Source of the DNA: Neelides folsomi | Taxonomy: Eukaryota > Arthropoda > Collembola > Neelipleona > Neelidae | Length of the DNA: 64,000 nt | NCBI GenBank assembly: GCA_034687125.1 | Contig: JAQGBZ010000024.1 | Location: 62,001 to 126,000 of the forward strand | Reading direction: 5' to 3' | Shown: positions 1 to 64,000 of the stretch, one piece after another | Layout: each line of letters begins with the position of its first letter | How positions within the stretch are numbered: the first letter of the stretch is position 1 | The notes under the pieces: model-generated | Database searches by the model: none | What the model was told of the DNA's origin: nothing | The model's input: only the letters and a program-made list of their open reading frames with translations | Made by a program: the position numbers and the translations under genes

Positions 1-447
1 TTTCAGTTATTCGCATTTTTATTTATCTGTTCTTTGTCGCATTCTAGTGGTTGTTTTATTTGCAAAATTATAAATTCAAAGGTTTTACAAGGAGTGCCTC
101 GTCTGGCGCTACATCATCTTGTGCAAAAAAACATTGCCAAAATCCACTCTATGCAATATTTGTAGATGAACTCAAAGAAGCCTCCTTTGTCATGCTTTAA
201 AATTGGTTAACTTAAATATTTACTAATAATGCTTACTAAATGCTCTTACTAAATGTTTGCTTCCTTATGCTTTTATGCTTTGGTATTTGCAATTCGATTA
301 AACAAAATGATCAAATAATGTAATTCAGAAATTGTTAAAAGTATTCGATTTATTTTTTGCTTTCGTTTTTAAATATTCGATTTCGATTCTTTTCAATAAT
401 AATATTTGTTATTTCAAAATGATCTTATTCTACACTTTGCATTAGTC
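1..447. other. AT-rich spacer, no gene seen
   Basis: AT-rich sequence downstream of the carotenoid oxygenase gene. I find no splice-bounded coding segment, RNA gene or repeat here; the left edge of the window cuts through it. Confidence 0.6.
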
Positions 448-453
448 TTTATT
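448..453 (-). terminator. candidate poly(A) signal of the carotenoid oxygenase gene
   Basis: TTTATT on the + strand reads AATAAA on the - strand, about 250 bases past the stop codon of the carotenoid oxygenase. It is the best hexamer I see at a sensible distance. In sequence this AT-rich a chance match is quite possible. Confidence 0.4.
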
Positions 454-702
454 ATTAAGAGATATTCTTATATTTACAAATAATTAATAAAAATAAGTAA
501 CATAAATAAATAGGATAAAACATTGTTAATAAAATGGTAATCAAACACATTAATAATAAAAACAATAAAAAAAGCATCAATTGCATATTGATTTTATGCA
601 TTGTAAAATTTGCATATTGATACAAATTTGCATTAGGATATTTGGCATTGTTGGATAATTGATCGATAGGATTTCCAATAACTGGAATTGAGCCGTTGTG
701 AC

Positions 703-2416
703 TCAATTCATGAAAAGGCCATGGAAAGCAATAGGGATGTGTGCTTTGAATTGAGCTCTTCCGAGTTCCTCCATGGTAGTGGCGTCGAGGACGAGAAGAA
801 AATCATTGGCACCCGGCCGGGTGTCTGTAACTGCGGATATCAAAACTCCATCATCTTCCCTTATTCCACCAGGCTTGGGGATGAATTGCGGTTCTCCAGG
901 AAATGTTCCGGTTTCCTTCCAAACGACCGTCTCGTTTTTCTTTGCATCGTATTTCATGATCGAATGCAAGAAAGCTCCGCTCATGATCCCAGCTGAATAC
1001 AAGTAGGAGTATTTCTTTCCTTGGTACTTCTTATTAATAATCGGCATCTCGATCCCTTCCTCGGTGAGGATCTGTGGAGCGACTGTGATTGAGTCTCCGG
1101 TTCTAACAGCCGTCGCGTCGCTTTTGACTGCAACGAGATCCACTCCCTCAGGAGTGTTCTTGAGATCCACCAAGGGAAGAACGTAACGATGGACAGCGGC
1201 TTTTGACTTTTGCTCCATTTTCCCATCTCTGAGGTCAGCAATATAAAGGGAGTCAAACATCTCAGCATTTTCATATGAATTAATGTCCAGCACAATTTGG
1301 TCATTTTCTTCATAGGCATTGACCATGTGGAGAAAGAAAAAGGGATCTTTGGACATGTATTCTGTTTTCAACACTTTTCCAGTCTCTTTTTCAATGACCC
1401 AGAATTTGTTCCGTGTGCCTTCCCGCCATGTGAGGTATTCGTTAAAAGAGGGATTTTTCATGTAGCAGAGAGCGGCCTTCTTGATGTCCATCACATAGGG
1501 CTGTTCCACAAAGACGATGTATTTTTTGGTCATGGCGAAGGAATGGCAATAGCTGAGCATGCCTGAGAATGCAAAGCTGGAGGGAATGGAACAAATGATT
1601 TTGGCCTTTCCCATCAAATTCTTTGAGCTTTGATTGCTAGCTGGGGCCGGGATTTTGAAAATGTTGTACTTGAGGCCGGTAATGACGCTGAAGCCGATGT
1701 TGTACATGGTGCCGTCGGTGTCGCGGAGACAATGGGCTGAGGCCACATTGCAGCCGAAAAATTTGTTCACGTCGCACTTGTCCCCGACGCAAGAAAGAGA
1801 GCATGGGTCGATTTGGCGGAAGAAGTTCGTCTCGCTTGTAGCATAGACATCCTCACCGAGTTGGAAAAGATTCACCGAGTCATTGTCAGTCAGCTCGATG
1901 GGCATGATAGCAGAGAGAAACCGGGAGAACATTGATTTGTTGGGATCCTTGAACGCTCGAGTTCCGAATTCTGTAAGGACAGGCTTCCCGGCCTTTTGGG
2001 ACCGTAAGTAGGCGTCGGATTGGAGGAACTTCTTCTCAAACCGAACAATGTCTCCTTCAATGATGAATTTCGAGAGGATCGCATATCCGTCGAAAAAATG
2101 GTTCATTGTGAACCCGGAATTGAAGTCCCATAAACCCGGACCTGTTCGGAGAAACGTTCCTTTGATCCACTCAGGAACTTTGCCTGTTAAAAATGAAAAC
2201 CAATTTAGGATTAGATTTAGGAAAAATCAATAAGAAAACCTTAATACTACCACAAGTAAATAATAGAAAGACTTTTAGATAGAAAGTAATTATTATTAAA
2301 AAAAATCCAAAACAAAAATAATAAGAAGAAAGTTATTTACCGTTGATTTGAGCAATTTCAGGCTTTGTCAATTCTTCAGTTGACCGGAAAAGTTTTTCAA
2401 GTTGAAGTTCCGGCAT
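703..2416 (-). CDS. carotenoid cleavage oxygenase (BCO/NinaB/RPE65 family)
   Basis: Two coding exons on the minus strand: 2416-2341 (starts MPELQLEKLF, phase 1 end) and 2183-703, with a 157-base GT-AG intron. The product is 518 residues, normal for the family. These non-haem iron enzymes cleave carotenoids, or isomerise and cleave retinyl esters, to make retinoids; NinaB supplies visual chromophore in flies. The four iron-binding histidines are all visible at about residues 176 (ASAHCLRD), 239 (SYCHSFAM), 311 (FLHMVNAYEE) and 513 (IAFHGLFMN at the C-terminus), spaced as in vertebrate BCO1. The N-terminal PEWIKGTFLRTGPG and FFDGYAIL motifs are also typical. The usual PDPCK motif is replaced by KDPNK near residue 104, so the cysteine often lipid-modified in relatives is absent. 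Whether it is a true NinaB, BCO2 or RPE65-like enzyme cannot be decided from motifs alone. No signal peptide is visible; a cytosolic or membrane-associated enzyme is expected. Confidence 0.95.
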
Positions 2417-5400
2417 TTTGATCAATAATAATTATTTAACACAATTAAACGTACAAGTAAACTTGTAATTTGATTAAATGAACCTTAAAAACTCGCAAGA
2501 GTCCTAAAGGTTCACAAAACGTATATTTAAGTCTTAACAACTTGTGGTTTGAAACTCTATTTAAATGATGAGTCGAAGAGATAGGCAATGTGAGTTGCTA
2601 TTGGAGTTGCTTCCTTTCCCAAAGGATTGCATTCAATGATTGTCCACTGGTCCTTGTGGTACTCCTTTTATACACTTCAGACATCCAGAGTAAAACCTCG
2701 AAGCTACGTCATATGAATTTTCCATCTCAATTAGCTGGGTCTTTACCACTGGATCATTCGTGTGGGATCTCCTAATGCTGGAGGTGTGTGGGGAGTATCA
2801 TAAAGTGAAAAGAGCATGTTTACCTGCCATACAACATGTGTATTATATACAAACATGATATTCCTTCGAGGTTGTAGATCTCGCTATGGCCATTAAAAAC
2901 AGTTTTTCTTTCCTAAGACGTCACCACACTGTATTCAACAAAGAGGGGAATCTTGTTTTTTAAGAGTAGCCTTACCAGCGGAAGCTCCAATTCTTCACCC
3001 TCATCTGGTATTTACGCCAAATAAACTAACTATAAGTAAGCAAAGGGAAAGCCGTAAAAAAATCTCTAATATAATTCCGTGATTGATCTATAAGATCTAA
3101 GATCTCTAATAAGGATTTTTTTTATTTTCCTTCACGTACGATGAAATTAATGAGTTGGTGATTTGCTGGGGGAAATTAAATGTTTAACGTATTTATTTTC
3201 TTTGCTTGGATGGGGACTTTTCTTATTCTCCAAAATTTGTAATTCTGCCATTGACCTTCAGGTTTTCTAACTTAATCACACACCAGAGTCACACTGGTCC
3301 TTTCCATTTACATACTAACAAAGGGGATTTTTGTTATAAATCTCTTAGAATATATAATGTAAAGGATGTGTTATTAAATACAATTATAAAAATCTTTAAA
3401 TTGCTCAGAATTTTTATTGCATTTTATTACTTATCTTATTAAAAAGTTCCATAATTATAAAAGTACATAATTATACCAACCTTTATTAATTAGATCGATT
3501 TATAAAGCATTGTAATTATCCTATCTTGAACGTTTTGAGCCACCACTCATCCTATGTTTTTTTATTAAGATATCATGCTAATTCTCAGAATCGGATTCAG
3601 ATTTACATCTACTTTTTTATTTTAGGGAAAAAACCCACGATTACATAATTTTAAATACCAATATACGAGTATCTGTATTTACCCGTATATTGTATCACTT
3701 TATAAACTTATTAGCACGTAAAGCTAATATACTTATAGTGTTATGTACTTAGCACGTATTAAATAGATATAAAAATAAGAAAATGAAGTTCAACATGAAC
3801 TTGATCTTACAAATTGTGCATCTCGGCATTTAACAATGCCAATAAGATAAAAGTATGAGCTTTAAGGCGTTTTATATATATATTATCATGGAATGGTGTT
3901 TATCAAGACAATTTGTACTTCCCCACCACAACCTGTTCTATGGTCAAGTTTATCCCACGAGGGAAACCCCGTATAAATTAGCATCAAGTTTGGTAAAAAT
4001 CTTAACAAATTACTGAATTCAAATGCGATTAATGCACGTACAGAAGTACAGAGTACATTGGTAAATACATGTAGAAGGTGGAACACGGTTTTTACGTGGG
4101 TTTTACATACAATCATATAAAGATTCCGATCAATTAATTTTCTGTTAAATAAAGATGTTTGCATTTATGTGAACAAAAAGTAGTAAAGTAGTTGAGCATT
4201 TTTGACTAATAAAAGATCAAAATAAATCAGGGCCGACACTCTTAAGCTTTATTTCATTAAGTTGCAAATAAATCATTTTTTGTTAGAAAAACCCAAAACG
4301 ATTTTAAATCTTTACACGTTCTCTATACTATAAGGATTTGTTGAATTTAAATGAAAAAGATATATATTATAATGTAGGTATTAAAGCTATCAACATTTGA
4401 ATATAAAATAAATTGACTCTGGAAAAAATTAAATGCTTTGAGAGTATTTAGTAGCGATAAGTATTTTTTACCATAAATCAAGATTCTCCGTTCTCCAAAT
4501 GTTATTCAGCATTCCATGAATACTTTATTTTATAACTTATATAATATTTTCAAGTTGTACAAAATATGATTTGATGAAGAAAAAGCGCTCGATTCATTAT
4601 AAACAATCCACAAATCAATCTAATGAAAAGAAAGCTTGATGCATAAAAACATTCTGTTTGGGATATTTTATTCTGGAGATTTGGGTTTTACTAAGTGAAT
4701 GTCAATCATTGGCTTTTTTGAGTAGATTTATTTATTTGTTGAGAAATTTTTTCTGTAACTCATTTTCTAGTTTGAAAAATCAAAAGTGAAATTCAGATCA
4801 TAAAGCCACTAACGTATGCATGCATGTATTTATGTACGAATGTTTTTTTATAACAAGACTCATATAAAATTAATTGATGTATGTATTAATTAGCGTTCTA
4901 CAATATTATGCGTCTGCTTTGTATGTATGTATGTCAGTCAGGTACTCAAAGTAATGAAGTTAGTGTTTCATAAAGATTTAGCAATTAGAAAAGTAGACGG
5001 GCTATTTTTGGAATATTCTTCGACGCTTACCTTAATTACTTATTTCCTTATTAATCAATGAAATGTGAAAGTCAATTCATCTCTCAATGTAGCACAACAT
5101 ATTTCATTATCATTAATAAAGTGTCATATATTACCATTCAAACTTCCTCTATCAATATCTATATTAATGACAATGACTCAAATAAAATATATTTTCACCA
5201 TCGGCTACTTTATTTCCCTTAGTAAATTCTTCCTCTAGGTAAATGTTAGTATCAGGAGAATATTGAAAGTAGGTAAGCATTTTTACTCGTATGTGACATG
5301 TAAATTGGTTATTCAATGGTTTTATGGTGACGTGAATTTAACATTTAGGTATTTTACACTTCCGCATTTTAAGGATAACTTGTCCTTATGTCCCTGTAAC

Positions 5401-5767
5401 CAATTACATTTATTACATGAGCATGATAAAGTTTAATACTTGTAGAGTATTGGTATAACCGATTTTATTGTTCAGACAGCACATCCTGGTATGGTGGCTG
5501 ATAATGATAATTAATACTTATTATGTATTTTAATTAAATACAAATCTACTAACTTTAAGTACACAGTACACAATGGCAATAACAATTCTAACTCGAAACA
5601 ATTTAATTAATGTTTTAATTAGGATCAATGAAAGCCAGAAAATGTTTGAAATATATTTATTTTTCACGATTTTAAACAAACATTTACAAACGACGAGAGG
5701 AGAGCTCACGGATATAAACGCATGCTATGTATAATAAAAATTATTTACATGAATTTATAAAATGTGT
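2417..5767. other. intergenic, no gene seen
   Basis: AT-rich stretch between the carotenoid oxygenase start and a small inverted-repeat element. It should hold the oxygenase promoter just above 2416, but I see no clear TATA box or initiator. Open frames here are short, lack plausible splice borders and have no recognisable motif. A small hairpin occurs near 3658-3700. Confidence 0.6.
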
Positions 5768-5912
5768 GTATTCTCCGTTACCAGTTAGCTGCGGACTTCG
5801 CGGTTTTGAAAAACAGAAAAACACGTGATTTTCTAAGGTTCGATTTCATTGTAAATCAATTGAATATTTCTCGCGAAAAAAACCGCGAAATCAAGTGGTA
5901 ACGGAAAATACG
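5768..5912. mobile_element. small TA-flanked inverted-repeat (MITE-like) element
   Basis: The left arm (about 5771-5806) carries TTCTCCGTTACCA and TTCGCGGTTTT; the right arm (about 5879-5909) carries their reverse complements, AACCGCGAAAT and TGGTAACGGAAAA. The left arm has about eight extra bases between the two blocks. A TA dinucleotide lies on each outer edge, as expected for target duplications of Tc1/mariner-type elements. There is no coding capacity. The family is an inference from the TA and the repeat ends; copies elsewhere in the genome would be needed to confirm mobility. Confidence 0.5.
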
Positions 5913-6690
5913 TATCTAACATTGAGTAAATCAGTTAAATGAGGTGTTCTTTTAATCATTCGAGAAGATGAAAAGGAATTGCCCATAGTTAGATAAAATG
6001 CAAAAACAATTGAAAGCTTTTATGAAATTGAATTTGATTATTAAGGAAAGGATCAATAAAAGTATTAATGTTACCTTTTGGATTATTGGGCCAGGTAATC
6101 TATACTTAATAATTTTACAATTTAATATTTTACAATTTTTTGGAATAATACTATACAACTTTTATATAAATAAATATTTTCTACTCGATTCCACAATAAA
6201 AGTACATTTTATTGCGTAGAACGATGGTTCAAATCCTAAATCGATAAACAAAGAAATTTCATAACAAAAAGATTAATTCCTTATTAGGTTCCATATAAAT
6301 ATTTGAAATCCATATAACATATTTAATTAAATATTTAATTGTGTAGAGTATGTAAATATGTCTCTCTTTCTGACTGATGCTGATTTCAGGATTCGGGTGC
6401 AATTACTATGCATGATATGTTACATATAATGTATGAATGATGTATTTATATCTATGATAAGTGTTACTCATTCTCATCTTGTACAAAATAGAAAAAGTTT
6501 TATGTTTAAAGTTTCTCTCCAGGCCAGAGAAATGCACACACTTGTAGCTTGCGCCTTTCCCTCAACCCGAAGAGCAGAATCGTGCGTGGGGGTGAAATTC
6601 TCCTTTTCACTGGAGAAATCGTTCTTCTCCGTCATCCTCCTCCAGAACTCCTTACAACAGATTTACGTCTTTAACCCTCTCAACTATTTA
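5913..6690. other. intergenic, upstream of the neuropeptide gene
   Basis: AT-rich sequence passing at about 6.5 kb into a less AT-rich patch next to the presumed first exon of the NPLP1-like gene. The promoter of that gene is expected here, but no core element is clear. Confidence 0.5.
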
Positions 6691-6699
6691 AGCAAACTT

Positions 6700-6791
6700 T
6701 CCTGGTTTGATTGATTCAGTCGGGAGAAAGCTCTGTTTCAGGTCCACTGGAATTGCCCGCAGCAATCAAGTGAAAACAATACTTCGTTCCA
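6700..6791 (+). other. possible 5' untranslated exon of the NPLP1-like gene
   Basis: A moderately GC-rich patch ends in a good splice donor (CCACTG|GTAGGT at 6791/6792), and a good acceptor (CTTTTAG|ATTTTC) lies at 7057/7058 just before the first coding exon. This suits a non-coding first exon and an intron of about 266 bases. The transcription start is not visible, so the left edge is a guess. Confidence 0.3.
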
Positions 6792-7093
6792 CTGGTAGGT
6801 TTGATTAATTTCTAAACCTTGTACAATATAAGTTTATATTTAGTTAAGTTACTTAAATATGATCTTACTTGTACAATGAAATTCATTTTGATCATTAAAA
6901 GGGCTTTAATTGCAAAAGTTATGCGGTTGAAGTTTTCCTCGACAAACTTTTATTTGTTCAAGGAGTTTAATCAATCAGGAGAGATTTGATCTCAAGGTTT
7001 ACGACTTGAAGGCATTGCATTACAAAATTACAAATAAATAAGAAACTTGTCTTTTAGATTTTCTTCCGAAATCTTTCTTGATTTGTGGAGGAG

Positions 7094-9738
7094 ATGGATG
7101 TCCTTGGTCTTCAATCCAGGAGAGTTGGAAGTTCGTCAATTAAAATGTTCTGGTTTCAATTTACATTTCTTCTCCTCTTTTCCCACAAGGTTTGTGACTT
7201 CTTTTTATTACTTTTTCTTATAATTGAACCAATCGAGATTTTAACTTTTTATAATTTCATATTATTTTCTCAATCTTTCCAAAAAATTGTCCATGAGTTA
7301 ATATAACCATATTTTTTGTATTTTAAGAATCTCGAATTTAAAATTTTTATAAATACTACAATAATAAGTATAAAGTCCAAGTTCAAATAAAACCAGAAAT
7401 TCAAGAATTAGAGGATGTATTTTATTACAAAATAATGTGAACGTTTCTGACAAATAGATTAAATACAGATATGAGAATTTAATTTTCCAAATTCGAACTA
7501 ATGAGTGTTTAATTAAATATGAAATTTTGAGGAGCAATTTCATTCATTGACCTTTGAAGGAAATAATGTGTGAGAGCGTAGAGGTAAAAAGAAATAATGA
7601 GATTTCCAGCTCTTCCTAGTTGAGTCTGGGCTTTCCAATTTTTTAAATGGATCATAATTGAGGCAAATGCATCATACTGTTCATGGTGTTTACCAAACAT
7701 ACGTCAAGCTCAAAAGTTAATAGTTTTTTGTAAATATTACAGTCAAGTCTTTTGGCCTTGTCAACCCGAATTCAGATATGTTTTAACATCAAACATCCTA
7801 TCTAATATAATTAAATAATTTTCAATGCATAATGTGCTCCAGTATATCCATATCTTGCTCCCAAGCTCACGTTCACGCAACCTTTTCCATCAAGGTTTAT
7901 GTGTTTTTTTCAGAATTTCACAGCCAAAAGACTTATGTATTAAAAATGCTGAAATAAGTAGGACTAATGCTCTTATTTTCTGACAATTATATTACCAGGC
8001 TTTACCAACATGTTTTTTAAAATTGATAATGTCTGATAATAAATATGAATGATATAAAGTTTAAAATTTTTATAAATCTAAAATATACATAGAATGCATA
8101 CAAAAACCATTAGTTGTAAATAGCCAAATACATAACAATGAAATGTTTATCTTGTCCAAGAAGAATAATTAACTACTTATTACATATAATTATGTATGCA
8201 TCTAATGGAACATGCTCGTTTTTGATCATATAAATTCCCATATAATAAGTGCTATGTTATTAAAGCTAGATGCTTTTATATTCTTATCAAACATCCCAAT
8301 GTATGAATATTAATTATACAGACAGTATAATAAAAGATAGTGATACTGACAAGAGCATTATTCAACTTCTTTGTATGGGAATTTCTTTTATGTTAACAAT
8401 GCAGATAAGCCGAGTTTCATCTGTTGAAGAAGACTACAACATCTTGTCTGATTATGAAGATGATGCAAACGGAGAAAAATGGGGAGAATTTTCCGAGGCA
8501 AAAAGGCACGTCGGATCACTCGCTGCATATTCTGGTGTACGGAATTTCGGAAGGACTGGGCGAACCAACGGAGGAATGCAAATAAAGGATTCAGACTCAA
8601 TCACCACCAACGAGGAGAGAAATGCCGAGGAGGAAATTGAGGCTAAAGGCAAACGGTTCTTAGGTAATCTCCTTTTTAATGAAAATAAAATTGAAAATGT
8701 CATTTATGTACCACAATCCTCTATACTAACTAAATAAATGTTCTAACTCAACGTAAGTGTGCATAAAACTGAAAGAGAGCAAATTCAAGATTTGGAAATA
8801 ATATGGAGACCAATAGAGAAAGAGATTTAAGGGATTTGATGAAATGGAGAGCAATAATCCACCAGATTTCATTGCAACCACGAATAGCCTCTTTTATCTC
8901 ACTCAAAGTGTCTACATTAATAAACATTTTCAACCTAACTGATGAGATTATGGTAATAAATCACAGCTGAGAACGTTCAATGAGCTCAACCCTTTCTTCC
9001 TTGTGGGTGGAAAAGGGCAGATGTGAAATAGAAAGAGAGAGAGAGAGAAATGAGCAAAATGACTCATGACCGCAAATGGGAAAAGGAAGGAAAAGGGAAA
9101 TAATAAATCCGAGTTAATGGGCGCGGAAAAATACGCCTTAAGGGAAAAGAAGGACCAACTTGATGTTTTAATAGGATTCGCCCCAAATGGTGTAAATTAG
9201 AGAAGATGAAACCTCCGGCTGGAGTTAAAACCACTAAAACCAGTGGCCCAAAAGCTTATATAGTATTTTAGGTGTTAAGTGCTCAAGTCATAATAAGATC
9301 AACATTAAGTAATATTTTCCTCATGTGCGGACAAATCTTTTTATGGGAGAATCTCTTACTCAAAGAACTCGATCTAAGATTTCGATCCAAGGGTTAGAAC
9401 TTGGGTTGAACTTTAACTCCCGTACTTTCGCCCCCTTATGACATTTTGTCCGGACAATAAGACAAGGAGGGAAGAACGGGAAGGAGCAAGGGAGGGAGGA
9501 ATAATGAATTTTTCTCTTTGATATATCAGGATCTATGGCGAGGAGCGGGTGGTTCCCGAGACAGTTCCGGGGATTTATGGAGCCACAATGGGAGAAACGG
9601 CACATCGGAGCCATCGCTCGCCTCGGTTGGGGCCCATACAACCAAAGGAACCGGATGGACGGAGAAAGCTTCAAGAGAAATGTCCAGTCCCTCAGAAGGA
9701 ATAAAGTTCGTTGGGGTGGAGGTGAAGATAACTCTTAA
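7094..9738 (+). CDS. Nplp1: NPLP1-like neuropeptide precursor
   Basis: Three coding exons: 7094-7189, 8405-8663 and 9530-9738, joined in phases 0 and 1, giving 187 residues. A hydrophobic signal sequence (MFWFQFTFLLLF, residues 18-29) follows the first methionine; translation may instead start at Met18 (7145), leaving a cleaner signal peptide. Dibasic KR sites at 65-66, 115-116, 141-142 and 167-168 release peptides beginning HVGSLAAYSGVRNF (followed by Gly-Arg, so possibly amidated), FLGSMARSGWFPRQF, HIGAIARLGWGPYNQ and NVQSLRR. The repeated aromatic/His-(V/I/L)-G-(S/A)-(L/M/I)-A-R start is the hallmark of NPLP1 peptides in arthropods, which are secreted from neurons. Acidic spacers separate the peptides. 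The second intron splits the third peptide (FLG|SMARSG). The assignment rests on peptide motifs, signal sequence and processing sites; the number of peptides is lower than in many insects, so a missed exon is possible. Confidence 0.85.
7190..8404 (+). other. first coding intron of the NPLP1-like gene
   Basis: GT-AG intron (CACAAG|GTTTGT to ACAATGCAG) of about 1.2 kb, phase 0. AT-rich, with no convincing extra peptide exon. Confidence 0.75.
8664..9529 (+). other. second intron of the NPLP1-like gene, with GA microsatellite
   Basis: GT-AG intron (TTCTTAG|GTAATC to ATATATCAG) in phase 1. It holds a (GA)n run at about 9034-9048 and purine-rich strings (GGAAAAGGAAGG-like) near 9.08-9.1 kb and 9.46-9.5 kb, resembling in texture the long sprint intron. 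Confidence 0.75.
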
Positions 9739-10181
9739 CTCACGCGAATCCCTCAATATCCGGACCTCGGTTAGGGGAACCGATATCTTATAGAGATCTT
9801 ATATTGCTACAGTCCTTGTTTATTTATGGTTCCCTTTATGCTCGACAATTTCGGAGTAACTTATTGTAACAGCCTCTTTAGCCATTATGTGCTTTTTTAC
9901 AAATAATTTTCTCAACTTTATTACCTGGATAATTTCTACCTTTTAATTAATTGCGTTGTCCATTAAATCTACCCTAAAACATGAAAGCAAATTAACTTCC
10001 TTTTAGTACATAATTGAAACTATCTAAATTATGATACATATTTGTAGAATACACTACTTGTAGTTGTAGTAAGATATAAATACTAAATAAAATATGTATA
10101 AAATCTTAACTGCAAAGGCATAAATTACAATAAAAATGTCAATAATTTTGTTAAATACCTAAAATGTGTATTATAAATACA
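9739..10181. other. NPLP1-like 3' region, AT-rich
   Basis: Downstream of the neuropeptide stop codon. An AATAAA at 10086-10091 could be its poly(A) signal. Nothing else recognisable. Confidence 0.45.
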
Positions 10182-10839
10182 TACTAAAGCCTATTCTTTC
10201 CTTGAGAAACACTTTTAAAATCTTCTTGTAATTACTTCTTTATCGTTCCAATTTTTACATCGAAATGTCCATCTGTTAGTCAATTACATTATATTTAGTC
10301 AAATTAAAGGTTAGCTCGCCTTATAATATAATGGTCAAGCTATTTAATCCATAACTTGAAGACATCGTAAAGGCCTACTTTAATTCAAAACTCTACCCAT
10401 AATTAAAAAGTTATAATGAAGAGTTTGTACACGATATTTTTAAAGACAATTAATCTATGTAGGATAAGTGAAATTCAAATTGAAGTAATGTTATCGGCAA
10501 AACTTTTAAGATAAATTGGATGAGATGAATTTTACTCCCTATGCCTCGTTGAATTTTAATTATACTAATGATCGTTAATAAAATATCGTGGCTAAACTTT
10601 TCTATTTTAACTTTTTTATAATGGGTAGTAGAGTTTTGAATTAAAGTAGACTTTTACCATGTCTTCAAGTTATGGATTAAATAGCTTGACCATTATATTA
10701 TAAGGCGAGTTAACCTTTAATTTGACTAAATATAATGTAATTGACAAACAAATGGACATTTGGATGTAAAAATTGGGACGATAAACAAGCAATTACAAGA
10801 TTTTAAAAGTGTTTCTCAAGGAAAGAATCGGCTTTAGTA
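10182..10839. mobile_element. 658-bp foldback element with ~258-base inverted arms
   Basis: The sequence from 10182 to about 10440 recurs as its reverse complement from about 10581 to 10839 with few mismatches and small gaps, leaving a unique centre of about 140 bases. The outer ends read TA-CTAAAGCC and GGCTTTAG-TA, so a TA flanks each end, as for Tc1/mariner-type or other TA-targeting elements. No open frame of note lies inside, so this is a non-autonomous foldback/MITE-like element. The arms remain very similar, suggesting a fairly recent insertion or continuing arm correction. RNA from it would form a long hairpin. Confidence 0.75.
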
Positions 10840-11933
10840 GGCCTGTATCAATATTCATAATTTTATTGAGAAAAAGGTTAAGCAAATGTGAAATTAAGAA
10901 CAGTGAATTTTTTATATTTTATATTGGTTCGTTCTTTCATTGACATTGAGTTAAAGATTTAAGTATTTAAATCCTTTATTTTTTGATTGATGAACAAATG
11001 TATAAAAAAATTTAAAAAAATGTTAAATAAACAAACATAATGAAAATATGTAAAGTTAGCATTATCGAATGTATAAAATTAATCTATTATACTATTTAAT
11101 ACTAACTAGTCAAATAGGTAATTAACCTGAGAATTTTAGTAAAAGCTAAGAACCGTCAGTTCTTTACCACATGCAAGATACCTATAAAAATGTTATGAAT
11201 AAAATATTATGTAGTATTTATAATTGCTCGTAAGTAATTTAATGTTGAAGCTATTCTGTTTAAAATCTACCAATTATTAAATCTATTAGGTAATAACAAT
11301 GGGTGTAAGTAGGTAATAAATGAATGTATGTAGAACCTTACATCTTACATCATTATGTACATCTTACCAACTTACCAACCTAACTAATACAAATACGGAA
11401 ATAAATACAATTGTCAAATAAGCCAAAATAAAATTATTACCAAAACATTGTTTGGAGAGAAGACAAGAGACATTTCTTCATACAAACAATTTCATTTCTA
11501 ATTTATTTAAACATTAATAGGTAATAAATAGGAATTGTTATTAGATAAGATAAGTATGTTACCTAATTCCTTTTCATTTAAAACCCATTTTCAACAATAT
11601 ATTTTTTATGATGAATAAATTAAAAAGGTTATTTTTGATTATAAGGTTTATTATCCTTTAAGTATTAATTGATTTGAGGAAAGCCATATAATACTATTAT
11701 GCTAGCGATGAGCATAAATAATCGACATAAATATATATGATTATTAATAATATTTAGTAATAATATATATATATATATATATTTATAAATTAATAGAATA
11801 AAGATTACATGTATGCCTGCTTATATAGACAATAAATAGATTTAAATTAACATACAATAAATTGTTCAAATAGAAAATATTAACTTGTTATTTTCGATGT
11901 TGATATTATTAGAGATGACCGCCTGTTAATCAT
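10840..11933. other. very AT-rich spacer with (TA)n microsatellite
   Basis: No gene seen. An (AT)n tract of about ten units lies near 11762-11782. A TTTATT at 11647-11652 (AATAAA on the - strand) about 280 bases past the OTUD3 stop is a possible poly(A) signal for that gene. Confidence 0.55.
11762..11782. repeat. (TA)n microsatellite
   Basis: Uninterrupted alternating TA run in an AT-rich spacer. Confidence 0.9.
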
Positions 11934-14134
11934 TTAAATGTCAACGCTGGCGAGATTCGAAACAACAACAATATTCTCTGAGGTCTCATTATCCTTTGAT
12001 CCTTTATTCTTTTTCCGCAAATTGGATTCGCGTTTTCGATCCTTCTTTTTTTGATCTTTCTTTTGACGATTTCCCATTTTCACCTGATCAAAAAGATTTA
12101 TAATTAGTTGTTTGTCATTTTCAAATTCAGTTATTCAATAATCAAAAGATTAAATAAGAATAACAAATCAAAATAATCATGTTATTACTATTTAAAATAA
12201 AATAAAGGGAATTTACTTTATTTCGATTTATTTGTTCTTGACTAGGGTTGGCTTTAATTTCTTCCATCGGATCATAATTTTCTGAAAATCAAAAGATCAA
12301 TCAAATACATAAATAGATTTGATGAATCATTTATAAGGTTTTAAACTATAATTATAAAATAATGATAACTTACCGTCATTTTGATCTTGCTGAGATTTTT
12401 CTTCTTCGTCGCTGCTACTTGAATTCTGTATGAGCCGCTCATCAGATTTTTGGAAATCCGATTCACATTTCATGCCAAACCAATTAGATTCATCAACATC
12501 ACTACTATTCGATTTCGGATCAAATGAAGTGTTAATTATCGCTGATACATCTAAAACGTGTTTGATAGTGGCAGCCAAATCGAAATTGTTTTCAATGAGA
12601 GCTTCTCGAACAAAATTTGTATCTTGGCACTCAGTCTTCTCAATGACTTCTTTTACAAATCGTTCAATGTCCGAAACATCATTGATCCAATAATCCTCTT
12701 CTTTGTCCCTGAGAAATGATCCATAGACATTAAAGCTACTTCCAGTTGGGGTCATCGTTGCTGATGGACTTCGATTTTGAGTTGAACTTTCGGACCTCCT
12801 TGGACTAGTCTTCCCTTTGTTACTTAAACTCGGAGACTTGCAAACTGGTGTAATCTTTAAAATAAACAAGATCAATATTAATGTCAATATCATAAGAGTA
12901 TAAATTATAAATTAAAATGTAAATATAAAATTGTGTAACAAATTAACAAATGGGTAAAATTTGTATATAACAAACTTAACTAAATAAAACACACTTACTG
13001 TTATTAGCTTGATATTGGTTGGTGTTTCGGAATCGTCTCCAAACTTCCGAACACTGTTGTAATGATCTTAAAAAAATTAAGAATAATGTTATTAAAACAA
13101 GCTAAAGTTAAATGTATTATTACTCATTCAATATTCAATCTTTGTTAAATTCTATGTACGGTTTACTATATATCAAGAATCTGACAATAAATGAGTTTAA
13201 TGACTATAAAAGTAATATTTATTTGAACTTGAAGTAGAGGATTTCATGAGAGTTGAAATTAAATAGAAATGTTATGACAGTTTAACATGAGTCGCAATAA
13301 AGGTAAATCAGAAATAGCGTGTTCTTACCCCCATTGTGATAAGCAATGTGAACTTCTCGATAATTGTTTAAATGATCGTCCTGATTAGGAGTTGGTTGAA
13401 TTCTCCAGGCAGGAGTATTAAGTTGATGAATTACAACTGTGACGTTATGCAATCGAGCAAAGGCTACAATTGCATCATTTCCAGCAAATGTCCCAGGTTG
13501 AGATAAAATTTGAACTGAAAAAGATTAAACTTCGTTTAACAGCTCACAATATAGAGCAAATTAAAAAGTTAATTGGAATTTTACTTCATTGTAGTTTATT
13601 TTGTAAATTAATTTTCAAACTAATTGCTATTTTTTTAAAAAATATTACCATATTTTTCAAAAGGAACTTCGTCTTCTACGAATGGTTCAAAATCAGGACG
13701 ATTATCTCTCATAAATTGAACAACAGAACGACGATGTTCAATATGATTTCGTGTATGGCCTTCTAATTGATCCCCCAACGCTCGGAAAAGGCAATTTCTA
13801 TTAAAAATTAAAATCATTATGTAAGTTTAATTGCCATCCAATTTACTATTAATCTATTAATATTTTAAAATTTAATGATCACTTACCCATCTCCGGGCAT
13901 TTCACGGATTGTAAGTCCAGTCGTTGAGAGTTGTTTCAGAATTGGATAAAGCGAATCGTCTGATTTTGGTTGTTTATTGCTCGAAATACTATGATGGATC
14001 TTTGATTGTAATGAATTATCCAATCCTCCTTTATTGGGTCCACCGGCCATATGATTATGACCGTGATTGTGATGATTCGAGTGGTGGTGGCCCGAGTCAT
14101 CATCGTCGTCAACTTCGATCTTCTTTCTCGCCAT
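11934..14134 (-). CDS. OTUD3: OTU domain deubiquitinase OTUD3
   Basis: Seven exons on the minus strand: 14134-13887, 13797-13649, 13514-13329, 13066-12999, 12854-12374, 12281-12217, 12083-11934; all GT-AG, all phases match, product 448 residues. OTUD3 is a cysteine protease that removes ubiquitin chains. The OTU domain (about residues 65-205) has the catalytic Asp82 and Cys85 in [13 protein letters not shown], followed by [36 protein letters not shown] and the catalytic His196 in DHYNSVR. A UBA-like segment follows at about 278-320 ([20 protein letters not shown]), then a Ser/Asp/Glu-rich stretch and a basic KKKDRKRE region. The C-terminal tail ends in [11 protein letters not shown], similar to the end of human OTUD3. 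The N-terminus is acidic and then histidine-rich (about 15-30), unlike the vertebrate protein. The start codon is the first ATG of the open frame. It is head-to-head with the sprint gene or its upstream exon. Confidence 0.97.
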
Positions 14135-15379
14135 CTTAAGTTAAATTCCTTATCAAAAAGAACCAAATATAATTAATTTTTTTAAAGAAAATCTTCAATT
14201 AATTTAATTATCCTTTTCATCATACATTTTATAACATTTGTAAATTTAAAGATATAGATCAAACGCTTATATAAGTTTAAAATTACAATTACATCAAAAA
14301 TATTATTTTGAGGAAATAATGCAATGTAAACGTTATTACAGTTTAGGCATAATAGAAACAGTTAAATAAACTGAACAAAGCCTAATTTCGCATTTGACGT
14401 CTATAAATTAAAAAATATGTGCATTTCATGTTAATTAAAATAATATTTAATATTGTACAATAAATATTTGTAATAAATAACAATAATTTTAAGAACGTAA
14501 ATACCTATTGCGTATTTTTTATGGTTTTCTCTCTTCAATATTTATCAGCAAAATGGAAGCTTTCAGATCAGAATTGAGGAGAATCCAACAATTACGTAAA
14601 CAATTAATTTGCACAGAATATTCAATACTTTCCAGTTAATTATCTCAATTAAACTAAACTAACAATTAAATCGAGTTGGACCAACTGATGAGGATTTAAA
14701 TATTGAAGAAGATGAAAGTTTCCCTTGATCCACTTTATCCTCAATGTCACATGTTTCTCCCACCAAGATTCAACTTCACATTCAACCAACCTATCCTTAT
14801 TTAGTATTATGGAACTGAAGAGAAAGCGGAGTTAAAACAATAGGGGTCTGATATTTAAACTTTTAGATAATTAAGGGTTTTAACGGTAGATTTAACAGAT
14901 TATTTATATTTTTACTACAATTAACTCAATTTTATATGATCTGGTACAAAATACTTTGCATTTATAAAGTTGTTCAACTCAAGTGTCAAAATCAAGTGCC
15001 ACGTGTTTTTATTGACAAAATTAATTCTGAAGTAAATGCATTATTTTTAATTTATGTGGAACAATTACGATTTTAATGGATTTAAGAATACCTCAACGTC
15101 TTCACACAAATTAAGATTGTGTAATAACAAGGAAAAGAGTGTGTAAGTTCGAATCGTATTCATAGGTTAGTTCGAATCGTATTCATAGGTTCAAATAATA
15201 TTTTTTGTTTCATTAATTTCGATTCGTTTCAATATGACCTTATAATGTAAATATTTTTAATATGACGAACGATGCCAATGTTGATCGTCTAATTTTTGTT
15301 AACACATACTTAACATTACATATATTATAAATATTTAACATTCATCATTCATATTTAATAGCTCATTTTTCATTATAGA
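14135..15379. promoter_or_regulatory. intergenic between OTUD3 and the putative first sprint exon
   Basis: About 1.2 kb of AT-rich DNA between a minus-strand gene start and a plus-strand exon, so it should hold the OTUD3 promoter and perhaps one for sprint. I cannot point to a specific core promoter motif. It contains a perfect 23-base tandem duplication at 15146-15191. Confidence 0.4.
15146..15191. repeat. perfect 2 x 23-base tandem duplication
   Basis: The 23-mer beginning AGTTCGAATCG and ending TCATAGGTT occurs twice with no gap (15146-15168 and 15169-15191) and no mismatch. It looks like a recent local duplication. Confidence 0.95.
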
Positions 15380-15487
15380 AAATATTTCCGAGACAAGACA
15401 ATTACCGTTAATGTGTTCAAAAGAAGAGGAAATTACTGTGCCACAAATTATTTAATCACACGAGATTGCTCTCAATATTCTTTTGCG

Positions 15488-15628
15488 ATGTCTACTTTTT
15501 CTACTTTTCTGCCACTGTTTATCTCGGAATCGGATCGGGCTCAAGATAAGAAAACACAGATGATACGAAAAGCTTATAGTTTGGATCATCTTTCCGAAAA
15601 ACCCAAGAAAGACGATGAGTATTCAAGG
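15488..15628 (+). CDS. spri: probable upstream coding exon of sprint/RIN
   Basis: A frame open from 15362 runs into a strong splice donor (TTCAAGG|GTAAGT, intron starts 15629) in phase 0. A possible acceptor (CATTATAG at 15371-15378) precedes it. From the in-frame ATG at 15488 it encodes 47 residues including MIRKAYSLDHLSEKPKKDDE, a charged, protein-like composition unlike chance frames nearby. The next plus-strand exon that starts in phase 0 is the sprint exon at 43480, which otherwise opens with Ala-Met and no upstream exon, so a join is plausible and would make an intron of 27,851 bases. I do not recognise the sequence itself. It could also belong to another plus-strand transcript. Upstream ATGs in the same exon are out of frame (15411). 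Confidence 0.5.
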
Positions 15629-18600
15629 GTAAGTAAAATAAATAAAACATTTTTATTTACAATATACACTAATAGCATTTTAACATTAGTATTATTCATT
15701 CTACGATTAGGTTTAAATACGTTAATTTTAAATTATGAGATATTGACCATAAACATGCATATTCGATTGAAACTTACACTATTACAGATATTATTAAATA
15801 TCTTAAGAAATCGATGCCTCGATTCAATCAGCAAAGTAACTTAGCATTGCCATTATTCTAGTTTTACATTCTTACATTATACTAGATTGTATAGACATGT
15901 TATAATATCGCGAAACGGCGATTATTTCGGAGATGACAGAATAAGGAAAAAAGTTAAGGCATTTCATAAATCAATCATAATTTACATAATTAAGCGTTAC
16001 TCATTTTAGTTTAATAATGGACGAGATATTTAAATTGCCAACAAGTAACACTTTTCCCGAAGGGTGTTGATATTCCCAGTTCTATTGGATCATTTAATCC
16101 ATAATGCTACCACCATTTCTCTCCCCCACTCTCATCATCATTTGGGTTTTGGTGAGATCTCTGCGGTCCCAACGTGGATTTCCTCCTCTTGTGCTTCATA
16201 GAGCTAAACTTCTTTTTTTATCTTTTTCGAGATCGATACATTTGCCATTATCACTATTTTTCCATTTACCTACACCGACGTTCAAATATGATCGGAGGCG
16301 AGCTAAATGCGGTAAAATGAGGAATAAACTGGCCAAAGTAACCACCCATATACTCCGAGGTTACGAAAAGTACGGCCCAACACGCGTGAATTTTTTTAAT
16401 ATTAATAAATAAAGCCTCTCCGATCTCTCAATCTTCGTCGAAGGGGAACGATTAGAGGTGGAAAATAGTTTTTTCAAAATTCATTTTCAACCAAGGTGGC
16501 CTGTTATTGAGAAATCATGTTGGTAATGTAAACCCATTTCTGCAACTATGTTGTTGGGCGTAAAGGGTGTAAATAGCTTTTATAAAGCTCTGTTTTTGTA
16601 CGAATTCCTCATAATGGAGAGAATTATTGAATTTTTTCCTTCTATTAATCGAACGCCGAATTGGTGATGGAGGGGAAAGGAATGATCAGAGGAATCCCGT
16701 TGTTCAAATGACGATTCTGTTTTCCACATTTCCGTTTCCTCCCCTTCATTTCTCACACGTTTTTTCATGAAGAGGGAAATACTAAAAGGGTTCTTTTCCT
16801 AATGTCTCTCTCTTCCTCCATTCTATCTGAACCTGAAGGGTAAATGATAGGGCAAAAAAAGAGATGCGGACATTGGGGCTCATCAGTTGAAAGAGAAAAA
16901 TCGGTTTATTTTAGCACACGCAATCTCATCGCCACCCAGAACCCTTTCCGAGCCCAATAATAATGAAAATCTTTTTTTTCTCCAACCTTTCTTTTTCTTA
17001 TATATAAGAAATACTCTTTTTAGATTGATTACAAGATTTATTTTCACAAGTGTTTTCAATTTGGATAATATTTTTCATTACGCGTTACATTCTTTGAATT
17101 TTTATTTTTTTCCCTTTTCAAACATTTCACAATCTTTTCTTTTCTTATGCTTTATTCTGATTCTGCCCTCATTTGACTTATAGGAAGAAATGTGATAAGC
17201 GAGAATAGGATTTTTTTGAAATCTATGCAAAATCCACCTCATAACACGATCCATGCGTGTGGTACGCAATGGAGATATGATTTATTCGGAAAGGGAAAGC
17301 CTTTTTCCATTCTGACTCTATAATACATTACATTTCCCCAAATATCACATGGCATTTCTCAAGCTCAAGACGAAGGCTGGGGATCGGGCAAAAGGATGAA
17401 TAGAAACCCGGGTTTTATTTCCAAGAACCAGCCCAAGTCTCAACTCAGCAGGAGGAAGAAACACTGAATCCGTTTCCTATATGCTAATATTCCGCTCCAA
17501 GCTAAATTTGACATTAGGTAGAGACCGAATTTGAGATTCAACCTTAAGGCAATTCATCCCCTTTTTTCTCATTGCATGCACAATAGCTTAAGGAAATTGC
17601 ATTTCTTGCATTGAAGGATATAAATTGAAAAAAACTTCTTCCCACCCCTACTTCATCTACGGGATTTTGGGATGAGTTTTTTCCTTAAGTTTGTTTTATT
17701 AAAGGATTTTTATCGCCAAAGTCTTTCCCAACTTCTTGCATTTGAATTTATGTAAAAGCTACAAGTGGAAGAATGCATTCACCGTTCCAATCTTACAATT
17801 GCTAGATTTGAATATTATCAACATAACTTTTTTTCATTTTCTTAATATTATTTTCATTGGCTTTAGAAAATGTTTATAATTTTATATTTAGAAATTTTGT
17901 ATACACACCCAGATAGTTTGGTTTAGTTATCAAATACAATATTGTTATACAAGTGATATATACATAGGGCTTTTCTAGGACCGACTATGTAAAATTTCGC
18001 AATTTTACTAAGGATAAGGATTTACTAAAAGAGAGAAGAAGATTCTTTTTTTATAATACGACAGATCAGAATATTGAACTCTTTGAATACGGTACAATAG
18101 ATTCAAAGGCCAAATTGAGGCAGAAAATACAAATTTTTCGATTTTCCCAGCAAGGAAGTGGATTTCTTTCGCGATCCAATCTTATGAAATTTGAGGAAGA
18201 ATGCCATGAACTTTCTTTCAAGGAAAGAGAGAATAAAAGGATGGGAATATTCAAGGAGATCAACGATAATGTGAATTCAAATGCGGCATTTGGCAGAGAG
18301 TGCATCCAGCTCCCTCCCCCATTGAAATGAGAATTGGCATGAAACAGGCGTCACTATTACGGTGAAAAGAAGAAATGATGGAAGATTGGCCTTAGAGGAC
18401 GGGGAAAATGAATAGAATGGAGAGAACAACGACAATTCCTCTTCCACTCTCATCTTCTTTCACACATTTTAACTCCCATTGTTCATTTGTTCTCCATTCC
18501 TTGGGTTCTTGGGTGACGATGATGGGCGGCCCTGGGTAGTCCCATTCCAATTCGGTTCCAAGGAATTGACAAACTGACTCCCTCAGAGAGCTGAAGTCTC

Positions 18601-21600
18601 CACCCTTCAGTTCGGGATGTGTCGTAGCATAATGTTTCTTATTTAACTACCCCAAAGAAAAATCAATGAGGAGGAACATTGAGATCTTTTAAATCTCGAC
18701 GTCTCTTTTCTCAATCTCAACTCCCCCAATAGAAGAAGAAGAGAATGAAGGAGCAGGGTGAGGGAGGAATGATATGATTACGAATCCTTTTACATCGTTT
18801 GTCTCTCCATCCTTCCTCTGACATTTCTCTAATCTCCTTCATTTCTGTGTTTGCTTTTCCTTTTCTCCATTTAATTTATGCTAATTCAAATTCACGCCTT
18901 TTCTGTTGATCATCTTCTGAATATGGTAATTCTCTAAATACCATTTTCTTATTTTCTCTATATGGATCAAAATGGAAAGCTTTATTAGCTTGAAAGAGAA
19001 GCTTTTTTGTAGAGAACTAAAGCTCCCAAATCTCCTACTTTCCTTATCATAAATAATGGTTTGAATTCTTTTATTTTCCAATGTTTTAATTGTGCTTCCT
19101 TTTATAACTACTTGTTTTCTTCGAATTTAAAACATTTAACGAGGGAAAATTGTTAAACTCATAAATATAAACTTATTTCAATGGATGTTGAGGGACATAA
19201 TATTGTTGTCTATTTACTACATATTCCATATGTATTTATATTAAAATTAAATTACACACACTCATTCACTCCACGAGTTAATGCCAGTTACCTTTCCCAC
19301 TGATACTAGTTTGAAAATGGCAAATTGTATTGGTATATGTTATTAATATCATTTAATGTATAATGACTGACACTGAGATCAAGTTGGTATTCAAGTTGCT
19401 TACAGTTAGAAAACACAATGCCATGAACCAGAAATAAATTACAAGAATACCGAATACCTCAAAGGTTGAGAATTTCTGGAATTTCTTTCAATAGCTAATA
19501 GGGATGGGAAGAGTCGAAATCACGAAGTCCGTATATGAATTCTGTATCTATTCATACAGTCAGATTCGCTCTTGACTTTTATTTTCTTTGCCTATACCGA
19601 GAGTTTGACCATAGAAAATATACATGGACAGGATATGGTGAAACATGGAGAGCCAATGCTGATGTTTTTTGTACGCCAAGTGACACTTTACAATTCATAC
19701 TGACCACTTTGAGGAGCGTAAAGTGCGGATGATTTTAGAGGGGGGATGAAACATGAATTGGGCAGTGGAGGAAAGTCGAGGATGTGAAGAGCATCCTCAA
19801 TGTGTAGATTGGCAGGGTGGGCATGCGACCCGTGGAAGATCCACTTGGATTGGATTCCCTTTTTATTGGGAAATATATTAGGAGTGACTCATTCCTCGTG
19901 TTGTCATAGTGCTCTTCTGGCACACACAACCACCCGAGCTCAGCTCGCCACTTAAACCACGGGCTAGCCTCAAGAAGGAACTCTATACGCGATTCCATTT
20001 CAAAAACGAGGGAACAGAATTCTTGAGCCCAGTGGTAGTGGTAAAGTTGTGAGTGGGGCAGGGAGAACGACTGCCGCGTGGATATTTTCACTTTCTACCA
20101 ATCTCAACCTCCACTACTTTTGTTTAGTCAATAATCACTCTTCCACTTGTCATCGTCTTCAACCCACGTTCATCTTACATTGTACTTGTGGTACATGAGA
20201 TCAGTTCTTCTTCATTACCGTTTGCATTCCTCCGTTTGGAATCTGGAGAACTGAACCCGGAACTCCACTTGACTTGACTAGACGTACATCTTCATTTAAC
20301 ACGCCTTGGAAGAAGGATCTTGGAACAAGAGCAGGTTCGCCCTCATAATTCCTTATCAGGGTGTAGTAAATAGATGAGCTAAAAGTTCACGACGTCTTGG
20401 CCTACTAATTAAAAAAAAGCTTGACAAATATTAGTCGAGCCCAATTGGCGTTGGTTGATAATAAAGTAGAATCGATCAATTCATTCGACCCCCTTGTAGA
20501 ACTAGCACTGAATTTAATGAAAAGATAATAATTGCCTTCCTCGTCCTTCCTATTATTTACATGTTCCTCCATTCATTGAGGGGGATGAGTTTGTTTGGAC
20601 TCAATTTTTCAATGATGTTGGATAAGTCGATTGGTTTTGATTAGATGGTTATCGATTCCACTTTGAGTCGTAAATCCTTTGGCTCGCTTCAACTAACAAG
20701 CGTATGATAAATATTTGAGTGTGAATGGCTGCTATGGGCCCATCTGCATTGGAAGTAATTTGCACAAAATACAAGTTTGTTATCTTTGCGTGTTATGAAG
20801 TTTGGTTATGATAAGTCATAATCGTATAACATTCAACGATCAATGATACAATCACGTTTACTTTTCAATCCGTATGCAAACATGTAACATTTTCGAGACG
20901 AGAGAATTTCATAATGAAAACAACTTTACTAATTATGATCATTAATAAACCTCTTTGCGTTAACGCGACGTAAACGTATCTTTTCAATCATTGATTTTTA
21001 TTAGATTGTAACGATTATTCCTAATTACTTGTATTTATTTGGGTTCTCTGTTTGATTTAGCATGAAGATACAAACTTGAATATCTGATTGGTTGCAATCG
21101 TAATTAATGTATTCGTCGTTTAATTATATACCATTTACTTTTAATGCCTCAAGAGATTCAAGAGACCCAAGACATAAGGCAAGACATGATATTATCATGC
21201 ACATTAAAACTTTAAATCCCAAGAACTTTCTTTCACAAATTAAGAAAAAAATGGCAGAAGTAGGAGAAGCAATATGTAATTTGTCAAAGAAGTTTCAAAA
21301 TTCGTATATTATTTTTTGTATTTTATTTGAGCAATCGGCTAAAGAATTAGTGATGCGAAATGATTATTTGATATCTGACAATATTAATGCGTCTTAATTT
21401 GCAATATGGTCTTTAAGCGTTTAGTCCATCCTATTGTAAAGATATTTACAATAAATGTGATAAATGAAGGATATACGATGATACCATAAACAGTTGAGAT
21501 GATATGTCTGTATTTTTATGTTCCGTTATATACCTATAGATAGGACAAATGCCGCAAACGAGAAAATTGCTGAAACCACAACAAAAATGGTACCAGTAGG

Positions 21601-24600
21601 ATGGATTTTTAAAAGGCGATTAAAGAGATTATAAAGACTTTCATATTTTTTATATCTTTTTCTGAGGTTTTAATTTTATCTGATTCCGTCTTTTCAATAA
21701 AAATGATCCTTTTCAAATGGTTAAAGTTTAGAGGGAAAAGAACCCTCCACAATTTCCTACTTGTGAATGCAAATGCAATCCATGCGGTTCTGGAGTATTT
21801 CCGCCATCCTCCCAGAAGAATGAGTCAGGGAGAGTCGGAATAGGAATAGAATAATAAGGGAGAGTGTTTTATTGGTATATCATGAGTTCCTTTTCTTTGA
21901 TGTGACACTGGATGATTATGAAGATAGTAGGAGCGGCGGCGGTCTTCATTTCTTGTGCGTAAATCTTTGTGTGTCATCCGTGACAGTCGAAAAGCAGGGA
22001 GGACAATGCAATAGCCAAATCCTACCCTTTGAGCTGAGGAATGAGGAGAGAGTCTTAATACAATATGAGGGATTCGTCGAAGGGTAAAAGGAGAACTCGG
22101 AGTCTCCATGCCATTTTTCACTATAAGGCTCAACTGAAATCACCGCATGAATGCTTTCAACTCTTCCATTTGCATTGCATTACCATTCATTCCCAACATC
22201 TTCCTATTAATACCCATGCTCGCCCATCTAATCACATTGGAAGGAAGGAGGGGAATGAAAGAAAGGAATCCAAGATAGGGAATCGGAGAGAAACAGAGGA
22301 AGTGAGAGATTTAGTGAATAAACTAATTTTTAGTATGCTGACAGAGTTTCCATTTTAGATGGGATAATTTTATTGTATTTTTCACTTCTGTCATATGTTT
22401 TCTTAATCGATGGGAATATGTGATCATTTGGACGAGTTTATAAAATTGAAGGAATTTCCCTTGTTACTTTCCCCATATCTCAATTTATTTTGTGAATTAA
22501 GGACAATATGGAAATGAGATTTAAATGTAAAGAGTAGAGTTATTTAGTTTGTAATATCATATAAAATTGATGGGAGCAGAAATAGGCCGAGTCCATTATT
22601 ATTACTCGAGTCTTAATGTGAAAAGTTGTCCTTTTAACTGCAATTGCCATATTAATGACAATGCAAAACGAGCAGGGGTCAAATAACCAATAGGAAATTT
22701 TTTATCTACATCAGCTAATGGGGGCAATGATGTGTGACTAGGAACTTTTGTACCTCAGCGAATACTGTGACTCATTTGAGTTCATCGGTTGACATGGAAT
22801 ACATTGGGAGGGATGTGTGTGTAGTTTTTCATATACACACAAGTATTGATCCCTTTCAAAATTACATACAAAATATGGTATGTAAAAGAGAATGAGGATA
22901 AGTGTGCGAGCGAGTTGAAGATATTAAGTTCTAATTGACATATTGAATGGTTGAATTTAATATGCACGTCCTCAATTATCAAATAGATGGTCGTATAAAT
23001 TGATTTGATGATCGAGAGACAGTCTGGCAATCAGTCAGGTATGGTACCCTGCACAACTCGAGCATCAAAACCAAGCGAACCCTGAGATGCAAAGTACCGT
23101 AAATAGTAAACATTACTCATTGTTTGAATTATTCTCCCTCTGCGGATTTGTTTCCTGACTATGATGTATGAGAATTGATAGGAGGAACAGATCGTTTATC
23201 TGATCGTTGATTTATTCATTTATTTCATTTGGGGATATTGATGAGTTCCTTTGTCATTTGTGCAAATTCTGACAATGTTCATCATCCGCTCTCCATACAA
23301 ATTTTTTGTTCCTCTCGAGTTAAAATGGAGTTGTTAAAATGCATACACACATTATCAACTTATCATACTTGTATACTGACGCTATGCATTCTAAAATATA
23401 AAAAAACTTGTAATTTATAAAGACGAAACATACAAGTACAATCAGAATTTATCCACGGAACAAATCCTATTATTTATATTGTCGTTCCATCCTGTCGAAA
23501 CTCCAATTCTTTTAATCGCAGCGCTGAGCAGCTGAGCTTTTTGAAAAAATAGAAGAATGAAATGTATTGAAACTTTGGAGTTTCACACCATACATAGTGA
23601 TCCATAGTCGATAAAAATGTGATTGAATATTGTATATGAGGAACTCCGGAGGAAGTGATAGCCCTGTTCCTTGGTATTATTGGAACTCGGAATAGAATGG
23701 CGTGAATGTCGTGCAGTGATCATTTATTTGATTTTACAATTAACTTGCTAGTGGGTGGCTCCTGTGGCTCCAGTTTACCTTCAAATTACACCATTAAAGG
23801 TGAATCACTAATTCAGTGTAAATAATCATTTATTCATTTACATCATTGCGGACAGCACGCATAAACTACAAGTATTATTTTATAAAAAATATTTATATGG
23901 AAGAATTTTTTTATTAAAGCAATTAGCATTGCGCAACACAATTAATCAAAAATTTTTACAAATAAATCAAAAGGTGATAGAAAATTATTATACCAACTGA
24001 ATGTTCATAATGAACCTATTTATTTGACATCCTTCTTTTCGTAGGTGTATTGTATACAATACATATTATGTACTGTAGGTATTTTTCGGGAAATCTTCTC
24101 ATGCAGCACTTTTGTATGTGCCGCTTTGATATGGCAATTGGAAAGAAAAGGGGATGAGAGTGAAAGAGCAATTAAGCTTCCTTCCAAATTAGTTTCGGGT
24201 TATTGTAACTCGCAGTTCTATTTTTGTTTTTTTATTCTCCCCCGTTAATTTTATATAGCCTCTGTGGCCAACAAAGGAAGTAAGAGAGAGAAGTAATTTG
24301 TGCGTAAGGGAGATATTCTATGAGGTTTATTCGCACCTTAAATGCTTAGTGATCTGTCTAGAGCCACGTCGCTATTAAAGATTATTTATAGTAGAAACTT
24401 ATCCATTGCACGAAAAGATCGTTGTTCCTTATTATGATTCCTTTTCAAATTCCTTTCTAGTGTACTACATACATGAATGTAAGCACTCGGTAATTGTATG
24501 CACATTTTCAAGCATGCTCTTACTTTCAAAGGTTGTTGTAATGCGGAATTCAAATAACTTTGTGCGATTGTTTTCATTTTGGTTTATGAGTTAAGTTTAA

Positions 24601-27600
24601 ATACTTACCATAAAATTGAAAAGCTTAAACGTTAAATTAAAATTGTTTATAACATTCATGAGTTCAGGACAAGTGGCAATTATTTACATCAACTACTGGT
24701 ATATATTGATACTAGGTAATATCTGTACGTGGTTTAACTACGTATATTACAGATAGTATATTAACTGAAACATCATACAAGATATATCTTGTATCAATTT
24801 TTATCAAATAAGTATGTCTAAATATTACACTTAAAAAACTCTATTTGATAATCTTTTTCTCATCCAATTTTGTGTGTTTAGAGTATGTTGGTCTTTACAC
24901 TTGGTTGATTTAGATTAGGGAGTATAAGAAGTGTAAATTAAAGAATTTTGTTTCATCACATAAGAAAGGATGGACGACGGTTAAAGTTTCTCTTTTCTTA
25001 TATTCATGTTGTAGAGAGACTTGTGAAGTTATTACGAGTCAACATTAGATTTCCACTAACCCGTATTCTTTTCCCCTGTTTCTTTTTTCACACAGCTGCA
25101 ATGGTTGCAAAATAATGGAATGTGTTTGTCTCATTTGGTGAGAACTTCCAATCTGCTCTTCTCATTTCTATCTTCAAGTTGTGAGTGAGTGTTATACTGT
25201 TTTATTGTTACGTTTCCTCACCGAGTTGAGTTCTTCTGTTGAATTTTTCTACTCTGCATCCGCATTGAAGGAATCCTCACACTGCACCGACTGTTATACT
25301 ATCAACCTCTGTACTTTCCTATTATTTCCGAGTTCCCCCTTCTTCTTGAGGATCACCATTACATCTTGCCGGCAAATTCCTGCGGTTTTTTGATTGTGGA
25401 TTTTAACCATTTGCCATTTGCCGCTGGGGCTCTCCGTGACTCACTTGTGTATCAACTATACCTTTAATATTCGAACGAGTTGAGATAACCAAGTTCCATA
25501 CACTCATATATTTATATACAGATACCTTGGAGGATGTTTTAAAGTGGAGGAACTTTTTTTACGATTTTCTTTTTATTACTTATTGCCTTTGATGGTCTCC
25601 TGGTTGTTTGAAGGAAGCGAAGAAGATTCCTTTCCCGAGTGACTAAATGGATCTGAATCATTGAGAATCTCCTTCGAGCATCGTGCGGCGGGAAGTGGAG
25701 ATCCAAACAGACTCATTCTTCTTTCCTTTTTTGCTCAAATCCCTCTGTTTCACAAATATTTTAATTGGATGAGTCAAGCCCCCATTGAGGACTCGCGGAG
25801 AGGCTAATACCGCAAATCATTCTTTCCATGCCTTTCCTCCTTCATTCTGATGGAGCTAAATGGAAATAAATGAGGGTCTTTGAATACAACTTTTGGACCT
25901 GAGAGTCATTAGACCCTTCATTTTATTTCAATTTTGTTCATGAATCATCAACAGTTGGACTCACCCAGGTTTGTGCTACTATTGATTCATTCTTTTTAAG
26001 TGTCTAAATTGTATTAAAGGGGGTTTTCTACCCAAAATGACTGGTTTTAATGCTGTAGATAATTTTTGACAATTTTTCATTCCTCTCATCATTGCAGTTC
26101 GTTAGGCTTCCTTAATGCTTCTAAAGAAGATTTTGATCAGATGAGGCATGGGCTAATGACTCAGCAACTGACAATGCTTTTCCAATTTTTCTTCAAGAGT
26201 CAGAAAGTGTTACAAATTAGAAGTCTCACTACATATTCCATCTTTTTAGGGAAGATTCTCCTTAAATACTTAAACTGTTCAATTATTAAATCTTCCCTTA
26301 GAGCGAGAGCCAGAACGACTGGTTATCAATTATATTCTTATTATGCTTAATTATTTATTTAACTCTCGAAGAGAAATGAGGTTTCCTTTTAAAAAACAGT
26401 TTGCACTTTGAGACATTTGATGTCTTTTTGGGAAAAAATGGTTGTGTGCATTGTGTTTGTAGGTAAATGGGAAGATTCTTTTTCAATTCCCATCCATTTG
26501 GGTGGCTTCATGACTACTCAATTCACAAAGAAGCAAATTGTCACGACGTGTTCATTATATAATTAGAAATCTTTATTGTATTTTCAATTGGTGTCAAGAA
26601 CGTGTGAATTTCTCTATAAGGGATATTTTAATATGTGAAGGTCTCGCTGGTGTGGAATTCGATGAGCTTCCTCTCGACCATTCTCCTGCTAATGATTCAA
26701 ATTGATGTGTAATGAACCTTTCTTTGGAAGTTTTCTTATCCACACTCCAACCGCATATTTTTCCTCATTTAATCATCTTTCAGAATTTGGCAAATTGGTC
26801 CTTAGCATATTTCCCCTGTTGTGTTTTGTCAGTCTAATTTCCCCAATCCATGTCCCCTATTTCACAATTACAAACCTCCTTTTTTCCCTTTTTGTAGAGC
26901 AACAAATTATGATCTTGATATTAGTCCAAGACACTTTTATTGCTCTGAGCCTTAAAGTGAAGTGAATTACTTTTTATGTATTCTCGTTTAATTGGGAGGT
27001 GAAACGAGGAATTATGACTCTTGTCGCTCTCCCTCTCTTTTATTTCTCCTCCAATGAGTCCCAATGAGCAATGACTCATCCGAACCTATAGATCTTTTCA
27101 GGGTTAAAGCAAGGAATTGACGAAGCTTATGAAAAGTTTAATATCTTGATATTATATGAAAGAGTGAAAGACCGATTCCCCTCTTTGATCTTTGATCGTA
27201 ATGGTTTCTTCTTTTGAGAGTCAAAAAATCAATACGAGGGCATAGTGGAAGGGCTTGATAAGATAAGAGTATTTAGCAGGTCCGGGAACAAGGCTGAGCA
27301 AATATTGTCGTAGTTGGTGAAGTGGGAATGTTCGGGGTTTCTCAACCCCTCTCCGGCACCTCCTATGCCGCAATCCATTATAGGAGTCTGAAGGTGAAGA
27401 GGAAGCTGTGTGGATTCAGGAATCCGAAAACTCATTCAGACAAAGCACATACTCATCTATTAAAGGTTTGCCCAAAAATATTGTAGATATATCGAACCTT
27501 TGGAATCTCATTGGGTGGTATAGACGGAAGCTTTCCTTCACGTACGTACAAGAATCCCCTCACTTTAAGGAAGAAATGGTTCACGCTCTGTTGAACAATA

Positions 27601-30600
27601 ATTTAGGATTGGATGTCATGGGACGGACAGATCATATTTCGCCATTGTCCTTCCCCCAAAATTCCTTACCCCAAATCCCCAAACCTCGGCTTTTATCAAT
27701 ACCTCAAAGAGACTTGGGACACTTCTTTTTTATTCTCGTTTAACTGCCTTTGTATGGAAATGGGAATTGAAGGAAAATGAGGAAAAAATTCCTATCTTTA
27801 ACTTATACAAAATCTTTATTTTCAACATGCTGATATTTAGTTTATAATATGATTAGTGTAGATGATTAGTTCCTTGGTAGGTTTTTTCCATAAATAAATC
27901 AATCTTCCATTTCATCATGTGGCTTCTTTTGAAATTAGCAAATCAAACCGGTTGTTGCTATATTTGATTCCTTTTTTACCCAAAGCCGCGCCTTCAAAAA
28001 GCCATGCACTCTCTCTTTAAACGAGAAATTATGCACAACTTCAAAAGTTGCGTATTGATTAGCCTAATGCGCGAAGTTTATGAATCTGACAGCCTTCTTG
28101 GCAAAGAATATAATTTTATTTACACTTGGAAGGAAGATTAACTAGGTTTGTGCACCAACTCATTCAATTTCTTTACCTGTGATATTCAAATTATTAATCA
28201 TCTCCTTTGAAATTTTTATTAATGTAATCCATCCGTCATCTCACTGGCTTAGTGGCACTGGCAGAATGACTCAAGCAATGAATGGCGGCTTGCCATTTGA
28301 TTGACCAATCACTCACCTATCATTCCTTAGGACCATTTCCACTTTTTGTTCAAGAATTTAATAAAAGAAGTCTAATTAGGCTTTTATCTTTTGTTCCTTC
28401 GAATTCCTTGGAATGTGGTGGGCTGATCGCTGATTAAAAACCCCCGACTCACCGCTGATTGACTATATAAGTACAAGTTGGACAAGAATAAAATTTTTTT
28501 CTCCTTTTTCTCCCCTCCTACTCACTTGATTAATTAAACTAAAGTTATACCTAACAAGTTTATAATAACCCATAATGAGAATTTTCACCTCCTTAACTAA
28601 CCATTGTGTTTGAAGGAGGGCTTAACCGATCCCACCTTGACTTTTACTCACCGTTACCTTCATTGGAGTTAAAGGGGATTCAGGCCATTGTCTGGTGCGA
28701 TTAATAAATAAGGAGTGATTTATGCGTGGAAGTGCTTTATGTCTACCCAACTAGCAATTAATAGCACCCTGAGCCAACGTGTGAGAAATCTTTTATCGCT
28801 CCCTCTTTCCTCTATCAAAAATTAATCCTAAGCGCCTCCGCTAATGCAATTTGAATGAGAATGCAGGATGAAAGGAGAACAATGCACGATGCCTATAGGA
28901 GTTCCTTATTATAAAGTACTTGTTTAACCCTATTAATCTAGGTCATAATTTGCCGAATAATGAAAAAATAATTCAATGAACTGTATCATTATTTAAATTG
29001 CTCTATTTAACATGTTTCTAAATTAAACGAGTCGCGGATTTTACCTAGGGCATTATTTGAGGTTGGTTACTTTAAGCTGAGCTGCCTATGTTAATTTTAC
29101 GTATTTATCGCAAGTAAAAGTGAATTCGTTTCCTGAATTGAATATCAAAGTGATTTATTGAGTGAGTCAGGTTGAATGTTTTCATTTTCCAATATTATTC
29201 TTTATTGCGGTTGGATGCAAATTCCTGGGCTTAATTGTCCTCGTACTGTATTTGAGATTGGAACAAGGAGATTTGTGAAGGTTTATTAAGGATTTATTTC
29301 ATACTTCCTAAAAGCCTGTTCCTTTCTCAATTTCCCATGTCGATTGTCATTTCATTAACTTATCGATTCTAAAGATCTCAATTCATCCATTCTCCTCCGA
29401 TGTGTGGGATCATGATCATGTTGCGGATAGGAACTGCAGAAGTCAGGAGGATTGAAAGCCTTTTCATACGAGGGTGATTGCGAATATAGGACCTTCTGAG
29501 CTAAAAAGGATAAATAAATGATTGGTTCCATTGTCGTCATAAATTTGTTTGGTATAGGTGAGTATCAAATGCATATTTCATTGTTGGAGAAAAAGGGCTC
29601 AGTGAATGGGAAGTAGTAGAGAAAGAGATGAAGAGCGGTCCGTTGTTTATTTATTTCGTGGGCCTCTTTCTCAATGATTTCAGGGTAGTGGGAGAGCATA
29701 AGAGTGGTTGCGGGTGTAGTTACTCAAAGTAAATGTGTTGATAAGCGAATTAAAATTTAGGCGATGGCCTCTGTGGCCATATATTTTATCTAAATTAGAA
29801 CCGAGGTGATATTCAACTTTTCGGAAATTTCCAAAGAGCTGAAGCTTTTAAATCCTCTTTGCCTTACGGCCGCCGTTGTTTAGCATGGGAATGAGGGTAA
29901 TAATGAGAGAAGGCGAACTGGGCCTGGGACTTGAATGGGGAAAATACATCGTCTCTCTTTTCGCCACCATGCAGATGAAATGTGATGATGATGATAATAA
30001 TGTAATATAAGAGCTTGAAGGAGACCAACAGAGAAGATCCATGAACATGAGGAAATCCTATTCGGCCCTTTTACTACTCCTTTCCCCCGTTTACGGTCTC
30101 CGTTTACGGGTGGAGAAAAGGGGAAGATAAAATATTTGCAAAAGAATTTCTGTCGTCTATTTCATTTTTTCACATTTCCTTGTCTTGAGGTGAGATTTAT
30201 GCGAATAATATCTTTCTGTGCATTGCATTCTTTCCTCGATCCTTGGCTTTCTCTGTGGACAGAGAGGTTCGTATATGTAGGCACTCATAAGGATTTGATT
30301 TATGAGTCAATTATGAAATTTTCTCACCGCAAAAGAGGGAAACTTTTCCGTTGGGCCACCTTCACCCTCCTCCAGATTCCCTTGTAAATCTCGAGGTTTA
30401 GCCCAAGATCTTCATCTGGGAAAGTCTCGGAATAATAGATTCCCCCTCTTTAAGAGGGCGGGTTATTACCCTCCTGACGGGGAGAAAGAGAAGAGCTATT
30501 ATTACTTGCCCGGATTTATTAAGCGGCTATTCAATTCACGTTCCCCCTGCTATATTCTTCCTTTTGAGTCTGGAATCCTTTACCCATAGTGTGTTCAATT

Positions 30601-33600
30601 CGATTATCCGATCTCTCAATGTGCATTACGGGGAAAGTTCCAAAAGATCTCCGTGCCAAGTTGGGGGTTTGGAAAGAGAAAGGCAATTATCATTAGTTGG
30701 AATGATGGTATGATGGTTTATGAGCCTCGAGGTCCCGCGAACCCACTTGTATTGTGCGAATTTTTAAGGTGGTTTTATGTTCAACATTGAATTGAATTAT
30801 ATTTCGCCTGCTGGTACTTCTCATTTTCTTTGGATTTCTCCCGGGTAGCTTTCAATGGTTGGAAGAAGTCTTGGAAGTGTAGGAAGTAAATATCAGAAGT
30901 AACCAAGTTGGTCGAAGAGGATAAAAACAGACCGGGTCGACATGAGTAGTTTGAGCGTAAATGATCCTTCAGTTGGTTGAGAATCGAGATTTTCGGTTAT
31001 GTTTATTGTCGGCCGAGGAATAAAGAACAATTTACTGGGGTTTATTTTAGAATCTATCTTGGCTTTGCCAGTATATTTGCCTCAATTGCTGATCTTTCAC
31101 ACTATATTTATACTGGAAGGGATTTTCATGGCCTCAAAATTTCGTTTTATGTTCTTCAAGACTTTTTTCTCTCCTTCTCTCTCGTGTTGTACTTTTTATG
31201 GAGTTTCTTTATTATTCTTTGTAATTGGGGAATTCCTCAATTCCCTTATTGTCTCGGTTTATTCGATTTCTTATGCAAATGCCCGAGCGACAATTATTAC
31301 TTTACAACCTCCCTCTTTTAATTTATTTTATTATTTTACCCTACCTTATAACTTTCTTTTACAACTCAAAGATTTGCATGATTGAATGAGCCCTGAGAAT
31401 TATGCCATTTAAAATTATTCTCGTCCAGAATTGCGAGCCTTTTTATTAAACCAGCTCAATTCAAGGTTTTAATTTATGAAAATGCACAATGGCATAAAGG
31501 TCAAAAGGAGGTTTTTATTTATTTAAAGCAAAAAGTCGTAAAAAATTTTAGCAGTCCTCATTTTAAGGATTTCTCTTTTCCTCGACCATGAACGAATTTC
31601 ATTTAGGACTCGGAGGAACTTTAAGGATTTACATACAAACACAATTGCGGAGGACTACTTGGAGTAAATATGTGTGCTATTTTTTATACTCTTTGCAAAT
31701 GTAAAAAAGGTTTTTCTTTACCCTTTTCATCTTCAACTTTTTTAATAAACTTTAGGAAAATATTTAAATAAAAATATCCCATCAGTATGTTTGTATTTTC
31801 CATTTAAACTTTTAACTTTTTTAACCGAAAGCTGCCGAAAGGGGAAAAGGAATTTTGAAAAACTTTTTTTTACCTCAAGCCAATTTGCACAATGTCAATA
31901 AAAGGCTTTCTTCCTTTGAATGTTATATTGGCAGCAAGTGTGAAATTAGTTTACCTAATAAGGCTAATATTTATTACAAGTAAGTACGTGTGTTTATTTA
32001 ATAGGACAATTCCAACATGGTTATCTAACACTTATCCCACGCCAAATACAGTTCTTCGACCTTTTTAAAACCAAACCCTTAATGTATTGCTTGCCAAAAG
32101 TTTATTGTCTATTGGTTAGGTTCAATTTTCATGTTAGTTCAATTTTCAATTTAGTTAATTCAGATTAATTATTTAACATCTTTTCATGCTAATAGTACAA
32201 AAGAAATCTCAATGAGCTCATTTGAACCTTAGTTCTAATCAAAAGTTTTTAAGGATTAAAGTTGCATAATTTAATTTCGCTCTGTTGACCTCCTGAGATA
32301 TGTTTAACGGCGTCTTTTAATAGAGCCGTCTCTTAATTCTAACCATTCTAATTCTCCTCTTTTGGGGCTCGTGAGTGGGCGGAGAGCATTAAAGTTAAAT
32401 AAAAGTGCTGAACGAGGAGTTTCAGGCCTCGTTTCACTGATTGTTAAGCGGGAGCCTTGAGTGGAAATGGGAGAAAAAGGCATCTTGGTTTAATTGAACC
32501 AGACTCCAATTGTCGGAATGGGATGTCACGTAGAGGCTATAAGGAGAACCTGTATAAGAGTACTTAACCAAGAAGTTAATGTCAGGACCAGAAAGAGTAG
32601 CGCCCTGAAACTCATAATAACCGGGTTGAGTTCAGGTTCCGCGGTGTGAAGAGCCAAAAGCAGGAAGTGCGTATGTGTATAAAAGATCTTGTTCCGTTTT
32701 GTTCATAGTTGATTGGACGGTTTAAAAGGAAAAAATATCTTGAGTGAGACGTCAAAGTTGGATGTTTCTTTGCTTTTATCCATACATGATGGTAGCAAAA
32801 GTATACCGATACTTATGTATGTATGGTACATACTGATATATCAAGTTATATACTCGTATCTAACTATATATATATATAAGTTATATGTGACATTGGAAGT
32901 CTTGAGCTCTCGTTCTTCACGAGAGAACTTTAGGAGGAGACAAGAAGGGCTCTATAAGGGTGAGTTCGACGGAAGTGACTTCTGTGATTAAATTGGTGAT
33001 TTATTTCACCACGCCGATTCTCTCCGTCTTCTTTGGTCTTTATGGGAAAGGAGGAAGAGAAAGGGAAGGACCAAGAGCTCCCCCAAATTACTTTTACTTT
33101 TCCTTAAATACCGCTCAAATGTTCGATGAGGAGAATCAGACCTGAGATTCGGAAAGTCGAGTGGCGGGGAAATACCTTGAAGCCCATTATGTCACTCCCT
33201 CGGATCCTCCCCTCCGATTCCTCTTTTGTTTATAGTGGTCAATATTGAGTTGGTCATAAATCCTAGTTGGGAACAACGGGAGAGGAAGATCAGCTTATTA
33301 GCATCGGAACATTAAAGGCACCCATTGGCATGCAAGATAGAGACACGGAACAATGGGAATATTGCATTATAAATTCAAGTTATTGAGGACCTCTTACTTT
33401 CCCCATTAATAACCCCTCGGAGGAAGTTAGCAATATTTTCGCATTTGAATTCCACATCGGTATTTAATAGTTTCTCCTTGCAGTGGAATGGCAGCGGGGC
33501 TTGGGCTTGCACAAGATCCTTTCGGATCTTTTGATCGAACACGAGTCTTCAAGTCTAATACATTTATACGTATGTATCTATAATGTAAATGCATTAGGAG

Positions 33601-36600
33601 TATCAACACATGTTCCTGGAGGTTGGTATATATCTCAAGATCGTGACTCGTGAAGTGCTTTCGGAAGCTTGGAGATATTGAACGGAAATTTAGAGGAGCC
33701 TTATGCCCTCCCGAGCTCCTCGCTCTCCATCCCTGCTGTGGAGAGAAGAGAGAGAGGAGAAAGGGTCTGTTGAGCAAATATGTGTTTTCCACGACCACGG
33801 CCACGTCGGAGGTTGACAGGAAACGGGAAGACATTAGGTAAGCGGGGCTTAGAACTCACACACTCAATCCACATTTGATATTGTGGGAGGATTCGCGGGG
33901 CGTCTGGTTTATTGCCACTGTGCGGATCCCATCATGAGGACCTGTGTGAGCCTGATTGAATTTTCATACGATTACCTATCCACCAATGTCTTTCCTCTTC
34001 ATTATTCCAACTCACTTCCTTTCCTCCTCCGCCTTTAAATCTAAAGAGACTAAAGACAGAAAGGAAATTTAGAATCGGCGAGAGATGAAATGAAGCTAAG
34101 TAAGTGGTTATTATAGAAATAGAATATCCAGCCTCAAGAACCTACTTGGGCACTTCTTACTTAAGTTAGAGGAATCTTCCCAAGAACCTTAGGGAGCTGT
34201 AAAGGAGACTCATGCAAATAAGGCACCAGCGAGAGAGAGGGTGTATTAAATGGGAAATGACAGAGAACCCTTTCTTTGTGTTTGTCAACGTTCCTTTTAA
34301 GCTTCGTTTGTTTTGTCCTCCAGTTTCTCTCCGGGTTAAACTTTATTATTTCATTTCATTACGGAAATGGTATTCTCATGTCTTTTCCCTTAATTTTTGT
34401 CCCAGTCCCTTGTCGGGGGCTTTAGTTAATGAGCCCCTTCTTCAGCTTCATGATCATCCACCCAGAGCTCTGCGCTCCAAAGACTCTCAATGAAGTCTAA
34501 ATGATTCAATCCTGGAAAAAGGCTTTTTAAGCCAGTTTTGTAAAGAGTTTTCCTCAAATGAATTCTATTTTTTGAACCATAATGTTTTATGCATTTGGGC
34601 GGAAATTAGGATGTGAATGTGTTGGAGACTCGTTTATTTTACCACTCCACTGTCCGACTTCTTTCAAGATGGAGAGTAAAATAAAGTTTTTGTGCCTTCC
34701 TGGTAATCTACGATTACTGCCGTCTTGAAACATTTTGAATGAAATAATGGAAGGGATGGAAGTTACTTAGTTCTTACGAGCTGATTACTTTTTGTAATTA
34801 AATTTAACTAATTTAAGGTGATGAGAAGGCTTGGCCAACGGATCATGAATGTCTGCATTAGAGCCTCGTAATGAATGGTAATTAGTTGAAAAATGGCATA
34901 GTTTTTTTTCGCGCCTTCCTCTTGCTTCATTTCTCCGCTTCCTAACAAGTTGCATTTAATAGGTTTTTTTCCTCAGTTGGACTCGAACGTGAGGTGGGAT
35001 GTGATTTGATTTCCAAATCGTGAAATAATGAGGATATGAGAATATTTCATTTTGTTGTAGAGACATTTGCCATGTAAGGTAGTAGATTATTTCAATGTGT
35101 ATAGTAAAGGAGGGTAGGCCGCTTCTTTGTCGCCTCCTTCAATTAAAATTAAACGAGTTTGAGTGGGACCCACGTGCAATTACTCATTCTAAGCCATTCA
35201 TAATAATTTTACTCCTGGGATGGGGCAAACAAATGAAATTTTCATACTAATGACACTCCCTCACTTTGCATCTGGGTATAAAGTTAGTAAGTAGAGTGAA
35301 GGTATTCCAACTCTATTACTTTATCCACACATCCTTATCCTCAGAGAAGAGAGGGGGTGAATAAGAAGATTAGCCCTAGCCCCACTCTACCACATCCACA
35401 TCATTACTCTAGCATATCGAGAGTCTCCTAATTCAAGAGATTCAAAAATCCGACATTACTGACTGACAAGACTTTGTGAGGAAAAGACTTCCTATGTAAA
35501 TTTTGCAAATTCCAAGGAAGTGGAAATCTAAAAATATATCCAAAGTTAAGTGTTCATCTAATAAAAGTTCAAGTGCAGATGGAGGATATTGTAGTGGATG
35601 CATTGGCAAGGGCTGATTCCACCTCGTTATGCACGCGTGTGCGTCTTCGTATATGTATGGGGCTCTTAACTGCATGTCTTCACTCGTCAGGTTCCTTATT
35701 TCATTTGATGATTCCAATTCAAATGCACGGCGTTGAATAGAAAAGATCCTTGGCAAAGCCAGGTTCTCAAGACATTCAGAGGGGTGGAGGGAGTAATGGG
35801 CCTGGAATTGGATACTGGAACAACTTATACATACTGTAGCTTAGGGGTAAAAAAGAAAGACAGGAAAAAGTGAAGGATAGAGAAATGCAATCTGAAGGCT
35901 CCGTCTTCGTTTTTCACTTCCCCCTCTTGCTGTTTGTTATTTGAAGGAAGCATAGGAGTCCCGGGTAAATTGTGAAAATGTAATTTGCTCCGCGTTAAAC
36001 ACCTGAGATCTTCCACCCTTGGGAATCCTTTATTTCAGTCTCCATGTTACGCTCCTCCCTCCGTGAGGAGTCTGAGTTACCGAATTTCTATTTCCTCTTA
36101 TTACACCGCTGTGTCTTCTGCTCCTTCCGCTTCCCTTACAAGTTCCTTTACAGGAAATGGAATTACATATTTGACAGTCCCATTACGGATGTAATAAAAT
36201 AATAGGAGTAAAATATTACACGTCTCTACAGTGCACTAGTAAAATAAGTAGGAAAGTGTAACCCTCGAATTTGGGGATCAATAGCGCATTAGAAAGGTCA
36301 TAAAGATTGTTCTTGATGGGTTGTTCTTTCGATTGTTTCTTTCTTTCTGTGGAAGTTCTCCGGTTACCTTTGAAGATTGTAAAGTTCTAATGTATTGTAT
36401 AAGTAAAGTTTAGTTTAAGTAGATGCTGGTCGTAGCACGAGAACTCGGAATTGCGTATGCATTGAATGAGATTCTCGGATAGGGAATAACATAACTAAGG
36501 GAGCGAGGAAGAATGTGCCTGTTGGCCATAGAGCTTCTTCTTCTATCACTTGTATGAGGTCCTGAGAGGATGAACACAACGGCGTTGGGCAAAGGAACCA

Positions 36601-39600
36601 AAGAGTTTTCTCTTTGACAGAGTGGAGCAATGAAAAGGATTGGGAAAGAGATTCGATATGCTCCATAACTCCTTTCACCTTTTGGTTTTCGGAAGTTTAT
36701 GGTGTGGGGTCTTGGATGTGGAAATGGTGGATTGTGAAGAGGGTCGTTATAATACTTACTTAGAAGAGGAAACAGAAGATGTTGGTTCAACTTGGTTCCA
36801 TCCACTAAATACCTCGAACCCCTTTAAGAAATTGAATGTCGTCTCTTATCTCATCGGGGAGAAGGTTCATTTGAAACGAAGGGTCTTCCATCTCTCTCTT
36901 GGGCTAAGTTTTGAAAGTCTGACTTGTGGGGTGGAATTATATTAAATAGGTTGTAGACGGAGAAGGAAGAGAGGAATTGAGAAATTCGGGTCGCTCTCAT
37001 ATATTCATGTCTCTCTTGAGCGAAGTTCGGAGCTTGGTTCCACATACTCATCCATGGTCCTCACCCGAGTTATTAAACCCTTAGGGAAGAGGAAATAAAA
37101 AAGGAAGCGTCAAGCAATTCCCAAGCTTCACTTTGCAAATTAATTAATCTTCTCTTAATTAAACTCCAAATCCTATTTAGTAAATTAGTTTCCGTCCTTT
37201 TCGGTATTTTAATTAAACTTTCCTAACCCGACCAATTGAATTCCTATATGATTCACTTGATTTAACAAATCGGTTGCTCCTTTTATCTTACTGGATATGC
37301 TCGATGTTAATGAGTTATTTTCCAATTAATCTTTCTTGTTTTCTGCAAAAAATACAACTTAATTAAATTTCAATTACAATATTCTGCAAACAATGATATT
37401 TAATCATTTGAACAAATGCATACTAATATTGTTTAATTAGCAAATGGAAGTTGTCAAATTGTTAAATATTTATTTATTCTTTATGAGGAAACTTGAAGAA
37501 TTTTGATCGTAAATTCTCTACTTCAGGGCATTGGAAATTTTTGCTAAATATTTCAATTTGGTAGTAAAAAAGATGAATTGTTCGTGAATAGTTTATGAAT
37601 TTTTGGATGTAAAATATATGGAAAAGCGGAATTAAAAAAGAATGTGGAGTGTGGTCGGATAAATAACTTTTGATGAATGAGGGAAGCTGAGCAAAGGAGT
37701 AATAAAAATTTGTAATAAAAATAAGAGCAAAGTGGAGATTAAATGGGCTCATAAACCAGAGGGGAGGACGATCTGTACCGGTCGAGTTAGCCGAATATTT
37801 AGCCAGGGGCAGGTGGAGGGCGAGAGTGCGGGCTCAAAGTTACGATGAGCCCAAGTTTTCTCTGATCTCTCTTTCTCTCCGTTCCTTGAATGTAGTGGAG
37901 GGAAAGCGAGGGGGAGCCGATCGGGAATCCAGACCCAGATCCCTTCTTTATTTCAGGTCTTGTTCCTTGAGAGCATTAGGAGGATCTCTGTAGAGCATTT
38001 TTAACTCAAATCCCTCGTGGCTGGCGGGGGAAGTATTTATGTGAGGTGTTTTTAATTCTTAATGGATATTCAGTTGAACTTGGTAGTATGGCCCAGGCAT
38101 GTGGCGTGGCGGAAGACACGCGTTATGTTATGCCCCTATCTGTAACTTTGGAGGATTCGGGTATTTTATAGGGCCCTACGGACCCTCAGTGGGTAGAGGT
38201 GGAAGAAGCCTTTCAGGTTCGTTTACTCCACCTTCCTCCATGTATCTCTCTTTTTTATAAGGAGGTTCGCCTGGAGGGACTCACCCGAGTTTCTTAAGAA
38301 TTTGTGGGAATTCAGGTCTGAATTTTTTAGTCGGCTAGTTGGGAACTGAGGAGGGAAGAGTGATGTTGATGACGGCTCAATTTTCCCTTATGAGACACTT
38401 TCCCGAATTCACCGGCCATTTGTGTTCTTTACCGGGTCTTCATTCCCTCTTATTTCTTATTTCTTTATGTTCCATTTGGAGGTTCCTTTCTCCGCTTTTC
38501 CCCATTTCGGGGAGAAATAAGCCAACTCGGCGTCTCTTCCAAGGATTAAACAACACTCGTGGAGACGAAGTAGGCTAATTCTACCCTAAGCGACTTTAAA
38601 GTTATGCATTTATTTTTAATGGCTCCTGATTTATTCTCCTTGGGGTTTCATCGCCAAATCCCCTTTAAAGTCCAATTTTATTTTAATTTATTTCCATCCC
38701 TTGAAGATCCTTCTCTGTCTTTATTCCCTCGCTCTTGTGTATTCTTTCCTTAGAAGGGTTTCCAGGTGCAGGTGGGCTGGGTTTTTAATGTTCCAAACAT
38801 TAAGGACAAATGGCCAATAAAAATACATTGGATCAATTAGTTTTTATTGTTTGAATCCACCTAAAGGAGTCTCTTTTCAATTCATCACTGAGAAAGGAAA
38901 AGTGAACTCTTTTAATGCATGGGATTGGAAGTCAATTAATCACCTGATTGAAAATTATCTCAATTAATGGGCGTAGGATTCCATTTTATTATACTTGTAA
39001 GGTCGCTCTCCTTCGCAGGTCTCTAATAAATCGTTGAGGGAATGGGATCCTTATAATGTCTTACTGAAGTCTTAATAAGCAGTTGGGAAATGATTTTTTC
39101 ATGTGGCTTGGGTCTACTTTGGAATGCCAATCGGACATATGGGTCTGTAATAATGCAGATGAGAAATGGTCCATTCATTATTGGATGTATCGGGATTGAA
39201 TGGATGTGAAGGCCGAGAATGGGTCCTTGTGTGTGTGTTGCGATAGAGCCACTGCGCCTCCTTGTTCCCCATTTGCCTTTCGGCAAAGATCTCTTTTTCC
39301 TCCTCCAACTGCACTTGTGAAGAGAGTGGGGGGATTCATTGAGAGAATGGACTTGAAGTTAGTCGGTCGGTGGGTCTCCTCCGCTCAACACGTTCCTCGT
39401 CTATTATTCCCGTTTCTCCCCATCTATTAAACTTTTTCTCCTTCTTCCTGAATATCTTCATCTTCATTTCGTGGAATCTTTTGTGGAAGCGAGTCAGCTC
39501 CTCATGAGACACGAAATTCCTCCAAATTCCCTCATCTCAATCAAATGTGGATAAAAAAGAGGAAAAGCCGGAGTGGTTCCCACAAGAAATAATGGAAAGA

Positions 39601-42600
39601 GTCGAATGAGTAGGTTTTCTCATTTTGACTCTTGAATATTTGAGTGAGGGGAAAATGGATCCGTCACTCTACTTCATCTCTCCGTTGAAAGTCAAGTGAA
39701 GTTATTAAGTTTATTACACAATTTTTTTCCATCTCCCAATGTCGGAGGATTTAAAAGGAAACTGATTGTGAGGAAGTCGGGAATTTGAGGAAAGTGATCG
39801 AATATGGTGCACAAGGTACTGGAACGTTTATATCCTTTTACTTTTTACGTTCTCTTAATTCGGTTTAGCCTTATTGGAGGAGAATAAAAAGCCTTTTTAT
39901 CGCTCGACTTTTGTAAAGTAATAATGATGGGATGATAGGGAGAAGCCCTTTCTAAGGATAGAAAAACGAGGAACTTGAGGATTGTATGTATTTTTATATA
40001 CTGCTTTTAGTCCTACCCGGCTCGGGTAGAATCGGATTAGGAGTTTTGTTGGACTCAACGCTCCCACTCTGCCCGATGGGGTTTTTACAGAGGCGAACTC
40101 AATCAGATTTATTTTCGGCTTTCACTCCATTTCTTCCCGAGAATCCCGCGTTCCTTGAGTGAATGAAGGAGGAATCGGCCCTTCATTCATTGAGCTTGAG
40201 TGGAAAAGACAGTAATTCGGAGGAGCAATTTGTTGCTTGCCCGTCCACCATTCCCTTTGAACTTTTCCTGTGGTTCTTCTCCTTGGGTTATATTGGAAGG
40301 ATGAGAAGGGGCTTTCCTTATTCCAATGGATCTGTGTCACATTTATTATTCTCTCGAGTCGGTATGAGAGAGTAATTACTCGGTCGAATAACTTCCTTCC
40401 AAACCTTCTGTCTTTTCTTCCCTTTGTACCTTATAGACCAACGAGGTGGATGAGTCTCCACTGGTAATGATGAACCTCTAAAAACATCATTTTGCCCTTT
40501 ACTTCCTTTAATGCTCTACTTGATGATACAATGATAGAACGTGAGTCATCTCGGCTCATGGGAAGATTCAACCACTCAAGTTTTCCTTCATTAAAAGAGA
40601 TGTTAATAAGTAATTAATCCTCTTAAAAGCTGAGAGAGGGCTTTTCTCATAGGTACATATAGATGATGAAGGAAGGAGAGGAAATACGCGAGGGTATTCA
40701 AGTCAATTATATTCTGACGACAAAGAGGAAGAGAGGAGGAAAGATGAATGGAACCCCAGCCGAAGTTTATCGGATTTGGTAATCTGGGAAGATGGGGAAT
40801 ATAAGGGAAGGAGTCTCGGAATTGTTTTGTGTTCCTCGATTGGATTTCCTCCCTCTTCTTATGCCCTCCGACTTCCTCTCTTGGACCCCGTTCTAATAAG
40901 TCAGAGTGAAAAGATTCGTCGGGGAGTTTGGGAATGACAAGTCGCAATCTCCTCCGACCCTTCCTGTTTTCCCACTGATAACTCTGCCCAATTAAAGTTA
41001 AGTTAAAGTGATTAGTCAACTAGATGCCTCAAGCTTGTACTTATCTTCCTTGTTGTCATTCATTGAAAGAGTCTTTCAATATACATTTCACCCCTTGGAA
41101 AGGATTCGACTCCAATTTAAAGCTTATTTGTTGAGCGAGGAAGGGGGAGAAATCGGGAAGGGGGGATTAAAATATTTTACACGGCTGTGAATGGGAAGAT
41201 CCACGAGGGTCGTAATTCATAAAATGACTTTTATTGAGAGTCGAGAGACGCTGCATACCCGTGGATGTTGTGAATGCCACTTCAACTCTTTTTCCTTTTC
41301 ATTCCTCAATTTACCTTTAATTGTATGGATGTCTTCTTGAAAAGAGGGGGAATTGGATAGAATGACAATAAAAGTTTTTTTCCTTCACATGGTTTATTTA
41401 TTGTGAAGGAATGAACATTTGTATCTTGAAGCATTGGATTCCCAACGTGGGGAATTAGCTCTTAGACAAGTTGAATCATTATTTATAATAATGGGGACTC
41501 AAAGGGAAGTGATTAAGAGGGAAAGGATCCAACGACTCAAATTGTTGAAAATATGGAGAAGCTGACGGAAAGAAAGTTTGTTTTCCTTTATCTTCTTTTG
41601 ATGAGTGGGAGGCTCGGCAGGTCCATATAACAAGAGGGGCTCTGAACTTTAACTAACTTATGTTGGGTGTTATCGGGGGGAAAAGAAACTTGGAAGCGGT
41701 TTTGGTTAATCTATATCTTCGATTTGGATTAGAATTGTTTGACGAGTTGACAAGAACTTTTCTTACAAGCCTTGAGCTGACGTGTTAAAGAAATAGGAAA
41801 TGGTGAGCTGGTTTGGGGCAAATTTCCTACGCTTCTACTTGAGTGAGGCGTCGTTGAGAGGAAGTGATGGAACAGGAGTTTGGAAGTAGTTATTATATCA
41901 AATGTGTGTATTTCCAAATAGAGATAAATTTCCTAGGATTACTAGAGTATATGTAAGAGTAAAAGCTATAGATTTAGATATAGTGTGTGTAGCATGTAAG
42001 GGTGTCTGGATGTAATATAAAGTTTTGCTAGAGTGATAATGATGACTTCTTTGAAACTTCCCGGATGAGTGGGAGATTAATTAATAGAGGAATAATGAGA
42101 TAATTTAAACTTACCCTTCCTAAATTACATTCATATGCCCTCGGAGTTAAAGAGGGCCGACAGCCGAGTGGTTTTAATGATAAAAATTATGAGATGAGTC
42201 CACATCTCATTTCAATTTGCTGCAGTGCTGAATTTGTGACAAATGAGATTTAACTACAGCTCTTTCCAGACGATTTTGAGTAGGAAAGAAAATAAGTGGG
42301 CCATAGTTTCCTACTCATATTTTAGAGGTTAATGTACTGATATGTCGTAGCGTGAAAAGTTCAATATTTCACTTTAGGAGCTCTGAGGACCCGACCCCTG
42401 AATTTGGGCCCATTTCCATGCATTAGTAGAATTTATACAGAATTTGTATGTAAGTATTCTATACACATATTTTCCTCAAATTGTATTTCGATATATGGTA
42501 TTTCGATTAGCAGAATTCACCGAAATCCTTAAATTGCTCGCATACTATGGCATGTAGATAAAAAGAGGCTGGCTCGTTTTGCTCGCTGATAAAACGGTTC

Positions 42601-43479
42601 ATTTCGGGAACGTTTGAATTTATGGACTATAGTTGTACTTTTCGGTCTATGAGAGACGCAAATGCATGAAATGATATTATGGAATTGAATTGAATGTGCG
42701 AGGTCTCAGGTGGGCCTTGCGGTGGGAAGACTTTCGATAAGATTTGATTTGACTCGATTTAAATTGCGCCTACTCATGGGTGAAAGAATTTTAACCCCGC
42801 ACTCGGGCTTCTTTTAGGAATGTTTGAACCCATGGAGTATTTATGTGTACTTCTTATGTAGGACTGGTCTTGGAACTGAAAATATCCTTCCACACGCAAC
42901 ACGCGTGCTTTTCTATTATGAGAACACTTTCAATATTACATGGGCTTTTACCATGTATGTCCAAGGAGCTCCTGCGGATGTTAAAAAAGACGCGAAGCCG
43001 CCGAGCATTTTAGATGAGCCTTTTTTTCCACCGAATGAAATACTTGGTACACACAACTACTACTACTTCACTCGTATCAGTATGGATGAGAGAGTTTGGG
43101 ATGTAGCAATATTTTCAAATTCCCTTTATGCAGAGTGGTTTTCTGGAGACAGAGGAATAAATGAGGGATGGGAAGAACTTTGAAAGTTAAATGAATGAAA
43201 AACTTGAACTTGAAAATTGAATATATTCATTCTCTCTCCCGGGCGGTAATGGAGACAGAGGGGGGAAGTTCCTCGTCTTGCTCAACCCTGATCCTCTTTT
43301 ATTAAAACATTTTGATCTGGGATTTCGAGGGGAAACCAGATTGATTGCATTTATCTTTCTCGAGTGGAGGAGGATAATGGGCTGTCGGAGGATGTTGGAA
43401 ACATACAACATTTGGCTTTGCTTGAGGTTTCCTTCAAATTTTCAGAAAATGAAATATTTATCTTTGATTTAATTTGCAG
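15629..43479 (+). other. putative giant first intron of sprint; no other gene recognised
   Basis: Nearly 28 kb with no exon I can support. Open frames are short, overlap on both strands and lack known motifs. From about 16 kb onward the sequence becomes visibly richer in G+C than the preceding AT-rich DNA, with many GA-rich or CT-rich strings, and is complex and non-repetitive. Short repeats: GAT/AAT trinucleotides at about 29983-30002, a TA run near 32860-32877, and a 13-mer GCCTCTGTGGCCA at 24258-24270 and 29767-29779. The block ends in a clear acceptor (AATTTGCAG) at 43479. It may hold enhancers and alternative first exons of sprint. Confidence 0.5.
29983..30002. repeat. short GAT/AAT trinucleotide repeat
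   Basis: Run of GATGATGATGATAATAAT type inside the long intron; low-complexity tract with no coding role. Confidence 0.7.
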
Positions 43480-46400
43480 GCAATGTCGGACTGCGTGCCC
43501 TCACCTTCATCAGAAGACTCGTCGTATGCTTCCAGCTCTGGGTCCCGGAATTCCTCTACTGGATCGTCCACTTCTCCTTCTTGCGAGATTTCCCTTCTTG
43601 AACGGCTGATCCGAACGCATCCAGTATGGTTCCTCCCATCGCTCCAGCGATCCGGAGCTCTTCATCTTCTCCAGGTTCCCCTCTACTTCTTTTAATCTGC
43701 ATAATCGCTTCCTCTTCTTTCGGATGAGAAATTGGGGTTATTACCCATAATGGCATTATCATCATAAGGCATTATTGACTGAATCCGAGATTTATCATTT
43801 TGAAAGGATAAATAGAAATGACGATGGCCATTCTGCAAGGCATATTTATATAAGTAGCTATACTGCCTATACATATTTAGTAGGGCTTATACTAGGTACG
43901 CACAAATATGGTATATTTATATTGGTACGGGAGGGGAATTTGAATTTTACTCTCAAATCGATTCTATTATGGGAAATGATATGAGAAGACCACCTGGAAC
44001 AGAGACCATTATTCTCTCTTCATACTTACGAAGAGCTCAAAGTTTTGTTGCTGTTTATATAAACTCGTAGGATTTTAAACGCTTTCCCCATGGGTCGTTG
44101 GGAGAGGATGAGGGAACTGGAAGTAAATTATTCTTCATTTCCGAAAAGCTCCACCAGTCGAGGCCCCATTTATTTATATTTATGAACTTGGATTCAACTG
44201 TTGAAAGAGATTAGGAAAATGGTGGATCAAAGTCAGGGACAAGGGAAGACAGGTGAAACTTTCCGTTTAGGAGATGACGTTATTCTCAGCTTCAGTTCCA
44301 CTTCTCTACTTTTAGTTATGGTTTTTCCCCACTGTGACTTTTTTCCTTATTATGATCATCCGACTGTTCAGACTCCGTTCCTCTCTGTTTACTTTTACTT
44401 TTAGCTAATGCAATGAATGGTCATCATCCCCACTCAGGGAGATTTGATGCGTTCTCTTTCTCTCTCACTCATTTAGTTTACATATTTGCTTATTTTAATC
44501 CTCCAATTAAGACCATTCTCTCTATTTGGCCTCTTTCGTTAGGAGTTAGCGGAAAAGAGGGATCAAACATGCCTTGGAGTTCTCTTCATTTCTCTCGTTG
44601 TTTGTGATGATGATTCTGTGGGCTTAATTCATGTGTTCTTTAAATCCTTTCATGCAGAGTGTGGATGGGAAAGTGAGAGTAGGGATGTATGATTTTAGTA
44701 ATTAAAATTTCTTTAGGCTACTCGACTACTCGACTTTTGTTGAGTGGGTATAATAAATACATAAGTAATATGAGGATGAGGATGTAAGTTAAAAGTAACA
44801 GAGATGTGAAGAGTCGCCGAAGAGTAAAACGTATGTATTTAATCACGAGGGTCGCTAATGATGGTTCAAATAATCTCTCCTTTTAATTGATTACGAGTGG
44901 AAATTTCTCGTTCGTGAGGATAGCGAGGTGAGATGAGTTTTTATGAGTTTCATATAAACACTCCACATTACGTACCTGCCTAAAGGATGAGGATCTCGTT
45001 CTTCATCAGGAAGCGGATCAGGAATAACGACCTAATGACCACTCAACATTTCAAATCAACTTCTATTATGCTCCAACTTGTATTTTTTCATTCAGGGGTT
45101 GGTAGAGGCCTGGGAAGTAGATAATTAGATATTGATTTCTTTTACTACAATGAACGAGAATAATGTCTATTATACAATTGGACCAAGGAAATTGTAACTA
45201 GGACTTACCTCCATCTTTTATAATTCTTATTCCATGTATTACTTCTTTTGAATTTATTCTCTCAATCTCAATAGGATTGTATTGAGGGTTTTAAAATGAA
45301 GCAGGAAATAAGCTTCATTGAATCTTCATTTCTCCTATTCTTGCATTGTAAATAGGATTATGAACATCATAAAGAGATATCATTTTCTTAATTCTGCGTA
45401 TTCAAAGAGGTCGTCTGAAATTCTTCCTGTTTTTATCTAAAATGTACCTACTTTTATTATACTACAACCATACATTTAAAATTTCATGTGTACAGATATC
45501 ATACCAATTGTATACGTTTTTAATCTTTTTAATACTTCTACTACTCTGTAACACTTTACATAAAAACGGTACTGTTTATATTCTATGGTATAATATGAGA
45601 TTAATATCGGACGCATATTCTAATGTATGGTAAGATCTCATTACATATACAGAGATCATTTACCTACATTTATTGGTAGTTAATAAACCTGAGAAAGATA
45701 TGAACTATAAATCAAACTAATCAACAATCAGTCTTTAAAGAAGTTGAGAACTCTTTCCATAAATTATTCCATCTCACTAATGACAAGCGTCGACTATTTT
45801 TTATGAGATAGAAGTTATATGAGATCAAGATCAATAGAATATATCTAGCTTAAGTAAGTACACATTTGCGAATCAAAAATTCAATCAGCAGTATCATGAG
45901 AACTCATCACATGAGATTTTATTCGACTTCATTCGAATAAATGAGACCTTTAGGACTTTTAGCATTTTGGGAGAAGGTCAAAAAGATAAAAATAATTTAA
46001 TGGTCGTCTTAAATTGAAAAAAGTCTCGATTTAATTGACGATTGACGTGGCATTTTACGCCTTCTAATTAGAAGTGTAAAATAGGATCTCTTGGGGGTTA
46101 AGTGAATACTCGTGCTAAGATAAGTGTTCTACACATAGTGTAAGAGCCAACACATCAGAGTATCAGACTATGTATGTATGGTTATGCTTATGGGAGGATT
46201 TGGATGACAGGGCTTGAATGCGATTGAGGGGGCAAATTCATCGAGTGATCAGTATGCATTTATGCTGGGCCACACGTGTTGTAGGAGGAATCCTTGAATG
46301 TATATTTATCGGGTATAATTTATCACGCTTGTTGTAGGGGCGAGAAGTGGGGAATTTCATCGTGAGGAGCTCGACTCAGCCGATGACGATGGCAGTCTCG

Positions 46401-49400
46401 GTCAAGTTGCCCGGCAATCACGTCGAACACTATCTTCTCAAGGCAGTGGATAATCGGATTGCTCTGGAAAATTCAACTCATACGTTTGAAACCGTCCATC
46501 AACTCATCGCTCACTACTGTGCCCTAAGGTACGTTGATTAGATTTGTGAAAATAAATGAGATACTTGTGCTTAGAAATTCCCGCCCTCCGCTTTTAGATT
46601 TAATCCTCGGTTTTCACCACTCGGGTGGTCGAAACTGAAGAAGAGGGAGGATTAAAATAACATTATGCAAATTCATTAATTCTGTGGTTTTGGTCGGAAA
46701 GGAAGCTTAAGTTTAGTATTGCTCTTTGGATTAAGTGGTGATAATGGAACGGACATCTTGTTCCGTATTTTCCCACTTTCCCACTCAATCCCCACTCAAG
46801 TGGTTTTCACTTGAGCAATTTGGCCAGCCCCGGGTCAGATTACATATCCGCATCCCTACACAACCTCAGCCTTTTCCGACTGCCGGCAAAATTGAGATTA
46901 TAGCTTTGAGACTCAATTTCTGTCGCGGAGGGGGCTGGAGAATGGAATTCCTGATTTAAGACCCTTTTTTATTATGGAACTCCGGTCAAATTTGTTTCTC
47001 TTTCTTTTCAGTGATGAAATTCCAGTTTGCCTCCGGGTTCCGAATGCTATTGCCGACTCGACGTCAAGACAGCAGTTGAGATCTCTGGCTCTTCTAGGCC
47101 AAGGTAAAGAATCGGATTCCTCTTTTCTCTCCCACGAACCAACACTTTCCCGACAGCCGGGAGAAGTCCGCATGTAACATAAATCCAAGTTTATTGGTAT
47201 TTTCAAATGAATTCGTCAGGATGAGCAGCGGGTTGGGTAATATTTAGTGAGGTAGAGGAATGTGAGACGTGTAGGAGGAGACTTCAATTGCCTGTGCCAC
47301 TTTCCATCTCCGTCAGTCCAAAGCATTTATCAAGGTTTTACTCCCAAAGTTCCCAATTGGAGATTCAATGTGAAATTCATTGCGAAAGTCAAAACAGCTC
47401 TCGTGAACGTGAATAACTTGCTTTTGGATATTTTAATGCTTCTGTTTTTAAAATATTGGCTCTGTTCGAAGTTCCATTTGGAGTTTTGAATACAAGTTTT
47501 TAATGGTTCTTCTCTCTCTCCCTCTATTTCCTTTTCAAGTCCTTTGGTGGAGGGAGTTATGAGCTCCGACTGACGGGAAACTTGTTATCTAAATAAATGC
47601 CAAGTGACTGATATGGCCAACGGACGTTGTGATTCAAAAAGGAGCAAATCATGAAATATTTCTATTAGCTTGCAAGATAAAAACAGCACTGTATTGGATA
47701 AGAAAATGGGAATGTTGTTTTTAATAGACCAATGGCCCTTGATGAAGTTATTATGAAGTCAAGAGTGAAACGAGTCTTCACTTTTAATATATTCTCTTAA
47801 AGTGGAGAAAATGGGTGGAGGAGGAATAAGGAAATGGGTGCGGAATTGAACAGCCTTTCGGTCTTATATTTGTTCACAAGGCGCAGCAAATTGTTCTTGT
47901 AAATTATGCATGCCTCTTCTTTCTTCTTCTACTTGGTGCAGTTGGTGTGTGCTCCAAAGGCAGTGCCAGGAATGGGGACTGGTAGTAATAATAAATGTGA
48001 TATGTATAGAACCGAAAGGTGGTCTTTAATACGCTCACATACAAATTAGTACACACATGGGGTTGTGGGTGCGAGAAGCTCCCTCGACGCATAACATGTC
48101 TTCCTCTCCACAACTCCTGAAGAAGAGCCCAAATTTGGTCTTTAGTCAGTTTATGTCCATTAAGGATGAAAACCAAATAGGAGTTCTCTATTTAAAACCC
48201 TTCTGAGCCGGTTTAATAATGAAAAGAGTCTTTTGAAAGAATGAATGGAACGTAGTTTCCATTTACGGCCCTCCGCCTTGGTCTTCAAGTGTTGCCTTTC
48301 TGGTGGTGATCGCTGTATAATTTACACTTGTAATAATTGACAGAGTTCTGGACGGTCTCGTCGAGTGGGAGCGGAAAGGAGTTGAGCAGCCCTTCGGATA
48401 TTGATATTAGCAAGAACTTCATTTCTTCAGGACTTGGGAGCCAATCCAGCTCGAGCCAGAACAGCCTTTCTGACTTGAGGAAGTAAGTGGAATCCTTTTG
48501 AGATTACAAAAGTCTAAATATTTAGATCCAGATTACACGTGCTGAATTCTTTACTTGAGAGAGAAAGTAAAGAGCCATGCCGTGAAAATCCTCTAAATTT
48601 CACTCAACCACTTGCCTAATACTTCTGTTATTCAATCCATGAACCACACATGCCCCTTTTTCATATGTTTATATTATGTACTGAGGGTGATTCGTTCCCA
48701 TTTGAAGGTTTTTATTTAATCTTTCTGATGTGAATATCTTTGGTATTTTCAATCTGTCTACCTTCATTTGGGTGGATTAGAAGAAGCTGTCTACTCTACT
48801 GGGCTATTTTGACCCTTTCCTTGTCGACTGATGCCCAGATTTTTTGGAAATCACTTTCACCTTTCACTTTTTATAGTGTACCTGTTATTAATGTGGGTTT
48901 CTTTAAGATGACGAGTCGTCATTTATCTCCTTATTACCTTCAAAAAAATTATTCTTAAATATCCGATGAATCGTTGCATGGCTCAGGTGAATCTTTTTGG
49001 CCTTGATTCCCGTTGATTAGGAAGATTCGACATATCAGAGAAAAGACTCAATTTCCTGATGGTTCACCTTTATGGGAGTTTGCACAATCGGATAGTTTGG
49101 GAATCCTTTACTTTTAGCACTTATTCTTTTCCCAATTACATTTTCACTGAATCACCCTCAGTATGTTTAACCCATTAATCTCCTTTTTTCTTTTTATTGC
49201 CTATTTAATCATTCTCACTTTCAATTTTTGACCTCACAATTCCTACTTTATCAGTTCTACTTTAAATTCCACTTAGAAAATTTAATAAAAGCCTTTAAAT
49301 GCTTTATTTATTCACAATTAAATTAGATCCATCTTTTCCAATTTTTTAATTTCATTGTTAAAGTATGTTAATTGTCAGGTTGTCTTATTGTTTTACTTTG

Positions 49401-52400
49401 AGGCAGTTTGCATCCTTTATTCATTCATGTAGATTAAATGATGAGAGCGGAAGGAAGGTACTGAAGGATAAGTACGCGGATCCGCTCAAGGAACTTTGAG
49501 TAGGACGAGTGAGATGATGTTGAGTAATTAAACGATTGTTTGATAATTAGACCGTGTAGACCGACCACCCTGGAGCTAGGAAGTGGAGGTTGCGGACGAG
49601 GCGGAATCTCCACACCGCCTCCGGTCCCGCCAAGATGGTCTCGCTCTGCCCTATTGACTCCTTTGTCACTCCCGTCATCGGTACAGTCGACACCTTCAGA
49701 AATTCAGTCAACCTTCTCGGAGAAAAATGGACGGTTTGGGAAGAAGAAGAAGCGAAGCTCGGGAGGGAAGACAGTTGAAACCCCATCCATTCATTACAAA
49801 GACACGGAAATTCTCGACCTTTTCAAAGGAGTAAGTTTTGTGCCAAGTTTTTGTCCTCTCCTTAAAAGTTTTATTTTCAAATTGGCTCCCAAACTTCGAG
49901 CATCTATTTTCGAACCTGACTCTGAGACATCGGACCATAAAACACAATATAATCGAATCTTTGGTTTTTCCTCTCATTCCCAGACCAAAATTCACAACTT
50001 TTATTATTGTTTACTTTGAATGTAAACATCACTTTGCCATTTTAGTTCCGATCTGCTTGGCATTTAGGACCAACGGTGTGTGCTCACAACTCATAGTGCT
50101 TGTATGCATAATTAAGATAAAGATGCTGATGGAATTTCTTTCAAATAAATTAAATATTCATACAAATAGTTCATGCATTGAGAATGAAGTGTAAATATGA
50201 TAATCCTTGAAACACGTAGAATATGATCATTATGAGCTGTGAACAAAATGGGACAAGAAAGAATTCCTCCCTTGACAATTGTGAACATACGGAGAGCCGC
50301 GTATATACCTACGCATTTTTATTATTTCCTACAGAGATGAATGGATTCCGGACATGAGAATGATCTAAGGCAATTTATCTTCCCTGGGAGAGTCTTTCCC
50401 ATTTTCCTCACTTTTCTGTACTTGTACACAATTGGAATACTTTCCAATTTTAAATTGTTCACGCCATTGGTCATTATTGCAATTGGCGTCGGAGTTGAGT
50501 GAGTTAATTTCCTAAGATGAATTTGTAATTCACTTTCTCACTATGGGTCATTAAAGTTATTAAATATTTAAATACTCAATCGACTCCTGACAAGTGTTTA
50601 GCACTTGTGTACACGTACAATTTTATCCTCTATCATCAGAGGTGGCGATGCGTGGAATTGTCTAATTTCTAATTACTCTTCTACTCTTCGATATTATTAT
50701 TATTATTCTTGCAATATCATATACCTATCCAATTTTGTAATTATAATTAAGTTCGCTGATACTTATTACTTTATTAAAAATGGTTACTTCATGACTGGTT
50801 GTATGCTTAGCTTCAGGATAGCGTTACAAGTACATTTTTTCATTATTGAGCATGAAAAGGACGTTAGAATTTTTTCATTCCTTGTATTTCCCTTTCTTTT
50901 GGTTTAAATAATAGAAATAACACGAGTTTGATAGCACACCCATTCGTGATCAGTGATCAAATAGTCGAAGTCTCATTGTCAGACCTTCTAATGTCTATGA
51001 ATTCATACAATTTGACATACCATTTAATGACTCAAGATAAATACATTAGCATGAAGTCTTTTTCATTAAGATCAATTGTTGATTGTAATGTGTGTGGCAT
51101 TGAGGCTTGCTCCTTCCTTCATTTAAATGGAATTAGCTGTTTAAGTTTTTTTATTACTTATCGTTAGTTAGCAAGTGCGTTTAATGGAAACTATTAAAGA
51201 TTAACTATAAGTGCTTTATCCCTATTTAAATGATAAACAATAAATATCAGTAATGGATAATTTTATTTTGATGGCTAAAGAAAAATTTATGCCAGTGGTT
51301 CATTTTTAATTAAACTTGTTTATTATTTATCTTGCTATTATGTTAGAATCATTTTGATGAGTAAGCTTTAGATTTATAGCAATGTATTTATCAAACTGTG
51401 TAATGTTTTGATACTGTGAAAGTCTATATTATTTGGGACATGTTCTTTGTTTGGTTCTGTAATAGAAAAATGATCTGAGAGATACTGTAAACAATCAACA
51501 CACTTTGGACGTATTTGAGGAAGTTGATGGTGAAAAAAAAGATTAAAGTGTAACGGGGTGCTTCTCACCATTTCACTAACCAACCCACAATTTTAATATC
51601 CAAAATACAAACAATGAGTGATGTTGCAAGTTAGCAGTATAAGCCTGGTGTCAATGGAAATTTGAGTTGCAGTGAATCATTCTTCCACCAATGTAGGGAT
51701 ATGTTAAGTAATTGAACAATAGGCTCATTCTCATTGATACAGTTACGCCTCAAATTCATTAGATTAAGATAAACACTTCCGTTAAAGGGGTCCTTAGAAG
51801 AGGAAGCTCATTCTGTATATCTTTTTTTCCCATAGACGAAGACACTGTATGACGACAAAGCGTCAGACTACGAAGACATTTGGTCGCCTCAATATCAAGA
51901 TAACGGGGGGAAAAGGTCTGTTTCGACTGTTTCGCCTCCGCGGCTCTCCACTTTTAAACCTGATATCATTGCTTCTTCCCTTGCCTCAGACCTTGACATC
52001 AGTCATAAGCAGAGTCATTTCCAATTCCAATCACTTTCAATGCTCGTTAATCAGGAACCAAATGACAATGAAAACAACGTGATGATTGTCAAACGAGAGA
52101 ATCGTAATAATAACCGGCTGAGCCTGAATGGTTTTGGGCCAAAGACTGGACTCAATTCCAAGGGTGAGAAGAAGAACGGGAATAATGGAAACAAGGAAGG
52201 CGGATTTTACTCCGAACCAGTAGATGCAATTTCTTTTCGGAGATTTGCAACTCATAGGTTGTCGGAGCCCAATATGCGTTGGTCTCAACCAATGTTGAGT
52301 TTAGTTCAAGTTCCTACGCCTTGCGAAAAGAATCAAAATGAGTTGGCTCGCGAGCGAAATCAACATCATCGGATCAGCTTGGCAAATGTGAATATGAATG

Positions 52401-55076
52401 CAACGACCCGGAGCAAAGATTCATCATCTTCCTCTTCTACCTCGATCGGGAACAGGAACCACCAGAAGAATCATTCCTCGATGGGTTGCGCGAGTGTGGA
52501 TAATCTCTGCCACTTGAGAGACATTCGGAAGAGAGCCAAAAAGTTTAATTGCGGCCACACCGAGGGCGATGAAGATGAGGAGTTTATGGTGACGAAGGAG
52601 AAGGAGCGGCCAAAGTCTGGAGAGATTTTAACTGCCTCTAATAAAATCTCAGGTTCAATTACCCTTTTCTTCATTTGTTTTTTTCCTCCTTGGCACGTTT
52701 AATTGCTTGTGAGTGATTTGGAAGGGAATGGGATTAGAATTGTAATATTATTTTTAGGTCGGGAGAATGGGAATAAGAAGGGGAGCCGGGCGGATTTGGA
52801 CAAGGAGCGAAGAGAAGAACGGGAGATGTTGGATATTTCAAACAAGTCTTGGAGATTGGATAACTCATGGGAATTCGTCATGTGGGAGAAAAATGAAGAA
52901 GGGAGGTACGGTGAGAATCTGACTGGGAGCTCTTGCAAGTTTCCCTTGTCGACTCCTCCAAACTCCCCGTCTTGCATTGAGGAAGCCCAAGACCGGGTTT
53001 TTGGTGAGACTGGGAAGAGAAACAGCCAATTGATGAACCGCTTCTCTCGATATGACAATTTGGAAGGAGGGGGAAATGAAGAAGAAATTTCAGAAGAAAG
53101 TGATTTCCACGAAGAAAAAATTTCCCAACCTTGGGACTCATCAAAATGGGAACATTTGCTCAGACTTGTTTCAGAGTCTTCAAATCAGCTCGATTCTATT
53201 CAAATGAATGATAAATCTAAGCAGATGAGAAATAACCAATTGAACTTACGAACACCTAATGACTCAACGTCGTCAATCTTAAAAGAAATTAAAGTTTCTT
53301 CTGATGTTTTGGGTTCTGAGCCGAGGCAAAGGGTTAGTTTATTGAATTACATATAATATTTTTCAAATCTAAATATTTGTTTTATTTATAAATATTTTAT
53401 TATATAATGAAATCTTTATTTTCCTTACTTGAGAATTTCTTATTGCAGATTTCTAAGATCCTTGAAGTAAATGGAAATGTTGATAAGGCTGGAAAACTCA
53501 TTGCGAATCTTGTGAGAGATCTCTCTGAGAGGGAAAATGGAGTTTTTGGACCAACGCTAAAAAGCTTTAAATCCTGCACTATAACTGCTAAAGTACAAGA
53601 CCCTCAAGTAAGAATTCATTTATTTTCTTATTCATGACTTTTTACGAATTAAAAGAAAAGATTGTGTTGAATACAACGTTATGTCATTTTCTGATTAATT
53701 GATAAGTTTTTCTCAATTACAAAACATTCTCATTCTTGACAGAAAATAATGAGGAACATTCGGCAATTCATCTCCGGGATGAAAAACTATTTAGTTGGAG
53801 TGAGCCCGGAAACCAACGACTTGAGAAGTGAGATCAAGAAACAAACAGAGCTTCTGTCCGACACGGAATTCCTCAACATCGACGCAATTCTTGAGGAAGT
53901 TCTCATAGATTTGGTCATCTCTCCTCTCAATTTCCATATAAGGTCCCTCATTGACGAACAGAGTGTGAAAAGTAACGTGGACTATAGTCCACTTCTTTGC
54001 GAGAGGAATTATATTGCTAACAGCATGCCTCGACTCGATATCGAGCGACAGGAAATGATTGAGAAGCTCCAAAGAATCTACACAGGACTTGAGGACTCTG
54101 TTTCCCCACTCAAGAAGCTTGATAAATGGAATGAATTCGTATGCCTGGTATGTTCATTTTCTTTTACAAATATGATGAATTGCTTCTGTTTAGTTGTGAA
54201 GAACAAATAAGAAAATATTTTGGCAGTTTGTACAAAAAAATTGGTGCAAGTTGGAAAGTGACATTTATTAGTCGTAATTTGTTTTATTGCTTAATAAAGG
54301 TTCAAGATATGGAAGATTATTCTTCAGAGTCTTTTCTTCCTCTGTTGGCTGAGATGCTGGGGACAGTATGTAGCTCAAAACTGCCAAGTCACGTCGAGTA
54401 TATGATAGGACTATTGCCGCATTCACTCGCTGAGCAGAATAATTATTCCATTTCGCTTCTTTTGTCGGCCTTGTCGGCCCTACGAGCAAAGGATGAGAAA
54501 GGAAAATGCTCAAAAACCTCCGTTCGTGTGATTGTGCCGGATGAAAGGAATGGAACTCTTATAAGGTCTTTTTTCACAAAATGCAATTAAATTCATAGAA
54601 TTGTCATTCAAATATTTGCCCTTTCTAATTAATCACTCATCACTGATATAATACTTAAATAATACTTATGTATGGGCATGTGTATTATAGGAAAATGGTG
54701 CCTGTGAGAGAAACAACAACAAATAAAGACGTGGCGAAAATAGTAGCTTCGAAACTTGGAATTGCCAACCCTGGGGATTATATTCTAGTCAGAATTAAGA
54801 ATGGCGAAGGTACTTAAACATACTCCTATATTTTATAAACATTGTATTTATACTTAACACTCATTTATTAATTTTCTAATAGATAGTAAGCTTTGATTAG
54901 ATAAAAGAAGTATTTATACAACTATCGGGTCTGAACAATGGATTTTTATTTTTTTATCAATAGAGAGGCTTTGCCCCGAAGGAGAACTTGTGTCTCAATT
55001 TGTTGAGGACAGCGGAACAGCTTTGGCGTACAAAAGAATTGATGCCAAAATTGGATGGCCTCAAAGGATCCATTAA
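43480..55076 (+). CDS. spri: Rab5 GEF of the sprint/RIN family (SH2-VPS9-RA)
   Basis: Twelve exons: 43480-43674, 46338-46528, 47012-47103, 48344-48482, 49551-49830, 51836-52652, 52758-53332, 53449-53607, 53743-54147, 54300-54565, 54691-54809, 54964-55076. Phases agree at every join. From ATG 43483 it gives 1,115 residues, or 1,163 if the exon at 15488 is included. RIN/sprint proteins bind phosphotyrosine and active Ras and load GTP onto Rab5 at endosomes during receptor uptake. A Ser-rich N-terminus leads to LLERLIRTHPVWFLP and the SH2 domain over exons 43480-46528, with the phosphotyrosine-binding arginine in GNFIVRSSTQP. A proline-rich STPPPVPPRWS (possible SH3 ligand), SDYEDIW and long polar linkers follow. 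The VPS9 region spans 53743-54565 (FLPLLAEMLG, SHVEYMIGLLPHSL). The C-terminal RA domain (VRETTTNKDVAKIVASKLGI, NPGDYILVRIKNGEE) ends in PQRIH. The VPS9 core is divergent: SSESFLP replaces the usual DDFLP. Start and isoforms are uncertain. Confidence 0.95.
43675..46337 (+). other. sprint intron inside the SH2 coding region
   Basis: GT-AG intron (CTCCAG|GTTCCC to GCTTGTTGTAG), phase 0, 2.66 kb. No exon or repeat recognised. Confidence 0.85.
46529..47011 (+). other. sprint intron
   Basis: GT-AG intron (CCTAAG|GTACGT to TCTTTTCAG), splitting a serine codon. Nothing else recognised. Confidence 0.9.
47104..48343 (+). other. sprint intron
   Basis: GT-AG intron (GCCAAG|GTAAAG to AATTGACAG), phase 1, splitting the Glu of the GQEFW segment just after the SH2 domain. 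No other feature seen. Confidence 0.9.
48483..49550 (+). other. sprint intron with a possible alternative exon
   Basis: GT-AG intron (TTGAGGAA|GTAAGT to TGATAATTAG), phase 2. A candidate alternative exon at 49433-49499 lies near its 3' end and is listed separately. Confidence 0.8.
49433..49499 (+). CDS. spri: candidate alternative sprint exon (microexon or early stop)
   Basis: After the acceptor CATTCATGTAG, the only open frame that fits the upstream phase (2) reads KLNDESGRKVLKDKYADPLK and then Glu-Leu-stop (TGA 49497-49499). The composition is strongly protein-like. Two readings are possible. With a weak donor at 49471/49472 (GATAA|GTACGC), it is a 39-base cassette that keeps the frame. 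Used to its end, it ends translation after the SH2 domain and would give a short isoform lacking VPS9 and RA. Confidence 0.4.
49831..51835 (+). other. sprint intron with ATT microsatellite
   Basis: GT-AG intron (CAAAGGA|GTAAGT to TTTCCCATAG), phase 0, 2.0 kb. It contains an ATT trinucleotide run at about 50690-50706 and is AT-rich in its second half. No exon recognised. Confidence 0.85.
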
Positions 55077-55941
55077 CTTCTTAATATGGATTTCTTAATA
55101 CAAAAAACCCATTAACTTTTACGAAATCACAAAGTGTAGATATTCTATAGATATCCTTACACTCTCAATGTGTCTCATTTGTAAATACCTACAATGTATA
55201 CACACTCAAAAAGGTGTGTAGAAAACTAGTTAATTTTTACTCTTGACTTTTAAAGAGTCCCCCTTGCATCGACTATACAATTTAATTAATTGTAAACTAA
55301 TTCAATTGACAAACATTATCTTGGATTCTTGGAAAGTGTCCTGTGATACTCGTCTTAGAATTAGGAACAGCCATATTCTCTCAATGTCAGCACAAATTCA
55401 TGCATTGTGTACATAATATTTAATTTTTTATACAAACTATGGATTTATTAACGATGTTAACCACTCGACCTACTTACTTTACCTCAAGTGCTTGATTTAA
55501 ACTATTTAAAGTGCAATATTTTAAATATCTCAAATTATAATTTTTTATTATGGTACTATTACATAGATGTATCTTAATGATTCAATTTTATGAACACAGA
55601 TGTACCAATACACCTTAAACTAATTGTACAACCTTTTAATATTGTAAAACTAATAGTTTAGAATGGATATTTGATCAAGATTTTAGTAAGTACTAACGAC
55701 AAGTACAGTAAATACATCTGTATATGTGAATCTAAGGGAGCAACCAACTTAAATTAAAGTTAAGTTATATAAACTAAATCTCATAGAGAATAGTTATGTA
55801 AAATTAAATGCATAATTATATGTGCGTGCTTACTTTACCTATAGTTGTAGTTGAGTGTTTTTTTGTTTTTATGATCAATATAATTCAAACGCCTTCAACA
55901 ATGGCAATTTTTTATTCATATTTTATGCAAATAACGTAGTA

Positions 55942-55947
55942 AATAAA
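55942..55947 (+). terminator. candidate poly(A) signal of sprint
   Basis: First AATAAA downstream of the sprint stop codon at 55074-55076. A non-canonical site nearer the stop cannot be excluded. Confidence 0.35.
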
Positions 55948-56991
55948 AACAGACTTACAAATATGCCCAATATCATAAAATAACAATATCAACTTCTTAT
56001 ATGAATTCAATTATATTAAGATTTGTGAATATGCAATTATGTTACTTACTTATTGTTAGTTCTTAACTCTACAAGTTTAATGTTATGTAATAATTAAAAA
56101 CAACTACGAATGTAAAATCGGACCCAATATCATTATTCACTATAATTATAAGTAATTGATAAATGTAAGGATACTATACCTATTAAGCATTTTCTACAAC
56201 AGCAGATTATTTGTTCAATGTGTGAAGCAAAGTTATAAAATACGAGAAATAAGAATTTTTAAAATGAAGAAAATCTTAATTGAACTATTAGCGCACAATA
56301 TGGTACTGTATTTGTTACCAAAACTTACTGTATAATCAATTAAAATCTATTAACCTACATGTTAAGATTGTTTAAACAGCGTTTTTGTAAATAATAGTCA
56401 TCGTTTATGTATATCTGGTGTATTCAATATTTTCTCTCCTATTGAAGTTTCAACCTCGTTGATTAACGTTATAACGTTTTTCAAGTTAATGCTAACAATT
56501 TACTAGTCGGAAAGTATAATCACTTGAAAATGCATTATTTACCTATTAAATTGACAACAAAGGTGCAACGAGCGGCAGATAATTTGTACTAACATTAAGT
56601 TCATTAATATAAATGTGAAATATAAATCTTGTATTCCATTACTTCCTTACAAGTTAGATAAAATTATGATAGTTAAGAATTTAGCATATTAGTTGTGATG
56701 TATTCTTATTAGCCAAGATCACGTATTCTTCATGTTATTAAAATAACCACGAATCCAACAAGATCAGTTATACATAAATGAGAGTAGAAAAATCAAAATA
56801 TGTAGGTAATCGAATATTTGTTAATATTTCGATTTAATCTATTATAGAGTGAGAATAGAGCTACTTCGATAGTTTAAAGAGATACTAATCACCAACCAAG
56901 TTTATGTTGATTTTGATAGAAATCCATATATTTTAAAGTATTTTAATTGTTCATCAATAAATCTGTACACAAACAATTGAATTTTAATTGG

Positions 56992-56997
56992 TTTATT
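56992..56997 (-). terminator. candidate poly(A) signal of SNRPG
   Basis: TTTATT (AATAAA on the - strand) about 130 bases beyond the SNRPG stop codon, a usual distance for a short 3' UTR. Confidence 0.5.
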
Positions 56998-57124
56998 TCA
57001 TGATAATAATCATTTTAGAAATTTAATAATCATAAATAGAGAATTTAGACAAGATAATACAAAAACTGAATGCTTAAAATTATTTAATGGAAATTATAAT
57101 TGAAAACATAAATGTTTGCATTAA

Positions 57125-57688
57125 TTAAGTAACATTCATTATCCTGTCGAGTGCTTCCATCATAATAATGCTGTTTCCTCGAATCACCTAAAACAAATAA
57201 GATGCATGCATTTTACTTCCATTCTTACAATCGTTTTATTCACAATATCATTTAATACAAAAGAATATTTCATAATTATCTACAATTATTATGATCAAAT
57301 AAGAGTTCTTACCACCATCCCAATTTTCTTTTTGCTACCATCTTTGCAGTCTTCGATCGTGTCGTCCATTACAATGTTCATGAATGGGTCGAAGCCTCGA
57401 AGGATTCCGCTAACTGATCTATTCCCATTGAGCTTCACTGAAAGTTTAAAGTCATTGTATAAAATATTAGCTAAATGCTAAAACCAATACTTTTAATTTG
57501 TATAATTTGTTGAACTTACTCGCAACTCGCTTGTCCATCAACCTGCAAATTAAAATGAATGATTAAATAGTTTCATTATAATACATTATTATAATTTTAA
57601 AACATCAACTTATCTAGATTAAATTATGATATTTATAAATCGTAAAATTCCTTTACTTTTTCAACTCTGGAGGATGTGCTTTACTCAT
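57125..57688 (-). CDS. SNRPG: small nuclear ribonucleoprotein G (Sm-G)
   Basis: Four exons on the minus strand: 57688-57657, 57542-57520, 57437-57313, 57187-57125; all GT-AG with consistent phases, 80 residues (human 76). Sm-G is one of seven Sm proteins that form the ring around the U-rich site of U1, U2, U4 and U5 snRNAs in the spliceosome. The protein opens [20 protein letters not shown], carries the Sm1 motif [17 protein letters not shown] and the Sm2 motif [19 protein letters not shown], and ends in a slightly longer IMNVT tail. Near-complete identity to animal SNRPG makes the call safe. It is head-to-head with KANL2, 383 bases between start codons. Confidence 0.98.
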
Positions 57689-58071
57689 GATGATATTTAA
57701 TTGACCACCGTCTTTTTAGTTAATAATTTTATATATTTAAAGATTGATCAAAAAAGAATGCAAAAGCGGCGTTCGATTTTATAAATCGTGGTGCATATAA
57801 GAACCTATCAAGTCTTCAGCTGAGGATTTTTCAGTCTTTAGTTAGCTGGTTCTAATAATATTTCGCAATAAGCCCCAGTATAGTTTCATATCATTAGAGG
57901 TATCGAAGCACGACCAAATGAGGAGCCGAGCGGGATCGATGGTCGAAGTTTTTGCATTAGCAGCAGCAATTCTTGGTAATTATTTGCTAAAATTTTGAAG
58001 AAGTTACGTCTGATGTCGTTTTTATTGTAAAAATTAATTTGACTTCGCTATATAATTAACAGCAGTGAAAA
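57689..58071. promoter_or_regulatory. divergent SNRPG/KANL2 promoter region with KANL2 5' intron
   Basis: The 383 bases between two oppositely directed start codons must hold both promoters. On the plus strand a likely untranslated exon ends AGCAATTCTTG|GTAATT at 57975, and acceptors TTAACAG/CAG (58062 or 58065) lie just before the KANL2 ATG at 58072. The untranslated exon has ATGs at 57918 and 57939 opening a short frame, MRSRAGSMVEVFALAAAILG, which after splicing runs to a stop just past the KANL2 start, so it would act as an upstream frame. Confidence 0.5.
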
Positions 58072-61000
58072 ATGAGTTCTTCTGATCAACCCGAAGAGAA
58101 GACTGAATCAATTTCAAAAAATTTAGAAGAAAAATGCGAAGAACCAAATAAAGTGTTACATCCTTTGCAAAGTTTGGAAAAATCCGACCAAGAGAAAATT
58201 GGTGAGGTTGAAGCCAAGCTCTTGAAGGAACTTGTTGAAATGGCCTGTGCTCAAACCGAAGGCCCAAAATCCGAAAAGGACATTCTTATACGGAAACAAC
58301 AATCACCGAAAGAGAAACCCGCAGTGGCTTCCACTGAAATTTCGGAAATGCCATTTAATCAAATTGAAAAAATGCGACCGACAGAAATTTCTAGTATTTT
58401 AAGTAGTGAACAAATGTCGTTGGTTTTAACATCCCAAGATCAATCACAAAAGCCAAGTCCCATTATGCAACCTTCACTTACACCAAGTCCAGAGCAGTTT
58501 GCAGCGTTTCAACAATCGAAACAAATTCAAAAAGCGCCTTTGCTCCATCAACAACTAATTCAACATCTCGCTTCACCAACGAAATCGAGTTCTCTTAAAA
58601 TGGGTTCAAATCCTTCGCTCTTATCGAGCCCATCGTTCTTAGCTCGCAGTCAAGAATTTGATAAGCGAACTTCGATGACTCAACAACGATTGGATATTTC
58701 TCCTTCAAATTTGCAAAGACCGAGACAACCCATTACTGCTTCACCTGGAACCCCAATGGATATTTCTCAATCAGATCAATTAAGCTCAGGACGGAGCTCG
58801 GGAGAAATCCCGAAAAGTCCACTTATTGGCAGAGAAGATAAACGGATGAAATATCCCGATAGACCGATAACTCCGCAACTTTCCAGTTTCGACCATCCTG
58901 TTTCACCTGCAGGATCGAGTGGAAGTTCAAAAATGCATATTTACAACCGAAGACGTCATTCTCGTTTGTATCCGCAATTTGACAATAATCATTGTCTGTA
59001 TCAAGTTCATCATTGCCCTGATCCGGTTCTCCCTGGGACTCTTTACTGTATCAGACATCAATCAGAAATTGCACAATTTTATGGCCAATGCTCATATATT
59101 TACCTCGTAAATGGACATCGTTGTAAAAATTATAAAATTACACGAGATGATAAAAATGGGTGAGTTTTTTCATAATTACTCTTGTAAAATTATAAAATTA
59201 TATCAATCATTTATAAAGCGTAAAAAATTGTTAAACCAATATTTATATTTATATTTCGATGAATTTTCAGTTTATGCGAACTCCATGCAACGAGAATAAG
59301 TATGAGAAAGAAATCTTTAAAGAGAAGACCCAAAGTTCCTGAAACATCAAAGAGTCTCATTACCAAAATATCAAAATGTGTGGATAAAAAGAAAGCTCCT
59401 CAAAGTATGTCAGTCATTTGGCCAATTTTATCTTTATAAATAAAATAAGCATCTCTTTGTTCAATAATTTAATAATCAAAATCTAATTTCAGATGAGCCA
59501 AAGGAAGATAATTCTCTTCCGCCTGAAGATGAATTTCCTGAGAGGCTAATCAAAATGGATCATTTTGCTAAATTTCAAACAGAATTTGATTCTGATCCTG
59601 ATTATGAAGATTTGGATGAATATTATCCATTAAGGTTTCCTTTATAAATGCATTTGCAATCTTTACTTCCGTTTTTATGTTGTGTGTTTCATTCCTTCGA
59701 CTATTAAATAATATCGATTTATCTTTTATTCTATTAGAACTGCCGGATATTATACGACTGAAGAAATTGTGAAAATTTATCGTTCGAAACTTAACCAGCT
59801 TAAGAATCTCTACATGCGGCAATTGGAATTTTTGAAGTTTGAATATAAAGAGAAACGACGGCTTTATCTCATCGCAGAATCAGAAATTGCAGGATCAAAT
59901 GTTACAAAAGATCTTAAAAGGATTGTCGTAAATGACGAAGCCACAGCTGAATATTTTGCAGGTCAACTTGAGGCTCAGGAAGAAACAAAAGCACTTCTTT
60001 CATATCATCACAAAATAGGATTCAAATGTTACTTTCATATGCTTGCCAAGAAAACTCATCAGGTTCAATCAAAATATTCTTATTATAATATCTTATTATA
60101 ATATCTAATCTTTATATTATATAGTTTTTTATCACTCCATACATTTTATCATCTCGTAATCATAATAAATCTACGAATAAAAATCTTTATAGATTTTTAT
60201 GTCGGATTTTAATTAAAATTCTTAGTTAATGACGAGGATAATTTATAATAATTATTTTATTGATCATATTATTTAGGAGCAATTGGCCAAAGAAAATTCT
60301 AAGAAGAAATTCGAGGAAATGGGAAATGAAGAAAAGCGGAGGTACTTCTACGAACTTACTCGAAAAGACGGACTTAATCCCGAACATTCCTCTCCGTCTC
60401 GAATTCAAATCTGCTCTTTTAGTGGAAATTTAGTTCATTGCAAAGAACGCGTCCTGCCGCTCACTAAGTTCTGTCAGGCTCACATTCTTAACGTAATTCA
60501 ACTTATTTATGAACATTCCCTCAATTCTTTACTTTTGATTGAGTGGATTAAACTTATTTCTTATTGTGCTATAGGATTTGAATCAAAAGCTATTCGGTGC
60601 ATGTAAGCGGGTTATCAACGAAGATGGAGATATTTGTGGAATTGCTGTGCTCGGCCGTTTAGACGATTCTTACTGCGATTTACACAAAGTTATTAAAGTG
60701 AAAGATATCCCTGAAACGGAGATTGAGAGGAAGAAGAAGTTGGAATGGGAGGAAAAACTTCCTGAGGCAACATTAAACGTAATTTAATTTTATAAATCAA
60801 TACTTGATGGCATATAAAAAATATTTTTTACTTTATACTTATAATGTATGATATATTCACAAGATAAAATTTTATTATTTTAAAGATTGGTTTTATAAAT
60901 TTTATTACAATATTTATTTGATTTTATAGGATGAAATCAGAATATTAGAAGAAATGGTACTCGATGCGGCGATCGATGATAAGTTTTTGGAATCGGAAAT

Positions 61001-61283
61001 AGCTCACATTCTGGCAAAAGGTCTTGACAAAGACGATACAAGTGATTCAGAAGAAGACGACGAAGATCCCTGTGTGGAAAAGCCGGTTGCTCCTCCTCCC
61101 CGTGTGACTCCAGTCATTCCAGCAGCCCCAGTTATTCCTCAACCTCGGATAATGAAAAAGGCTCTCAAAAGACCCATGAAGGAAGATGAAGAAGAAGAGG
61201 AGGAAGAGGAAGAGCAGAATCCAACAGAGTCTGATGAAGATTACATCTTTGAAGATGAAAATGATGAACTTTTGGATGTTTAG
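58072..61283 (+). CDS. KANL2: KANL2/NSL2, NSL histone acetyltransferase complex subunit
   Basis: Seven exons: 58072-59159, 59271-59404, 59493-59634, 59738-60062, 60277-60492, 60575-60778, 60930-61283; all GT-AG, phases consistent, 820 residues. KANL2 (NSL2; dgt1 in Drosophila) is a nuclear subunit of the NSL complex, which brings the MOF/KAT8 acetyltransferase to housekeeping promoters. Residues 1 to about 290 are polar, rich in Ser, Pro and Gln and likely disordered. Two Cys/His modules follow: one near 305-378 (CLYQVHHCPD, LYCIRH, QCSYIYLVNGHRCKNY, LCELHA), the other near 608-690 (ICSFSG, LPLTKFCQAHILN, FGACKR, SYCDLH). Between them lies the family helix YYTTEEIVKIYRSKLNQLKN with LEFLKFEYKEKRR. 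The C-terminus is acidic with a Glu run. INO80D shares the same modules, but the central helix fits KANL2 better. The protein is longer than human KANL2 because of its N-terminal region. Confidence 0.92.
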
Positions 61284-61472
61284 GTTTACATTTTTATAAT
61301 ATTGATTTTTTATCTATCTTGTTATAGAGTTTTACATATTTTATTTATATATCAAGTTTATCAAGTATAGATATGATACAATGTTTAATATCTTACATTT
61401 AAAAAAGAGACTATTTCTAAATGAGTCTATAAAATAGAACTAAAATATAACTGTCACTTCATATTCAGTACA

Positions 61473-61478
61473 AATAAA
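61473..61478 (+). terminator. candidate poly(A) signal of KANL2
   Basis: AATAAA about 190 bases after the KANL2 stop codon. Confidence 0.5.
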
Positions 61479-61765
61479 TACAGATATTTAACCAATTTTA
61501 TTTGGTATTTATAAGAACCTTACAATTTAAATGTACTATCATATTTGTATCATTATTCCAATAATTAGTAAACTTTGGTCATCAATTTTATATTTTAATA
61601 TAATTTATGCAATATGAATTAAGCGTATTCATGCAATTTTATTTGAATTTTTCAAAATACGAGATTCTATTCTAATTTAGATATATTTTATACCATACAA
61701 TTACACTTAAACTTTGAGTGATTTAATAATTTTAGCTTAATTATACAAAAATATAATAGCACTAT

Positions 61766-61771
61766 TTTATT
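61766..61771 (-). terminator. candidate poly(A) signal of the cysteine-rich membrane protein gene
   Basis: TTTATT (AATAAA on the - strand) about 240 bases beyond the stop codon at 62010-62012. Confidence 0.4.
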
Positions 61772-62009
61772 TCATTTGCACCACCTGTACATGCGAGCAA
61801 AATATTAACAAGGAATGTTTCTTAGAATTTACATTGAATTAACTTCATTTATCATTTGATTTAACCAAAATTAATTAAAGGTTTTAAGCTATTTATCAAG
61901 AATTTTAACAATAATTTCAAACTGACATTGAGTGAATTAAAGATATTTAAAGACCTTAGCATGAGTAGAAATATTCATAAATATCTTGGATAATTAAATG
62001 ATGAGATGT

Positions 62010-62969
62010 TTAATATTTGTCGCAGTTAGCGCTCGTGTATTGAGTGCAAATACTGTCACTGGTAAGCTCGCTGTAATGTTCATCACTTCTGAGCCCGGCT
62101 CCGTCAACAAGGTTGTGAATGTTGCAGTAATTGGTTCCATAGTCCAAAATTGCGTACCAGAGACGAGACGTGGAGTAGCCCTGTCATTTTAATCATTTTA
62201 ATTAACTATTCCCATTGTTCGCATTTTCTCACGAATTTTCTTTCAAGCTTTATTGACTTACAAGGACATTGCAACCGTTCGAGACAGTATTTGGGTAAAA
62301 TGTAAAGGTCAAATCGTCAACGTATGCTTTGACTGGTGTTGTATGATGAGCAGTGATGACGTTTTTCTCTACTGAATCCAACTAGAATAAATAAGTTACA
62401 AAGTGAGCATAAGATAATTAGATTTAAACTATTTATAAACATTAATTATAAGATCTTTAAATAAAGGTCTTGCAATTTAAAATTTTAATTACCGTATAAA
62501 GGCACTTTTGGCCAGTTCCACAAGTTTCATTAGTTTTCCATGTTTCAATTCTTTGCACTATTTTGTTTGCAACAGTATTGCAGTCTTGCTTGAGGGTCCT
62601 TAAAAAGAATTACAATAATTGCGGAACTAACGAAAAATCAATAATTAAGGCTGATCTTTTATTTATTTACATCCACTGGTTAATTTTTAAACGGATGTGG
62701 GAAATGAATAAAGTATACTAAGGGTGGTCTACATAGTTTAAATTGGAATTTATTAGTAAAGCGAATGTAAATTAAAGTTAACCTATAAAGTAAACTTTAA
62801 CTATAAAATAAGTTAAGCGATAAAATAAAATTAATTCTCACCAAGTTACATTACAAGATGCATGTAAAGGATACATGAGGAGTGTTGGGTTTCTGAAGAG
62901 GCAAGCCAAACCAGTTCCACATATCCCAGCAATCAAAAGAGCTCCGAGAACGATCTTCAACGCCAGCAT
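62010..62969 (-). CDS. uncharacterised single-pass, cysteine-rich extracellular protein
   Basis: Four exons on the minus strand: 62969-62842 (from the first ATG), 62598-62493, 62381-62262, 62180-62010; GT-AG, phases 2, 0, 0, giving 174 residues. A hydrophobic segment MLALKIVLGALLIAGICGTG at the N-terminus acts as signal anchor or signal peptide. The rest holds eight cysteines (four likely disulfides) and two N-glycosylation sequons (NVT, NET). Notable stretches are YPLHASCNVTW, ETCGTGQKCLY, HHTTPVKAYVDDLTFTF, LWYAILDYGTNYCNIHNLVD and SICTQYTSANCDKY. I recall similar unnamed proteins in other animals, including the WYA(V/I)LDYGTNYCN motif, but know no function. The frame stays open upstream through a basic segment RPSISVGQTKKSSRK with no ATG before a stop; a possible acceptor (TTAATCCCAG) near 63050 suggests a further 5' exon, so the true N-terminus may be longer and the protein type II. 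Confidence 0.78.
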
Positions 62970-63069
62970 TTTTCTGGAACTTTTCTTTGTTTGTCCTACC
63001 GAAATGCTCGGACGAACTCCGGATTTCTTTACAAATACTCCTCCTGGGATTAAGAAAAATGGCACTCTT

Positions 63070-64000
63070 TCACAAATAGCTCAATTGGAATTTGATATTT
63101 GGATCCAGATAGGATTACCAGCTAAAAGAATCAATACGGCTTTTGGACTTTTCTGTTCCTTCCTTTGTGTTCCTCCTGGTACATTCGAGACTTTAAAGAA
63201 CTACTTTAATTGGATCTTGTGGCATTTATGGTTAAACGTATTAATTATACACGTCTTTATGATTGGATATCAAGTTTGTTATGAAATTATACACATTTTC
63301 TCAAGGTCATAGAAGTTGAAAATATGGTTGGATATTGAAGATAATGTAAATGTAAGGCAGCAGGGGAGTCTTTTAATTATTTAGCATTAAAAGGTACATA
63401 TTGAGATAGACAATAGACACAAAAGAGGCGAGTATGTAAATGTACGCATATCAAATCAGAAACGCTAAATAATTTATTTAAGCAAGTATACCATACAAGT
63501 ATACATACATTTATTCAATAAATTAGTCTATTCGGGGAAATGAATGGACTCAAGAAATTAATTGAGATTCAACAATATTAAATTGTGTATAAGTCTTGAG
63601 GAATATAAAATTCTTAAATAATGTATATATGCAATTGATATACAAATATTCTTTTTATTGAATATGTGTGAGTTGTATTTACGTACAACAATATACCTGG
63701 TCTATAACATCTCCATTAAGTAGGTTAAGAGTAAATGGCAATGGTCAACTGGCCAGTAGATTAGTGAAAGGAATAAACGTGTTCAAAGGGCAACTTTTTT
63801 CACTTTGATTCCACGAAGTCCATAATACTCGAATTTTTTTATATTATTTGATCTTCTATAAAACTGTTTTCCTATTCTCAATTCTCACTATTTAAGAAAA
63901 CTCAATAGACACTCAACAACAACTTGATACAATAATCTTGTAATCTGCTAAACAGTAGAGTTGTCAATTCATATTCACACTTACTTTAAAAACCTATCAC
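63070..64000. other. right end of window, no gene seen
   Basis: AT-rich sequence upstream of the minus-strand membrane protein gene. Its promoter and possibly a first exon should lie here or beyond the window edge. An open + strand frame over 62875-63312 is mostly the antisense of the gene's exon and is not supported. Confidence 0.5.

Follow-up and report, generated by a model that had tools for sequence, protein, structure and literature searches.

A compact three-exon locus very probably encoding an NPLP1-type neuropeptide precursor in a pancrustacean arthropod

The locus described here is very probably a gene for neuropeptide-like precursor 1 (NPLP1) from a pancrustacean arthropod. It was found in a 64-kb stretch of DNA, the whole of which was analysed and is called the window below. 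As read from the sequence, its membership of NPLP1 rests on the peptide motif and on the precursor layout, and the NPLP1-type reading proposed by a first-pass annotation is supported by motif scores beyond chance and by a proline at position 12 of the peptides. The gene is most likely a new and otherwise ordinary member of a known family; it is distinctive among the peptides compared by its small size and by an A-R-x-G-W-x-P core in two of its peptides.

Gene structure

The joined exons 7094-7189, 8405-8663 and 9530-9738 of the forward strand encode an open frame of 187 residues, followed by a stop codon. Indeed, the three phase-matched exons that had been proposed at these coordinates were recovered in a single open frame with GT..AG introns, namely intron 1 (1215 nt; gtttgt..tgcag; phase 0) and intron 2 (866 nt, 8664-9529; gtaatc..atcag; phase 1), and the stretch 7058-7093 would be the 5' UTR part of the exon with the start codon (Table 1). 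The precursor is laid out as a hydrophobic N-terminus, acidic spacers and four peptides, each preceded by KR. Its N-terminal stretch (MFWFQFTFLLLF) is hydrophobic by reading, shows no clear cleavage site and sits in the weakest exon. None of the exons is conspicuous as a long frame, as had been remarked: within 7094-9738, just two frames reach at least 100 aa (8270-8737, plus strand, 155 aa; 9360-9674, minus strand, 104 aa). A gene of this kind is easily missed by annotation relying on long open frames.

Table 1. Positions of the exons, peptides and putative upstream signals of the locus, numbered in the window
Feature	Position	Strand	Remarks
TATA-like TATTTAA	6685..6691	+	33 nt ahead of the A (6718) in the initiator-like TCAGT 6716-6720
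Possible non-coding first exon	6718..6794	+	donor CACTG/gtaggt; inferred
Exon with start codon	7058..7189	+	ATG 7094; second in-frame ATG 7145; hydrophobic stretch MFWFQFTFLLLFSHK
Exon 2	8405..8663	+	two acidic spacers, one on either side of peptide 1; beginning of peptide 2
Peptide 1 HVGSLAAYSGVRNF	8507..8548	+	GR next, predicted C-terminal amide
Peptide 2 FLGSMARSGWFPRQF	8657..9567	+	split by intron 2 (8664-9529) within its third codon
Exon 3	9530..9738	+	last part of peptide 2; peptides 3 and 4 with the stop codon
Peptide 3 HIGAIARLGWGPYNQ	9601..9645	+	second-ranked of 83,448 heptamers
Peptide 4, start (NVQSL, then RRNKV...)	9679..9693	+	weak copy, profile score 9.1

A codon score was trained on two other frames of the window (703-2106, minus strand; 58072-59163, plus strand) and compared with a background of 1,136 stretches of 255 nt (95% point -0.095, 99% point -0.008, maximum 0.322). 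Exon 2 scored 0.143 bits per codon in the proposed frame, over the background 99% point, against -0.162 and -0.270 in the other frames, which supports the proposed frame of this exon. Exon 3 scored 0.041 in the proposed frame and 0.070 and 0.031 in the others; since all three values exceed the background 99% point, it shows no frame preference. For exon 1 the proposed frame gave -0.121 (other two frames -0.156 and -0.261), under the background 95% point. The G+C content is 0.379 in exon 1 (7058-7189), 0.452 in exon 2 and 0.536 in exon 3, as against 0.267 in intron 1, 0.368 in intron 2 and 0.350 for the window as a whole; the values of exons 2 and 3 count in favour of the gene. The model is weakest in exon 1, which rests on splice phase and hydrophobicity and is not singled out by codon score or G+C.

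Upstream of exon 1, the TATA-like and initiator-like elements suggest a putative core promoter, with a transcript start near 6718. If a possible 5' UTR intron (6795-7057) is removed, the spliced leader measures 113 nt and contains 0 ATG; the unspliced stretch contains 3. Downstream, the first plus-strand AATAAA past the stop codon lies at 10086 and carries no weight alone; the 3,258-base locus has 18 AATAAA sites over both strands against 10.6 expected.

Peptides of the precursor

All four peptides named by the first-pass annotation are present in the joined frame and start, in order, with HVGSLAA, FLGSMAR, HIGAIAR and NVQSLRR. The annotation had described them as bounded by KR, which holds in part: KR precedes all four, whereas the C-ends that it gave are not KR sites. 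Indeed, the end of HVGSLAAYSGVRNF is at GR and that of both FLGSMARSGWFPRQF and HIGAIARLGWGPYNQ at a single R; the NVQSLRR peptide extends to the C-terminus of the precursor without a clear end. These C-ends therefore need cuts at GR or single R; cutting at KR only would yield four pieces of 48, 24, 24 and 19 residues. Peptide 2 exists only after splicing of intron 2, since that intron falls inside the codon for the third residue of the peptide (Gly).

Membership of NPLP1 was judged by a start consensus, by dibasic convertase sites and by an amidation signal. In brief, (i) the consensus x-(V/I/L)-(G/A)-(S/T/A)-(L/V/I/M)-A-(R/A) is fitted by three of the four peptides, (ii) KR stands ahead of all four, and (iii) GR follows peptide 1, whose modification is predicted.

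Motif statistics

A pattern made of a dibasic pair, any residue and [VILMFQ][GASQ][SATG][LIVM]A was searched in six frames of the 64-kb window and was found at two sites in the whole window, both inside this gene. A profile was also built from 12 distinct printed seven-residue NPLP1/HIGSLYRamide starts, taken from six Drosophila peptides, from the distinct ant starts (two of the ant peptides behind them being predicted and undetected by mass) and from the crab HIGSLYR; the variable crayfish motif was omitted. With this profile, HVGSLAA scored 19.2, FLGSMAR 12.5, HIGAIAR 19.1 and NVQSLRR 9.1. HVGSLAA and HIGAIAR rank first and second among the 1,481 dibasic-preceded heptamers of the window (six frames), and also among all of its 83,448 stop-free heptamers; NVQSLRR ranks third among the 1,481. 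FLGSMAR is unexceptional alone, since a heptamer elsewhere in the window, the highest-scoring one outside the gene, attains 13.2, and it counts because of its KR and the neighbouring peptides.

When residues 42-187 were shuffled with the dibasic sites fixed, none of 100,000 shuffles reached the best, second, third or fourth score. The leave-one-out scores of the 12 printed starts range from 6.3 to 22.4, and all four precursor peptides fall within this range. The similarity to NPLP1 precursors beyond chance, on which the earlier reading had been made to depend, was thus found in the peptide starts, which match printed Drosophila, ant and crab HIGSLYRamide starts.

Proline at position 12 lies outside both the profile and the motif first recognized. 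It is found in peptides 2 and 3 and in 8 of the 13 printed peptides with a length of 12 residues or more; IPNamide variants known from further species of Drosophila are outside this count. With three prolines in the precursor, at least two of the four peptides received proline 12 in 368 of 200,000 shuffles. This is a shared regularity found here, with no published definition, and it was devised after the peptides had been viewed, so that it is supportive evidence and not a strict test.

The precursor matched no Pfam family; a missing family gives no support for the gene, yet it is expected of a precursor of this kind. In the window, neither Rfam (gathering scores) nor a scan for tRNAs gave a hit, and strings from the peptides of the window, with one variant, occurred in no paper of the collection searched. 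A single match of the precursor to a solved structure (E 0.81) was taken as chance.

Comparison with known NPLP1 systems

The published systems are compared here as they are given in excerpts of the cited papers. NPLP1 has been described from Drosophila, a termite and a locust, with paracopies sharing a common N-terminal consensus that VQQ follows only partly (PMC4237046). In Drosophila melanogaster, the NPLP1 peptides are MTYamide, IPNamide, VQQ, QRAamide, DPK and APK. The present precursor resembles this set in its convertase sites and in its starts, several Drosophila peptides beginning with x-(V/I/L)-(G/A)-(S/T/A)-(L/V/M)-A-(R/A); the partial fit of VQQ is due to LKS replacing LAR. The LAA variant of peptide 1 is also found in Drosophila SVAALAAQGLLNAPK, and proline 12 in Drosophila IPNamide and DPK. 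Unlike the six Drosophila peptides compared, peptides 2 (ARSGWFP) and 3 (ARLGWGP) have G-W at positions 9-10. NPLP1, as IPNamide variants, is also reported in other Drosophila species (PMC2575521).

The NPLP1 peptides of the ants Lasius niger and Atta sexdens (PMC10194420) have the comparable starts HIASVAR, NIGSLAR and NVAALAR, and proline 12 occurs in six of the seven distinct ant peptides, two of the seven being predicted and undetected by mass. The ant peptides carry D or Q at position 8 and, in six of seven, L-P at 11-12, whereas in peptides 2 and 3 position 8 is S or L, positions 9-10 are G-W and position 11 is F or G.

Decapod NPLP peptides are called HIGSLYRamides by some (Veenstra 2016, PMC4888303), and HIGSLYRamide is further described in crab and crayfish (PMC4655400, PMC5141488); the excerpt of a shrimp survey gives NPLP as not found (PMC7212414). 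The HIG(S/A) start is shared with the decapod peptides, which are amidated and 7-8 residues long, whereas the peptides encoded here have at least 14 residues. A partial crayfish precursor holds 10 copies.

The term compact, applied to this precursor by the first-pass annotation, is fair: 187 aa and four pieces stand against 22 predicted peptides in the stink bug NPLP1 (PMC6250713) and, in a crab, against a partial precursor of 326 aa that has 14 dibasic sites yet just two full HIGSLYRamides. In the excerpted text of the stink bug paper, insect NPLP1 paracopies are said to have no conserved motif in common (PMC6250713), a claim that counts, as does the partial fit of VQQ, against a reading based on a consensus.

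According to the excerpts of one survey, NPLP1 is present in non-pterygote hexapods and D. pulex is without it (PMC4770511, Derst et al. 2016); for eight other precursors it gives the lowest paracopy numbers to Collembola, in a table that omits NPLP1 (PMC4770511). It is possible, although we hold this idea tentatively, that the locus is a stripped-down NPLP1 of a small-genome pancrustacean, with three good copies left, two of which share a lineage-specific A-R-x-G-W-x-P core. If true, such an NPLP1 with few ligands would be a convenient system for matching peptides to receptors. A short precursor with few copies helps in recognizing the conserved residues (positions 2-7 and perhaps also proline 12) and offers a small ligand set for tests.

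Alternative explanations

There is a small chance that this same NPLP1 gene is translated from a start in the frame of exon 2 (ORF 8270-8737, with ATG 8270 or 8378) and not from exon 1, in which case IIQLLCMGISFMLTMQ would act as the signal core. This frame of 155 aa runs open through the proposed acceptor, immediately ahead of which lies a hydrophobic stretch. However, the acceptor (ttcttttatgttaacaatgcag) and a phase-matching donor at 7189 are both present, the hydrophobic core would be very short from the start at 8378 and would come about 29 residues in from the start at 8270, and the TATA/Inr-like pair and the ATG-free spliced leader, both putative, lie upstream of exon 1. The openness of the exon 2 frame through 8664-8737, with a stop at 8737 and a short alternative C-terminus, would also allow occasional retention of intron 2 and with it a shorter isoform, ending in KRFLGNLLFNENKIENVIYVPQSSILTK and having peptide 1 as its sole good copy. 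We consider this very unlikely, as such an isoform would be without peptides 2-4, and two of these three fit the family motif.

Decay of the gene into an NPLP1 pseudogene would agree with the few copies and with the poor fourth copy, but is highly improbable in view of the intact joined frame, the GT..AG splice sites and the good preservation of the two best motifs. Furthermore, a genome search with the precursor matched just its own three exons at E up to 1, so that no second copy was found beside this one. An assembly of the exons by chance, without any gene, would agree with the missing codon signal of exon 1 and with the lack of frame preference in exon 3, yet its probability is close to nil: none of the 100,000 shuffles attained the motif scores, the two top-ranked heptamers (of 83,448) stand on the same strand at a distance of about 1.1 kb, both after KR, and a further fitting peptide, completed by splicing, lies between them.

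Predicted processing and candidate receptor

The NPLP1 precursor encoded by the three joined exons would enter the secretory path and undergo cleavage at KR, with further cuts probable at GR and at certain single R positions; peptide 1 would be amidated. Copper type II monooxygenase domains are present in the genome; this family includes the amidating enzyme, among others. The peptides would probably be released from neurons as signals, by analogy with Drosophila, whose NPLP1 peptides have been detected by mass spectrometry (excerpt of PMC4022047).

NPLP1 peptides are widespread in arthropods, yet in the excerpts of the literature surveyed a receptor has been proposed for just one Drosophila NPLP1 peptide, VQQ, namely Gyc76C (PMC4770511, PMC4022047). 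By analogy with this peptide, the receptor here could be a membrane guanylate cyclase, which is the least certain step of the scheme. Guanylate-cyclase-domain and ANF-receptor-domain matches were found together, on the same contig and strand, at four places of the genome (contigs C14, C46, C58 and C328). Candidate parts for reception and amidation may thus exist in the genome, as domain matches.

Genomic context

The window belongs to contig C24 of a 75.1-Mb assembly of 840 contigs. The genome contains 39 R&R cuticle-protein domain matches, which indicate an arthropod, together with weak matches to odorant-binding (2) and odorant-receptor (3) families. Another contig, C742, is mitochondrial (15,157 bases, 31% G+C) and is assumed to come from the same animal as the window. 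Its genes are ordered I-Q-M-nad2-W-C-Y-cox1-L2-cox2-K-D-atp-cox3-G-nad3, with trnL2 between cox1 and cox2, an order which we take to be the pancrustacean ground pattern. A mite and a tardigrade, also considered as the source, were rejected in view of the cuticle-protein matches and of this position of trnL2. The tRNAs were predicted by ARAGORN, which gave no trnN on this contig and an odd prediction inside cox3 that was ignored; the protein genes were named by eye from their translations. An exact search of the genome for the CCAP octamer (FCNAFTGC) gave no match, which may reflect a variant, an intron inside the octamer, or absence.

Several other features were observed in the window. An uninterrupted frame of 467 aa (703-2106, minus strand) matches Pfam RPE65 (E 1.6e-89) and belongs to the carotenoid oxygenase family; the match covers positions 44-468 of the 469 of the profile without an intron, and an upstream exon encoding the first 43 profile positions is possible. 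In the frame 53749-54210, a RIN1-like domain (Pfam PF23268, E 2.1e-9) is matched above the cut-off, and this frame probably belongs, as one exon, to a Ras/Rab interactor-like gene; the adjoining frame 54141-54590 has no Pfam match. Frames 58072-59163 and 60283-60606 give weak zf-C3Hc3H matches, under the curated cut-off, and may be exons of one KANSL2-like gene. Finally, a long inverted repeat lies downstream of the NPLP1 locus (10173-10848), with inner arms of 186 nt (10224-10409 and 10615-10800, 91% complementary) and outer arms of 52 nt (10173-10224 and 10797-10848, 90% complementary), and looks like a foldback or MITE-type element.
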